55,904 nt of DNA from positions 1 to 55,904 of the forward strand of contig DYLT01000001.1 of NCBI GenBank assembly GCA_020721945.1, read 5' to 3'. Positions 1-55,904 of the stretch are shown here, one piece after another (positions within the stretch are counted from its first letter, which is position 1; the number at the start of each line of letters is the position of its first letter). This stretch comes from Blastopirellula marina. GTDB lineage: Bacteria > Planctomycetota > Planctomycetia > Pirellulales > Thermoguttaceae. Below the pieces are notes generated by a model that ran no database searches, was not told where the DNA came from, and worked only from the letters and a program-made list of their open reading frames with translations. Made by a program: the position numbers and the translations under genes.

Positions 1-33
1 ATTTCCGACCTGTGATCCCAGGAGGCCCCTGGC

Positions 34-1146
34 ATGAAAGCTGTCCTGATCGCTCCCCGCAAGTACGTGCAAGGCCGCGGCGTGCTCAAGGAAATCGGCA
101 CGTACCTGGCCCTGTTGGGCAAGCGTCCGCTGCTGCTTTGGGACGCGTGTGTCAAGGGCCTGGTGGGCGACATGGTGCTGGCGAGCGTACGCCAGGCCGG
201 GCTCGATCCCATCGAAGTCGCCTTCCACGGAGAGTCGACCAAGGACGAGGCCAACCGCGTGGCCCAGATCGCCCGCGACCAAGCGGCCGACATCGCGGTG
301 GGCATCGGCGGCGGCAAGACCCTCGATACGGCGAAGGCCGCGGCGGTCTATGCGGGCCTCAAGATGGTCACCGTGCCCACGATCGCCTCGAACGACTCGC
401 CCACCAGCGCCGCCAGCGTCTGGTACGACGCCGAGGGCAACTGCACAGGCTGGGATTGCTGGCCGTTCAACCCCGACATCGTGCTGGTCGATAGCCAGGT
501 GATCGCCAATGCCCCGGTCCGCGCGTTCGTCGCCGGCATGGGCGACGCCCTGGCCACTTGGCTGGAGGCCGAGGCAGCTTACAAGACCCGGGCCGTCAAC
601 CTCGCCGGCGGCGTGCCCACCATGGCCGGCATGGCCCTGGCCCGGCTCTGCTTCGACACGCTCATGGAATACGGCGTCGAGGCGAAGCGGGCGGTCGAAC
701 TGCACGTGGTCACGCCCGCCGTGGAAAAAGTCATCGAAGCGAACGTGTTGCTCTCGGGCCTGGGGTTCGAGAGCGGCGGCCTGGCCACCGCGCACATGGT
801 CGCCAACGCCCTGCCCTCGTTCCCCGAGTGCAAGCGGTTCATGCACGGCGAGAAGGTCGGCTTCGGCATCATCAGCCAACTTTGCCTCGACGACGAAGTG
901 AACACCGACGAAATGTACGAGATCGTCGATTTCGAGATCGCCATCGGCTTGCCCGTGACGTTCGCCGACTTGAACCTGGAAGGCATCGGGCGTGAGCGGC
1001 TCCGCCAGATCGGCGACATCTGCGCCGGCGACAACTCGCTGTGCAAGAACCACCCGTTCAAGGTTACCTCCGATGACGTAGTCGATGCCATGACGGCCGC
1101 CGACGCGCTGGGCCGCCGGCGCAAGGAACTGCGCCAGGGTGGCTGA
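34..1146 (+). CDS. gldA: Glycerol dehydrogenase (NAD-dependent, iron/zinc-type)
   Basis: The 370-residue product has the usual length of the family that oxidises glycerol to dihydroxyacetone with NAD in the cytoplasm. A nucleotide-binding GIGGGKTLD lies near residues 90-98. The three expected metal ligands are present: D171 in GMGDALATW, H254 in ATAHMVANAL and H271 in FMHGEKVGFG. The start is set by AGGAGG at 20-25, eight bases before the ATG. No glycerol or dihydroxyacetone kinase is adjacent, so a role in glycerol use cannot be confirmed from context. Related polyol dehydrogenases share the fold, so substrate specificity is inferred. Confidence 0.85.
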   Translation: MKAVLIAPRKYVQGRGVLKEIGTYLALLGKRPLLLWDACVKGLVGDMVLASVRQAGLDPIEVAFHGESTKDEANRVAQIARDQAADIAVGIGGGKTLDTAKAAAVYAGLKMVTVPTIASNDSPTSAASVWYDAEGNCTGWDCWPFNPDIVLVDSQVIANAPVRAFVAGMGDALATWLEAEAAYKTRAVNLAGGVPTMAGMALARLCFDTLMEYGVEAKRAVELHVVTPAVEKVIEANVLLSGLGFESGGLATAHMVANALPSFPECKRFMHGEKVGFGIISQLCLDDEVNTDEMYEIVDFEIAIGLPVTFADLNLEGIGRERLRQIGDICAGDNSLCKNHPFKVTSDDVVDAMTAADALGRRRKELRQGG

Positions 1147-1209
1147 ACGGTCCACGCCCGGTTCGCGCTGCGAACGAGCCCCTTTTCGATCGGTGGCGGC
1201 CACGGTATC

Positions 1210-1812
1210 TTGGCGGCCATGAACCCAATGCCCCCCGTACCGCGCAGTCCGGAGCTGATGTCCGTCGGCCAGACGGCCTTGGTCGTCGTCGACGTCCAGG
1301 AGAAGCTCCTCCCGCACATCGCCAACCGGCGCCGAGTCGCGTGGAACGTCCGGCGACTGATCGACGGGGCCCAGATCCTCGGCCTGCCGGTCGTGGCCAC
1401 CGAGCAGTACCCGCGCGGACTCGGTCCCACCGTGCCGGAACTCGCCGAGCGGCTCGGCAGCATCCCCTCGAAGCTCACGTTCAGTGGTTGCGGCTGCCCT
1501 GGGCTGTTCGACGACCTTCAGGCCCGCGGCATCCACAAACTGCTCGTCTGCGGCATCGAGGCCCACGTGTGCGTCCAGCAGACGGTGCTGGATCTCTTGG
1601 GCGCCGGTTGGCGGGTGTACGTCGCTGCCGATGCCGTCGGCTCGCGATACGACTTCGATTACCAGATGGCCTTGCGGCGCATGGACTCGGCCGGCGCGAC
1701 GCTCACCACGACCGAGGCCGCCCTGTTCGAATGGTGCGAGGTCGCCGGCACGCCGGTGTTCAAAGAGATCAGCCGGCTGGTCCGCGAGGAACCACCTGGC
1801 GAGAACGGATGA
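1210..1812 (+). CDS. Isochorismatase-family cysteine hydrolase
   Basis: This 200-residue protein has the Rossmann-like isochorismatase hydrolase fold. The catalytic triad is recognisable as D28 in VVVDVQEK, K88 in PSKLTFSG and C121 in GIEAHVCVQQT. The IEAHVC form of the nucleophile motif is typical of the YcaC/ISOC-like subgroup rather than true enterobactin isochorismatases, so the substrate is unknown. It follows the glycerol dehydrogenase on the same strand after 63 nt and may be cotranscribed. Two in-frame ATGs at 1210 and 1219 both fit and no strong ribosome binding site decides between them. Confidence 0.8.
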   Translation: MAAMNPMPPVPRSPELMSVGQTALVVVDVQEKLLPHIANRRRVAWNVRRLIDGAQILGLPVVATEQYPRGLGPTVPELAERLGSIPSKLTFSGCGCPGLFDDLQARGIHKLLVCGIEAHVCVQQTVLDLLGAGWRVYVAADAVGSRYDFDYQMALRRMDSAGATLTTTEAALFEWCEVAGTPVFKEISRLVREEPPGENG

Positions 1813-1913
1813 AGGATGAAGGATCGGGCCGAGCGAGGACCCGTCTTTTGGAACAATTCACGGTTCCCGTCGCCTTATGTTTCTCGCGTCCGGCACGCTC
1901 GACTCGCGTGCGC

Positions 1914-1942
1914 TTGTCAGGCCCGGCGCGGCGGCTTAGAAT
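1914..1942 (+). promoter_or_regulatory. Sigma-70-type promoter before the SMP-30-like gene
   Basis: TTGTCA (1914-1919) and TAGAAT (1937-1942) are separated by exactly 17 nt in the otherwise gene-free stretch 1813-2133. It would give a leader of about 185 nt before the ATG at 2134. I see no other gene, repeat or convincing hairpin in this gap; minus-strand open frames across it have no recognisable product. Confidence 0.45.
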
Positions 1943-2133
1943 CACCGTAACCGTTTGCGGGGACGATCCCCTTCGGGCGCGAAGCGGTCGCCGTGGCACG
2001 AGTGTTCGCCGTGGCCAGGCCAATACGTCGCAAGGGCCCATGCGAGGGCGACGTGGATCGCCGTTTTCGAATCCGGAGGGGCCTTCGGCGCAAAACTCAG
2101 CGAGCAACGCAACGTTGCAGAGGAGAACGAGGT

Positions 2134-3279
2134 ATGTCGCATCGAAGAATTCGGTGGATCGGGTGCTGGTGTTCGGTTGCCCTCGTGGCGTCGCTGGTCG
2201 TCTTGTGCGCAAGCCCTGCCGACGCCGAGCGGCGGCCGAAGCGGCCCAAAGACCGCGCCGCGGGTGTCGCCGATCCCTCGAAACCGAAGAAGCAGGCCCA
2301 ACTGCTCGTCGAGCTGCCCGAGTCGTGCAACACGCCCGACGGCATGGCGGTGTTACCCTCGGGCGACATCATCCTCTCGGTGCCGAACTTCAACGACAAG
2401 AAGGCGCCGCCCTTGCTCATGAAGATCACCCGGGACAACAAGCTGGAGGAGTTCTGCCGGCTGCCGAAGAACCCCGACACGGGGCGGATGGGGCCGATGG
2501 GTATGGTCGCCGGCCCCTCGGGCGACCTCTATCTGGCCGACAACCAGATCTTTCACGACCCCGACGGCAAGCCCATGCTCTACGGCAAGTCGCGCCTGGT
2601 GCGAATCGTCGTGAAGGACGGCAAGCCGGTCGAGGTCGTGCCCGTGGTCACGGGCTTTAACGTCTCGAACGCGGTGGTCATCCGCGACGGATACGTGTAC
2701 GTCAGCGAGACGATCTTGGCGCCCAAGACCGGCGACGAGCCTCTGGCAAGTGGCGTGTTCCGCTTCAAGCTTGGTGAGGAGGGAATCGCGCTCAAACAGC
2801 CCCTGAAGGACGACCCCCACCTGATCGCCACCCTGCTCACCTACAACAAGGACGTGCCGTTCGGGGCCGACGGGATGACGTTCGACGCGCAGGGGAATCT
2901 CTATGTGGGCAACTTCGCCGACGGCACCATGCACAAGATCGAATTCGGCGCCGACGGCAAGGTCGTGTCGAACCGCATCTTCGCCAAGGCCGACTTCATG
3001 AAGTCGTGCGACGGCATCTGGTACGACGCGCGCACGCAGAAGATCTACGTGGCCGACTCGCTGGCCAATGCGGTGCAGATGATATCGCTCGATGGCAAGG
3101 TCGAGACGCTCGCCCGCGACCCCAACAACGACGGCTCGAACGGGCGGCTCGACCAGCCGTGCGAGGTGCTCGTGCGGGGCAACGAGGTGATCGTTTCGAA
3201 CATGGACTTCCCGGTCCCCGGCGGCGTGAACAAGACGTTCGACAAGCCGTGGACGATGTCGGTGATCAAGCTCGATTGA
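2134..3279 (+). CDS. Exported SMP-30/gluconolactonase-like beta-propeller protein
   Basis: The 381-residue protein begins with a signal peptide: basic MSHRRIR, a hydrophobic core through VALVASLVVL, and a likely cleavage at ASPADA. The rest has repeated propeller strands with NHL/SMP-30 wording, such as PDGMAVLPSGDIILS near the N-terminus, YLADNQ, LYVGNF and IYVADSLANAV. These suggest a calcium-dependent lactonase or sugar-binding propeller acting outside the cytoplasm. An open frame continues upstream to 1993, but AGGAGA at 2121-2126 supports the ATG at 2134 and places the signal peptide correctly. A 14-nt gap to the next gene suggests the two are cotranscribed. The substrate is unknown. Confidence 0.75.
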   Translation: MSHRRIRWIGCWCSVALVASLVVLCASPADAERRPKRPKDRAAGVADPSKPKKQAQLLVELPESCNTPDGMAVLPSGDIILSVPNFNDKKAPPLLMKITRDNKLEEFCRLPKNPDTGRMGPMGMVAGPSGDLYLADNQIFHDPDGKPMLYGKSRLVRIVVKDGKPVEVVPVVTGFNVSNAVVIRDGYVYVSETILAPKTGDEPLASGVFRFKLGEEGIALKQPLKDDPHLIATLLTYNKDVPFGADGMTFDAQGNLYVGNFADGTMHKIEFGADGKVVSNRIFAKADFMKSCDGIWYDARTQKIYVADSLANAVQMISLDGKVETLARDPNNDGSNGRLDQPCEVLVRGNEVIVSNMDFPVPGGVNKTFDKPWTMSVIKLD

Positions 3280-3293
3280 CCCAGGAGACTCCC

Positions 3294-4004
3294 ATGAACG
3301 ACCGACGGAACCGCCGCGCCGTGTGTGGGGCCCTCGTGGGCCTGGGCGGAGGCTTGCTGCTCGGCGGCCGCGCACGGGGCGCCGAGAAGCCCGAAGGCAA
3401 GGGCAAGCCCGCCAAGAAGCCCAAGACGCCGTTGGTCTTCCAGAATGCCGATTTCTACACGGCCGACGGCAAGTTCAACGAAGAGGCCGCCAAGAAGGCG
3501 TACCTCGCCTTGTGCCGGTACTTCGGCTACCCCCTGAACGACAACGTGCGCAAGAACCTCTATGTCACCGACTTCGCCCTGGGCCGTTTCACCGAGGTCG
3601 GGCTGGCCTGCGTCGTGTGGATGAACGAGAAGCCGTGGAACTACGCCAGCCTCGAGGTGTTCCTGCTGCCCGGGCAGGTCATCCCCGAGCATTGGCACGT
3701 GGCGATCGAGTCGGAGGGGGTCGCCCCGAAGATGGAGTCGTGGACAGTCCGATACGGCTCGACCTTTGCCTACGGCGAAGGCGAACCGACCCCGACGCTC
3801 AGCGCGAAGATCCACGAAAAGGAAAAACCGTTCCTGACGGTGATGCACGAGACCGCGCTGCGGCCGGGCGATGTAACCGGGGTCGGCAAGCCGATGGAAA
3901 AGCACTGGCAACAGGCCGGGCCCGAGGGCTGCATCCTCACCGAGACCTCGACCTATCACACGGCCGCAGCGGTGCGGTTCACCAATCCGGCCATCAAGTT
4001 CTGA
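3294..4004 (+). CDS. Exported cupin, D-lyxose-isomerase-like
   Basis: This 236-residue protein starts with RRNRRAV followed by a Gly/Leu-rich hydrophobic stretch and a likely cut near GRARGA, so it looks exported, perhaps by Tat. The body resembles cupin sugar isomerases of the D-lyxose/D-mannose type. H133 and H135 (EHWHV) and E148 (KMESW) fit a metal site; H204 (KHWQ) or H222 could supply the last ligand. The start ATG follows CCAGGAGACTCCC. It sits 14 nt behind the SMP-30-like gene, so a sugar lactone or isomer step shared by the pair is plausible. Activity is inferred from fold only; a non-catalytic cupin is the alternative. Confidence 0.6.
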   Translation: MNDRRNRRAVCGALVGLGGGLLLGGRARGAEKPEGKGKPAKKPKTPLVFQNADFYTADGKFNEEAAKKAYLALCRYFGYPLNDNVRKNLYVTDFALGRFTEVGLACVVWMNEKPWNYASLEVFLLPGQVIPEHWHVAIESEGVAPKMESWTVRYGSTFAYGEGEPTPTLSAKIHEKEKPFLTVMHETALRPGDVTGVGKPMEKHWQQAGPEGCILTETSTYHTAAAVRFTNPAIKF

Positions 4005-4045
4005 GAAACGGAGAAACCCCGGCCGGCTGCCCGCGGACCCGGCTT

Positions 4046-5161
4046 TCAGCACCGGATCGGGTACTTCCCGTACTTCTCGATCGCCGCGAGCATCGCCTGG
4101 AAGTTCGCGTAGGGGACGTACTCGGTCACCGAGTTCGACGAGCCGCAGCAGTAGCCGCCGCCAGGGCCCACGGCGCGGATGCGCTGGCGGACCTCTTCAT
4201 CGACTTCCTCGGGCGTGCCCAGGGTGAGGGTGCGGTCCAGATTGATGTTGCCGCACAGGCACAGCCGGCCGCCGTAGCGTCGCTTCAGCTCGACGATGTC
4301 CATGCTCGCCGGCTCGCACGGATGGATCGCGTGGTAGCCACACTCGATCAGGTCGTCGATCACCGGCAGGTAGCGCCCGTCGGAATGGAACAGGTACGGC
4401 AGGCCCTTGGCGCGCACGCGATCGCCGATCCGCCGGTGCCACGGGAAGACGTGCCGGCGGAGGAAGTCGGGTCGCACTATCAGCGAATGGGTGTAGGCCA
4501 GGTCGTCGGGCATGCAGACCGCGCCGACGCAGTCGAACTCGAGCAGGTTCTCGATCACGCGGAGGTGGATCTGACCGATGCGCTCGATCACCCGCTCGGC
4601 CAGACCGCCCCCTTCGGCCAGGTCGAGGCAGAACCGCTCGAATCCCACGAGCATCCAGGCGGCGGCGAAGACGTAGCCCACGACCGGAATCACCTTGGCC
4701 TCGGCGGGGAGGAGCCGGCCCAAACGCGCGATGTCGTCGTAGGGGTAGCCGTCGGGATCGGGCCACTCGAAGCGGTCGAAGGCGGCCTCGTCGCCGATCA
4801 GGCCCGCGTTTTCCTCGGCCCACAGACGCTCGCTCGTTTCGTCCTGGTTCGCGCTATAGTGGGCCGCGGCCCGCCGCATGGGCGCGGCGTGGCCGGCCGA
4901 CGCGGCCCGCTCGACGAGCGTCAACCGTATGCCGAACAGCACGGGGACGAAATCGTACCCGCACCCGAGAAAGAACTCGGCCTCGTCCTCGACCGTCTTC
5001 GGCTCGCGCCCGAGGAACTTCGCCTTGATGGCCTTGTCGGCGGCGTATTCCAGTGCGGGCACGCGCGCGGGCTCGCCCTGCGAAAGGAATGCTTTGCGGA
5101 GATTGGCGAAGTCGGGCATGGCTGGCACGAGCACGTCGAACGCCAAGGGGATGGTGGTCAC
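4046..5161 (-). CDS. Uroporphyrinogen decarboxylase (URO-D) family protein
   Basis: The 371-residue product belongs to the URO-D/MtaA/CmuA superfamily of TIM barrels. Visible signatures are CMPDDLAYTHS, the HSDGRYLPVIDDLIECG strand and the C-terminal NLDRTLTLGTPEEVDEEV helix. The divergent N-terminus and isolated context argue against haem synthesis (HemE). Planctomycetes carry many such paralogues, some likely acting in one-carbon or methyl transfer. The longest frame uses GTG at 5161. An ATG at 5119 (MPDFANLRKAF) is a credible alternative; neither has a clear ribosome binding site. It is convergent with the cupin gene. Confidence 0.75.
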   Translation of the reverse strand: MTTIPLAFDVLVPAMPDFANLRKAFLSQGEPARVPALEYAADKAIKAKFLGREPKTVEDEAEFFLGCGYDFVPVLFGIRLTLVERAASAGHAAPMRRAAAHYSANQDETSERLWAEENAGLIGDEAAFDRFEWPDPDGYPYDDIARLGRLLPAEAKVIPVVGYVFAAAWMLVGFERFCLDLAEGGGLAERVIERIGQIHLRVIENLLEFDCVGAVCMPDDLAYTHSLIVRPDFLRRHVFPWHRRIGDRVRAKGLPYLFHSDGRYLPVIDDLIECGYHAIHPCEPASMDIVELKRRYGGRLCLCGNINLDRTLTLGTPEEVDEEVRQRIRAVGPGGGYCCGSSNSVTEYVPYANFQAMLAAIEKYGKYPIRC

Positions 5162-5372
5162 GAGAGGCTCGAAGGTCGAGGTTCATCCGCCATGGGCCTT
5201 TCGACATCCGACCTTCGTCGCGATGGGCTCATCAGGCCGATCCTAACGGAGACGGCCAAGCGCCGCCACGGGGCTTGATCGCCCGGGTGGTCTTTCTTAT
5301 GTTGGCGTCATTCGGCGCGTCGCGCGCGGCGCTGCAAACCACCATCCCGCACGACGACGGAGGACCACGAGG

Positions 5373-6218
5373 ATGATTCACCTGGGCATGCACACCGACA
5401 ACTTGCGCCCCTTGAGCGGCAACTTCCAAATGGCCGTCGACACGGCACTGAAGTACGGGCTTTCGCACATCGAGTTCGGCGTGATCCACGGGCAGTACTT
5501 CGTTCATGGGCTGGGGTACGACCCGGCGGTCTCGCTCCAATCGAACCCGCGCCGCCTGCGCAAGTACCTCGATTCGAAGGGCTTGCGCGTCTCGCAGATC
5601 GACGGCGCCTTCCCGCTGATGGGCCCCGACGGCTCGACCTTCGGCGTGCAGTACGTCCAGCAGGCCATCCGCTTTGCGGCCGAGATCGGCTGTCCGATCG
5701 TCGATACCACCGACGGCGCGCGGAAGTACGAGGGCTACACCGACGACGAGATCTTCCGCATCGCGGTGGAGAACTACAAGCAGTGCCTGGCCTGGGCCGA
5801 CGACTACGGCGTGACGATCAACATCGAAACCCACGGCCCGTACACGACCAACGCCGAGTTCCTCATGCGCCTGTTCCGCCACTTCGAGTCGGAGCGGCTG
5901 CGGTTCAACTTCGACACGGGCAACACGTACATCTCGGGCAACGACCCGGTCGACTACCTCAAGCAGTTCCGCAAGTACGTAGCGCACTGCCACATCAAGG
6001 ATGTCAGCCCCGGCCTTGCCGCGGCGATGCGCGGCGAGGAGACGGGCATCGGGTGCAGCGAAGTGCCTGTCGGCGGCGGAGTGAATGCCGAGAACATCAC
6101 GAAGTGCCTCGCGTTCCTCAAGGAGACCCGTTGGGATGGCGTTGTGTCGATCGAGTGCTACGGCGCCGACGAGAACATCCGCAAGAGCATCGAGTTCCTG
6201 CGCCCGCTGGTCGCGTAG
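5373..6218 (+). CDS. Sugar phosphate isomerase/epimerase (xylose-isomerase-like TIM barrel)
   Basis: The 281-residue protein has the AP-endonuclease-2/xylose isomerase barrel fold. Candidate metal ligands sit in the usual strand ends: E in NIETHG, D in FNFDTGN, H in CHIKDV and E in VSIECYG. This pattern fits ketose epimerases, IolE/IolI-like enzymes and related isomerases that act on free or oxidised sugars. No signal peptide is seen, so it should be cytoplasmic. GGAGGACCACGAGG precedes the ATG. It is divergent from the URO-D gene. The exact sugar cannot be read from sequence. Confidence 0.75.
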   Translation: MIHLGMHTDNLRPLSGNFQMAVDTALKYGLSHIEFGVIHGQYFVHGLGYDPAVSLQSNPRRLRKYLDSKGLRVSQIDGAFPLMGPDGSTFGVQYVQQAIRFAAEIGCPIVDTTDGARKYEGYTDDEIFRIAVENYKQCLAWADDYGVTINIETHGPYTTNAEFLMRLFRHFESERLRFNFDTGNTYISGNDPVDYLKQFRKYVAHCHIKDVSPGLAAAMRGEETGIGCSEVPVGGGVNAENITKCLAFLKETRWDGVVSIECYGADENIRKSIEFLRPLVA

Positions 6219-6268
6219 AATCCCGGCCGTGCAACGCGCGGGGCGCGACGCGGGCGGTCTGAACCCCC

Positions 6269-6296
6269 TTGCAAAAATTTCAAGACGAGATACGAT
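6269..6296 (+). promoter_or_regulatory. Candidate promoter for the basic peptide gene
   Basis: TTGCAA (6269-6274) and TACGAT (6291-6296) are separated by 16 nt. They lie in a locally A/T-rich patch directly after the preceding gene and about 170 nt before the Lys-rich peptide. An A-tract sits just after the -35 box. Confidence 0.35.
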
Positions 6297-6467
6297 AGGG
6301 CGACATTGAAGGAGTAGGTCGAGCCGGACGCCCCGCGCAACGGTCTCGCGATGGCCGGCGGGTGCCGGCCGGCTCGAGGTCTCGTTTCCGTGGCGATCGT
6401 CCTGCAAACGTCCGGAGGCATCCGGCACGCCTGGAGATCGCCGAACCATTGGTTAGGAGGACGTGTG

Positions 6468-6563
6468 GTGGCCAAGAAGAAAGCGGCGAAGAAGAAGGTT
6501 GCCAAGAAGGCCGCGAAGAAGAAGACCGCCAAGCGCAGCGCCAAGAAGAAAGCGAAGGCCTGA
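6468..6563 (+). CDS. 31-residue Lys/Ala-rich basic peptide, histone H1-tail-like
   Basis: Starting at GTG 6468 this encodes 31 residues built almost only of Lys and Ala in KKAAKKK-type repeats, with single Thr, Ser, Arg and two Val. Such composition matches the C-terminal tails of bacterial histone H1-like (Hc1/AlgP-type) DNA-compacting proteins. TAGGAGG at 6454-6460 sits seven bases before this GTG, which favours the short form over an in-frame ATG at 6351 whose extra 39 residues look non-coding. It has its own candidate promoter and a strong terminator. A nucleoid-binding role is inferred from charge only. Confidence 0.6.
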   Translation: MAKKKAAKKKVAKKAAKKKTAKRSAKKKAKA

Positions 6564-6626
6564 CGCGGCGGGCGGCAGACCGAGCGGATCCCTTCCGCAC
6601 ACTTCGCAACAACGACGAGAAAGGAG

Positions 6627-6653
6627 CGCCCAGGCCGTCGCCTGGGCGTTTCT
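6627..6653 (+). terminator. Intrinsic terminator of the basic peptide gene
   Basis: CGCCCAGG (6627-6634) pairs perfectly with CCTGGGCG (6641-6648) across a 6-nt loop and is followed by TTTCT. It lies 64 nt after the stop codon, making the peptide a single-gene transcript. Confidence 0.7.
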
Positions 6654-6667
6654 ATCGGCGCGTACTC

Positions 6668-6689
6668 GCCCGACGCGCCAGCAAGGGGC
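6668..6689 (+). repeat. Degenerate copy of the dispersed intergenic repeat
   Basis: GCCCGACGCGCCAGCAAGG resembles the repeat copies at 35554, 35621 and 37647, sharing the CCCGA.GCGCCAGC.AGG core with several mismatches. It lies just after the terminator of the basic peptide gene. The match is weaker than the other three and could be chance in GC-rich DNA. Confidence 0.3.
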
Positions 6690-6801
6690 GCGCAACCAAC
6701 GGCCCTCGCGGACGCGTCGGGTCCGTGGGCGGCGACGTGTGCCTGGGGCATGTTGGCATCAACGATCGCCCCAGGCCGACTTTCCCTGCGGAGACTGCCC
6801 G

Positions 6802-7860
6802 ATGGTCGCCTCGTCGGACTGGCTGCTGTATGGCGCAAACGGATACACGGGCCGGCGGATCGCGGCCGAAGCGGTCCGGCGCGGGGCGCGGCCGGTACTG
6901 GCGGGCCGAAACGCGGCGAGCATCGAATCGCTGGCCCGCGAGTTGGACTGCCCGGCCCGCGTCTTCCCCCTGGACGATCCATCGCGCCTCGTCGCGCACC
7001 TGGCGGGCGTGCGCGCGGTGCTTCACTGCGCTGGTCCCTTTTCGGCCACGGCCGCGGCGATGAGGGAGGCATGCCTTGGCTCCGGCGTGCACTACCTCGA
7101 CCTGACCGGCGAGATCGACGTGATCGAGGCGGCTGCCGCGCAGCACCAGCGCGCCGTGGTCGCCGGCGTGTGCCTGCTGCCTGCCGTCGGGTTCGATGTC
7201 GTTCCCAGCGATTGTCTGGCCGCGATGCTGGCTCAACGCCTGCCGGGCGCTTGCCGCTTGGAATTGGCGTTTGAGTTTACCGGTTCGATGAGCCCGGGCA
7301 CGGCCAAGACGACCATCGAGGCGATTCCCCGAGGCGGCCGCGTGCGGATCGGCGGCCGCATCGAGCGCGTCCCGACGGCGTGGAAGGCCCTCGAGGTTCC
7401 CTTTCCCAGCGGACCGCGATGGGCCATGACCGTGCCCTGGGGCGACGTGGCGACGGCGTGGCACACGACGGGCATTCCGGACATCGAGGTCTACGTTGCG
7501 GTGCCGCGGGGGCAGATCCGTTGGATCCGCCGTGCCCGACCGCTGCTCGGGGCCTTCGGATGGTGGCCCGTGCGGCGCCTGGCGCCATGGTGGGTCCGCC
7601 GCTTCGTCTCCGGCCCGTCGCCGCAGGCCCTGGATCAAAGCACGGCGGCCTTTTGGGGCCGTGTCACCGATGGCGCGGGCCGGCACGTCGAAGCGGTCCT
7701 CCAGACACCGGGTGGCTACCCGCTGACCGTCTGGGCGGCGCTGGGGTCGCTGGAACGGGTGTTGGCCGGCGGCATCGCGCCGGGCTTTGCCACCCCCGCC
7801 AAGGCGCTCGGCCCCGAGTTCATCCTCGAGCATCCCCGGGCCGAACTCCGCTGGCTCTAG
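6802..7860 (+). CDS. Saccharopine dehydrogenase-like NAD(P)-binding oxidoreductase
   Basis: The 352-residue product opens with a Rossmann dinucleotide motif, LLYGANGYTGRR, at residues 8-19, followed by AGRN and a Cys/His-rich HCAGPF turn. This is the form seen in saccharopine-dehydrogenase-like enzymes and trans-acting enoyl reductases. The latter act in lipid or polyketide reduction in other bacteria. The open frame extends upstream to 6463 through the basic peptide gene in another frame, but the motif must lie at the N-terminus, so ATG 6802 is chosen. It stands alone between a terminator and a convergent lipoprotein, so the substrate is unknown. Confidence 0.75.
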   Translation: MVASSDWLLYGANGYTGRRIAAEAVRRGARPVLAGRNAASIESLARELDCPARVFPLDDPSRLVAHLAGVRAVLHCAGPFSATAAAMREACLGSGVHYLDLTGEIDVIEAAAAQHQRAVVAGVCLLPAVGFDVVPSDCLAAMLAQRLPGACRLELAFEFTGSMSPGTAKTTIEAIPRGGRVRIGGRIERVPTAWKALEVPFPSGPRWAMTVPWGDVATAWHTTGIPDIEVYVAVPRGQIRWIRRARPLLGAFGWWPVRRLAPWWVRRFVSGPSPQALDQSTAAFWGRVTDGAGRHVEAVLQTPGGYPLTVWAALGSLERVLAGGIAPGFATPAKALGPEFILEHPRAELRWL

Positions 7861-7926
7861 CCGCTGGCGAACCGCCAAACCGAGCGCCGGCCCAGGGCGC
7901 ACATGGCCGCGTCCCGAGGTTCCAGC

Positions 7927-8343
7927 CTACTTGGCCAGCTCGATCGGCACGTTGTTCTTCCCCTCCTTGACCTCGATCTTCAGAGGGCTCGTGGCCTCGT
8001 TCCAGCAAGCCTGGGGGACCTTCGGGTCGATGCCGGGCGAGGGAGAGGGATGATCGGGGTCGGCGACGGTCTTCGGGGCGAGGAAGACGACGTAGGTGCC
8101 CACCTTCATGGGTGTCTCGACCTTGAAGCTCCCATCGCCCGCGATTTCGGCGGCGCTGGCCGCGCCGGTCCCCTTGCTGAGGAAGTTCAGCCGCGCGTTG
8201 GAGAACGGCTGCCCGTTCAACGTCACGTTGCCTTCGACCGTGCCCGTCGGGTTGGGTTTGGCGCAGCCGCTCCACGCCAACAGTACGCAACCCAAGACGA
8301 TCGCTCTTGCAGCACATTCCCGATAGAAGAAACGGTATGTCAT
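7927..8343 (-). CDS. Small lipoprotein with carboxypeptidase-regulatory-like fold
   Basis: This 138-residue protein has a lipoprotein signal peptide ending in the lipobox LAWSGC, followed by a short Pro/Thr spacer. The mature part reads as one beta-sandwich repeat, VEGNVTLNGQPFSNARL, of the carboxypeptidase regulatory/transthyretin-like type. In planctomycetes such lipoproteins commonly lie just downstream of DUF1559 genes, as here with a 77-nt gap on the same strand. An in-frame ATG at 8400 would add 19 basic residues before the signal peptide and is rejected. The role is unknown, presumably at the cell envelope. Confidence 0.7.
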   Translation of the reverse strand: MTYRFFYRECAARAIVLGCVLLAWSGCAKPNPTGTVEGNVTLNGQPFSNARLNFLSKGTGAASAAEIAGDGSFKVETPMKVGTYVVFLAPKTVADPDHPSPSPGIDPKVPQACWNEATSPLKIEVKEGKNNVPIELAK

Positions 8344-8420
8344 GGCATGGTCTCCGAAGTGTGCGCCGTGGGCGCGGGCCCGGCGGCGTGATGGAACCAA
8401 CGAGCGCCGCGACGATTCCC

Positions 8421-9440
8421 TCAGGGGACGTTCACCGGCTGTCGGTCGTTTCGCACAGCTAGCCGGGTCAGATTGACGTAGTCGATGGTGCTGCTGATGA
8501 ACTTCACCGCACCGTCGGTCATGACGACATTCAGCCCGCCGGGGTGCATCGAGTTGATGATCGTGTTATTGGCGTAGGGGCGGTTCGCGCCGGCCGGGGC
8601 GGTGTTCCTACCCGGAGCCGCCACGATCAAATTGGGGGCGTAACGGATGCACGTGGTGCCGGTTTGCCACAGGTCGCCGCAGGTGACCTCGGGAAGGCCG
8701 ATATGCCGGGCCCCGTACCAGCCACCGTAGTAGTTCGCCGTGATGTTGTCTTCGCCCACCAGTCCCGACTGCTCGATCACCAGGAAGGTGTTCGACGTGC
8801 CGTCGGACGCGTCGCGGAAACCCCAGGGCTGGTTCGGGGTCAACATCCCGGTGTTGCAGACGCTGCCCCCGTAAATCGCGCCGGCGCAGTAGATGCCCCG
8901 GTTGGGGTCAGACCCGGGATTCGGGATCGCGCCCATGCAACCCACGTAGTGGACGTTCAAGGCCCTGTCGTTGTTGTTTCCATTGGGAGGGTTGACGAAG
9001 GGTTGGATTTCACTCGACGGGCACTGGTAGGCCGACACCAGCAGATTGCGCAGCACGACGCACGAGCCGGTGAACCCGGGAATGCCCGTCCCCGGACCAC
9101 CCGCCCCGAACAGGTCGGTACTGCCGTCGTTGAACCGGAGCTGCATGTACACAGGCCCCTGCTCGATCCACGGCAGGATGGCGGTCCGCCAGTTGGTGCC
9201 GTTGGACGGCCAGCGATTCACGGGATTGAGCGACCAGGTTCCCATCGGAAGCACTTTGTAGCTGCCCTCGTAATTGTGCATCGCCAACCCGATCTGTTTC
9301 AGGTTGTTCGAGCACTGGGACCGCCGAGCCGCCTCGCGCGCGGCCTGAACGGCCGGCAACAGCAGAGCGATCAGGATGCCGATGATGGCGATAACCACCA
9401 GCAGCTCGACCAGGGTGAATCCGGCGTTTCGATGGCGCAT
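8421..9440 (-). CDS. DUF1559 protein with type IV pilin-like N-terminus
   Basis: The 339-residue product begins with a class III prepilin signal, NAGFTLVELLVVIAIIGIL, with cleavage expected after Gly, then the planctomycete hallmark AVQAAREAARRSQCSNNLKQ. The C-terminus contains the typical HPGGLNVVMTDGAVKF motif of DUF1559. These proteins are highly expanded in planctomycetes and are thought to be pseudopilin-like surface or periplasmic components. ATG 9440 follows GAGAAAGG; an upstream extension to 9518 is not needed. It likely heads an operon with the small lipoprotein. Confidence 0.9.
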   Translation of the reverse strand: MRHRNAGFTLVELLVVIAIIGILIALLLPAVQAAREAARRSQCSNNLKQIGLAMHNYEGSYKVLPMGTWSLNPVNRWPSNGTNWRTAILPWIEQGPVYMQLRFNDGSTDLFGAGGPGTGIPGFTGSCVVLRNLLVSAYQCPSSEIQPFVNPPNGNNNDRALNVHYVGCMGAIPNPGSDPNRGIYCAGAIYGGSVCNTGMLTPNQPWGFRDASDGTSNTFLVIEQSGLVGEDNITANYYGGWYGARHIGLPEVTCGDLWQTGTTCIRYAPNLIVAAPGRNTAPAGANRPYANNTIINSMHPGGLNVVMTDGAVKFISSTIDYVNLTRLAVRNDRQPVNVP

Positions 9441-9491
9441 GGGACCGACCTTTCTCCCAACCCATAATGGTACAACAAGGCAATCGCCGCA

Positions 9492-9507
9492 CGAACGACG
9501 TCGTTCG
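9492..9507. promoter_or_regulatory. Perfect 16-bp palindrome between DUF1559 gene and moeA
   Basis: CGAACGACGTCGTTCG is a perfect palindrome located 51 bp upstream of the DUF1559 start in the divergent gap 9441-9757. Its position suits a dimeric regulator or a cruciform. I find no convincing -35/-10 pair or other feature in the rest of this 317-nt gap. Confidence 0.35.
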
Positions 9508-9757
9508 CGCAGCAGCACCGCAGCACGGTTCGCCGTCGTTATCCTGGTCGTTGCCGCGTCGATTCGTCAAGCGTTCCGGCGCCCGGAAGCGGTGCGGGTG
9601 GTGCCCGACGTGCCGGCTTGGCCGCTTGCCGAACCGCCCGGAATCAGACAGACTGGTCAGAACATCTTGTGCGGTTCGGCCGAGGGCGTCGCCCTGCTTG
9701 TTCCGTGCCGGCGATGTCGGTACCGATCGGCATCGAGGCGTTGGGAGTCCACTAGCC

Positions 9758-10945
9758 ATGCAAGCCCAAGAAGTCGTGGCGCTGGTGCGGCAGACGTGTC
9801 GCGTGCTTTCCTCGGAACGGGTGCCGTTGGAGTCGGCCTTGGGCCGCGTCTTGCGCGAACCCGTGTGCGCGTTGGAGGACCATCCGGCTTTTGACCGCTC
9901 GGCGGTCGACGGCTATGCGATTCGTCTCGACGATCCGGGCACGCGGTTCGAGGTGGTCGACGAGATCCGGGCCGGCGACTGGAAGCCCCGCTCGCTTCGG
10001 CCTGGCCAGAGCGTCCGTATCGGCACCGGCGGGGCCATTCCGTGCGAGGGCCTTCAGGTGGCGATGAAGGAGGACGTCGCGCTGGAGGGTTCGGCGATCC
10101 GCCTCGTGCGGCGAGAAGCCGAGCGCAATATCCGGTTTCGCGGCGCCGATGCGCGCCAAGGGCAGGTGCTCGTCGAGGCCGGGGCCGTGCTTCAACCCGG
10201 TGCGCTGGCGCTATTGGCCAGCGCCGGGCACACGCGACCGCTCGTTACCCGACTGCCGCGCGTCGTCCACGCGACCACCGGCAACGAACTCGTGCCGCCC
10301 GACCAGACGCCGAGCCAAGGCCGCATTCGCGACTGCAATTCGGCGCTGGTGCGGACGTTTCTCGGGTTACGGGGCATTCCGGTGGAGCAGAGCCGGCTGC
10401 CCGAGGATGAACCCGCCGTGCGCGACGCGATGGGGCCGGTCGCCGATCATGCCGATTTGCTGCTGACTTCCGGCGGGGCGAGCGTGGGCGACCACGACTT
10501 CACCCGCCGGCTGCTCGAGGAACTGGGCTATGCCATTCTCGTGAGCAAGACCCGCACGCGTCCGGGCAAGCCGCTGATCGTCGCAACGCGCGGCGACGCC
10601 CTGGCAATGGAGCTGCCGGGCAATCCGCTGGCACACTTCGTCTGTTTGAATCTCTTCGTGCGGGCCGCGTTGGACGCCCTGGCCGGGCGCCCGGCCGAGC
10701 CGCTGTTCGCGCGGGGCGTGCTTGGCGCGGCGATCGACGGCGATGCCAATGCCCGCGAGACCTTCTGGCCCGCTCGGTGCCGACAAGAGGGACCGGCCGC
10801 GTCGCTAACACCGCTGCGCTGGCTCAATTCAGGCGATATCACCTCGCTGGCGACCGCCAATGGGTTGATCCGGGTCCCCGGCGGCTCCGGCAGAATCCCG
10901 GCAGGCGCCGAGGTCGACTTCGTGCGCGCCGCCGCCACCGCCTGA
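9758..10945 (+). CDS. moeA: Molybdopterin molybdotransferase
   Basis: The 395-residue protein matches MoeA throughout, the enzyme that inserts molybdate into adenylated molybdopterin in the last step of cofactor synthesis. Diagnostic segments are PAFDRSAVDGYAIR in the N-terminal domain, the TGNELVPP strand, LLTSGGASVGDHDF in the MogA-like domain, RTRPGKPL and the MELPGNPLAHF motif, then the C-terminal beta-barrel. An open frame extends to 9467 but the homologous start is ATG 9758 (MQAQEVVALV). No other molybdenum cofactor genes lie nearby, so it is a solitary copy here. Confidence 0.92.
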   Translation: MQAQEVVALVRQTCRVLSSERVPLESALGRVLREPVCALEDHPAFDRSAVDGYAIRLDDPGTRFEVVDEIRAGDWKPRSLRPGQSVRIGTGGAIPCEGLQVAMKEDVALEGSAIRLVRREAERNIRFRGADARQGQVLVEAGAVLQPGALALLASAGHTRPLVTRLPRVVHATTGNELVPPDQTPSQGRIRDCNSALVRTFLGLRGIPVEQSRLPEDEPAVRDAMGPVADHADLLLTSGGASVGDHDFTRRLLEELGYAILVSKTRTRPGKPLIVATRGDALAMELPGNPLAHFVCLNLFVRAALDALAGRPAEPLFARGVLGAAIDGDANARETFWPARCRQEGPAASLTPLRWLNSGDITSLATANGLIRVPGGSGRIPAGAEVDFVRAAATA

Positions 10946-10964
10946 TCGTAAGGCCTGCCAAACC

Positions 10965-12179
10965 CTACCGGCAGCGCACGAGCGACATGATGGCGAAGGC
11001 CGTGCCGTAAGGCTGGTGATAGTCGTACAGCGGGTAGTCCCACCACGAGCCGTCTTTCTCCTGAAGCGCCAAGAGCACCTGGGCCAGATGGGCCTGGTAG
11101 CGAAGGCGCTGGGCGGTGGGCAACTCCTCGATGCAGCGGGCCGCGTAGTAGTGGCCGAAGTAGAAAAAGTACCCCGCCACCATGAACCACGACTCGTGCG
11201 GAATCGGCCGCTTGCGGCCGATATCCAGCCAGAGGTTCCGGGCGAACAGCCGATCGAGCCAGGCGACCAGCACCTCGTCGGTGACGCTCCGGTCGCCCCA
11301 TCGCCGCATCGCCAGATTGCAGCATTGCGACCGCCCCAGTCCGCCGCCAGGCCGGTTCACCGGGTGCATGGGCCGATACTTGAGGTACTCGCCGTAGGCA
11401 TAGCTGAAGTCGGGCTTGCGCTGGCGGCGCATCGACTCGAGGGCCCGGTCGATCAGCTTCGGGGGAATCTCCACTTCCAAAGCCCGCGCCTCGTCGAGGG
11501 CCACCAGCACCGCCCCCGTGACGAAACTGATCGTCGAACCGCTGGGGCGCTGCGTGTGCGCGTTGAAGTCGTAGTAGCACCAGCCGCCATCGACGCATTC
11601 GTAACGCCGCAGCATGTCGATCTGCTGGCGCACCAGAGCCCGGATCGCCTCCTGACGTTTCACCTCGCCGGCGTGCCGGCGGTGCATACGCACCAACGCC
11701 TGGATGGCGTAGCAGTGGGCCCAGTTGTTGTAGATCGCGTCGGGGGTCGCACGGCGAACCGCCGGCAAGTTGGCCAACAGCCACGCCTCGCCGCGGTCCA
11801 GGGCCTGGCGGACCTCGGGCCTGTCGATGCCCGCCTCGATCAACGCGGCAATGCATAGCGAGGTCACCGCCGCGCGAAAGGCCTGATGCGCGCCCGGCAC
11901 CGGAGCGTAAATGTTCAGCCCTTTCGTGTTATGCGCCGATCCCCAAGAACCGTCCTTGTTCTGGTCCGCCAGCAGAAAGTCCACGCCGCGGCGCAGGGCC
12001 TTCTGAATCTCCTCGGGCTTGGGCGGGGGAACCGGCTTGGGATGCGGCACCGAGGCGACCCAATCGGTCTTCCGATCCAAAGCCGCCGACGTCGTCCGAT
12101 CATCGGCAACGCCCACCGAAGGCAGCCCCACCGCAAGGGCCCAGGCCACCGCCGACATCGCAACAAGCCGGAAGATCAT
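10965..12179 (-). CDS. Exported prenyltransferase/squalene-oxidase-repeat (alpha/alpha toroid) protein
   Basis: The 404-residue protein has an N-terminal signal peptide (MIFRLVAMSAVAWALAVG, cut near GVAD). Repeats of the terpenoid-cyclase fold follow, including DFLLADQNKDGSWGS near residue 75, CVDGGWCYYDF mid-protein and LQEKDGSWWDYP at the C-terminus. No DxDD acid motif is visible, so it is unlikely to be an active terpene cyclase. Exported toroid proteins of this sort are common in planctomycetes and uncharacterised. It lies convergent with moeA and downstream of the HlyD-like gene on the same strand, 179 nt away. Confidence 0.7.
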   Translation of the reverse strand: MIFRLVAMSAVAWALAVGLPSVGVADDRTTSAALDRKTDWVASVPHPKPVPPPKPEEIQKALRRGVDFLLADQNKDGSWGSAHNTKGLNIYAPVPGAHQAFRAAVTSLCIAALIEAGIDRPEVRQALDRGEAWLLANLPAVRRATPDAIYNNWAHCYAIQALVRMHRRHAGEVKRQEAIRALVRQQIDMLRRYECVDGGWCYYDFNAHTQRPSGSTISFVTGAVLVALDEARALEVEIPPKLIDRALESMRRQRKPDFSYAYGEYLKYRPMHPVNRPGGGLGRSQCCNLAMRRWGDRSVTDEVLVAWLDRLFARNLWLDIGRKRPIPHESWFMVAGYFFYFGHYYAARCIEELPTAQRLRYQAHLAQVLLALQEKDGSWWDYPLYDYHQPYGTAFAIMSLVRCR

Positions 12180-12358
12180 AAGTTCGAACCTGGTTGGTCA
12201 GCGGGAAACCGAAGGACGCCAGGCGGCTCTCGGCGCGTGGCCCTGACCCTCCGTCTCCCGTCGTTGGTGTTCCCTTGGGTCATCGTGTACGGAGACGCTC
12301 CCCGTCTTGACGGCGAAGCCCGCGAGCATGGGACATTCCCGATCGCGGCCGTGGTGCG

Positions 12359-13999
12359 TCACTTTGCCCCGGCGGCCTGCTTCTTTCGTTTCCGCTCCTT
12401 GCCGGCCTTGGGGACCTTTTGTTGGACGTCTTCTTTTTTCTTCTTGACGTCTTTCTTCTCGAGGTCTTCCTTTTTGGGTTTGTCCAGCAGGATGCGGTCG
12501 CCCTCGCCGAGGCCGCTGAGGATCTCCAGCCGGTCGTCGGCCTTGCGTCCCACCGTGACCGCCTGCTTCTTCGCCTTGCCGTCCTTGCCGACGAGGTACA
12601 CGTAGTGCCCTGGTTTGTCGGGTTCGAAAAAGACTGCCTTGGCGGGCACCACGATCGCCTTCTCTTGACGGTACGACACGAGCTTGACCGTGCCGGTCAT
12701 TCCCGCGACGATCGCCGGGGCCTTCTCGTTCAGCTTGACCGACAGCCGCACCTCGTAGCTGTCGGCGGCCGAGGGGATCGCGTCGACCCGCTCGACGCTC
12801 ACCGGCAGGCGGACGTCGGGGAAGGCCGCGGGCTCGACCGTGCCGGCAAGCCCCTTGCTCAGCTTCGCGAAATCGCTCTCGGGGACACTGCCGCGCAAGA
12901 ACAAAGGTCGCGGTTGGACGATGGTCAGCAACACGGCGTTCTTCGTGACGGTCCCGCCACGCCGCAGGCTCTCCGAGACCGCGTCGGCACCTGACCATTT
13001 CCCACGGGTGAACCGCCCGTAATACACCACCCCGTCGATCGGGGCCTTGACCGTCAGGGCCTCGCGGTCGGCTTCCAGCCGCTTCAGCCTCTCGGCCTCC
13101 TTCTTGCGTTCCATCTTGATGCGTTCCATGTCGCGACGGGCTTGGTTGAGAGCCAGCGGCAAGAGGACCTTCGACTTGGCCCAGGTCAGGTCCGCGCGGG
13201 CAGTCGCTTGCTCGACACTCTCGGCCCGCCGCGGAAGATCGAGCTTGAGCGCCTCCTCGTAGTTGACTTTGGCTACCTCCAACCGGAACTCCGCTGCCCT
13301 GACCGCGTTGCGCTGACGCTTGAGAACAATCTCCTCGGTCTCTTCAGTCAGATCATCGGCCTTATACATCTTCTCCAGTTGTCGCAACTCCTCACGCTCG
13401 TACTCCAGATTGTCCATTGCGGTCTGGAGCAAGTGCTTCGCGGCTTTCTCGGCCATCGGGCGATCGGACTTGACGAACTTCTCGCGGTCCTCGTGGGCGA
13501 TCGTGTGCGACCGCTCGGCGATTTTCAGGTCCAAGGGGGTCGAGGCCTCCAGCGCCTTGAGGTTCTCTTCGGCCTGCCTTAAGGCCAATTCGCCCATGGC
13601 CTGCTTCAGACGCAAATCGGCGATCTCTTCGTCGATCTTCTTGAGGTCGAACTGGATCAGCACGTCGCCCTTCTTGACGACCGCGCCGTGTTCGACCGCA
13701 CGCTGGACCTCGAGGGTCTGCCAGACTTCGGGCCGAACCGACAACTCGGCCTTGGTCTGGGCCTCGAAGACCCCGCGCAGCGTCACGTCGATCTGAAGCG
13801 GCTCCCGTTGGACCACGTAGGGCACGGCCGGTTCGGCCACGGCGGGTTTTTCAGGCTTCGTTTCGGGCTTGGCCTCGGGCTTGGCCTCGGGCTTGGCCGC
13901 CTTGTCGTCGGTCGGCTTGGGTTCCGCCGCGCGAAGCGAGGCCGACACGACCAGGGCCACTAAAATCACAGGAGCGATTAGCACCAGGGAACGTCGCAT
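12359..13999 (-). CDS. HlyD/RND-type periplasmic adaptor protein
   Basis: The 546-residue product has a signal peptide (MRRSLVLIAPVILVALVV), then a Lys/Pro/Glu tandem repeat. A lipoyl-like half (VKKGDVLIQFDLKKIDEEI) is followed by a long coiled coil of about 200 residues, the second lipoyl half (KAPIDGVVYYGRFTRGKW) and a beta-barrel domain. It ends in an unusual Lys-rich tail. This is the layout of membrane fusion proteins in efflux pumps. No transporter ATPase, permease or RND pump is adjacent, so its partner is unknown. AAGGA precedes ATG 13999. Confidence 0.75.
   Translation of the reverse strand: MRRSLVLIAPVILVALVVSASLRAAEPKPTDDKAAKPEAKPEAKPETKPEKPAVAEPAVPYVVQREPLQIDVTLRGVFEAQTKAELSVRPEVWQTLEVQRAVEHGAVVKKGDVLIQFDLKKIDEEIADLRLKQAMGELALRQAEENLKALEASTPLDLKIAERSHTIAHEDREKFVKSDRPMAEKAAKHLLQTAMDNLEYEREELRQLEKMYKADDLTEETEEIVLKRQRNAVRAAEFRLEVAKVNYEEALKLDLPRRAESVEQATARADLTWAKSKVLLPLALNQARRDMERIKMERKKEAERLKRLEADREALTVKAPIDGVVYYGRFTRGKWSGADAVSESLRRGGTVTKNAVLLTIVQPRPLFLRGSVPESDFAKLSKGLAGTVEPAAFPDVRLPVSVERVDAIPSAADSYEVRLSVKLNEKAPAIVAGMTGTVKLVSYRQEKAIVVPAKAVFFEPDKPGHYVYLVGKDGKAKKQAVTVGRKADDRLEILSGLGEGDRILLDKPKKEDLEKKDVKKKKEDVQQKVPKAGKERKRKKQAAGAK
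13864..13899. repeat. 12-bp tandem repeat inside the HlyD-like gene
   Basis: Three consecutive 12-bp units of CGGGCTTGGCCT type (the last with one change) encode KPEA-type repeats in the linker right after the signal peptide. Further degenerate units flank the array. Copy number may vary between strains by slippage. Confidence 0.7.
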
Positions 14000-14113
14000 G
14001 GGGCAAATCCTTCGGGATGGGGGGCAATATGGTCACCCAATTCTCCCTTGCGATTTGCCCGGTGGCAAGTCGCCAAATGCCACCTGCGTGGGCGAGACCC
14101 CCTCTGGCGGACT

Positions 14114-14131
14114 AAACGCCCATCGGCGTTT
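14114..14131. other. Hairpin in divergent intergenic region
   Basis: AAACGCC (14114-14120) and GGCGTTT (14125-14131) form a perfect 7-bp stem with a CATC loop. It lies between the HlyD-like gene and the lipoprotein gene, just upstream of the candidate promoter at 14144. It could be an operator or a cruciform; it lacks a T-run on either strand. Confidence 0.35.
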
Positions 14132-14143
14132 GGCCATCTTCCC

Positions 14144-14172
14144 TTGACTAGCCAGCACCCTCCGGTTAACCT
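14144..14172 (+). promoter_or_regulatory. Candidate promoter for the 14267 lipoprotein gene
   Basis: TTGACT (14144-14149) is a near-consensus -35 box. With 17-nt spacing the -10 would be TAACCT (14167-14172), a poor match, so the call is tentative. Confidence 0.3.
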
Positions 14173-14266
14173 CCTCGTCCTCTTCGCGGGAGACTTCATG
14201 GATGGAGTCTGCGTGCCAGAGCGGCTCGGGACGCCGACTGGGTTTACGCCAAAGGACGCCGATCGT

Positions 14267-15196
14267 ATGCCAGCCAAACGTTGGGTCGCCCACGCCATGC
14301 GATCCTTGGTCTTGCGGGTGTTCCTCGCGGCCGGGGCGGGCGGTGCCCTGCTGGCGGTGCTGGCGGGTTGCCACACGATCGAGAAACGCCCAGGCAAGTC
14401 GCCGCTCAAACCCGTCCAGATGTCGCCCGACAGCGTGGTGCTCGACATCTTCTTCGTGCGCGTTCCCGTGGGCGACGCGCAAGTCAATGGCGACCTCTGG
14501 ACCGAGGTCGACGAACAGCACTTCCCGCCCGAAGTGCGGCAACGGCTAGCCAAGAACGGCTTCCGCGTCGGGCTGCTGGCCGGTCCCATGCCCGTCGCAC
14601 TGTCTCGGCTTCTCGAATTGAACGACAAGTCGGCGCCGCCAGGCACGGCCCAGGAGATGAAGGGCAACGACCTCGACGGAGAGCCGCGCGTGGTGCGCCG
14701 GCACTCGCAGGTGCGGGCGGGCCGTCGAACCGAAATCCATGCGTCCGGCCTGTACGAGCGGTTGCCGGTGCTCACGTGGGGAGCGCGGGGGCTGTGTGGC
14801 CAGGAGTACCAGAACGCCCAGGGAGTCATCGCCGTGAAGGCTCAGCCCGGACCCGACGGCCGGGTACGGCTCGATCTGGTCCCCGAGGTCCACTACGGCG
14901 AGAGCCGGCTTCAACGCGTGCCCATGCCCGGCGGCATTCGGCTGGAGCCCGGACGGCCCAAGCGCGTCTTCGACGACTTGGCCCTTCAGGCCACGCTTTC
15001 GCCCGGCCACATGATCCTTATCACCACGCTCCCGCAAAAACCGGGTAGTCTGGGCCACTACTTCTTCACCCAGGACCTTTCCGGAAAACTCGAACAGAAG
15101 CTGATGGTGATCCGGCTGTCACAAACCCAGCGCGACGATCTCTTCGATCCCCAAGGTCCGTTGCCCCTCGACACGCTGGACGACACGGTGCATTAG
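14267..15196 (+). CDS. Lipoprotein of unknown function
   Basis: From ATG 14267, preceded by AAAGGA at 14251-14256, the 309-residue product has a lipoprotein signal ending in LLAVLAGC. The mature region starts with HTIEKRPGK and contains SVVLDIFFVRVPVGD, then a mostly beta-rich body with PEVHYGESRLQRV and a late ILITTLPQKPGSLGHYFF strand. I do not recognise a family with confidence; the DIFFVRVP strand recalls N-terminal modules of secretin-associated proteins but that is weak. The longer frame back to 14048 is not supported because it buries the signal peptide. Confidence 0.6.
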   Translation: MPAKRWVAHAMRSLVLRVFLAAGAGGALLAVLAGCHTIEKRPGKSPLKPVQMSPDSVVLDIFFVRVPVGDAQVNGDLWTEVDEQHFPPEVRQRLAKNGFRVGLLAGPMPVALSRLLELNDKSAPPGTAQEMKGNDLDGEPRVVRRHSQVRAGRRTEIHASGLYERLPVLTWGARGLCGQEYQNAQGVIAVKAQPGPDGRVRLDLVPEVHYGESRLQRVPMPGGIRLEPGRPKRVFDDLALQATLSPGHMILITTLPQKPGSLGHYFFTQDLSGKLEQKLMVIRLSQTQRDDLFDPQGPLPLDTLDDTVH

Positions 15197-15504
15197 CGGC
15201 GCGGCGATGACGGCAGCAGGCCCGGCAAACGCCGCGCGAGGTTGCCTGAGGACCGACCGCGTGCGACACGCGAAAATGGCCGGGACGGACGATCGGGTAA
15301 TGCAGGGGTGCGCGGGCCAACGCCACGGCGTTGCCCTGGCCTCCGCCCAGGCCGCTTTCGATTGGGTCATGCGGTCGCTCCATCGGGCAACCGCTCGCAG
15401 GGTTTGCCGGACTTGCACGCAGCGTCGCCGCGCCTCTTCCAGCTTCCGCCCTCCCGAGACCGTGGATGTCCACCGTAACCGTTCAACCACAGGCCGAAGG
15501 CGTG
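15197..15504. other. Gene-free gap between convergent genes, with hairpins
   Basis: The 308-nt stretch lies between two converging genes. A perfect stem CAACGCC/GGCGTTG (15318-15324 with 15327-15333) is immediately followed by a CCTGG/CCAGG hairpin near 15335-15351 and a short T-tract. These could end transcription from either side, though no long T-run is present. Open frames here have no recognisable product. Confidence 0.3.
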
Positions 15505-18500
15505 CTACCGGATCAACTGGGCCTCGGCCCAGTCGGCGTGGTCGCCCGCGATCCCATCGCCGCCCTCTTGTGCAAGAAGCTCGAGCGTTTGTGCGCCGGC
15601 CAGGTTGATGTCGACGGGCCGCGCGGCGGTCGTCTTGGTCATCGGGCCGCTGTCGAAGACCTTCTTGCCGTCGACGAGCACCTGGAAGGTCACCGCGCCG
15701 TCCTGGGCGTGTTCGTCACGGCCCACGCGGCACCGGAAGGTCTTGAAACGCCCGCCCGCCAGGTCGTAGACCAGCCGGGCGTTGGCGTGGGTGCCCAGTC
15801 CGCGGGCGAACGGCGCGCCGGCCACGATCATCGGCTTCTCCCAAACGCTGCGGTTGGTTTGAAGCGTGCCCCAGTCCTGGGTTGCCTCATCGGGGGCGAT
15901 CTCGTCGAGGTACACCACAGCCTGATCCTGCTTCGGCCAGCGGCTGCCCGCGCCGAGCGATTGGATCGGCTGAATGGTCACCGTCTCGCGGCGGCGGTCC
16001 ATGCCCAACGGCAAAGGCAGCAGCTCGGCAACGGCCGGCGGTAGGTTTTCAGCGTACTGGAGCGTCAACGTGACCTTCTGCATCGGCCGTTCGACCCAGA
16101 GCCACCAGCCGACGCGGCTCCGGAGGAACGGGCTGGGCTTTGACGGAGCGATCTCGACCGAGACCTCCGAACGGCCCGGCGGCACGCGAAACTCGAACCA
16201 CGTCCAGGGGTGCGGCCTGTGGGCTTGCTCGGGCTTGGGCGGCGTGCGCACCGCGCGCACGTCCACGGGCTGGCCGTTGAGTTTCGCCACGCACTGGATC
16301 GGGTCGCCCAACGTGCGCTTTGGATCGACCAACACGTGCATCGCGGCCGGGACGCCGGCGGGCACGTTGGCCACGCAACGCCCAGCGATCCGCCACGAAT
16401 CGCCCGACGCTTCGGCCGCCAATTGACCACCCTCGGCCTGGCACGCCAGCGATGGCCCGGGGAACGTCACGGAAAGGACGGCGCCCCCGGGCGACGCGGC
16501 CAGCCCCACCGGCCGGCCGTCGATCTCGGCAACCTTGGGGGCTCGGCCCAAGAGGAAAACCTTGGCCTGCTCGCCGGGCAAACCGTAGAGCGTATAGGTG
16601 ACACGGTTGCCCGAGCGGGCCGTCTCTTCGTGGCGCACGCCCAACAGGGCCGGCTCGCGCTGCGGCACACGGTCGAGATGAACGATCATGGTTTCGAACG
16701 CCTCGAGCCGCAGCGTGAGCGTCTCGCCGTAGGAGAATGGGCGATCGAGCGTCTCGCGCCGGGGGTAGACGATCCGCGCGAGATAGGTCCCGTCGGTTTC
16801 GCGCCAGCCGGCCGATGCGTCCAAGGCGATTTTCACCGTCTGCGGTTCGATGCCCGGGTTGCGCAGGGCCAACACGCCGCGATGTCCGCGGAAATGGGCG
16901 TAGCCATACGCCTCGCCCCGCATCGGATCGCCGAGAAGCAGTTCGGTCTGTTGCAGCGTACCCGCGTTGTGCCGCACCCACCGGAGCACCGACGCGAGGA
17001 ACGCCCAATCGCGGTCGCCCGCGGTGAAGTGCCGCGGATCGATGTACAGAGTCAAGAGCCGGCAGCCGCGCCCGGCCACGATCATCGCGTTATCTTCCCA
17101 CTTTTCGGGCGTGATCACGATGATGCCCAGGTGCTCGATGGCCGCCGGCGGGAAGCCCGGATGCTCGCGGCAGCGCTGGCGGAACATCGCATCGCGCGTG
17201 GTCGTGGCGCTATCGCGCACCACCGGGGCAGGCACCACGATGTCGGGGTAATCGTCCGACACCTCGCCCCAGAGCGAATCGGCGTACTTGAGCCACCACG
17301 GGCTGAGCCAGATGCCGCAGGTGGGATCGAGATAGATCCCCGGCCGCACCTTGCGCACCGCCTCCAAGAGATCGATGTACGCCTCGGTGTTTGCCTCCTG
17401 GGCATACGGGCCGGGCAGATGGGCGTGGCCGACCGCCTCGCACGCCGCCGAAAACCCGTCGAACTTGAAGAAGGCCACGTCGTATTGCCGGGCCAACTCG
17501 GTCACTCGGGCGATGATGTCGCGGCGGTACTTCGGGTCCGACTGGCAGAGGTACCACGGATTGCTGTTGGCCGCGTAACCGTTCTTGGCCAGCCACGGGG
17601 CGTGGCCGTAGCCCGAGGATGGCGAAAGCCAGATGCCCAGCCGGGCGTTCATTCCCTTGAGCGACTCGACCAGCGGGGCGAACCCGCGGGGAAACCGGTC
17701 CTCGCGGATCGCCCAGAGGCTCTCTTTGTTGTCCCACCCGTCGTCAAGCGTGAACGTGTCGATCGACTCGCCGTGCGCGTCGAAGAGCTTTTTCTTGAAC
17801 AGGTCGATCAGCTCGAGGCTGGTCTTCTCGGTGGGCGGCATGAGGGTCCACCAGGTATTGTAGTTCACGACCAGCGCGGTCTCGGGGGGCGTCACGCGGA
17901 AGGTCTCGACGTATTGCCGGAAACGACGTGCCGACCGGTCCGGCTCGGCGACGCCCAGCACCGCCGTCTTGCTCGAAAACCGCTCGCTTACCGTGCGGCC
18001 GGGGTGGTGGATCAGGCGGACCGCTTCGGCTTCGTAGCGGTTGTGACCGGCGGGAAACTCGACGCCCCAAAACGTGTCGTCCAAGAGTACCGGGCTGCCA
18101 AAGCCCTGGTGGCTGCACTGGCCCTCGACCCCCACGACCCACACGGCCAATTCCCTCAGCGGCATCGGTCCGGCCGGCGCGACCTCCAGGCGGCGGCGCA
18201 GAAAGAAGTCGCGATCGCCCAACTCGTAGACTACGTCGACCCGCGGGCCTTGCGCCGGGCCGGCGTAGCGAAGAACCAACCGGCGGCCGCCGGCGATCGC
18301 TTCCTCGCGGGCCTCTTGGAACGCAAAGTCCGCCGGGCGAAGCGGGGGCCGTCCGTCGAGGCCGATCGAGAATTCGTCGAAGCCGATCGGAATCGTCCGC
18401 CCCGAAAGCCGGTTCACCAGCCGGATGGCGGCGCAACGCGGGCCCTGGGTCTTGAACCACAGTTCGATCGAGTCGTTCCCCAGGCCGAGTTCGGTTTCTG

Positions 18501-18600
18501 CCCGTTTCACCCAAGCGCCGGCCGCGAACGACGAGGCGGCGACGCCGAAAAGGACCCAACCGAGCGACAACAGAACCCATGCGACTGGCCGGCTTCTCAT
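15505..18600 (-). CDS. Exported alpha-galactosidase-like glycosidase with C-terminal NPCBM domain
   Basis: The 1031-residue protein starts with a signal peptide (MRSRPVAWVLLSLGW, cut near SSFAAG). A beta-sandwich region precedes a melibiase-like TIM barrel of clan GH-D. The barrel shows DDGWDN near residue 283 and FFKFDGFSA near 380, whose Asp fits the nucleophile; an acid/base candidate lies in the later EVSDDYPD segment. The C-terminal 125 residues, including FARGLGTHANA and TFRCRVGRDE, are a clear NPCBM carbohydrate-binding domain. AGGAG precedes ATG 18600; an in-frame extension to 18780 is rejected. It probably trims alpha-galactosides of exopolysaccharide outside the cytoplasm, together with the GH109-like gene upstream. 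Confidence 0.8.
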   Translation of the reverse strand: MRSRPVAWVLLSLGWVLFGVAASSFAAGAWVKRAETELGLGNDSIELWFKTQGPRCAAIRLVNRLSGRTIPIGFDEFSIGLDGRPPLRPADFAFQEAREEAIAGGRRLVLRYAGPAQGPRVDVVYELGDRDFFLRRRLEVAPAGPMPLRELAVWVVGVEGQCSHQGFGSPVLLDDTFWGVEFPAGHNRYEAEAVRLIHHPGRTVSERFSSKTAVLGVAEPDRSARRFRQYVETFRVTPPETALVVNYNTWWTLMPPTEKTSLELIDLFKKKLFDAHGESIDTFTLDDGWDNKESLWAIREDRFPRGFAPLVESLKGMNARLGIWLSPSSGYGHAPWLAKNGYAANSNPWYLCQSDPKYRRDIIARVTELARQYDVAFFKFDGFSAACEAVGHAHLPGPYAQEANTEAYIDLLEAVRKVRPGIYLDPTCGIWLSPWWLKYADSLWGEVSDDYPDIVVPAPVVRDSATTTRDAMFRQRCREHPGFPPAAIEHLGIIVITPEKWEDNAMIVAGRGCRLLTLYIDPRHFTAGDRDWAFLASVLRWVRHNAGTLQQTELLLGDPMRGEAYGYAHFRGHRGVLALRNPGIEPQTVKIALDASAGWRETDGTYLARIVYPRRETLDRPFSYGETLTLRLEAFETMIVHLDRVPQREPALLGVRHEETARSGNRVTYTLYGLPGEQAKVFLLGRAPKVAEIDGRPVGLAASPGGAVLSVTFPGPSLACQAEGGQLAAEASGDSWRIAGRCVANVPAGVPAAMHVLVDPKRTLGDPIQCVAKLNGQPVDVRAVRTPPKPEQAHRPHPWTWFEFRVPPGRSEVSVEIAPSKPSPFLRSRVGWWLWVERPMQKVTLTLQYAENLPPAVAELLPLPLGMDRRRETVTIQPIQSLGAGSRWPKQDQAVVYLDEIAPDEATQDWGTLQTNRSVWEKPMIVAGAPFARGLGTHANARLVYDLAGGRFKTFRCRVGRDEHAQDGAVTFQVLVDGKKVFDSGPMTKTTAARPVDINLAGAQTLELLAQEGGDGIAGDHADWAEAQLIR

Positions 18601-18739
18601 GGGGGAACTCCTGGCACGAAAGGCATCGAGGTCGACACGTGGTCCAGTGTACCCGATGGGACCCGCTCCGGGCCACCGCCCCCATCCCCTCCCAAAATGG
18701 TCCGCCTGCCTCCGCAAGGGGCCGACGCCAGCGAAGTGA

Positions 18740-18851
18740 GTGCTCCGCACCCACGCGAACCGATATAGGCGCCACCGCACGCACGGGTCGGAACGGCACC
18801 GTCCGTGATTTGCGTGACACGGCGTTTCGCGCGTGGGTGCAGAGCACCCAC
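18740..18851. repeat. Long inverted repeat with competing stem in the gap 18601-18908
   Basis: GTGCTCCGCACCCACGCG (18740-18757) is repeated in inverted form at 18830-18847 with 17 of 18 bases matching, across a 72-nt loop that itself holds CGG.ACGG/CCGTCCG pairing. The right arm can also pair locally: GTGGGTGC (18833-18840) with GCACCCAC (18844-18851) around a 3-nt loop. The two stems exclude each other. It lies in the 308-nt leader upstream of the alpha-galactosidase-like gene and after the PfkB gene. I see no coding sequence in this gap. Confidence 0.6.
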
Positions 18852-18908
18852 CCTCGTTGCTCGGATCGCCCGCGACGCCGGTTGGTATGGTCCGCAGGGC
18901 CTGCCGCG

Positions 18909-19862
18909 TCAGACTCGTTCGATGTTGAGCGTGTGCTGGCGGAGGAAGGCCTCGGCTTCGGGACGGGTGAAGACGCTTTCGGTGGCGCTGATCGAGCGCA
19001 CGCAGCTAGCGCCCAGGGCGCTTCCCCAGCGGAGGCAGCCGGCCGGGTCTTCGCCCTGCAAGAGCCCGGCGATGTAGCCCGCGTCGAACGCGTCGCCCGA
19101 GCCGGTACCGCCAACGAACTCCACCGGGTACACGCCCGCGCGGAGCCGCAGGCCGTCGGTCACCAGCAGGCTGCCGTGGCGGCCCTGGGTGATCACCACG
19201 GTCTTGGCTCCTGCCGCGCGGAACCGTTCGGCTTGGGCCAGGGGATCGGCAAGCCCGGTAATCAGGGCCGCCTCGTCGTCGTTCGGCAAGAAGACGTCGG
19301 TTTCCGGCAGCACGCGTTGGAGCATCTGCCAGTAGTGCTCGCCACCGAAGAGCACCACGTCGAGCACGGTCTGGGCGCCGGCGCGGCGGGCTGTGCGGAG
19401 CAGGTCGACGAAGGCGTCCGTCTCGAGTCCCGGCATCATCAGGTACCCGCCCACGTAAAGCACCTTGGCCTGGCGCACCCAATCGGCGGGGAGGTGCTCG
19501 ACGGTGAACCGGGTATTGGCCCCCGGGGTGCTGATGAACCGGCGGTCCTGGCCGACGACGTTGACGACCATCGTGCTGGCGGTGCCCATGCCGGCGAGCT
19601 TATGGATGCCCGCGGTGTCGACCCCTCCCGCCCGGAGCGTCTGCACAATGAACTCGCCGAAGGCGTCGTCGCCCACACAGCCCGACACTCCGACCTTGAA
19701 GCCGAGTTTGGCCAGATCGAGGCCCGCGTTCGAGGCGCATCCGCCCAGGGCCAGGGTGATGTGATCGGTGGGCACCAACTCGCCGGCCGCGGGCAGTCGG
19801 GGGATCGGGGCACAGACGTAATCGGCGAACAGGATGCCGGCACAGAGACAGTCGATCGACAC
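18909..19862 (-). CDS. PfkB-family carbohydrate kinase
   Basis: This 317-residue ribokinase-like protein has the N-terminal GGCASNAGLDLAKLG signature and the C-terminal PfkB motif GGTGSGDAFDAGYIAG, containing the catalytic Asp and anion hole. Such kinases phosphorylate sugars or nucleosides at a primary hydroxyl using ATP in the cytoplasm. The start is GTG 19862, only 6 nt after the stop of the DUF1080 gene, so the two are almost certainly cotranscribed. The neighbouring glycosidase genes suggest a released sugar as substrate, but the specific sugar is unknown. Confidence 0.85.
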   Translation of the reverse strand: MSIDCLCAGILFADYVCAPIPRLPAAGELVPTDHITLALGGCASNAGLDLAKLGFKVGVSGCVGDDAFGEFIVQTLRAGGVDTAGIHKLAGMGTASTMVVNVVGQDRRFISTPGANTRFTVEHLPADWVRQAKVLYVGGYLMMPGLETDAFVDLLRTARRAGAQTVLDVVLFGGEHYWQMLQRVLPETDVFLPNDDEAALITGLADPLAQAERFRAAGAKTVVITQGRHGSLLVTDGLRLRAGVYPVEFVGGTGSGDAFDAGYIAGLLQGEDPAGCLRWGSALGASCVRSISATESVFTRPEAEAFLRQHTLNIERV

Positions 19863-19868
19863 GGGCAG

Positions 19869-20588
19869 TCAGTCCTTCGAGTCCAGGTTGTCCATCACCG
19901 CGATCGCCAGATGACGGAACGTCACGGTTCCGCCGAGGTTCTGAAACCCGATGTGCCCGTTGCGCGGGCGCTGGGCCAATGCCGGGCCTCGTTTCTGGCG
20001 CGCCTTGGTCTCTTTCGACAAGTCGACGTCGAGCACCTTGTGGCCGTTGAGCACCACGGTGACCTGGCTCTTGCGGCAGGTAATCTCGAAGGCGTTCCAC
20101 TGGCCGGCCGGCTTCATGGCCTGTTTGGCGGGAATCTCGTCGTAGATCGAGCCGGTCAACTGCTCGGGCCGGTAGCCCTTCCAGTTGCCGGTGTGGTAGT
20201 ATACCTCGCCGTCGACGAATTGGATTTCCATGCCGCGGTACGCGGGATCGCCTTCGTCGGGAAACCGCAGCCCGATGCCGCTGTTCCCGCCGACGGTGAG
20301 CTTGCCTTCGAACCGGAGTACGAAGTCGCCATAGCTGCGTTTCGAGTAGATCCATGTGCTGGTGTTGCGACCCTCGAGCACGCCGTCGCGGAGCGACCAC
20401 TTGGCTCCGGCGAGTTTCGGCGGTTTGGCCACGTCGGACCAGTCGCTGACTTGCCACCCTTCCAAGCGATCGCCGGGGAAGAGCGGCACGAAGTTCGTGG
20501 GGGAACTCGAGGTTGTCTCGGCGGCGGGAATCGCCGGCGCCAAGGCGCCCAGCAAGGCCACAACGCCAAGAGCGGGGACTCGATTCAT
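19869..20588 (-). CDS. Exported DUF1080 (3-keto-disaccharide hydrolase-like) protein
   Basis: The 239-residue product has a signal peptide (MNRVPALGVVALLGALAPAIPAAE) and a single concanavalin-like DUF1080 domain. Typical segments are FVPLFPGDRLEGWQV, SGIGLRFPDEGDPAYRGMEIQ and KPAGQWNAFEITCR. Members have been linked to hydrolysis of 3-keto-glycosides outside the cytoplasm, working with Gfo/Idh-type oxidoreductases. One such gene lies immediately upstream here with a 72-nt gap. The trio GH109-like, DUF1080 and PfkB may form one sugar-processing operon. Confidence 0.8.
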   Translation of the reverse strand: MNRVPALGVVALLGALAPAIPAAETTSSSPTNFVPLFPGDRLEGWQVSDWSDVAKPPKLAGAKWSLRDGVLEGRNTSTWIYSKRSYGDFVLRFEGKLTVGGNSGIGLRFPDEGDPAYRGMEIQFVDGEVYYHTGNWKGYRPEQLTGSIYDEIPAKQAMKPAGQWNAFEITCRKSQVTVVLNGHKVLDVDLSKETKARQKRGPALAQRPRNGHIGFQNLGGTVTFRHLAIAVMDNLDSKD

Positions 20589-20660
20589 TCAGGCACCTGA
20601 GATCGCGCTGGACCGTTGGTCGGACTACGGGGCCCATCATGAAATGCAGGACCGCGGGCG

Positions 20661-21944
20661 TCAAGGGGTGCGGCGTTCCCATTTCCCCTTGGTGAAGTCG
20701 GGGACCTCTTGCGGGGCCCCGCCCGCGGCGATCGACCTGCCCGACAGCTCGATCACGCAACTCCACGCGGCGGCATCGTAGGCGTCGATGGGCGAGGGAC
20801 GGCCCGCGCGGATGGTCTCGAGGAACTCGTGGATCACGAAGAAGTCGCCGCCGCCGTGCCCGGCCCCGGCCGCTTGCTGGCGCCATTGGGTCCACATGGG
20901 GTGCTCGAACTCGTTGGCGTACTTGGCCGACGGTTCCCAGGCGTGACCGGCACTGCGCCCGTCGATCCAGATCGAATCGCCGCGCGATTCGAAACTCGCG
21001 CGCGTGCCCTGGAGGCTGTAGTAGGTGGTGCTGACCACGGGGCGCGGCGAGCTGAGGTCGTAGCGCAGATCGACAAGCGCCCCCTTCGCGGTGCGGATCA
21101 GCGTCGTGGCCGAGTCGGTCGAGCGGAACTTGATCTCATGGGCCGGATGGCCCTTGGGGAACTTGCGGCGCACGAAGTCGACGAGGTTCTTCTGTCCCGT
21201 GGCCGACGCCACCAGCGACACGAACCGATCGCCGCGATGGATGCCCAACCACTGGGCCACGGGTCCGAGGGCGTGCGTGGGATAGAGGTTGCCGAGGTAG
21301 TCGCGCAGCATCTCGCCCCGCCACGTGAGCTGATCGCCCTGGAACATGAGGGTCCGGCAGTCGTGCACATAACCGCATTCGGCGTAGGTCAGGTCGCCGA
21401 AGATGCCCTTGCGGACCATCGTCAGGATCATCATGACGGGCTGCCAGTAGCAGCAGTTTTCAGCGAGCATATAGAGGCGGCCGGTCTCTTCGGCAGCGCG
21501 GACCAAGCCCCAGCACTCGTCGACGGTCATGGCCGCGGCCACCTCGCTCAGCACATGCTTGCCCGCGCAAAGCGCGTCGATCGACATCGCGGCATGGACC
21601 TGCATGGGCGTGGCCACGATCACCGCGTCGAGGTCGTCGCGCTGGGTCATGCGGCGGTAATCGAATGGCCCCTTGGCGTACCCTTCGGGCTTGCGGCCTC
21701 GGGCCTTGGCGACCAGGTCGATCGCGCGATTCAGGTGGGCTTCGTTGATGTCGCACACGGCGGGCACCTCGACCCCGGCCGCCAGCGCGAGGCTCAACAG
21801 ATACGTGCCGCGCCCGCCCACGCCAATCACGCCCACGCGCAGCGGCTTGGGCGACGCCTGGGCCAGCGTGGCCCCCGTCGCCGCGGCCAGACCGGCCGCG
21901 GCCCCGATTTGAACCACTTGGCGACGGTTCATGATACGGCTCAT
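20661..21944 (-). CDS. GH109-like NAD-dependent glycosidase (Gfo/Idh/MocA fold)
   Basis: The 427-residue protein starts with a twin-arginine-like leader (MNRRQVVQIGAAAGLAA), then a Rossmann fold (VGVIGVGGRGTYLL) and a Gfo/Idh C-terminal domain. It matches the GH109 subgroup better than plain dehydrogenases: LAENCCYWQPVMM, MVRKGIFGDLTYAE, and NLYPTHALGPVAQWLGI with Y221 and H224. In characterised GH109 enzymes the corresponding Tyr/His act in NAD-mediated alpha-N-acetylgalactosamine cleavage. GGGAG precedes ATG 21944. Placement with DUF1080, PfkB and alpha-galactosidase-like genes supports glycan degradation. Actual substrate is inferred; an oxidoreductase role remains possible. Confidence 0.75.
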   Translation of the reverse strand: MSRIMNRRQVVQIGAAAGLAAATGATLAQASPKPLRVGVIGVGGRGTYLLSLALAAGVEVPAVCDINEAHLNRAIDLVAKARGRKPEGYAKGPFDYRRMTQRDDLDAVIVATPMQVHAAMSIDALCAGKHVLSEVAAAMTVDECWGLVRAAEETGRLYMLAENCCYWQPVMMILTMVRKGIFGDLTYAECGYVHDCRTLMFQGDQLTWRGEMLRDYLGNLYPTHALGPVAQWLGIHRGDRFVSLVASATGQKNLVDFVRRKFPKGHPAHEIKFRSTDSATTLIRTAKGALVDLRYDLSSPRPVVSTTYYSLQGTRASFESRGDSIWIDGRSAGHAWEPSAKYANEFEHPMWTQWRQQAAGAGHGGGDFFVIHEFLETIRAGRPSPIDAYDAAAWSCVIELSGRSIAAGGAPQEVPDFTKGKWERRTP

Positions 21945-22121
21945 CGTGATGCTCCCGATTGGGCACCGTCAAGAATTTCCACTACCGATTTTACCGAAGC
22001 GCCGGCGTCGCCAGCGCTCTCGAAAGAGCCAACGCGATGCCCGTGCCAGGTTGCTCTCCGCCCAAAAAACCCTCGATGCTTCCTCTTGGCGAGAGAGGGG
22101 CATCAAGGGGGGGCCGCGGCC

Positions 22122-22553
22122 TCACTTGATCGGAGAGTAATCGACGGCCATGAGGTTCTTGCTTTCGACCTTCTCGACGATCACCCCGTTCTTATGCGAT
22201 TCGTCCCTGGCCTTGATCCACTCGGGGTCGTCGCGGAAGGCCTTCCACGCCTTGGCCTGAGCCTCCTTGCTGGGGAAGGCGACGAGGTAGATCAGCGTGT
22301 TCTGGGCCTCCTCGCCCTCGGTCGGCACCCAGAACCCCACCAGCTCGATTCCATGCTTCTGGAACAACTTGCAGGTGTGCTCGCGAAACCGCTTGTGCAG
22401 GTCGTCGAGTTTTCCGGGGAAAGTCTTGTAGATCCGCAGTTCGAAGACCTTTCCCTGGGAGGCGGGCGTCTGGCTCGACTCGGCGGCCAAGACCGTCGCG
22501 CCGACCAAGCTCACCAGGGCGACGATGGCAACGATCCAGACCAATCGGTTCAT
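22122..22553 (-). CDS. Exported NIPSNAP-family protein
   Basis: The 143-residue protein has a signal peptide (MNRLVWIVAIVALVSLVGATVLAA). A single NIPSNAP dimeric alpha/beta-barrel domain follows: FELRIYKTFPGKLDDLHKRF, GIELVGFWVP, IYLVAFPSKEAQAKAW. AGAGGAG precedes the ATG. The function of bacterial exported NIPSNAPs is unknown; many lie near sugar oxidoreductase genes, as here upstream of the GH109-like gene with a 177-nt gap. Confidence 0.8.
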   Translation of the reverse strand: MNRLVWIVAIVALVSLVGATVLAAESSQTPASQGKVFELRIYKTFPGKLDDLHKRFREHTCKLFQKHGIELVGFWVPTEGEEAQNTLIYLVAFPSKEAQAKAWKAFRDDPEWIKARDESHKNGVIVEKVESKNLMAVDYSPIK

Positions 22554-22666
22554 GGGAGTCTCCTCTTGCCGACCGTGGGGTACGTGGGGCCGTCATGATA
22601 CCCGAACGCTCGGCGCGCACGCAAGGCGCCCTCGCGCCGCGAGAGAAACCCGCTGGGCCGTACGGG

Positions 22667-25600
22667 TCAGGGCTTCCGGGCCGCGCCGGAGGCTTCCTGA
22701 AGATCGCGGGCCGCGGCGGCCATCGTGGCGTAGAGGTCCTCGATCTGGCTTTCGTCGACCGACGAGAACGCGACACGGATGTCGCGATCGCCGTCGGCAA
22801 TCACGCCGATCCCGCAGTTCTCCAGGAGATGCTTGCGGTAGGTCTCGGCATCGATCCCCTTGAGCTTCAGGCACATGAAGTAGCCAGCGTTGAAGGGATA
22901 GGGCTCCCAGAGGTTGGCGTACTCGGGCCGCGCGAGGATCTCTTGGACACGGCGCGCGCGGGCCTCGAGGATGGCCTTCTTCTGCTGCCGCTCTTCGAGG
23001 ATCGTGGGGTTCGAGAGCGCCTTGACCAGCACGGTCTGGCCTGGTTGCGAGCAGTTGGAGATCGCGCTGCGGATGGCCCCGGCCACCTTCTTTTCGAGGG
23101 CCGCGTACAGCGCCTCGTCGCTGAGCAGGGCGCGGGTGCTGAAGGTGAGCATGCCGGCGCGGAAGCCCCAAACGAACTCCTCCTTGGTGGGCCCGTCGAC
23201 CTTCACGGCCAGGATCCGCTCGTGGGCGCCGGCCAGCCGGGCGAAGAGCGACTCGGGGAACACTTGCTCGTCGTAGAACAGGCCGAAGTAGGCATCGTCG
23301 CAAAGGACGATCAGGTTCCGGCCGTCCTCCGCGGCCTCCAGCAGCGCGGCGGTGACGGCCGCGGCCTCGGATTTCGTCAGCGAGTACCCGGTCGGGTTGT
23401 TGGGGAAGTTCAGAATCAAGATCGTCTTCCAGCTTCCGGCGCGGGTTGCCAGGGCCTGGCGCAACGCCTCGACATTGAACCCCCCCGAGGCATTGTAGAA
23501 CGAATACAACCCGAGCTGGGCCTGAAGCCGCACGCCGAAGAGCAGTTCGTAGTTCTCCCAGTATTTGTCGGGCAACAGGACCATGTCGCCCTTGTCAACG
23601 AACAGGTCGCCCACCAGACTCAATGCGTGGGTCACGCCGCTGGTCACAATGGGCATCGAGAAGCTCTTGCCGGCCAGGCTGGGGTTCTTGCGCCGCAACT
23701 CGTCGCACCACTTCTTCCGCAGGTCGGGGCGTCCCGTGGCCGGGGCGTACGTCAGCGCCTCGGCCGGGCTGAGTCCGTTGAAATACCTCATGACCGACGC
23801 GAGGTGCATCGGCTGGCCGTCTTCGCGGGCGATGCCGATCGTGGCATCGTAGCGGTCGGCCTTCTCCTTCGCCTCGGCGCTCTGCGCCAGAATGCCCTTG
23901 GGGAAATACAGGCGCCGGCCCAGGTCGGAAAGCATCGCCGCCAGATGGGAATTCTCGCGCTCGATGATCTCGTTGAGATCGGCGGCCAGCGGACGAATTT
24001 CGGTGCCGGGCTTCAAGAGCGAGATGGGCGCGCGTAAGCGCAGCCGCAGCGACTCGAGCTGATCCCACAACGTCTTCGGCATCCGGTTGCCGAATTGCTG
24101 GAAGAACGTGGCAATGCTCTCGGTTTCCTGGTACCAATCCTGGCGGTTGACGGCGAACAACTTGTTGAGCGTCTCCCGCGAGATCTCCAAGCCGTTCAGG
24201 TCGAGGCTGTCGGGCGTGGGCACGTAGCCGATGGGAGTTTTCACCGCGTCGGCCTCGCCGCGGCAGCGGTCGAGAATCCACTCGATCACGCGCAGGTTTT
24301 CGCCGAATCCCGGCCAAAGGTAATTGCCATCCTCATCGGTGCGGAACCAGTTCACATGGAAGATCTTGGGCGCGTTGGTCATGCGCCGGCCCATGTTCAG
24401 CCAGTGCTCGAAGTAGTCGCCCATGTGGTAGCCGCAGAAGGGCAGCATGGCCATCGGGTCGCGGCGCACTTCGCCAAGCTTGCCGAACTGGGCGGCCGTG
24501 CGCTCCGACGCCATCGTGGCCCCCACGAACACGCCGTGGTCCCAGTCGAAGGCCTCGTAGACCAAGGGTGCCAGGTGCTGGCGCCGACCCCCGAACACGA
24601 TCGCCGAGATCGGCACGCCGTGGTGGTGCTCGGTGCGATACGAGGCCGACGGGCATTGCGCGAGCGGCGCGGTGAAGCGGCTGTTGGGATGGGCCCCGAG
24701 AATCGGATTCCCGTTCTTGTCCGTCATGCCCGGCTTCCAAGGCCGGCCAAGCCAATCGGTCCCCTCCTCCGGCGGAGGCGGATCTCCGCCCTCCCACCAC
24801 ACCGTGCCGTCCTTGCCCAACACCACGTTGGTGTAAATCGTGTTGCGGGCGATGGTCTTCATCATGTTCGGGTTGGTCTTCGAGTTTGTGCCGGGAGCAA
24901 CGCCGAAGAAACCCCGTTCCGGGTTGATCGCCCAAAGACGGCCATCGGTGTCGATCCGCATCCAGGCGATGTCGTCGCCGACCGTCCAAATCCGGTAACC
25001 TTTGACCTTCAGTCCTTCGGGCGGAACGAGCATGGCGAGGTTCGTCTTGCCGCACGCACTCGGAAAGGCGGCGGCAATGTACTCGACCCGGCCCTCCGGA
25101 TTCTCGACCCCCATGATCAGCGTGTGCTCGGCCAGCCATCCTTCGCGCCGACCGAGGTAACTGGCGATCCGCAGGGCGAGACACTTTTTGCCCAACAGCA
25201 CATTGCCCCCGTACCCCGATCCCACGCTCCAAATGGTGTTATCCTCGGGGAACTGCAGGATCAGGCGGCGCTTGATATCGAGGTCGGCCTTGCTGTGAAG
25301 GCACTTGGTGAACTCCCCGCCGGTGCCAAGCTGCTTCAGGACCGCCCGGCCCACATAGGTCATGATCCGCATGTTCAGCACCACGTAAATGCTGTCGGTC
25401 AGCTCGACCCCGATCTTGCTGAAGGGGGAACCCACCGGACCCATGGAAAACGGGATGACGTACATCGTGCGCCCGCGCATGGATCCCTTGAAAATCTCGC
25501 CCGCCCGACGGTAGCCCTCTTCCGGAGACATCCAATTGTTGGTCGGGCCGGCATCCTCGGGAAGGGTGGTGCAGATGTAGGTGAGATCTTCGGTTCGGGC

Positions 25601-25801
25601 AACGTCGTTCGGGGCGGTCCGATGGTACAGGCAGCCCGGGAGCTTCTTCTGGTTCAACAGGATGAGTTCCCCGGTTTCCAGGCCCTCTTTGGTCAGCCGC
25701 TCTTTCTCTTCCTCCGATCCGTCGATCCAGACGATGCGATCCGGCTGGCACATGCGGGCCATTTCCTCGACCCACTCGAGAAGCTTCCGGTGTTGGTTCA
25801 C
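22667..25801 (-). CDS. Fusion: GTP-type PEP carboxykinase with PLP aminotransferase
   Basis: One uninterrupted frame encodes 1044 residues. Residues 1 to about 590 are a complete GTP-dependent phosphoenolpyruvate carboxykinase, which converts oxaloacetate and GTP to PEP. It carries FSMGPVGSPFSKIGVELTDS, the P-loop FPSACGKTN and the ENLRVIEWILDR C-terminal segment. From about 600 to the end is a class I/II aminotransferase with ILNFPNNPTGYS, LCDDAYFGLFYD and a candidate PLP lysine in DGPTKEEFVWGFRAG. The start is GTG 25801, set by AAGGAG with 6-nt spacing; an in-frame extension to 25927 is rejected. If the second half is an aspartate transaminase it could feed oxaloacetate to the first, but its substrate is unknown. 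Confidence 0.85.
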   Translation of the reverse strand: MNQHRKLLEWVEEMARMCQPDRIVWIDGSEEEKERLTKEGLETGELILLNQKKLPGCLYHRTAPNDVARTEDLTYICTTLPEDAGPTNNWMSPEEGYRRAGEIFKGSMRGRTMYVIPFSMGPVGSPFSKIGVELTDSIYVVLNMRIMTYVGRAVLKQLGTGGEFTKCLHSKADLDIKRRLILQFPEDNTIWSVGSGYGGNVLLGKKCLALRIASYLGRREGWLAEHTLIMGVENPEGRVEYIAAAFPSACGKTNLAMLVPPEGLKVKGYRIWTVGDDIAWMRIDTDGRLWAINPERGFFGVAPGTNSKTNPNMMKTIARNTIYTNVVLGKDGTVWWEGGDPPPPEEGTDWLGRPWKPGMTDKNGNPILGAHPNSRFTAPLAQCPSASYRTEHHHGVPISAIVFGGRRQHLAPLVYEAFDWDHGVFVGATMASERTAAQFGKLGEVRRDPMAMLPFCGYHMGDYFEHWLNMGRRMTNAPKIFHVNWFRTDEDGNYLWPGFGENLRVIEWILDRCRGEADAVKTPIGYVPTPDSLDLNGLEISRETLNKLFAVNRQDWYQETESIATFFQQFGNRMPKTLWDQLESLRLRLRAPISLLKPGTEIRPLAADLNEIIERENSHLAAMLSDLGRRLYFPKGILAQSAEAKEKADRYDATIGIAREDGQPMHLASVMRYFNGLSPAEALTYAPATGRPDLRKKWCDELRRKNPSLAGKSFSMPIVTSGVTHALSLVGDLFVDKGDMVLLPDKYWENYELLFGVRLQAQLGLYSFYNASGGFNVEALRQALATRAGSWKTILILNFPNNPTGYSLTKSEAAAVTAALLEAAEDGRNLIVLCDDAYFGLFYDEQVFPESLFARLAGAHERILAVKVDGPTKEEFVWGFRAGMLTFSTRALLSDEALYAALEKKVAGAIRSAISNCSQPGQTVLVKALSNPTILEERQQKKAILEARARRVQEILARPEYANLWEPYPFNAGYFMCLKLKGIDAETYRKHLLENCGIGVIADGDRDIRVAFSSVDESQIEDLYATMAAAARDLQEASGAARKP

Positions 25802-26052
25802 AGGGGTCTCCTTGCGGCGCGGCCTGGGGGCCTTGCCCAAATCAACGAGGGTCCAAGCGGTGGGCGCGGCGGGCGAAGTCCGCGCGCCGGCGGCGCAGTG
25901 CGCGCAACCCATCAGAATATCGGGCACAGGCCATGATCGTCAATGGCCTGAGACGAACCTGCCCCTTGGGGGGGGCGAGAGCGAAGCCGAGCTTGCTCAT
26001 GCCGCGCGATCGCCCGGAATGCCAGCACTCCAAGGCTTTTCCGTGAGGGAAG

Positions 26053-26068
26053 CGCGGGACCTCCCGCG
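26053..26068. other. Short palindromic hairpin downstream of the MFS gene
   Basis: CGCGGGA and TCCCGCG form a perfect 7-bp stem around CC just past the annotated MFS stop, in the gap before the PEPCK fusion gene. There is no T-run, so a terminator role is uncertain. Confidence 0.3.
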
Positions 26069-26090
26069 AGAGGTTCGCGCGATCCGCGGG

Positions 26091-27464
26091 CTAGTAAGCC
26101 TTTCGGCTCGACACCCCACTTGCGCCGATCGCTTGGGTCGATGCGTGCCAACGTTCGGTGCCGTGGGTGGTTGAAGCGCGGCGAGCGATACCCCTGGTCC
26201 GGCCGATTGGACTCCCCACTCGGGAAGGAACTCGACCGGGTGGGAAGCACGCGCCAGTGCCCAGAGCGACGCGATGCGTCCCACGCCCGACAAGGGCAAA
26301 CAGGGTCACGTACGCCTGGTGGGTCTCGCCCAAGACCGCCAAAATCGCCCCTCCCGTCATGGAGCCTGCGAAGATGGCCACCGCGTTGGCCAGGTTGTAG
26401 ATCGTCAGCACTCGAACCCGATGCGCTGCGGGGATCGTATCGACGAAGACCAGGAGCATGGCCAACTCGTAGGCGGCCCAAGCGATCCCCGAAAACACCT
26501 GGACCGCGACGAGATAGGCGAACGAATCGGAGGCCAGCCACAGCGCCGAGACCGGGGTGATCGCCACTCCGCCGACCCACAGCAGGCGACGGACACCCCA
26601 GCGCATGGCGGCCAGGCCGAAGGCCGGCAGGAAAACCACTTTGGCCACGTAGGCCACGCAGGTCAGCGCCGCCCAGCTCCCGTACGAAAGCCCCAGGTGG
26701 CACAGCATGTAGGGGGTGAAGTACGGACCCGAGAGGTAGACCGCGACCTGAACGAAGACCATATAGGCCAACAGGCGTCCAGGACACGTCCCGGTCGGCT
26801 CGGTGCCCCGCGTGTCGGGCCACGCGCGACCGACCGCGGAATTCCGCGCCGGTTCACTCTGGCTGGCGAGCAGCCACGCCGAGATCATCCGGGTGAGTGC
26901 GGCGGCGAAGAACAACAACGCGAATACCCGTACCGGCTCGCCGACCTCTTGGCCCACCTGAAGGGCCGTTCCGCCGCCGAGCAAGCCAACGAGAATGCCC
27001 AATTGGGCGAAGCGTGTGCGCCGCGCGAGGTATTTGGCTCGGATGCGTTCGGGGATCAGCGCTCCGATCCAAGTGCTCCAGGCTGGGCCCCCGGCCATGC
27101 CGGAGGCCCAGTAGAGGGCCGCCAGGACGAACACCAGAGCCACGGGCGCCGATGCCCTCCATGCCATGGCCATTAGGGGGAGGAAGATCGTCGCTTGGAT
27201 GGCGGCACAGGCGGTCACCCAGCGGCGGTACGATAGGCCCTTTGCCAGCACATACGGGGTAAGAAGTTGCATCGCGGCCCCCGCCACCAAGGGAACGGTG
27301 GCGGCCAGGCCGCAGGCGATGTGGCTGGCCGTCAGCGCCAGCACGAAGGCGGGGAGGTAGTTCTCGCCGATCCCCACCATGATGCTGGAAGCCGCGCCTT
27401 CCGCCGCGATGGCGCGGAGATCCTTTCGCAGGGTACTCAATCGGGAACACTCGCTTTCACCCAC
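26091..27464 (-). CDS. MFS transporter, probably frameshifted near its C-terminus
   Basis: The 457-residue frame shows at least eleven hydrophobic segments of a major facilitator, including ASHIACGLAATVPLVAG, IQATIFLPLMAMAW and FAYLVAVQVFSGIAWAAYEL. It breaks in the last helix: after AYVTLFAL the annotated frame turns into Arg/Gly/Ser-rich text. Deleting one base of the AA at 26293-26294 restores LFALSGVGRIASLWALARA, a normal twelfth helix, continuing to a stop at 25997. So it is a frameshifted gene, a sequence error or a decaying pseudogene. The start is uncertain: GTG 27464 or ATG 27380. The cargo is unknown. Confidence 0.65.
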   Translation of the reverse strand: MGESECSRLSTLRKDLRAIAAEGAASSIMVGIGENYLPAFVLALTASHIACGLAATVPLVAGAAMQLLTPYVLAKGLSYRRWVTACAAIQATIFLPLMAMAWRASAPVALVFVLAALYWASGMAGGPAWSTWIGALIPERIRAKYLARRTRFAQLGILVGLLGGGTALQVGQEVGEPVRVFALLFFAAALTRMISAWLLASQSEPARNSAVGRAWPDTRGTEPTGTCPGRLLAYMVFVQVAVYLSGPYFTPYMLCHLGLSYGSWAALTCVAYVAKVVFLPAFGLAAMRWGVRRLLWVGGVAITPVSALWLASDSFAYLVAVQVFSGIAWAAYELAMLLVFVDTIPAAHRVRVLTIYNLANAVAIFAGSMTGGAILAVLGETHQAYVTLFALVGRGTHRVALGTGACFPPGRVPSRVGSPIGRTRGIARRASTTHGTERWHASTQAIGASGVSSRKAY

Positions 27465-27534
27465 ATGCCGGCCCGCCAGGCCAAGCGAAGAACTGCCCCA
27501 CGTACCTTGCGGGTCGGCACTCGAGAAACGTCCC

Positions 27535-27577
27535 CACGTTTTCGGCTCGCCGAGGGGCGAGACTTCACCGAAACGTG
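27535..27577. repeat. Cruciform-forming inverted repeat upstream of the MFS gene
   Basis: CACGTTTTCGG (27535-27545) pairs with CCGAAACGTG (27568-27577), enclosing an inner perfect stem CTCGCC/GGCGAG (27546-27551 with 27556-27561) around GAGG. The structure fills the centre of the 342-nt gap 27465-27806. Apart from this element and the secretin terminator I see nothing coding there. Confidence 0.55.
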
Positions 27578-27743
27578 GCGCGGGTTTCGGCGGTCGGCCG
27601 CCAGCCGCGTCGGGACTTCGCTTACGAGCCAAGAGAATACCCAGGATGGCCTTGCGCGGCAATGTCAGACGGCGCCGCGGGAGGCGTGCGCGTTGCGTGC
27701 AGGCAACTCGCGGTTCGTCCGGCGCCCCCGGCGTTGCCTCGTA

Positions 27744-27788
27744 ACGAGAAAAGGCCGCCGTCTACCTTGGGGGGCAAACGGCGGCCTT
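27744..27788 (-). terminator. Intrinsic terminator of the secretin gene
   Basis: An 11-bp perfect stem (AAGGCCGCCGT at 27751-27761 with ACGGCGGCCTT at 27778-27788) lies 18 nt past the secretin stop codon. On the minus strand it runs into TTTTCTC. Confidence 0.75.
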
Positions 27789-27806
27789 CGATGGCGGTGG
27801 CTAGCC

Positions 27807-30800
27807 TTACGGCGTGGTCTGGATACCCAGCCGTTCTTCTTCCTCTTCCTGGATGATGATCCGCGGCGTGACCATCATCATCAGGCTTTGCGTCTCACGG
27901 CCGACGGCGACGTTCTTGAACAAGCGGTTGATGTAGGGGATCTTGTTCAGGATCGGCACGCCGAATTCGTTCCGGCCTTCGCTCAGGCGCTTGATGCCGC
28001 CCAAGAGCACCGTGCCGCCGTCGGGGACGCTCACGGTGGTGGTCACCGTGATGAAGGAGAAGGTGGGCAACTGGACCGTGGTGCCTTCGCGCCGCGTCTC
28101 CTTCTTGCTGCTCTTCTTCGTGTTGTCGTTCGGCTGGTCCTGGACACCTTCGGTCGAATCGTCGGAGGTCGTCGTTTCCGAACCGACGAACTGGAACGTA
28201 TTGACCTTGTCGATCTGGCTAAAGAACGGCACCACGGTGAGCCGGACGAACCGCCGGTCGTTCGAGACGACCGCCTGCACGGTGAGGAACGTGCCCTCGT
28301 TGAGAATGCAGATCACCGGCTGCTGGGCCGCGGCGAAATCGCCGACCACGGGGATCACGCTGATCACGAACGGGCTTTGTGAGGTGTCGGAGACGAACGC
28401 CTGCTGGCCGTTGAACAGCGTGACCTTGGGCGCCTGGAGCACGTTGCTTCGCCGGTCGCCCTGGGCGGCACTGATGAAGAAGAACGCCTCGATGTCGCTA
28501 AGGATGGCGAACCCGAGTTGGGCGCCCGCCGTGGCGTCGAACCCGCCGAACTGCGGCACGGCCAACTGGTAGCTGCCCTGCGTGAAGGGGATGTCGAGGT
28601 CGGCCGAGAAGACTCCCGGCTGCGACAGCCCCACGGTGGCGCTGGTGGGGTCGCGGGCATGATCGAGCAGATCGCGCCTGCCCTCGACGCCATTGGCCGG
28701 GTCGTCGGCCGTAACCTTGCGGCCGAAGATCATGCCGGGGTGCTCGATGCCATCGACGATATCGAAGTCGAAATCGACACCGATCCGTTCGAAGAAGTTG
28801 TCGTTGAGGGTGATGAACCGCACTTCGATCGTCACCTGGAGGTCTTGCATGCGTCGCAACTGCTCCAGGAGGTCGACGATCTCCTCATGGACTTCCTGTG
28901 TCTGGCTGACGACCAGGCTCAGGTTTGTCGGGAAATCGGCGATCGAGCCCGGTCCGCCCACCTCGTCCCAGGTCGTGGGCTGGATGGTCGTGGTGATCAG
29001 CTCGATGAGGCTGTCGAAGTCGGCCAGCGCGGCGCCGCCCGCCCCGCCCGGACCGGCATTGACCGGCACGTTCGTCGGCGCCGGCCCGCGCCCGGCCCCG
29101 GTGGACATCTGCGCCAGCACCGTGGCATCGAGGGCCGACGAGGCCGGTTTCCCATCCCGGCTGGCCACGACCGCCATCGGCGAGATCGTCGAGCCGCCGA
29201 AGGGCACGACCCCCTGGAGGCCCAGGTTCGCCGTGTTCATCGCCCCGCGGTAGGCGCCTTCCAATCCGAGCCCCGCGTTCGGGGCGAAGTTCGGGATCGG
29301 AATCACCAGGTCGGCCACGTTGTAGGTGACCGTAATGAGGTCGCTGTTGCGGGCCTGCTCGCTGGTGATCTTCAGCACCTCGTCCTTGACCACGTAGCCC
29401 AGATGGAGCGGCGGCAGGATCAGCTTCAAGGCGCTTTCGAGCTTCACCTCGTGCTGTAGGTCGATGCTGACCGGCGTGTCGGTGGTGACGCCCTCTTCGG
29501 CCAGTCCCTGCGGATCGAGGTAGATATTCACCTCGGCGAGCTTGGCGAGATAATCGACCACCTTGCTCAGGGGGGCGTTGTCGAACTTCAGCGCCACGGG
29601 GGTCTTCAGCTTCCGGTGGATCTCGACTTCCTTCTCGGAACGCCGGCGCCCCACTTCCTTGGCGAAGCGCGCGCGCCGGCCGGTGAGGTCGCGCCACGTT
29701 TTCGCATCCGGGAAGACGTAGGGTTCCGCCCCGCTGAACGGGATCGACGCCCGGTCGACCTCGGCCAGCGTGTCGAGCACCCCCTGTTCCTTCTGGTCGC
29801 GGATGTCGCGCCCCTCGGCCACGCGGCGCACCAGTTTCGCGTTGAGCACGAGTTGCTGGGCCAGCGGGCTGTCGGGATCGAGTTCCGCCGCCTGCTTGGC
29901 CACCAACTCGGCCTCGGCGTAGCGCTGCTCGTGCATCAGGTTGTTGAACTCCTCGACCTTCTGCGCGAGCTTGTTCTGCACGTCGAGCTGGTTCTGCCGC
30001 TGGCGATCCATCTCCTGGCGGACCTTCTGGTTGCGGTCCTCCAGGTCGATCTTCGGACGGTTTTCCTGGATGAACTTGCGCACGTCGGCCAGCTCGCGGT
30101 CGAGCTGGCGAATCATGCGGTCGCGCACGGCGGACTCCAACCCCGCGCCCTCGACCTTGGTCCGCGTCTGCTCCAGCAAGGTCACCGACGCCTTGGGGTC
30201 GTTTTCCAGGATGCGCCGCGCGTTGCTCAGCGCCTGGGCCACATCGGCCGCGACCTGCTTGGTCAGCAACTGCTGCTTGGCGGCCGCCTCGTCGATGGGC
30301 GAGGGCGGTCCGGGCTGGCGCGGCGGCTGAATCGCCGGCGGCAACATCTGGAGGTAATCGCGCAGCCGTTGGGCCGTGACCGGATCGAGTTCGTGGATGT
30401 GGGCGTATGCCTGACGGAAGAGTTCCAGGGCCGCCTGGGGGTCACGGGCCTTCAACGCGGTCTCGCCCTGCTGGAACAAGGCCATGCCCGTGTTGGGGCC
30501 TCCGGGCGCGGGGCCCGCCGCGGCAAGTGGGAACCGCACGCCCAGCGGCGCCTGGCCTTGCTCGGCATTGGCCATGATGTTGCGCGTCGGATCGTTCCCC
30601 GGATCGTACACCGCGCTGGCCGCGCGGCGGTCGAAGTCGCCCACCCCGTGGGCCGGCGTGACGTACTCGTTGCTCGCGGGGATCACCCCCGAAACCCCGC
30701 GCGCCGGCGCCCGACCTTGACGCCGCAGTTCGGCGAGGTGGTCCAAGAGCTGCTCGGGCCGCGGCTCGTAGGGGCTGAACACGACGCGCAGCCGCGACGC

Positions 30801-31919
30801 CTCGGTGGCCAGGCGCTCGGCCTCGTCGTACTCCTGCCACCGGAGCAGGGCGTCCGCCTGTTCCAACAGCAATTTCGCATACTGCCGGCGCCACGACTCG
30901 GTGTTCCCACGCTCGCTTCGCTGCGCCATCAGGTCGTTGAGATTCGCGATCGCCGCCTCGACCTTCTCGGGATTGTCGATCGGGCCGAAGGAGACGTTGA
31001 TGGTCCGGGCCTGCCGGGCCAACATCGACGCCCGCCGCGTGTCGCCCACGGCCAGCGCCTTGCGGGCATCGAGCAAGAACCGGTAAGCCGCCTGCGCATC
31101 GCCTGGGCCCGCCGCGGGCGCGGGACCGTAGGCGGGCGCGCCGCGCGGATCGTCTGCCGGGCCTCCGGGGAGCCGGCGACCGCTCGGCGACGGGATGATC
31201 GTGGCCTGGTCGACCGGCGGCACCCGGCGCACGCCGGGCTCCGCCGATGGCCTCGCCGCCCCATCGAACCTGGCCGGACCGAAGACCTGGGGGCCGGGCA
31301 TCTGCGGCCTGGCCGCGGCCTGCTGGATGTCCATCGCGACCTTCTCGGGGGAATCCTCGCCGGGACCGAAGTTCGCCCGCTCTTCAACGGCCTTCCGCTG
31401 CCAGTACCAGGCACCTTGCAAGTTGCCCTGGCGCAGCTCCGCGCGAGCCTTCAACAAATACGACTTCGCCGTGCTCTTCGGATCGCTGCCGGCGGGGTCG
31501 GCCGACGGGTAGGAGGCGAACGGGTCGGCCGGCGCGGTCGAGCGGCCCGCCCCGAACAACCCGAACCGTGCGCTCGGTTGGCTGCCGGCCTGCATGCGGC
31601 GATCCAACTCGCGGCGGACCTTGGCGGGCGTGTCGCCCGTGTACAAGGGATGGTACTCGACGTTCAACGCTTCGGCCTGGCGCACAAGCTGGCTGGCCGC
31701 GTCGAGATCGTTCTGCTCCATCGCCTGGCGGGCACGGCGGAGCAAGTCGTCGGCTTGAAGACGCTTGTCGCCGGACCGGGAACCGGCGGATAGCCCCACG
31801 CCGGGCCGGTCAAACGCGGAATTGGGATCGGGAGGCGCTGGCTCGGCCCACAATGGGACCGCTCCAAGCGCCACGACGACGGCGCTGAGGCCGCGAAGGA
31901 TGCGTGCGGTCGTGTTCAA
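27807..31919 (-). CDS. Giant secretin (type II/III secretion outer-membrane pore family)
   Basis: The 1370-residue protein has a signal peptide (cut near PLWAEP) and then about 700 residues of Ala/Arg/Gln-rich helical TPR-like repeats such as AKSYLLKARAELRQGNLQGAW. An N0-type domain (VALKFDNAPLSKVVDYLAKLAEV) lies near residue 770. The C-terminal secretin core has VLQAPKVTLFNGQQAFV and VPDGGTVLLGG, then NKIPYINRLFKN. It is about twice the length of GspD or PilQ. The start is TTG 31919, fixed by AAAGGAGA five bases upstream and by the signal peptide. No other secretion genes adjoin it. Confidence 0.85.
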   Translation of the reverse strand: MNTTARILRGLSAVVVALGAVPLWAEPAPPDPNSAFDRPGVGLSAGSRSGDKRLQADDLLRRARQAMEQNDLDAASQLVRQAEALNVEYHPLYTGDTPAKVRRELDRRMQAGSQPSARFGLFGAGRSTAPADPFASYPSADPAGSDPKSTAKSYLLKARAELRQGNLQGAWYWQRKAVEERANFGPGEDSPEKVAMDIQQAAARPQMPGPQVFGPARFDGAARPSAEPGVRRVPPVDQATIIPSPSGRRLPGGPADDPRGAPAYGPAPAAGPGDAQAAYRFLLDARKALAVGDTRRASMLARQARTINVSFGPIDNPEKVEAAIANLNDLMAQRSERGNTESWRRQYAKLLLEQADALLRWQEYDEAERLATEASRLRVVFSPYEPRPEQLLDHLAELRRQGRAPARGVSGVIPASNEYVTPAHGVGDFDRRAASAVYDPGNDPTRNIMANAEQGQAPLGVRFPLAAAGPAPGGPNTGMALFQQGETALKARDPQAALELFRQAYAHIHELDPVTAQRLRDYLQMLPPAIQPPRQPGPPSPIDEAAAKQQLLTKQVAADVAQALSNARRILENDPKASVTLLEQTRTKVEGAGLESAVRDRMIRQLDRELADVRKFIQENRPKIDLEDRNQKVRQEMDRQRQNQLDVQNKLAQKVEEFNNLMHEQRYAEAELVAKQAAELDPDSPLAQQLVLNAKLVRRVAEGRDIRDQKEQGVLDTLAEVDRASIPFSGAEPYVFPDAKTWRDLTGRRARFAKEVGRRRSEKEVEIHRKLKTPVALKFDNAPLSKVVDYLAKLAEVNIYLDPQGLAEEGVTTDTPVSIDLQHEVKLESALKLILPPLHLGYVVKDEVLKITSEQARNSDLITVTYNVADLVIPIPNFAPNAGLGLEGAYRGAMNTANLGLQGVVPFGGSTISPMAVVASRDGKPASSALDATVLAQMSTGAGRGPAPTNVPVNAGPGGAGGAALADFDSLIELITTTIQPTTWDEVGGPGSIADFPTNLSLVVSQTQEVHEEIVDLLEQLRRMQDLQVTIEVRFITLNDNFFERIGVDFDFDIVDGIEHPGMIFGRKVTADDPANGVEGRRDLLDHARDPTSATVGLSQPGVFSADLDIPFTQGSYQLAVPQFGGFDATAGAQLGFAILSDIEAFFFISAAQGDRRSNVLQAPKVTLFNGQQAFVSDTSQSPFVISVIPVVGDFAAAQQPVICILNEGTFLTVQAVVSNDRRFVRLTVVPFFSQIDKVNTFQFVGSETTTSDDSTEGVQDQPNDNTKKSSKKETRREGTTVQLPTFSFITVTTTVSVPDGGTVLLGGIKRLSEGRNEFGVPILNKIPYINRLFKNVAVGRETQSLMMMVTPRIIIQEEEEERLGIQTTP

Positions 31920-32143
31920 CGGGTTCTCCTTTCGAGACTCGCAGGATTCCCTTGCGGTTTGGACGAGAAGACCTCCGGCGCCTTCCGCGGAATGCGAAAA
32001 CCGCCCCGGAGCCCGGCGCACGGTCCCAACGGCCTTTGCGCCGATCGCTCCACCCGGCCTGGGCCGGCGGACGATCCGCCCGCGGAACACCGGCGACGAT
32101 AAGCTCGCACGTGTTCTTCGGGATTCGGTAGAAGAGAGCGGGA

Positions 32144-32172
32144 TAGATACCCAGACCCAAGAATCGGGTCAA
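32144..32172 (-). promoter_or_regulatory. Candidate promoter for the secretin gene
   Basis: On the minus strand TTGACC (32172-32167) is followed after 17 nt by TATCTA (32149-32144), giving a leader of about 220 nt. The gap 31920-32277 (358 nt) holds this promoter and the clpC terminator and, as far as I can see, nothing coding. Confidence 0.4.
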
Positions 32173-32225
32173 GACCAGTTGCGCGGGATTTCGTCCACCG
32201 CCCGATTCCTCGCCGCCCATGGCGC

Positions 32226-32256
32226 AAAAAAAGCCCGGAGGCCGCGACCTCCGGGC
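32226..32256 (-). terminator. Intrinsic terminator of clpC
   Basis: GCCCGGAGG (32233-32241) pairs with CCTCCGGGC (32248-32256) around a 6-nt loop. On the minus strand the stem is followed by seven T residues (complement of 32226-32232). It lies 21 nt past the clpC stop. Confidence 0.85.
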
Positions 32257-32277
32257 GATGGGCGATGGCCCCGTCTC

Positions 32278-34836
<2,559 letters not shown>

Positions 34837-34914
34837 TCTCGTTCTCCGTTCAGCCTCGGCGGCGGCCGCGGCGAAGCCCGTCGACGGCTGGCCGCCCGAG
34901 AACCGCAACCGGCG

Positions 34915-35502
34915 TCACGCCGCTTGCGGACTGGCATCGGCCGAGGGAGGCGGCAAGGCCGCCTCGTGCTCCGCGTCGTCTTCCTCGGTCTTGGCCGCTT
35001 GCAGTTGCTGCCGCTCGCGGCGGATTTCCAGGACCCACTTGCCGCTCCCCTCGAACCGTTCGAGTCGATCCAACTGTCGGGCGGCCTCGTCGCGCCGCCC
35101 CGTATGACGCAGAAGCGTGGCCAACAGCAGCCGCGCCTCCAGATCGCGAGGATTCCGCTCGAGAATCCCCGCCAGAAGGCACTCGGCCTCGAACCAGTTG
35201 CCTTTCAAATACTGTTCCCGCGCCTCCACAAAGGCGTCGGCGGTTCGGTCGGACGGTACGGCGCGGCCACGATCCCAGTACCGGGAGTAGACCGCCGAAC
35301 CGGCCCAAACCAAGCTCGCCAGCGCCCACATAAGTGTACGTGCGCCGCGCGGAAGAAAGTCGCTCCAGAGGAGGGTTCCCACCAAGACAAGATTCAACAG
35401 GATTGCAAAGCCCGCGGCTAGCCCCAGGCCGGCCCAACTGCCGCGATCACGCATTTGGGGTAGTCCAGGCCACCAACAAGTCGCCCACGGCATCCTGCCC
35501 AT
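34915..35502 (-). CDS. Membrane protein with TPR-like domain
   Basis: The 195-residue product has two transmembrane segments (WAGLGLAAGFAILLNLVLVG and LMWALASLVWAGSAV). A soluble TPR-like region follows: AREQYLKGNWFEAECLLAGI and LLLATLLRHTGRRDEAARQL, then an acidic tail. TPRs would face the cytoplasm if both segments insert as a hairpin. GGAGGAG precedes ATG 35502; ATGs at 35493 and 35454 are alternatives. It is probably cotranscribed with clpC, hinting at a link to protein quality control, but the function is unknown. Confidence 0.65.
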   Translation of the reverse strand: MGRMPWATCWWPGLPQMRDRGSWAGLGLAAGFAILLNLVLVGTLLWSDFLPRGARTLMWALASLVWAGSAVYSRYWDRGRAVPSDRTADAFVEAREQYLKGNWFEAECLLAGILERNPRDLEARLLLATLLRHTGRRDEAARQLDRLERFEGSGKWVLEIRRERQQLQAAKTEEDDAEHEAALPPPSADASPQAA

Positions 35503-35553
35503 GGCGGTTACACTCCTCCAATTTGGGTGCCCCCACTTCCCCCAGGCCATACC

Positions 35554-35579
35554 AACCCGAAGCGCCAGCGAGGGCCTAC
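35554..35579 (+). repeat. Dispersed intergenic repeat, copy 1
   Basis: The 26-bp unit, with core CGAAGCGCCAGCGAGGGC followed by CTAC, is preceded by ATACC, which is shared with the copy at 37647. It lies in the divergent gap between the TPR membrane gene and thiE. Copy 2 starts 67 bp further on in the same orientation. Confidence 0.75.
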
Positions 35580-35620
35580 ACCATTTTCGCGGCACAAGCT
35601 CAACACGCGGCACACGCCGC

Positions 35621-35646
35621 AACCCGAAGCGCTAGCGAGGGCCTAC
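35621..35646 (+). repeat. Dispersed intergenic repeat, copy 2
   Basis: Identical to copy 1 in 25 of 26 positions (CGAAGCGCTAGCGAGGGC core). The single change creates the palindrome CGCTAGCG. Confidence 0.75.
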
Positions 35647-35766
35647 TCCATCTTAACGGCCAGGGAATTGTAGCTCTCGCCGAATGGGGAATCAAGGCAA
35701 ACGCCGCCTTAATCCAAGTAGACAGGGCAGCTTGCGTAAACCAACGCCGTGTGAAACACTAGCAGT

Positions 35767-37458
35767 ATGGAACGCTTGATGACTGCCGCTGTCGAACGGG
35801 CGCTGGCCGAGGCCGCGGCCTGGACCGAGCCGCCGGGCAGCCGGATCGACGCCCCCGCCCTTTTGCTGGGCCTCTTGGCCGAATCGGAGTGCCGCGCCGC
35901 CTTGTTGCTGGCCGAGTACGGCATCGACCAACGGGCGGTCTGCCAGCGATGGCCGGAACTGAGACGCCGTACACTCCCTTGCGAGGTGCAGACTGATTCA
36001 CCCGAACGAGTACCTTCTTCCACGACCGCTCAGCCGGCGAAGCTATCACGGTCCTTGGAATGGTCCTGGGCCCTTGCCGCGGCTCGGCTGGCCGATTGCC
36101 CTCAGCCGATCGTCTTCAGCACGGAACACATCTTGCTGGCACTCGCAGGGGCCGAACACGAGGTGGCGGTGTGGCTTCGGGAAAAGGGTGTGGACCCCGA
36201 CGTGTTGGATGCCCAGATCCATCAGCAATACGGTTGTCACCTGCCGGCGCCCTCCGAGGCCGATGGGGAGCCCCTGGAGATGCCCGACGAAGATTCCTCG
36301 GCCCATGCGCAGGCCGAAGGGCCGGCCGGGGGAGCACGCGAGGCTAGCCGCCTTGTCGCGGGAGGTCAACCGCCGGTTTGGACCGACGAAGCCCCAGCGC
36401 CCGAGAACGCAGCGCTGCCGATGGCGGTCTTGCGCATTTTCGACGCCGAGGCCAATCGGGCTCGCGAGGGACTTCGCGTGGTGGAGGACTACGCGCGATT
36501 CGTCCTGGACGACCGGCATTTGACCGAGCAGTTCAAGTCCCTTCGGCACGCGCTTGCCTCGACACTTGCCGCGGTGCCCCTCGGGCACCGCCTGGCTGCG
36601 CGCGAGACGCAGGCCGACGTGGGCACCGAACTCTCGACGCCTTCCGAGCGACTGCGGATCGACGCCGCCGACGTGGCCACGGCCAATTTCGCGCGGATTC
36701 AGGAGTCGCTTCGGAGTCTCGAGGAGTTCGGCAAGATCGTCGGACCGGAGGTCTCCGCTCGGATCGAACAGCTCCGATACCGCGCCTACACGCTCCAGCG
36801 GGCTGTGGAAATCACCCGGACGAGCATCGCGCGGCTTGAGCGGGCGCGACTGTATGTGTTGATCGACGGCCGGACAACCCCCGAGGAGTTCGAATCGCTT
36901 GTCCGCGCTGTGATCGCGGCCGGAGTCCACGCCATCCAACTTCGCGACAAGCGTCTCGACGACCGGCAGATGTTCGAGCGTGCCCGATCGCTCCGCGAAA
37001 TGACCCGCAGCGCCGGCGTGCTGTGCATCGTGAACGACCGACCCGACCTGGCCGCCGCAACGCACGCCGACGGCGTTCATGTGGGCCAGGACGAGTTGCC
37101 TGTCAAACAAGTGCGGGCGGTTGTCGGTCCGGACGCCTTGATCGGCGTATCGGCTCATTCAATCGAACAGGCCCGGCAAGCCGTACTCGATGGTGCCAAC
37201 TACTTGGGGGTGGGTCCGACTTTTCCATCGACCACCAAGCATTTCGACCAGTTTCCTGGGCTGGATCTCCTGCGGGCGGTCGCTCGCGAGATTCGGCTAC
37301 CGGCGTTTGCCATCGGCGGGATCGATCGAGACAATCTGGCGCAAGTCTTGCGTACCGGCATTCGCCGGATCGCGGTGAGTGGGGCCGTCGGCAACGCAGC
37401 AAATCCGGGCGCTGCGGTGCGCGATTTGCTCGAGCGACTCCGGCATCCGCAGGATTAG
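35767..37458 (+). CDS. thiE: Fusion: Clp_N-like domain, ThiD2 domain, thiamine-phosphate synthase (ThiE)
   Basis: The 563-residue protein has three parts. Residues 1 to about 155 form a diverged double Clp_N domain (RIDAPALLLGLLAESECRAALL and QPIVFSTEHILLALAGAEHEV). An acidic Pro/Ala linker follows. Residues 219 to about 345 are ThiD2-like (LRIFDAEANRAREGLRVVED). Residues 350-560 are a complete ThiE, joining HMP-pyrophosphate and thiazole phosphate to thiamine phosphate. Its active-site strings are present: IQLRDK, IVNDRPD, DGVHVGQDEL, LGVGPTFPSTTK and AIGGID. An internal ATG at 36421 could start ThiD2-ThiE but has no ribosome binding site. It is divergent from the clpC operon. Confidence 0.85.
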   Translation: MERLMTAAVERALAEAAAWTEPPGSRIDAPALLLGLLAESECRAALLLAEYGIDQRAVCQRWPELRRRTLPCEVQTDSPERVPSSTTAQPAKLSRSLEWSWALAAARLADCPQPIVFSTEHILLALAGAEHEVAVWLREKGVDPDVLDAQIHQQYGCHLPAPSEADGEPLEMPDEDSSAHAQAEGPAGGAREASRLVAGGQPPVWTDEAPAPENAALPMAVLRIFDAEANRAREGLRVVEDYARFVLDDRHLTEQFKSLRHALASTLAAVPLGHRLAARETQADVGTELSTPSERLRIDAADVATANFARIQESLRSLEEFGKIVGPEVSARIEQLRYRAYTLQRAVEITRTSIARLERARLYVLIDGRTTPEEFESLVRAVIAAGVHAIQLRDKRLDDRQMFERARSLREMTRSAGVLCIVNDRPDLAAATHADGVHVGQDELPVKQVRAVVGPDALIGVSAHSIEQARQAVLDGANYLGVGPTFPSTTKHFDQFPGLDLLRAVAREIRLPAFAIGGIDRDNLAQVLRTGIRRIAVSGAVGNAANPGAAVRDLLERLRHPQD

Positions 37459-37473
37459 ACTCGGTTCCAGAGC

Positions 37474-37537
37474 ATCTGCTGGGAAAGCCAGCAGATTGCT
37501 TCATCCGGCTCCATCGCATGGCTGGATGTTTCGTTTC
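37474..37537 (+). terminator. Double hairpin terminator after thiE
   Basis: ATCTGCTGG (37474-37482) pairs perfectly with CCAGCAGAT (37488-37496). A second hairpin, CATCC/GGATG with inner CCAT/ATGG (37502-37528), follows directly and runs into TTTCGTTTC. Confidence 0.55.
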
Positions 37538-37646
37538 CCGCATCGCTAGGGGGCCGTCCCCCTTCGTAGGTATGCTGGCAGTAAGCCGGTTCGGCTATTC
37601 GTTGCCGGCAGGGAGCGATAGAATTGACAGTTTGGGGGGTCTTGAC

Positions 37647-37672
37647 GTGGGACCTCGCTGGCGCGTCGGGTT
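37647..37672 (-). repeat. Dispersed intergenic repeat, copy 3 (inverted)
   Basis: The minus strand matches copy 1 in 23 of 26 positions and shares the flanking ATACCAACCCG. It sits in the gap before hrpA, inside an apparent upstream extension of the hrpA frame, which argues that the extension is not coding. Confidence 0.65.
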
Positions 37673-37743
37673 GGTATGCGCGACTCTGGCGTCGCGGGGG
37701 TATTTCCTCGACCGCCCCCCCGAGCGCGGTCTCTTGGCTGCTG

Positions 37744-40700
37744 ATGTTCCAATCATCCTGGACCGACCAACTCGGTGGGCTCGAAGCGGCACTCGACCGC
37801 GCCATGCTCGCCGACCGCCACCGACTGCGGAAGCAGTTGCGCGCGCTTCGGGCGGAGGGCGCGCGGGGCAGGCCGATCGATCGCCGAATCGAGCAGTTGG
37901 CGAGCCAGTTGGAAGCGTCGATCGCTCTGCGCGCCGAGCGGCATCGGAACCTTCCACGACCCACGTGGGACAACGGCCTCCCAGTTGCCGCGCGCCGCGA
38001 GGACATCGCCCGCGCGATCCGCGATCACCAGGTCGTCATCGTTTGCGGCGAGACCGGCTCTGGCAAGTCGACCCAACTGCCGAAGATCTGCCTGGAACTC
38101 GGACGGGGGGTCGAGGCGATGATCGGGCATACCCAGCCTCGGAGGATCGCGGCGCGGTCGATCGCGGCCCGGGTGGCCGAAGAACTGGCGGTCCCCCTAG
38201 GCCACGCGGTGGGCTATAAGATCCGGTTCACCGACGCGACCGGTCCGCAGACGTGCGTCAAGCTGATGACCGACGGCATTCTGTTGGCCGAGACCCAGGA
38301 AGACCGTTTTCTGGACCGGTACGACACGATCATCCTCGACGAGGCGCACGAGCGGTCGTTGAACATCGACTTCTTATTGGGTTACCTGCGGAACCTCTTG
38401 CCTCGGCGCCGGGACCTGAAGCTGATCATCACCTCGGCAACCATCGACGTGGGCCGGTACCGCGAGCATTTTGCCGGCCCGACCGGGCCCGCCCCGGTGA
38501 TCGAGGTCGCCGGGAGGACCTATCCGGTCGAGGTCCGATGGCGTCCGCCCGCGGAGGCCAAGGACACGGGCGAGCCCGACGTGCAGCAGGCCGTGCGGGA
38601 TGCGGTCGACGAGCTGGCGCGGATCGACCGCGGCGACATGCTGATCTTCATGCCCACCGAGCGCGACATCCACGAGACGGCCAAAGCGCTTCGGGGCCAC
38701 GCGATTCCCGGCGACACCGACGTGGCGAAGACCGAGATCCTGCCCCTGTACGCCCGGCTGCCGGCGCATCAGCAGGAGCGGATCTTCCATCCCCACGCGA
38801 ACCGCCGCATCGTGATCGCCACCAACGTGGCCGAGTCGTCGCTGACGGTGCCGGGGATTCGATTCGTCATCGACTCGGGCACGGCGCGGATCCGCCGGTA
38901 CTCGGCCCGCTCGAAAACGCAGCGGCTGCCGATCGAGCCGATTTCGCAGGCATCGGCCGATCAGCGCAAGGGGCGATGCGGCCGCGTGGGGCCGGGCATT
39001 TGCGTGCGGCTGTATGGCGAGGACGACTACCAGTCGCGACCCCGCTACACCCCGCCCGAGATCCTTCGCGCGAACCTGGCCTGGGTGATCCTCCAGACCA
39101 AGGCCCTCCGGTTGGGCGAGGTCGAGACTTTTCCGTTTCTCGACCCACCGCGCCCCGACGCCGTGCGCGACGGCTATCGCACGCTTTTCGAGCTGGGGGC
39201 GATCGACGAGGAAAACGAGCTGACGGAGGTGGGCCGGCGGCTGGCCCGGATCCCCGTGGATCCGCGGATCGGTCGGATGATCCTGGCGGCCGACGAGTAC
39301 CGATGCCTGCACGAGGTGCTGATCATTGCGGCGGCGCTGGAGACGCAGGACCCCCGGGATCGCCCCGCCGAGCAACACGAGGCGGCCGACGCCTGCCATG
39401 CCCGATTCGCCGACCCCGACTCCGACTTCCTCACGTACCTCAGGCTGTGGGAGTTCTGTCAGGCACTCAAGGAGTCGGTCACGCGAAGCCAACTGCGCCG
39501 GGCGTGCCGCGAGCATTTCCTTTCGTACCACCGGATGCGCGAATGGCTCGACGTCCATCGCCAGCTTCTCGAACTGGTCGAGCAAGCCGGATTGAAGCCA
39601 GGTCCGTGGAACCACGACTACGCGGCGGTCCACCGCGCGATTCTCAGCGGCCTGTTGTCGAACGTCGCCATGCGGACCGAGGCCCACCAGTATACCGTAC
39701 CCGGCGGGCAGAAGTTCTTTCTCTGGCCTGGTTCGACGCTGTTTTTCAAGAAGCCGAAGTGGATCGTCGCCGCCGAACTGGTCGAGACCAGCCGCCGCTA
39801 TCTGCGCACCTGCGCGCATATCCAGGCCCGGTGGATCGAGCCGGTCGCGGGGCACCTGGTGAAGCGGTTCTACAGCGACGCCCATTGGGAACGGGCGAGC
39901 CAGTCGCCGGTGACCTATGAGAAGGTCACGCTGTTCGGGCTGCCCATTGTCGCGGGGCGCAAGGTGCGGTTGGGTGACGTGGACCCGGCTGCCGCGCGCG
40001 AGCTGTTGATCCAATCGGGGCTGGTCGAGGGACGGCTCGAAGCCCGCCTGGGCTTTCTCGCGCACAACCGCAAACTCCTCGACGACCTCGACCGCCTGCA
40101 AAAGAAGGTGCGCCGGCAGGACCTGCTTTTGGGCGAGTGGGCACAATTCGACTTCTACGACCGGCGTCTGCCGCCGCACGTGTACGACGGTCGGCGGTTG
40201 GTGAACTGGCTTCGCCGGGAAGAGCGGAAGGACCGGCGGGTGCTCTGCATGAGCCCGAGCGATCTGCTCCGCCCCGATGCCCCATGCCCCGATCCGGCCG
40301 ATTTCCCCGATGCGATGGTCCTCGAGCACATCGAGGCGCCGCTCGGGTACCAGTTCGATCCCGGCGCGGAGGACGACGGGGTCACGCTGACCGTGCCGGT
40401 CGAGGCCCTCAACCAACTCGATCCGCGTCGCCTGGAATGGCTGGTGCCGGGGCTTGTGGGGCGCAAGGTCGAGGCGCTGATTCGGTCGCTGCCCAAGCCG
40501 CTGCGCCGGCAGTTCGTGCCGGTGCCCGAGACGGCCCGTCGCGTCGCGGCCGAACTGCCGTTCGGCCAGGGGGGTCTGCTCGACGCGGTCGCCCGGGCCT
40601 TAAGCCGGATCGCGGGCGAGGCGGTCGCGGCGGGTGACTTCCGGCTCGATCGCGTCCCGATTGAGCTTCGGATGAACGTCCGCGTGGTCGATTCGAACGG

Positions 40701-41673
40701 AAGGCCGCTGGCCCAGAGCCGCGACCTCCGCGAAATCCGCCAGCGCCTGGGCGAGGAGACCACCCGACGGTTCGCTCGGATCGACGACCGCGCCTGGCGG
40801 CGCGATGGGCTTTGCGCGTGGGATTTCGACGCGCTGCCCGAACAGATCGAAATCCCCCAGGGCGGCCTGGCCATCAAGGCGTTTCCGATGCTGGTCGACC
40901 AGGGCGAGTCGGTCGGGCTGCGCCTGGCCGATTCGGCGGAAAAGGCGGCCGAACAGACCAAGGCCGGATTGCGGCGGCTTGTCGTGCTGGCGGTCGGGAA
41001 ATCGCTCGAAGCCGCGGTCGACTGGCTGCCAGGGTTGGAGCGGATGCTGGCCTGTGCGGCCGGAAACCCGGGCCCCGCGCTGGACCTGCGTCGCGAACTG
41101 GTCGAGCTGCTCGCCGAACGGGCGTTTCTGGCCGATCAGGCCACGCCGCGAAGTCAAGCGGAGTTCGACGCCTTCATCCGCGCGGGGCGCGAGCGGATCG
41201 GTCTGGCGGCCCAGGACCTCGCCGAACGGATGCCGCCTTTCTGGGAGGCCTACGACGAGGCGCGGCGGGCGTTGGAAGGTCGCGGCGTCGCGCGCTGGCA
41301 ATACGCCATCGACGATATGCGGCGGCAGCTTGCGCGTCTGACCGCGCCGGGTTTCCTCACGAGCACGCCGTGGAGGTGGCTCCAGCATTACCCGCGCTAC
41401 GTTCGAGCCATGTGCGTCCGCCTGGAGCGGTTGGCCAGCGGCGCGTTGGCGCGGGACCGGACGGCCTGGGCCGAGGAGATCCTGCCGCGCGAACAAGCTT
41501 ACGAACAGCGCGCGGTGCAACACCGCATCCTTGAGATCCATGACCCCGCGCTGGACCACTACCGGTGGATGCTCGAAGAGTACCGGGTCTCGCTCTTCGC
41601 CCAGCGCCTCGGCACGTCGCTGCCCGTGTCGGCCAAGCGGCTCGATCAGCAGTGGGCCCAAGTGCGCGGATAG
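37744..41673 (+). CDS. hrpA: ATP-dependent RNA helicase HrpA (DEAH box)
   Basis: The 1309-residue protein has the usual HrpA length. Motif I is GETGSGKST (residues 102-110), motif II DEAH (199-202), motif III SAT, and motif VI reads [12 protein letters not shown]. Helicase-associated and OB-like domains and a long DUF3418-type C-terminal region (ending [15 protein letters not shown]) follow. HrpA unwinds RNA and helps rescue collided or stalled ribosomes. The frame is open back to 37624, but that part contains a dispersed repeat, so ATG 37744 ([10 protein letters not shown]) is chosen. rsmG follows after 22 nt, so the two are likely cotranscribed. Confidence 0.93.
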
Positions 41674-41695
41674 CTTTCGAGGAGAACCATCGACC

Positions 41696-42373
41696 GTGAG
41701 CGCGAACCACGAGACCTTGGCGTGGGCCCTTGCGGCGCACAAGATCGAACTGCCCGAGCCTCAAGTCGCCGCGCTGGAGCATTATGCGCGGCTCTTGTGG
41801 GAATGGAACGAGAAGATCAACCTCACGCGCCACACGGACTTCGAGAAGTTTGTCACCCGCGATGTCGTCGATGCGATGGCGTTTTCGCGTTTCCTGTCGC
41901 CGGGTGAGAAGGTGCTCGACGTGGGCACCGGCGGGGGCCTGCCCGGCGTGATCCTGGCCGTCCTTCGGCCCGACCTGGTGATCTGGCTTTCCGAACCGGT
42001 GGGCAAGAAGGCCCGGGCCGTGGCGGACATGATCGGACGGCTTGGCCTGAACGTCCCGGTGGTGCAGGGCCGGGCAGAAGACCTTTTGGGTCCGGCGCAA
42101 TTCCATACCCTGGTGGTTCGCGCGGTGGCGAGGCTCTGGGAGCTGCTGACCTGGTTTCGACCCCACTGGGACGAGTTCGACCGGCTCTTAGTGCTCAAGG
42201 GGCCCGCCTGGATCGAGGAGCGAGGCGAGGCGAGGCATCGGGGCTTGTTCCGCGATCTGGCGCTGCGCAAGCTCTGGAGCTATCCGCTGCCCGGGACGGA
42301 CGCGGAAAGCGTGTTGCTTCAGATCTGCCCCAAGGACCGACTCGGCGAGGACAAGCATTGCCGTTTGCGCTGA
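41696..42373 (+). CDS. rsmG: 16S rRNA (guanine527-N7)-methyltransferase
   Basis: This 225-residue SAM-dependent enzyme methylates G527 of 16S rRNA. Signatures are LLWEWNEKINLTR near the N-terminus and the SAM-binding VLDVGTGGGLPGVILA, then VVQGRAEDL. GTG 41696 follows GAGGAG at 41679-41684; a frame open back to 41531 overlaps hrpA and is rejected. It is probably expressed from the hrpA promoter, pairing two RNA/ribosome functions. Confidence 0.9.
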   Translation: MSANHETLAWALAAHKIELPEPQVAALEHYARLLWEWNEKINLTRHTDFEKFVTRDVVDAMAFSRFLSPGEKVLDVGTGGGLPGVILAVLRPDLVIWLSEPVGKKARAVADMIGRLGLNVPVVQGRAEDLLGPAQFHTLVVRAVARLWELLTWFRPHWDEFDRLLVLKGPAWIEERGEARHRGLFRDLALRKLWSYPLPGTDAESVLLQICPKDRLGEDKHCRLR

Positions 42374-42505
42374 GCACCGGCCGGCTTGTGGATTCTTGCC
42401 GAGTACGGTAGGTTGACGGATCGACGTTGTTGGGGCCTGCGAAACCACTCGATGGCCCAACGGGTCGTTTGCCAGGCCCTTTCCACCCGCGCAGAGGAGC
42501 ACGTC

Positions 42506-42835
42506 ATGCCGACCGTCGACGAGCTGTACGACGAGGCGATCCAGACCCAGCAGCAAGGGGATCTCGACGGAGCGATCGCCAAGCTCCGCGACCTGCTGGC
42601 ATCCCATCCCGATTATGCGCTTGCGCACGGGGCGCTGAGTGTCTTCTACAGCAAACGGGAACAATACGACGCGGCGATCGAGCACGCGCAGCGAGTCTGC
42701 CAACTGGAGCCCGAAGACCCGTTCAGTTTCGTGGCGCTGAGCCTGGTGTGCCAGAAAGCGGGCCGGGTCGCCGACGCCGAGCAGGCCCTCTGGCAGGCCC
42801 GGCAGGCCAGCGCCCAATCGCGTTTCCGCGCGTAA
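42506..42835 (+). CDS. Small TPR-repeat protein
   Basis: The 109-residue soluble protein consists of about three tetratricopeptide repeats: DEAIQTQQQGDLDGAIAKLR, ALSVFYSKREQYDAAIEHA and ALSLVCQKAGRVADAEQALW. AGAGGAG at 42493-42499 with 6-nt spacing fixes the ATG. Such proteins act as interaction scaffolds; the partner is unknown. Confidence 0.8.
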   Translation: MPTVDELYDEAIQTQQQGDLDGAIAKLRDLLASHPDYALAHGALSVFYSKREQYDAAIEHAQRVCQLEPEDPFSFVALSLVCQKAGRVADAEQALWQARQASAQSRFRA

Positions 42836-42889
42836 CAAGTGGCCTGACAACACGTTGGGCGACCGCAGCGCGGCTTGCCCATCGCGCCA

Positions 42890-42931
42890 ACAAAGAAACC
42901 GCAGGTCCTCCCATGGCTGGAAGACCTGCGG
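42890..42931 (-). terminator. Intrinsic terminator of the DUF3467 gene
   Basis: CCGCAGGTC (42899-42907) pairs with GACCTGCGG (42923-42931). On the minus strand the stem is followed by TTTCTTTGTT. It lies 32 nt past the stop of the DUF3467 gene and may also stop leftover transcription from the TPR gene. Confidence 0.7.
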
Positions 42932-42962
42932 TGGATTGGTGGGATCGCTGCCAGCCGCGCGT

Positions 42963-43361
42963 CTAGCGCGGTTGGCCCATCAGGCCGGGCCGGACCCGCT
43001 TCTGCACGTCGGTCTCCAACACGCCAAACGTGGCTTCGTGGCGTTGCACCGTCAACTGGAGGGCGTGCAACATGCGTTTGGCGGTATAGAAGTTGGTAAT
43101 GATGCGCTGGGTGATGACGATGGGCTGACTCGGCACCCCGATCGGTTGAGGGTTGAGCCCAAAGTCGATGATCAGCTCCTCGGGGGTACCGGTCACGCGG
43201 CAGAAGTTCGCGTAACTGGCCATGGCCCTCGAATCGTCGATTTGCACTTGGATTCGCGGGGGCTGTGGGGCGTGGGCCTGTCCTTGCTCCGCAGCGGGCG
43301 CCGTGCCTTCCGACGGGGGGGAGGCCGAGGTTTCTTCCTGTTCGGGCTTGTCTTTCGACAC
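42963..43361 (-). CDS. DUF3467-family protein
   Basis: The 132-residue product has an acidic Pro/Ala-rich N-terminal third. A DUF3467 domain follows: RAMASYANFCRVTGTPEELI, IDFGLNPQP and IITNFYTAKRMLHALQLTV. The function of the family is unknown. The start is GTG 43361 because AAGGAG lies seven bases upstream of it; the longer frame from GTG 43382 would place that ribosome binding site inside the gene. Confidence 0.8.
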   Translation of the reverse strand: MSKDKPEQEETSASPPSEGTAPAAEQGQAHAPQPPRIQVQIDDSRAMASYANFCRVTGTPEELIIDFGLNPQPIGVPSQPIVITQRIITNFYTAKRMLHALQLTVQRHEATFGVLETDVQKRVRPGLMGQPR

Positions 43362-43491
43362 GGGGTTGCTCCTTCTTTTCACGTGACTCTGGGTGACATT
43401 TCAACCCGGAAACCGAACTCCGGCCGGGACTTCGGGCGGAAAGGACCCCCTCTTGAGTCCACGCTCACGGGGGCAACCTCCCACGACCCTG

Positions 43492-43497
43492 ATTATA
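43492..43497 (-). promoter_or_regulatory. Consensus -10 box for the DUF3467 gene
   Basis: TATAAT reads on the minus strand in an A/T-rich island, about 130 nt upstream of GTG 43361. The -35 at 17-nt spacing (TTCTCT) is poor, so an activator may be needed. Confidence 0.35.
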
Positions 43498-43667
43498 GAG
43501 ATATACCCCAAAAAGAGAACCTACGTCGGGCCCAAGGAACGAAAAGAGGTCGAAACAGAGGACCCAGACCGCAAAATTCCAAATACCCGCAAAGTCGGCC
43601 GGAAGACCTTGCCGATGATGTCGGATGTGCCGACTCGTATCACCTCCCAAGCGAGGGGTTCTCGGGT

Positions 43668-44729
43668 ATGAACGCCGACTGCTTTTCAATCCGCCGCGGG
43701 CTGGCCGCGATGGCTATCGGGATTGTGTGCGTGACGACGGGCTGTCAGCCGTTCGATCACTACGACCATTCGCTCGATGGGCCTGCCCCGCCCGCAGCAG
43801 AACCCCCAAGGGAGCTGGCCAAGGTGTCCTTGCCCGAGTACCGAATCGAACCGCCCGATGTCTTGCAACTCGAAGTGCTCAAGCTGGTTCCGCTCCCGCC
43901 CTATCACATCGAGACCGCCGATCTGCTTCAGATCGATGTGCAGGGCACGCCGGCCGATCAACCGATTTCCGGCTCCTATCCCGTCGACGAAGAAGGGCGG
44001 ATCCAACTGGGCCCGAGTTACGGCGCGATCCGCGTCGCTGGATTGACCGTCGAAGAGGCCCAGCGCGCAATCGAGTTGCACCTGCGGCAGATTCTTCGCC
44101 TGCCGGAGGTTGCCGTCCAAATCGCCCGGCCTTCGAACGTGCAACAGGTGTCGGGCCAATATCTAGTGGCTTCCGATGGAACGATCAATCTGCGTCAGTA
44201 CGGCACGGTGCACGTGGCCGGCAAGACGCTGGCCGAAGCGCGGCTGGCGATCGAGCAACAACTCAGCCGGTTCTTCGACACACCGCGGGTTTCGCTCGAC
44301 GTGGTGGCCTACAACAGCAAGGTGTATTACATCATCACCTCGGGAGCGGGCCTTGGCGATAACATCGTGAAGGTGCCGGTCACGGGCAACGAGACCGTGC
44401 TCGATGCCTTGGCCGAGGTGCGAGGTCTCTCGCAGATGTCGAGCACGAACGTCTGGATCGCCCGGCCTGCCCCTCACGGCTTCTATTGCGAACAGATCCT
44501 GCCGGTCGATTACGAGGCGATCACCCGAGGCGGCTCGACCGCCACGAATTACCAGTTGCTGCCCGGCGATCGCGTGTTCATCGCCGAGGACCAGTCGACC
44601 GCCTTGGCCAACTGGATCGGCAAGGTAGTCAGCCCGGTGGAACGTGTGGCGGGCGCTTTGGGCCTGACGGTCTCGACGATCCGCAACTTCAACAATATCA
44701 ACACGAGAACCGGTTACGGTGGGTACTAA
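43668..44729 (+). CDS. Polysaccharide biosynthesis/export lipoprotein (Wza-like)
   Basis: The 353-residue protein has a lipoprotein signal ending in CVTTGC. A Poly_export domain and SLBB-like modules follow: VSGQYLVASDGTINLRQYG, VHVAGKTLAEA and a second DYEAITRGG...YQLLPGDRVFI region. The start of the Poly_export motif occurs twice in tandem, YRIEPPDVLQLEVL and YHIETADLLQIDV. Proteins of this family form the outer-membrane channel for exopolysaccharide. No Wzc-type kinase or glycosyltransferase is adjacent. The gene start is ATG 43668. Confidence 0.85.
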   Translation: MNADCFSIRRGLAAMAIGIVCVTTGCQPFDHYDHSLDGPAPPAAEPPRELAKVSLPEYRIEPPDVLQLEVLKLVPLPPYHIETADLLQIDVQGTPADQPISGSYPVDEEGRIQLGPSYGAIRVAGLTVEEAQRAIELHLRQILRLPEVAVQIARPSNVQQVSGQYLVASDGTINLRQYGTVHVAGKTLAEARLAIEQQLSRFFDTPRVSLDVVAYNSKVYYIITSGAGLGDNIVKVPVTGNETVLDALAEVRGLSQMSSTNVWIARPAPHGFYCEQILPVDYEAITRGGSTATNYQLLPGDRVFIAEDQSTALANWIGKVVSPVERVAGALGLTVSTIRNFNNINTRTGYGGY

Positions 44730-44749
44730 GTCCGGCGAGGGTTCGCGCG

Positions 44750-44779
44750 TTGGATGCCGACACCGCGGCGGCGTAGAAT
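44750..44779 (+). promoter_or_regulatory. Promoter for the Pro/Ala-rich exported protein
   Basis: TTGGAT (44750-44755) and TAGAAT (44774-44779) are spaced 18 nt, starting 21 nt after the export lipoprotein stop. It predicts a leader of about 38 nt. The -10 is the same TAGAAT seen at 1937. Confidence 0.45.
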
Positions 44780-44823
44780 ACACTGCGGACTGTTTCCAGC
44801 GTGCCAACGAGGAGCTGCCACTC

Positions 44824-45564
44824 ATGGGGAGGACGTGCCGAATCGGTTTGCTGGCCGCGTGCTGGACACTCGGCGTGGTGGCCATCGGGGTTGCGCAAAA
44901 GCCGGCCACCGAGCCCTCGACCGCGCCGAGCCGTTTGGAAGCGACCTCCAGGGCGACCGCTTCGCCGGTGGCCCCCGCTCCGCCACGGACCGGGTGGCCA
45001 GCGTACGGCTCGCCGTGGGTGTCGCGCGACACGGCAAGTCCGCCGTCAACCCCGCCGGGTCCAGCGGCAGCAGCCGCCCCGGCGGGCAGTCCACCGCCCT
45101 GGGTAACGCCTGACGCTTCGGAGGCCCAGCCGACCCCAGAGAAGCGGGAGGTCTCACCCGGTCCCCGAGGGACCATGGGCAGCCCCTATGTGACCAGTCC
45201 ACTTCCGATTTCGCCGGCGCCAGCGGGTTACGGCGCTGTGTCCTCCCCAGGCGCCTTGCGCGAAAAGCCGTTCAGCGACTACCGACCCAGTTCGCCCGTC
45301 AGCCCGTACATGCACCTCTACCGGTTCAATCCCAGTGGGATCGACAACTATAACCTCTTCGTGCGGCCGGTGATCGAGCAACAGGCGTTCAACCGGCAGG
45401 CAACCCGAGAGCTGCACACGTTGCGGTCGGCGGCACAGTCGCACGGCGCTGCCATGGATCGGCTCGATCAAGGGGGCCATCCGTGGATAGGTCGCGGCCT
45501 GCAACCGACCGCCGCGAGTTATATGAACTTCCACCAATACTACCCGGGCTTTGGGCGGCGTTGA
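44824..45564 (+). CDS. Exported Pro/Ala/Ser-rich protein, function unknown
   Basis: The 246-residue product has a signal peptide (MGRTCRIGLLAACWTLGVVAIGVAQ, shown in part as GLLAACWTLGVVA). About 130 residues of Pro/Ala/Ser/Thr-rich, probably unstructured sequence follow. The C-terminus is more ordered, with SPYMHLYRFNPSGIDNYNLF and VRPVIEQQAFNRQ, a pattern I associate with planctomycete exported proteins of unknown role. GAGGAG at 44809-44814 supports ATG 44824. It has its own candidate promoter. Confidence 0.65.
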   Translation: MGRTCRIGLLAACWTLGVVAIGVAQKPATEPSTAPSRLEATSRATASPVAPAPPRTGWPAYGSPWVSRDTASPPSTPPGPAAAAAPAGSPPPWVTPDASEAQPTPEKREVSPGPRGTMGSPYVTSPLPISPAPAGYGAVSSPGALREKPFSDYRPSSPVSPYMHLYRFNPSGIDNYNLFVRPVIEQQAFNRQATRELHTLRSAAQSHGAAMDRLDQGGHPWIGRGLQPTAASYMNFHQYYPGFGRR

Positions 45565-45616
45565 CCGCCCCGCATGGCAACGCGGGTATCCGGTGGGCAC
45601 GGGTGGGGGGCAAGAT

Positions 45617-46027
45617 TCAGCCGGCAATGCCCAGGCGCCACTGCGCGATGCGGTACAGACACCACCCCGCCGCGATGCCCAGCACGTTTTCGAGGTAGTC
45701 CGACCACTGCACGCTGCGCCGGGGTATCCACCATTGCAGCGTCTCGGTTGCCAACGCGTAGGCCAACAGGCCAAGCAACAAGCCCGGGGCCACTTGCCGA
45801 GGCCACCGTGCGGCGAACACAAGCACCGCGAGCCCCCCGAAGAGGACGAAGTGGACTCCCACGACCGAGGCCAGCGTACCGGGAAGCCGCGACGGACCAA
45901 TCCACCCGAGCGGGTCAGGCATCAAGAGGAGGACGGTCAATAGCAACCAGTACGCGACGCTCGCGCCCCGCCGCACAGGACCGAGGATCCCGACGAATCG
46001 GCGGTTGGACCCAAGCGGACTACCCAT
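45617..46027 (-). CDS. VanZ-like small membrane protein
   Basis: The 136-residue protein has about four hydrophobic helices (SVAYWLLLTVLLLMP, SVVGVHFVLFGGLAVLVFAA, APGLLLGLLAYALATETLQ and a last one around NVLGIAAGW). The VanZ-like end RRSVQWSDYLENVLGIAAGW is clear. VanZ homologues are membrane proteins of mostly unknown role; one confers teicoplanin resistance. The open frame runs on to 48040 antisense to the cyclase gene, but only this 3' part is real. ATG 46027 fits a first helix near residue 23. Confidence 0.75.
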   Translation of the reverse strand: MGSPLGSNRRFVGILGPVRRGASVAYWLLLTVLLLMPDPLGWIGPSRLPGTLASVVGVHFVLFGGLAVLVFAARWPRQVAPGLLLGLLAYALATETLQWWIPRRSVQWSDYLENVLGIAAGWCLYRIAQWRLGIAG

Positions 46028-46138
46028 ATTGGCGTTGCACCCACTGGCCCGAGTGGCCACAATTCGACATCCGCTTTGAAGCCAAAGCCATCGCCTGGTT
46101 GGTTGGCGCTGCGACACGTCGTGGGAAAGGAGGTCGCC

Positions 46139-46420
46139 GTGAAGCGCGTGTTCTTGCTGTGGATTCTGATGGGCTTGGTAGCCTGGATGGAAAGCGCTGC
46201 GCTGGCCCATGGTCCGCATGGGCCGGGTGGTCGTGGGTGCGGCTGGTATGGTCCCCCGCGTGTGTATGGGGCCGGCGTCGTCGTCGCGCGGCCGGTCTAC
46301 GCCGTGCCGGCGCCGATCGTGGTGGCACCTCCGGTGGTTCACCGGTACTACTATTATGCCCCACCGGCGGGCTCGATCCACTATTTCGGCCGGCATTTTG
46401 GGTTTTCGTTCGGATTCTAG
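46139..46420 (+). CDS. Small exported Gly/Tyr/His-rich protein
   Basis: Starting at GTG 46139, seven bases or fewer after AAAGGAGGT, this encodes 93 residues. A signal peptide (VFLLWILMGLVAW, cut near AALAHG) is followed by a mature part rich in Gly, Pro, His, Tyr and Val, with VVHRYYYYAPP and a terminal FGFSFGF. The His/Gly clusters could bind metal; that is speculation. An ATG at 46076 lacks a ribosome binding site and is rejected. It lies 69 nt before the cyclase operon on the same strand. Confidence 0.6.
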   Translation: MKRVFLLWILMGLVAWMESAALAHGPHGPGGRGCGWYGPPRVYGAGVVVARPVYAVPAPIVVAPPVVHRYYYYAPPAGSIHYFGRHFGFSFGF

Positions 46421-46489
46421 GAGGGGAGCAGGGCGCTCTGGGGCGTTATCCCCCACGGACGGGACGCGATCAGGCTGCGAGTCGTCACC

Positions 46490-48346
46490 GTGACCATCGA
46501 TCCCGCCCGGCTTCGGGCCGCCTACGAGACTGTCCGCGACCAGTTGCTTGCCGAACGCGACCGATCGGGACATTGGATCGGCGAACTGTCGGCCTCGGCG
46601 CTCTCGACCGCCACGGCCGCAAGTGCGCTGGCCGTGGTGTTGCGCCACGGGAACGATCGATACCCGCCGGCCCAACTGCGCTGCCAAATCGACCGCGCGA
46701 TCGAGTGGATCGCCAGGCACCAGAATTCCGATGGTGGCTGGGGCGATACCGATCGAAGCCTCTCGAACATCGCCACGACGATGTTGGTTCGAGCGGCATT
46801 CCATTTGGCCGGCGCGGCCGACCGGTACGCAGCGCCACTCGGGCAAGCGGAACGGTACCTCGAGGCCCAAGGGGGCCTTGCGGGACTGCGGCAGCGCTAC
46901 GGCAAGGACAAGACCTTCGCCGTGCCGATCCTCACAAACTGCGCTCTGGCAGGCCTGGTCGCGTGGCACGAGGTTCCTCGTCTGCCGTTCGAGCTGGCGT
47001 GCTTCCCGCACCGGCTGTTGGGCATGTTGCGCATTCCCGTGGTCAGCTACGCGATTCCCGCCTTGGTGGCCATCGGGCAGGCCCGGCACTTGCACGGCGG
47101 ACCACTGAACCCCGTCACCCGGTCGGTACGGAACCTGGTGCTCCGAAGGAGCCTGGACGTCGTCGAGCGCATGCAGCCCGACAGCGGCGGTTTTCTCGAA
47201 GCCACGCCGTTGACGAGTTTCGTGGTGATGAGCCTGGCGGCCACGGGCCGGGCCGCGCACCCGGTTGTTCGTCGGGGCGTCGAGTTCCTCGTGCGTTCCG
47301 TGCGCGAGGATGGCGCCTGGCCCATCGACACGAATCTCGCCATGTGGGTCACCACGCTGGCGATCAATGCGTTGGCCGCCGCGGGCGAGAACGTGGCCTT
47401 TGCCGAGTGCCTTGACTGGATCCTCCGATGCCAACACCGGCAGGTCCATCCGTTTACGGCAGCCGGTCCCGGAGGCTGGGGCTGGACCGACCTTTCTGGG
47501 GCCGTCCCCGATGCGGACGACACGGCCGGGGCGCTCTTGGCCTTGGCCCACCTGAGGCGTCACGCGTCGGACCGAGCGCGCGCTGCGGTCGATGGGGCGG
47601 CGTTGCAAGGGGTGCTTTGGCTCGTTGGCCTTCAGAACCGCGACGGCGGATGGCCCACGTTTTGCCGCGGCTGGGGTGCGCTTCCCTTCGACCGAAGCGG
47701 CGTGGATCTGACGGCCCACGCCCTGCGCGCGCTGGACCGTTGGAGAGACCTGGCCGCCGTGTCCATGCCGGCTTCGTGGACGATCGTCGGTGGCACGCAT
47801 GGCGATGTGATCCGGGCGTTCCGCGCGGGCTTGCCCAAGGCGATCGCGCGCGGTTTGAAGTACCTCGCACGCCACCAGCGCCGAGACGGAAGCTGGATTC
47901 CGCTGTGGTTCGGCAACCAATTCGACGCGCGCGAAGAGAACCCGGTGTATGGGACGGCGCGGGCTCTTCAGGCGTATCGCGACCTCGACTTGATGGAGGC
48001 AGAGCCGGCCCAACGTGGCGTGGCCTGGCTGGTTACCCACCAGGCCGCCGATGGCGGCTGGGGGGGATGCGCCGGCAGCGTGGGAGGCCCGCAGCTCGGG
48101 GTGTCCAGTGTGGAAGAGACGGCGCTGGCCGTCGAGGCCTTACTTCCAGTCCGATCCCAGGCGTCGGTGCAACATGCGGTGGACAAAGGACTTACATGGC
48201 TTGTCGAAGCGGTCCAGCGGGGTGCCCATCGCGTCGCCTCGCCGATTGGTTTATACTTCGCCAAGCTGTGGTATTATGAGAGGTTGTACCCGCCCGTGTT
48301 CACCGTCTCGGCGCTAGGAAGGGCGCTCTCGGGGCTGAGAGGCTGA
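46490..48346 (+). CDS. Squalene-hopene-cyclase-like class II terpene cyclase
   Basis: The 618-residue protein has the alpha/alpha double-barrel wording of squalene-hopene cyclases, near their 630-residue length. The N-terminus has GHWIGELSASALSTATAA. QW-type repeats include HQNSDGGWGDTD, LQNRDGGWPTF and HQAADGGWGG. The catalytic acid motif D341-A-D-D-T-A346 is intact, so protonation-driven cyclisation of a polyprene is expected. The substrate could be squalene, a shorter or longer polyprene or a polyprenyl diphosphate. It starts with GTG 46490 and is followed after 12 nt by the prenyl synthase fusion. No squalene synthase genes are in the window. Confidence 0.8.
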   Translation: MTIDPARLRAAYETVRDQLLAERDRSGHWIGELSASALSTATAASALAVVLRHGNDRYPPAQLRCQIDRAIEWIARHQNSDGGWGDTDRSLSNIATTMLVRAAFHLAGAADRYAAPLGQAERYLEAQGGLAGLRQRYGKDKTFAVPILTNCALAGLVAWHEVPRLPFELACFPHRLLGMLRIPVVSYAIPALVAIGQARHLHGGPLNPVTRSVRNLVLRRSLDVVERMQPDSGGFLEATPLTSFVVMSLAATGRAAHPVVRRGVEFLVRSVREDGAWPIDTNLAMWVTTLAINALAAAGENVAFAECLDWILRCQHRQVHPFTAAGPGGWGWTDLSGAVPDADDTAGALLALAHLRRHASDRARAAVDGAALQGVLWLVGLQNRDGGWPTFCRGWGALPFDRSGVDLTAHALRALDRWRDLAAVSMPASWTIVGGTHGDVIRAFRAGLPKAIARGLKYLARHQRRDGSWIPLWFGNQFDAREENPVYGTARALQAYRDLDLMEAEPAQRGVAWLVTHQAADGGWGGCAGSVGGPQLGVSSVEETALAVEALLPVRSQASVQHAVDKGLTWLVEAVQRGAHRVASPIGLYFAKLWYYERLYPPVFTVSALGRALSGLRG

Positions 48347-48358
48347 GAGACCCCCGCG

Positions 48359-50119
48359 TTGGCCACTGCACCCCTTGACTCTCGACCGAACGGCCCGGAC
48401 TCTTCGACCGCCCCGTTGCGCGTGTCGGCCCGCGAAACCACACCCGTCAAGGAGGTGCCTCGGGCGCGCGCGGATCGGGAGCGGATTCGGCAGCGGGCGG
48501 TCCAGGTCGCGGCGGGCCTGGATCCGTCGCGCCCCCTCGCACGTTCCACGCTCGAAACCCACGCCCGAACGCTTCTGGCCGATCTCGGGTATCCGCCGAC
48601 CTATCTGGGCTGGACGATGGTGGCCTTGGCCTCGGCTTTCTGGGAAGGCATGGTCGAGACGGTTCCCCACCACCGCCGGCTGCTCCTCTTGCCGCACTGT
48701 CTGCGCAAGGCCGACACGTGCCCGGCCAAGTACGACCACATCGGCTTGTTGTGCGAGAACTGCGGGGCGTGCCACCTGAGCGAACTGAAGACCGAGGCGG
48801 AGCGGCTGGGCTACCGGGTGCTCATTGCCGAAGGCTCGCCCATCGTGCTCCAGATGATCCTCCGCGGTCAGGCCGACGCGATCCTGGGCGCCGCGTGCCT
48901 GAATTCCCTCGAAAAGGCGTTCAGCAAGATCTTGCTGACGGGCATCCCGTGCATGGCAGTCCCCCTGCTGTCGAACAGTTGCCGCGACACTTCGACCGAC
49001 CTCGACTGGGTTCGGGACATGATCGCGACGCCCCACCGGCCGGGCCGCGGGGCGATGACGACCTACATCCCGCTCTTGCGCCTGGCGGCCGGCATGTTCG
49101 AGCCCGGCGAGTTCGAGCGCCTCGTGCCACGTTCTCGCCCGGCGCCTTCGCTCGCCCGTCCGCAGGACCCCAGCCCATCGGCCGTCGATCCGATCGCCGC
49201 CACCGAGGTCCTCGCGCGCGATTTCCTCCTGCGAGGCGGAAAGTACCTCCGGCCATTCATCACCCTGGCCGCGTACGACGCGATGACGGGCCGCCAAGCC
49301 GCCGGCGGCATTCCCGACGCGGTGCGCCGAGTCGCCCTAGCCATCGAGGTGTTTCACAAGGCCTCGCTGGTTCACGACGATATCGAGGACGACGATCCGT
49401 TCCGCTACGGGCAGCCAGCGATGCACCGCCAGCACGGGGTTCCCGCGGCCCTCAACGTGGGCGACTACCTGATCGGGCTCGGATATCGCCTGGTCGCCCA
49501 ACAGCGAGCCGAACTGGGGGCCAGCGCCACGGTCGAGGTGCTGGCTCGCCTCGCGCAAGCCCATACGCGCCTGTGCGAAGGCCAAGGGGCGGAGTTGGCG
49601 TGGCGCCAATCCGGCGATAAGCGCATCGCGCCGTTGGAGGCGCTTCGGATCTACGCCTTGAAGACGGCCCCGGCGTTCGAGGCGGCCCTGTGGGCCGGAT
49701 TGCGTCTGGCCGGCGACGCCGAGCCGCTGGGCCAGGCCGCCGCCCGGTTCAGCCGGCACCTGGGCGTCGCGTACCAGATCCTCAACGACCTCGACGATTG
49801 GCGCGACGGGGAAACGAACAAACGGACCTCGGGCACCGATGTCCTCGGGGGCCGTCCCACGGTCCTTTGGGCCATGGCCCTCGAGAACCTCAGCGCGGGG
49901 GACCGAGACACGTTGGAATCGCTGGTGGCTTCCGGAGACGACCCCGCCGGCCGGATCGCCTCGGCCCGATCGCTGTACGAGAAAGCCGGGGTGTTCGACC
50001 ACGGCGCGGCCCTGGTCGAGAAGCATCGGGCCCGCGCCCATGCGGTCGCCGACACCGTGGAACCGCCCTCGCTGCGGAGCCTGCTCCACTACCTCGCCGA
50101 CGCGATCCTTCAGGGTTAG
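48359..50119 (+). CDS. Fusion: DUF116 domain with polyprenyl diphosphate synthase
   Basis: The 586-residue product has an N-terminal DUF116 domain with a cysteine pattern suited to a metal or Fe-S site (LPHCLRKADTCPAKYD, LLCENCGACHLSE). From about residue 275 it is a trans-isoprenyl diphosphate synthase with FLLRGGKYLRPF. The first aspartate-rich motif is D340-D-I-E-D344 and the second is D479-D-W-R-D483, so chain elongation should be active. The first motif lacks the usual RRG that follows, having FRYG instead. The start is tentative: TTG 48359 or GTG 48422. It is the likely source of the prenyl chain for the flanking cyclases. Confidence 0.85.
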   Translation: MATAPLDSRPNGPDSSTAPLRVSARETTPVKEVPRARADRERIRQRAVQVAAGLDPSRPLARSTLETHARTLLADLGYPPTYLGWTMVALASAFWEGMVETVPHHRRLLLLPHCLRKADTCPAKYDHIGLLCENCGACHLSELKTEAERLGYRVLIAEGSPIVLQMILRGQADAILGAACLNSLEKAFSKILLTGIPCMAVPLLSNSCRDTSTDLDWVRDMIATPHRPGRGAMTTYIPLLRLAAGMFEPGEFERLVPRSRPAPSLARPQDPSPSAVDPIAATEVLARDFLLRGGKYLRPFITLAAYDAMTGRQAAGGIPDAVRRVALAIEVFHKASLVHDDIEDDDPFRYGQPAMHRQHGVPAALNVGDYLIGLGYRLVAQQRAELGASATVEVLARLAQAHTRLCEGQGAELAWRQSGDKRIAPLEALRIYALKTAPAFEAALWAGLRLAGDAEPLGQAAARFSRHLGVAYQILNDLDDWRDGETNKRTSGTDVLGGRPTVLWAMALENLSAGDRDTLESLVASGDDPAGRIASARSLYEKAGVFDHGAALVEKHRARAHAVADTVEPPSLRSLLHYLADAILQG

Positions 50120-50129
50120 GGCCGGCGCC

Positions 50130-51443
50130 ATGCGAATCGCACTCCTGACCGCCGGCGCTGGCGGGATGTATTGCGGGCAGTGCCTTCAGGGCAACACGCT
50201 GGCCGCGGCGCTGGCCCGCTTGGGCGCCGACGCCCTGCTCGTCCCCGCATACACGCCGATTCGCACCGACGAGGAGAATGTAAGCCTCGACCGCGTGGTG
50301 TTCGGCGGCGTCAACGTGTACCTCCAGCAGAAGTCGGCCCTGTTCCGGCGCACCCCGTGGTTCCTCGACCGGGTGTTCGACCGGCCCTGGCTCTTGCGAT
50401 GGCTCGGCCGGAAAGGCGCAAGCACCTCGCCGGAACAGCTCGGTGCCTTGACCGTGTCGGTGCTCCGGGGCGAAGAGGGGCGGCAACGCAAGGAGCTCGA
50501 GAAGCTCGTCCATTGGCTCGGCGAGGAACTCAAGCCCGACGTGGTCCACTTGTCGACCGTGTTGCTGGTCGGCATGGCCCGCCAAATCCAACGCCGCCTC
50601 GGCGTGCCCGTGGTCGCCACGCTCGCGGGCGAAGACTTGTTCGTGCAGCAGCTTGCGGAGCCGTACGGCACCGAGGCCCGGCAGGTCCTGCGCCAACGGA
50701 CGGCCGATCTGGCAGGCCTGATCGCCCTGAACCGGTACTATGCCGACTTCATGGCCGAATACCTCGCCGTGCCCCGGGAGCGGATCGAAGTGATTCCACC
50801 CGGGCTGAACCTCGAGGGGCATGCGCCCCGGTGGTCTGCCGAGAGTCCGCCGGTCCGCTCCCCGGCGACTGGGCGCGCGATCGGCTATCTTGCTCGCGTC
50901 TGCCCCGAGAAAGGCCTGCACCTGCTGGTCGAGGCGCTGGAGGTGCTCCTGGAAGACCCTGCCATGGCGCCGGTCGAAGTCATCGCGGCCGGCTACCTAG
51001 CCGAGCGTGACCGGCCGTACCTCGAGGGAATGGCCGAATGGCTGGCCGAGCGGGGGCTGGTCGATCGGGTCCGTTACCTGGGGCCAGTGGACCGGGTTCA
51101 GAAGATCGCCTTCCTCCAGTCGATCGACGTGATGTGCCTGCCCACGGTCTATCCGGAAAGCAAGGGACTGCCCGTGCTCGAAGCCTGGGCGAACCGCGTG
51201 CCGGTGGTGGTGCCTGCGCACGGAACGTTTCCCGAGTTGATTGCCGACACCCGGGGCGGACTGCTGTTCGCTCCGCACGACGTGTGCTCGTTGGCCGACA
51301 CGCTTCGGCAACTGCTGGCCGAGCCCGCGGCGGCCGCCGACATGGGCCGGTGCGGCCAGGAAGCGGTCCACGATCGGTACCACGCCGAGGCGATGGCCCG
51401 GCGCACGCTGGCGTACTATCGACGGGTGCTGGGTCGGGCCTAG
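50130..51443 (+). CDS. GT4-family glycosyltransferase
   Basis: The 437-residue GT-B enzyme starts with MRIALLTAGAGGMYCGQCLQGN, has the donor-site turn RVCPEKGLHLLVEAL and the family motif YPESKGLPVLEAWA carrying the paired Glu. GT4 enzymes are retaining transferases using nucleotide sugars, often on lipids. No membrane helix is seen, so it probably acts at the inner face of the membrane. It begins 10 nt after the prenyl synthase fusion and ends 4 nt before the next gene, so a prenyl or terpenoid acceptor is the natural inference. Confidence 0.88.
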   Translation: MRIALLTAGAGGMYCGQCLQGNTLAAALARLGADALLVPAYTPIRTDEENVSLDRVVFGGVNVYLQQKSALFRRTPWFLDRVFDRPWLLRWLGRKGASTSPEQLGALTVSVLRGEEGRQRKELEKLVHWLGEELKPDVVHLSTVLLVGMARQIQRRLGVPVVATLAGEDLFVQQLAEPYGTEARQVLRQRTADLAGLIALNRYYADFMAEYLAVPRERIEVIPPGLNLEGHAPRWSAESPPVRSPATGRAIGYLARVCPEKGLHLLVEALEVLLEDPAMAPVEVIAAGYLAERDRPYLEGMAEWLAERGLVDRVRYLGPVDRVQKIAFLQSIDVMCLPTVYPESKGLPVLEAWANRVPVVVPAHGTFPELIADTRGGLLFAPHDVCSLADTLRQLLAEPAAAADMGRCGQEAVHDRYHAEAMARRTLAYYRRVLGRA

Positions 51444-51447
51444 GGCC

Positions 51448-52374
51448 ATGTCGTACCTCGATCATCTCGCTTTACGATTGGCGGCTGGAGCGATGCACTT
51501 GGCGGACGATCGGCGCCGCCGCCACGCCGCGTATCTGGCCGGGCTCCAGAACCCCGACGGCGGCTTCCCAGGACGCCAAGGCCCCAGCGACCTCTACTAT
51601 ACGGCGTTCGCGTTGCGCGGGCTGGCGTTGACCGGTGGGCTTGCCGACACGATCGCCCGGCGTGCCGGCGAGTTCCTCGCGCGTCGGTCGGCCGGCACGC
51701 TGTCGGCCATCGACGGGGTCTCGCTCGTGCAGGCCGCCGCCGATGCGCTCGACCCGGGCAGCCGCGGTGAGGCCATCGACGCACGCAAGCTGGCGGTGCT
51801 CGAGCGCTTCGAGCCGCTGCGGCGCGAGGACGGCGGGTACGCGAAGACGCCTCAAGGCCGCGCCAGCAGCACCTACCAGACCTTTCTGGTCGCTTCGTGT
51901 CTCGACCTGCTGGGGCTGCCCATCGACTCGGCCCAGCGCATGATCGCCCTGGTCCGTTCGCGCCAGCGCGGCGACGGAGGTTTCGTCGAACTCGATCGCT
52001 CCGACCGAGGGGCGGTCAATCCCACGGCGGCAGCCGTCGGACTCCTGCGACTGTTGGGCGATCTGGACGAACCGACCCGGCGCAGCGCGACCGCGTTCGT
52101 CTTGTCCATGGTCGGTCCCGAAGGGGGAATCCACGCACACGCCCGAACTCCCGCGGCCGACTTGCTCAGCACCTTCACCGGGCTTGTGGCGCTTGGGGAT
52201 CTCGACGCCCTCGAAGCGATCGACCGCGCGTCCGTGTTCACCTACGTCGCGGCCCGGGAACAGGCCGATGGCGGATTTTCGGCCGCCTGCTGGGACGACG
52301 GGCGTGACGCCGAGTACACGTGCTACGGGCTGGGCGCCGAAGCGATCCTGCGGTCGGTCGGCGATCCGGCATGA
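51448..52374 (+). CDS. Prenyltransferase-beta/squalene-oxidase-repeat protein
   Basis: The 308-residue alpha-toroid protein has at least four repeats: LAGLQNPDGGFPG, REDGGYAKTPQG, RQRGDGGFVELD and EQADGGFSAACWDD. Overall it resembles protein geranylgeranyltransferase beta subunits. The zinc-binding His of that family is not evident: EYTCYGLGAEAIL stands where an HTxFGL-type segment is usual. So true protein prenylation is doubtful and a terpenoid-handling role is preferred. It is the fourth gene of the cyclase operon, with a 4-nt gap to the glycosyltransferase. Confidence 0.75.
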   Translation: MSYLDHLALRLAAGAMHLADDRRRRHAAYLAGLQNPDGGFPGRQGPSDLYYTAFALRGLALTGGLADTIARRAGEFLARRSAGTLSAIDGVSLVQAAADALDPGSRGEAIDARKLAVLERFEPLRREDGGYAKTPQGRASSTYQTFLVASCLDLLGLPIDSAQRMIALVRSRQRGDGGFVELDRSDRGAVNPTAAAVGLLRLLGDLDEPTRRSATAFVLSMVGPEGGIHAHARTPAADLLSTFTGLVALGDLDALEAIDRASVFTYVAAREQADGGFSAACWDDGRDAEYTCYGLGAEAILRSVGDPA

Positions 52375-52454
52375 GACCGCCGTGCCACGCGCCCCACGCC
52401 TTTTCGCGTGCGACGAGCTGTCGGCTGATCGACCAATGCCCTTTTGAGCGGGCC

Positions 52455-52483
52455 TTGACCTGTGCCATTATCATTCCTATCGT
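52455..52483 (+). promoter_or_regulatory. Promoter of the bfr operon with possible Fur-like site
   Basis: TTGACC (52455-52460) and TATCGT (52478-52483) are spaced 17 nt. Between them lies CATTATCATTCCTATCG, an unusually A/T-rich string resembling part of a Fur box (ATTATC and ATGATAATGG on the other strand). Iron control of bacterioferritin would make sense; the match is partial. Confidence 0.4.
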
Positions 52484-52539
52484 GATGATGATGACCAGGT
52501 TGGCAGCAACAGGCCCCCTATTCGGAGAAGGAGAAGCCC

Positions 52540-53010
52540 TTGAAAGGCGACGAGCGACTCCTCAAGAAGCTGGACGAACTTTTGGCCGAGGAACTCACGG
52601 CGATCAACCAGTACGTGGTACATGGGGAGATGTGCGCCAATTGGGGGTATGCGCGGCTTCACGAGAAGTTGGAGAAGCGCGCCGTCGAGGAGATGCACCA
52701 CGCGGAAAAGCCGATCGCCCGAATCCTCTTCTTGGAGGGCCAGCCGACGGTCAGCCGGCTCAATGAAGTGCGCATCGGTGCCGACGTCGAGAAGCAACTC
52801 CGGTCGGACCTCGATGCCGAACTCAGCGCGGTCCGTCACTACAACGCCGTGATCCATCTGGCCGATGAGGTGGGCGACGCAACCACCCGCGAACTGCTCG
52901 AACACATCCTCGAGGACGAAGAAAACCACGTCGACTGGATCGAAGAGCAGCTCGACCAGATCGGGCAGATGGGCTTGCCGATCTACCTCTCGACCCAGAA
53001 CCGCGAATGA
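52540..53010 (+). CDS. bfr: Bacterioferritin
   Basis: The 156-residue protein is a standard bacterioferritin subunit, storing iron in a 24-mer. All ferroxidase ligands are in place at canonical numbers (E18, E51, H54, E94, E127, H130), and M52, the haem ligand, is present. The start is TTG 52540 after GGAGAAGGAG. The stop overlaps the ATG of the ABC ATPase gene, so iron storage and this transporter are translated from one message, which is an unusual pairing. Confidence 0.93.
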   Translation: MKGDERLLKKLDELLAEELTAINQYVVHGEMCANWGYARLHEKLEKRAVEEMHHAEKPIARILFLEGQPTVSRLNEVRIGADVEKQLRSDLDAELSAVRHYNAVIHLADEVGDATTRELLEHILEDEENHVDWIEEQLDQIGQMGLPIYLSTQNRE

Positions 53011-53681
53011 CCTTCCTTCAGGCCGATTGCCTCACGAAGGAATACCCCGCGCGCGGCGAACCGCTGCGCGTGCTTCGCGGGGTGAGCTTCGCCTTGGCCG
53101 CGGGCGAGACGGCCGCGATCATGGGCCCGTCGGGCTCGGGCAAGAGCACGCTGCTGAACATCGTCGGCACCCTCGAGCCGGCGACCTCCGGCCGGCTGAT
53201 CGTCGATGGGCAAGACCCCACCGGCCTGGACGAGCCCGCGCTGGCCGCCTTCCGCCGCCGGAAGATCGGCTTCGTCTTCCAAGACCATCATCTCTTGCCC
53301 CAGTGTACGGTCCTGGAGAATGTGCTGGTGCCGACGATTGCCGAGGGGCGGACCCGGCCGGAGTCGATCGCCCGGGCGAGGGAACTGCTCGACCGCGTGG
53401 GATTGGCCGACCGCCTCGAGCATCGGCCGGGCGAATTGTCGGGCGGCGAGCGACAGCGCGCGGCCATCGCCCGCGCCCTGATCCACCAGCCCGGCTTGCT
53501 CCTGGCGGATGAACCCACCGGCAATCTCGACCGCAGCACGGCCGCGAGGGTGGCCGACCTGCTCTTGGAACTCCAGCGTCACGAGGGGATGGCCCTGCTC
53601 GTGGCGACCCACAGCCCCCAACTGGCCGAACGGATGCTCCGCTGTTTCGAGCTGGACGACGGCCGGTTGATCGAGCGATGA
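53007..53681 (+). CDS. ABC transporter ATP-binding protein, LolD/MacB-like
   Basis: The 224-residue ATPase has Walker [11 protein letters not shown]-loop [10 protein letters not shown], signature LSGGERQR, Walker [13 protein letters not shown] and switch His in ATHSPQ. This is the LolD/MacB/FtsE subgroup that drives FtsX-type permeases for lipoprotein sorting or export by mechanotransmission. ATG 53007 overlaps the bfr stop (ATGA), and its own stop overlaps the permease start, indicating translational coupling. Confidence 0.92.
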
Positions 53682-55904
53682 ACAGGCTTCGTCTGATCCT
53701 TGCATCGTTGGCGTATTACCGGCGCATCCACGCGGCGGTGGCGCTGGGAGCCGCGGTGGCCACGGCCGTGATGGTCGGCGCGCTAACGGTCGGCGACTCG
53801 ATGCGCGCAAGCCTGCGACGGCTGACCCTCGATCGCCTCGGCCGCATCGACGAGGCCCTGGTGGCCGAGCACTTCTTCCGCGAGCAGCTTGCGGGCGAAC
53901 TGGCCGCGGCGGCCCCCCGCGACGTGTCGGCCGCGGTGCCGGCGATTCTCCTCCGCGTGAGCGTCGAGACGGCCGAGGGATCCCACCCCGCGCGGGCCAA
54001 CCAGGTCCAACTCGTCGGTTGCGATGCGCGGTTCTGGGCCCTGGGCGAACGTGGTCCCGATTCCCTGCCCGACGAGCGCCAGATCGTCCTCAACCAGCCG
54101 CTTGCCGAGCACCTCGGTGTTGCCGAAGGAGACGAGGTGCTCGTGCGATTGCCGCGCGTGGGGGGAATTCCCGGCGACAGCCCGCTGGGACGCAAGACCG
54201 GCACGGTCCGAGGACATCGGGCCGTGGTCCACCGCATCATTCCGGCCGAGGGTCTCGGCCGTTTCTCGCTGTCGGCGAGCCAGCGAGAGCCTCGCAACGC
54301 GTATGTTGCCCTCGACTGGCTCCAGGAGCGTCTGGAGCAGCCCGGCCGGGCCAACGCGATTCTGGTTGCCGGCGACGTCTGCCCTTTGCCCGGGACGGAG
54401 AATGCGCCGCGCGTTCCGCGTGCATGGCATCCTCTGCCGGAAGACTACGGCCTTCGCATCGAAAGGACGCGCCTGGGGTACGTCAACATCACGTCCGAGC
54501 GGATGCTGCTCGATCCCGCCGCCGAGCAAGAGGTGTTGCGCGCGTTGCGGGCCTTGGGCGTCGAGCGGGTCCAGCCCGCCTTGGTCTACCTGGCCAACAC
54601 GATGGTTCGCGCCACGGGTCCCGAGCGGGCCGCGCCACCCGGCCGCGGAATCCCCTACTCGACCGTCGCGGCCTTGGATTTCGACGACCGCCCGCCCCTG
54701 GGACCGATGCGTTCGCCGGACGGCAAGCCGGTCGGGCCGCTCGGGCGCGGCGAGATCGCCTTGAACACCTGGGCCGCGGACGACCTCGGCGCAACGCCCG
54801 GCGACACGATCCGGCTGGCCTACTTCGAGCCCGAAAGCGTCGACGGCGAGGTCCGCCAGCAATGGGCCGAGTTCCGCCTCGCCGCGGTCGTGGCGCTTCA
54901 GGGCCCGGCGGCCGACCGCGCCTTCACGCCCGAGGTGCCCGGACTGACCGACCGGCGGAGCATCGCGTCGTGGGACCCGCCCTTTCCCTTCGATGCCGAG
55001 CGAGTGCGCCCGAAAGACGAGGCGTACTGGAACCAGCACCGCGGCACTCCCAAGGCCTTCGTCTCGCTGGCCGACGGCCAGCGGTTGTGGGGTAGCCGAT
55101 TCGGGCGGGTGACGTCGCTCCGCGCCGCGCCGCCCGAAACGCTCGGCGACCAGGCGTTGCGCCAGAAGCTGTCGCTCGATCCGGCCGCGATGGGCTTCGT
55201 ATTCCAGCCCGTGAAGCGCCAGGGACTGGCCGCCTCGGCCGGCACGACCGATTTCGAACTCCTCTTTCTCGGATTCAGCTTCTTTCTCATCGGCTCGGCG
55301 GCGATGCTGGTCGCGCTGTTGTTCCGCCTGGCCATCGTCCAGCGCGCACCGCAGATCGGCACCCTCATGGCGCTGGGGTTCACCCGGCGGCAAATCCACG
55401 GGCTGTTGCTGGCCGAGGGATCGGCGGTGGCCGGTCTCGGCGGGCTGATCGGGGTCGGACTGGGTATCGGCTACGCGGCCCTGATGCTCGCCGGATTGCA
55501 GACGCTCTGGATCGAGGCGGTCGCCACGCGGTTTCTCGACCTCGACGTGACAGGCCGAAGCCTGTCGCTGGGGTCCCTCGTTGGCGTGCTCGTGTCGGTG
55601 GCGGCCATCGCGCTGGCGACCCGCGAGGTCAGTCGAGCCTTACCTCGCCGGCTCCTGGCGGGAGAGGCCTCGCCCGCGCGCCCCAGGCTGGGCGCCCGAC
55701 CCCGGCGGGCCGCGTTGGCGGGCTGGGCGCTGCTGGCGTCGGCCGGAGTGCTGGCCGTTGCGGCGGCCGGGCTCGACGAGCACTCCCAGGCCGGCGCGTT
55801 CTTCGGCGCCGCGGCGCTGGTGCTCGTGGCGGCCATGCTGATCCTCTGGACACGGCTGGTGGCTGGCGTGCGCTGGAAGGTGGAGGGCAAGCTGCCCGAA
55901 GGCA
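53678..55904 (+). CDS. FtsX-like ABC transporter permease (partial, runs off the window)
   Basis: From ATG 53678 the frame is open for 742 codons to the window end without a stop. The first helix (AAVALGAAVATAVMVGAL) is followed by GDSMRASLRRL and a large periplasmic region. The first FtsX core appears near residue 525-600, with LLFLGFSFFLIGSAAMLVALL and QIGTLMALGFTRRQIHG. More helices come near the end. This is the two-core FtsX permease type partnered with LolD-like ATPases. The C-terminal part, including the second core, lies outside. The start overlaps the ATPase stop by ATGA. Confidence 0.88.
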   Translation, partial: MNRLRLILASLAYYRRIHAAVALGAAVATAVMVGALTVGDSMRASLRRLTLDRLGRIDEALVAEHFFREQLAGELAAAAPRDVSAAVPAILLRVSVETAEGSHPARANQVQLVGCDARFWALGERGPDSLPDERQIVLNQPLAEHLGVAEGDEVLVRLPRVGGIPGDSPLGRKTGTVRGHRAVVHRIIPAEGLGRFSLSASQREPRNAYVALDWLQERLEQPGRANAILVAGDVCPLPGTENAPRVPRAWHPLPEDYGLRIERTRLGYVNITSERMLLDPAAEQEVLRALRALGVERVQPALVYLANTMVRATGPERAAPPGRGIPYSTVAALDFDDRPPLGPMRSPDGKPVGPLGRGEIALNTWAADDLGATPGDTIRLAYFEPESVDGEVRQQWAEFRLAAVVALQGPAADRAFTPEVPGLTDRRSIASWDPPFPFDAERVRPKDEAYWNQHRGTPKAFVSLADGQRLWGSRFGRVTSLRAAPPETLGDQALRQKLSLDPAAMGFVFQPVKRQGLAASAGTTDFELLFLGFSFFLIGSAAMLVALLFRLAIVQRAPQIGTLMALGFTRRQIHGLLLAEGSAVAGLGGLIGVGLGIGYAALMLAGLQTLWIEAVATRFLDLDVTGRSLSLGSLVGVLVSVAAIALATREVSRALPRRLLAGEASPARPRLGARPRRAALAGWALLASAGVLAVAAAGLDEHSQAGAFFGAAALVLVAAMLILWTRLVAGVRWKVEGKLPEG

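Follow-up and report, generated by a model that had tools for sequence, protein, structure and literature searches.

A class-wide Clp_N domain on the thiamine enzyme ThiD2-ThiE of Planctomycetia, kept, lost and re-captured, hints at a link between thiamine synthesis and proteolysis

The window, the whole stretch of 55,904 nucleotides that was analysed, is a contig of a metagenome-type assembly of Blastopirellula marina (576 contigs, 91% complete), and it carries a gene, free of internal stops, in which a two-repeat Clp_N region is joined through a flexible linker to the thiamine synthesis domains ThiD2 and ThiE (Table 1; the bifunctional enzyme is called ThiDE below). The gene had been described as lying divergently 265 nt from the clpC operon, and this distance is recovered when its start at 35767 is measured from 35502, the possible ATG of the small TPR ORF that stands upstream of clpC in this and many related genomes. 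A TPP riboswitch was looked for in the intergenic region (35503..35766), with no Rfam match. The short repeat AACCCGAAGCGCYAGCGAGGG occurs on both sides of thiDE, at 35554-35574 and 35621-35641 on the plus strand and at 37652-37672 on the minus strand (three matches against 0.01 expected), and looks like a REP-type element. An HrpA-like DEAH helicase with DUF3418 is encoded directly 3' of thiDE (37747-41670, +), and downstream of clpC there is a 1427-aa frame with a C-terminal secretin domain (27810-32090, -).

Table 1. Features at the thiDE-clpC locus, in positions of the window
Feature	Positions	Strand	Evidence or remarks
Clp_N-ThiD2-ThiE fusion gene, 563 aa	35767..37458	+	Pfam and NCBIfam matches above cut-off
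Clp_N repeat 1, aa 1-66	35767..35964	+	T6 kept; E32-type phosphoarginine (pArg) glutamate lost; R11, E41 and R43 specific to the fusion; dN/dS 0.05
Clp_N repeat 2, aa 93-158, with STEHILLAL	36043..36240	+	E106-type glutamate (E120) kept; dN/dS 0.10
Variable linker, Pro/Glu/Ala-rich, aa 159-218	36241..36420	+	Alignment; dN/dS 0.64
ThiD2 domain (HMP-P kinase family), aa 223-345	36433..36801	+	PF17792, 6.4e-40
ThiE / TMP-TENI domain, aa 362-541	36850..37389	+	PF02581, 4.3e-58
clpC: two Clp_N repeats, UVR motif, two AAA modules; divergent neighbour	32278..34836	-	Pfam; conserved neighbourhood
Small TPR ORF between clpC and thiDE	34915..35502	-	
Divergent intergenic region	35503..35766	.	Two copies of the short repeat

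The initial annotation had seen in the N-terminal region of this thiamine-phosphate synthase a likeness to the two Clp_N repeats of ClpC, and profile searches of the protein bear this out, with Clp_N, ThiD2 and TMP-TENI all scoring above their Pfam cut-offs and the other family members in agreement. Clp_N (PF02861) is matched in two stretches at 28.1 bits against a cut-off of 20.7 (E=2.3e-6), and at E=1e-7 when the N-terminal 158 aa are searched alone; repeat 2 contains the STEHILLALAGAEHE string. Because the single repeats fall under the cut-off (0.013 for repeat 1 and 0.0008 for repeat 2), the evidence from one protein is modest and the evidence from the family matters: Clp_N is matched in 17 of 17 members of the order and in 21 of another 22 from the class, and family profiles match solved ClpC N-domains with E-values of 4e-19 and 4e-22. 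A single-sequence AlphaFold2 model of the domain is all-helical, but its pLDDT is 52 and it was not used for fold searches. The catalytic part is recognized by ThiD2 (PF17792, 136.9 bits against a cut-off of 23.5), by the ThiE model TIGR00693 (184.6 against 145.1) and, over the C-terminal 345 aa, by the ThiD2-ThiE equivalog NF002727 (381.3 against 335). The residues Q391, R393, K395, N423, D424, T490, K491, G517 and G518, which we take to be those of the ThiE catalytic motifs (QxRxK, ND, TK, GG), are invariant in 22 relatives. No AAA match was found by Pfam in the 563-aa protein, which is without the two AAA+ modules of the ClpC unfoldase. The gene provides the only TMP-TENI match found in its own, 91% complete assembly.

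The fusion extends well beyond this genome: it is class-wide and old. Its nearest named relative, at 89% identity across the whole protein, belongs to a Thermoguttaceae metagenome-assembled genome, and a scan of genome contigs yielded a single relative. A ThiD2-ThiE match is present in 57 of 60 relatives, with the N-terminal domain on about half of the 57, and the fusion spans Pirellulales and every other order of Planctomycetia that was sampled, in at least 15 families (f1, f2, f5, f6, f10, f13-f15, f17, f19, f21, f104-f106 and f108). The families f7 and f16 have mostly ThiDE frames of 350-440 aa with no Clp_N domain, and in the remaining classes of the phylum the domain is absent or went undetected, the frames beginning at or near ThiD2 among the matches listed, of which all but some long frames were inspected. 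Clp_N is also seen in two stand-alone proteins, one ClpC-like, 185 aa long and hydrophobic in a stretch at its C-terminus (L155:866-1420, genome G054), the other of about 150 aa (L156, genome G112), and, in the genome of the window (contig C180, L004:1-1041), in a 347-aa frame at a contig end in which one repeat is followed by apparent membrane segments.

The translation start is conserved: in most relatives the (F/L)T of repeat 1 follows the initial M after three or four residues, and ClpC itself starts likewise. In a Nei-Gojobori comparison of one pair, the window and a locus of the same genus (L037), repeat 1 has a dN/dS of 0.05 and repeat 2 one of 0.10, as against 0.36 for the stretch between them and 0.64 for the linker; the values for ThiD2 and ThiE are 0.065 and 0.118. 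Since the values for the repeats are near those of the catalytic domains and that of the linker is far higher, the Clp_N domain is evidently translated, and it is as constrained as the enzyme. The suggestion that it might be a structural relic is thereby disfavoured, and translation solely from the internal ATG at 36421, which would have left the domain outside the protein, is ruled out by these values and by the upstream start shared among relatives. A related reading is that a chance duplication of the 5' end of clpC came to lie before thiDE, perhaps providing a start region or promoter, and that the domain is a passenger which decays and is lost. It would fit the many losses, one of which has left a stump, MQYQFTPGAQRALTEAAGW...LLGLLAEPE, upstream of an intact enzyme (genome G004, locus L128), and divergent adjacency eases such duplications; but for the old domain it is largely refuted by the constraint on both repeats, the domain is retained class-wide, and in G609 the inverted repeat described below begins at the start codons with no upstream extension. 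This reading is accordingly rated as highly improbable.

The history of the domain was traced on trees of the Clp_N domain and of the enzyme core. The domain of the window belongs to a group of 38 old-type fused domains (89/92) that is separate from ClpB (100/99) and from ClpC, and it is about 31% identical to the neighbouring ClpC. Recent copying from the clpC of the window is ruled out by this identity and by the age of the clade. The proposal that the clpC module was duplicated onto thiE is thus right about the kind of event, which is seen in other genomes, and wrong about the present neighbour as the source of this copy. Three fused domains (G609, G044 and G509) place among ClpC in the domain tree. 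G609 stands in a clade of eight enzyme cores of which the other seven are without the domain (SH-aLRT 99), its N-domain shares 65-67% identity with ClpC and keeps both TEH motifs, and a 336-nt inverted repeat (70.5%) lies between its thiDE and clpC, beginning at the start codons and undetectable upstream of them; together these observations imply re-capture from ClpC after loss. A ClpC-derived domain is also carried by two members of one genus, G044 and G509 (58-60% and 50-52% identical to ClpC, respectively), and G050, the nearest core relative of G044, has one of the old type. A single clade of old and new fused domains is weakly rejected (AU p=0.04, domain tree); a single origin of the three new copies is compatible with the domain tree (p=0.35), but the core tree separates G609 and G044 widely. 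Parsimony on the core tree gives 19 gain or loss changes, some of which are contig ends (e.g. L023). The domain, then, has been lost many times and taken again from the neighbouring clpC in at least one lineage. As to its first source, the old domain may derive from the ClpC or the ClpB type, on which the profile comparisons disagree: PDB profile searches favour ClpC (72 against 62 and 83 against 60 bits), and hhalign with planctomycete sets, of which the ClpC set is narrow, favours ClpB (96 against 77).

Within the order of the window, clpC is the divergent upstream neighbour of thiDE in 39 of the 43 loci with enough sequence, and this adjacency persists where the Clp_N domain has been lost; at divergent loci the distance from the clpC start to the ThiD2 start is about 0.5-2.2 kb. 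In family f21 clpC is the divergent neighbour in 5 of 10 loci, and it is so in none of 14 loci of f104, f105, f106 and f108, nor in 4 of other classes. The four families f104, f105, f106 and f108 nonetheless retain the domain.

Clp_N is the fold through which ClpC takes in its substrates and adaptors. ClpC binds phosphoarginine via pockets with E32 and E106, and its N-domain also holds ClpC in the resting state (PMC12583610). In the old fused domain the E32 position is E in 1 of 19 members of the order, R8 and K85 of ClpC are lost, and the E106-type glutamate is kept in 19 of 19 order members and as E in 13 and D in 6 of 20 class members. ClpB has the same E32/E106 pattern, with the E106-type glutamate in 11 of 11, so its retention is not diagnostic of phosphoarginine binding. 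The fused domain has instead residues of its own, namely R11 (100%) and E41 and R43 (90-95%) throughout the class, at positions occupied by K, S and V in ClpC, and W19, C42, W62 and W136 in the order. This signature, together with the loss of E32, K85 and R8, suggests that the old domain may have left the ClpC network, and repurposing of the domain, with no remaining contact to ClpC, is the strongest rival to a role in that network: the Clp_N fold would serve ThiDE itself, in oligomerisation, in intramolecular regulation or as a scaffold that, for example, brings ThiDE to other thiamine enzymes. Both sets of fusion-specific residues, the lost E32 and K85 and the retention of the domain where clpC is not adjacent are in keeping with such a role, but the re-captured domains occupy the same place and are yet ClpC-like, that of G609 down to its two TEH motifs, so that repurposing is rated as possible but doubtful.

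Two further explanations concern ligands and adaptors. The domain could be a decoy or sponge of the kind proposed for mycobacterial ClpC2, a protein that both binds and protects against cyclomarin A (PMC10030653), taking up toxic peptides or ligands of the ClpC N-domain with ThiDE as a mere carrier. The PDB matches do include chains of ClpC2 and further chains with Clp_N only, but the old domain has diverged at the binding-site residues, and a one-copy biosynthetic enzyme would be an unlikely carrier for a sponge; the idea is improbable. Alternatively, the adaptor recruitment that was initially suggested could take the form of a docking site on ThiDE for the N-degron adaptor ClpS, of which the genome of the window has two genes. 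This version is argued against by eight genomes that keep the old domain with no ClpS match (G041, G418, G315, G296, G255, G081, G309 and G156), which indicate that the domain does not in general serve to dock ClpS, and it can be given hardly any credence. McsA-McsB, named from sequence and from a PF00217 match, is also present in the genome of the window, and McsB in 80 of 80 genomes of the class; being in every genome tested, it neither supports nor refutes the adaptor idea. The ClpS-less genomes in f21 and f6 are nearly complete, and all of them have McsB.

The explanation proposed here is that ThiDE in Planctomycetia is tied to the ClpC/McsB network by its fused Clp_N domain, acting as a docking module; it is put forward tentatively, as a possibility somewhat short of even. 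The domain would bind ClpC itself, or ligands shared with the N-domain of ClpC, ThiDE would be tethered as a client, its amount or activity tracking ClpC, and thiamine synthesis could thereby be reduced under stress. The sequence evidence that would favour docking consists of the Clp_N identity, the class-wide conservation together with the conserved start, purifying selection on the repeats and not on the linker, the adjacency of clpC and the re-captures, and the fusion of a ClpC-type N-domain in the same place more than once argues that its binding properties are in use. McsA-McsB in the genome of the window and McsB throughout the class may be counted on the same side, though they do not discriminate. 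Against docking would weigh the retention of the domain in f104, f105, f106 and f108 with no adjoining clpC and the many lineages that do without the domain. That thiamine synthesis would actually be set by ClpC/McsB through the in-built domain, and that this link was valuable enough to be re-captured from clpC, is considered unlikely.

The kept, lost and re-captured history of the domain gives a hint that thiamine synthesis may be linked to controlled proteolysis in a way not described before, and it constitutes a natural experiment which makes the question directly testable. If the domain binds ClpC or its ligands, a metabolic output would have been wired to proteolysis by domain capture, with no separate adaptor. 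Clp_N has so far been known as the front end of Clp ATPases or as a small stand-alone protein, and here it is found class-wide on a vitamin enzyme; no description of Clp_N on ThiD2-ThiE was found in the open-access literature, most subscription journals being outside the scope of the search. The components are already known, both as ThiD2-ThiE fusions and as free Clp_N proteins (ClpC2, ClpT). The ThiD2-ThiE enzymes (NF002727 / PRK02615) share the C-terminal 345 aa of the fusion, but the known model starts at ThiD2, without Clp_N; ThiD2 is a strict HMP-P kinase (PMC12345177). The ClpC N-domain (PDB 6ucr, 2y1q, 5hbn) is by profile the same two-repeat domain, of the same length (E 4e-19), and the re-captured copies are 50-67% identical to it, but the fusion has no AAA modules and its old copy lacks the E32 phosphoarginine glutamate, K85 and R8. 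Mycobacterial ClpC2 (PDB 8ad9, 9p2p; PMC10030653), a profile match, resembles the fusion in having Clp_N without an unfoldase of its own, and differs in having an N-terminal dimerisation part, in repressing its own gene and in having no metabolic enzyme attached. The plant ClpT or double Clp-N motif proteins (PDB 4y0b, 7eko), a weak profile match, likewise carry Clp_N outside a Clp ATPase, but they are, unlike the fusion, stand-alone chloroplast proteins and not enzymes.
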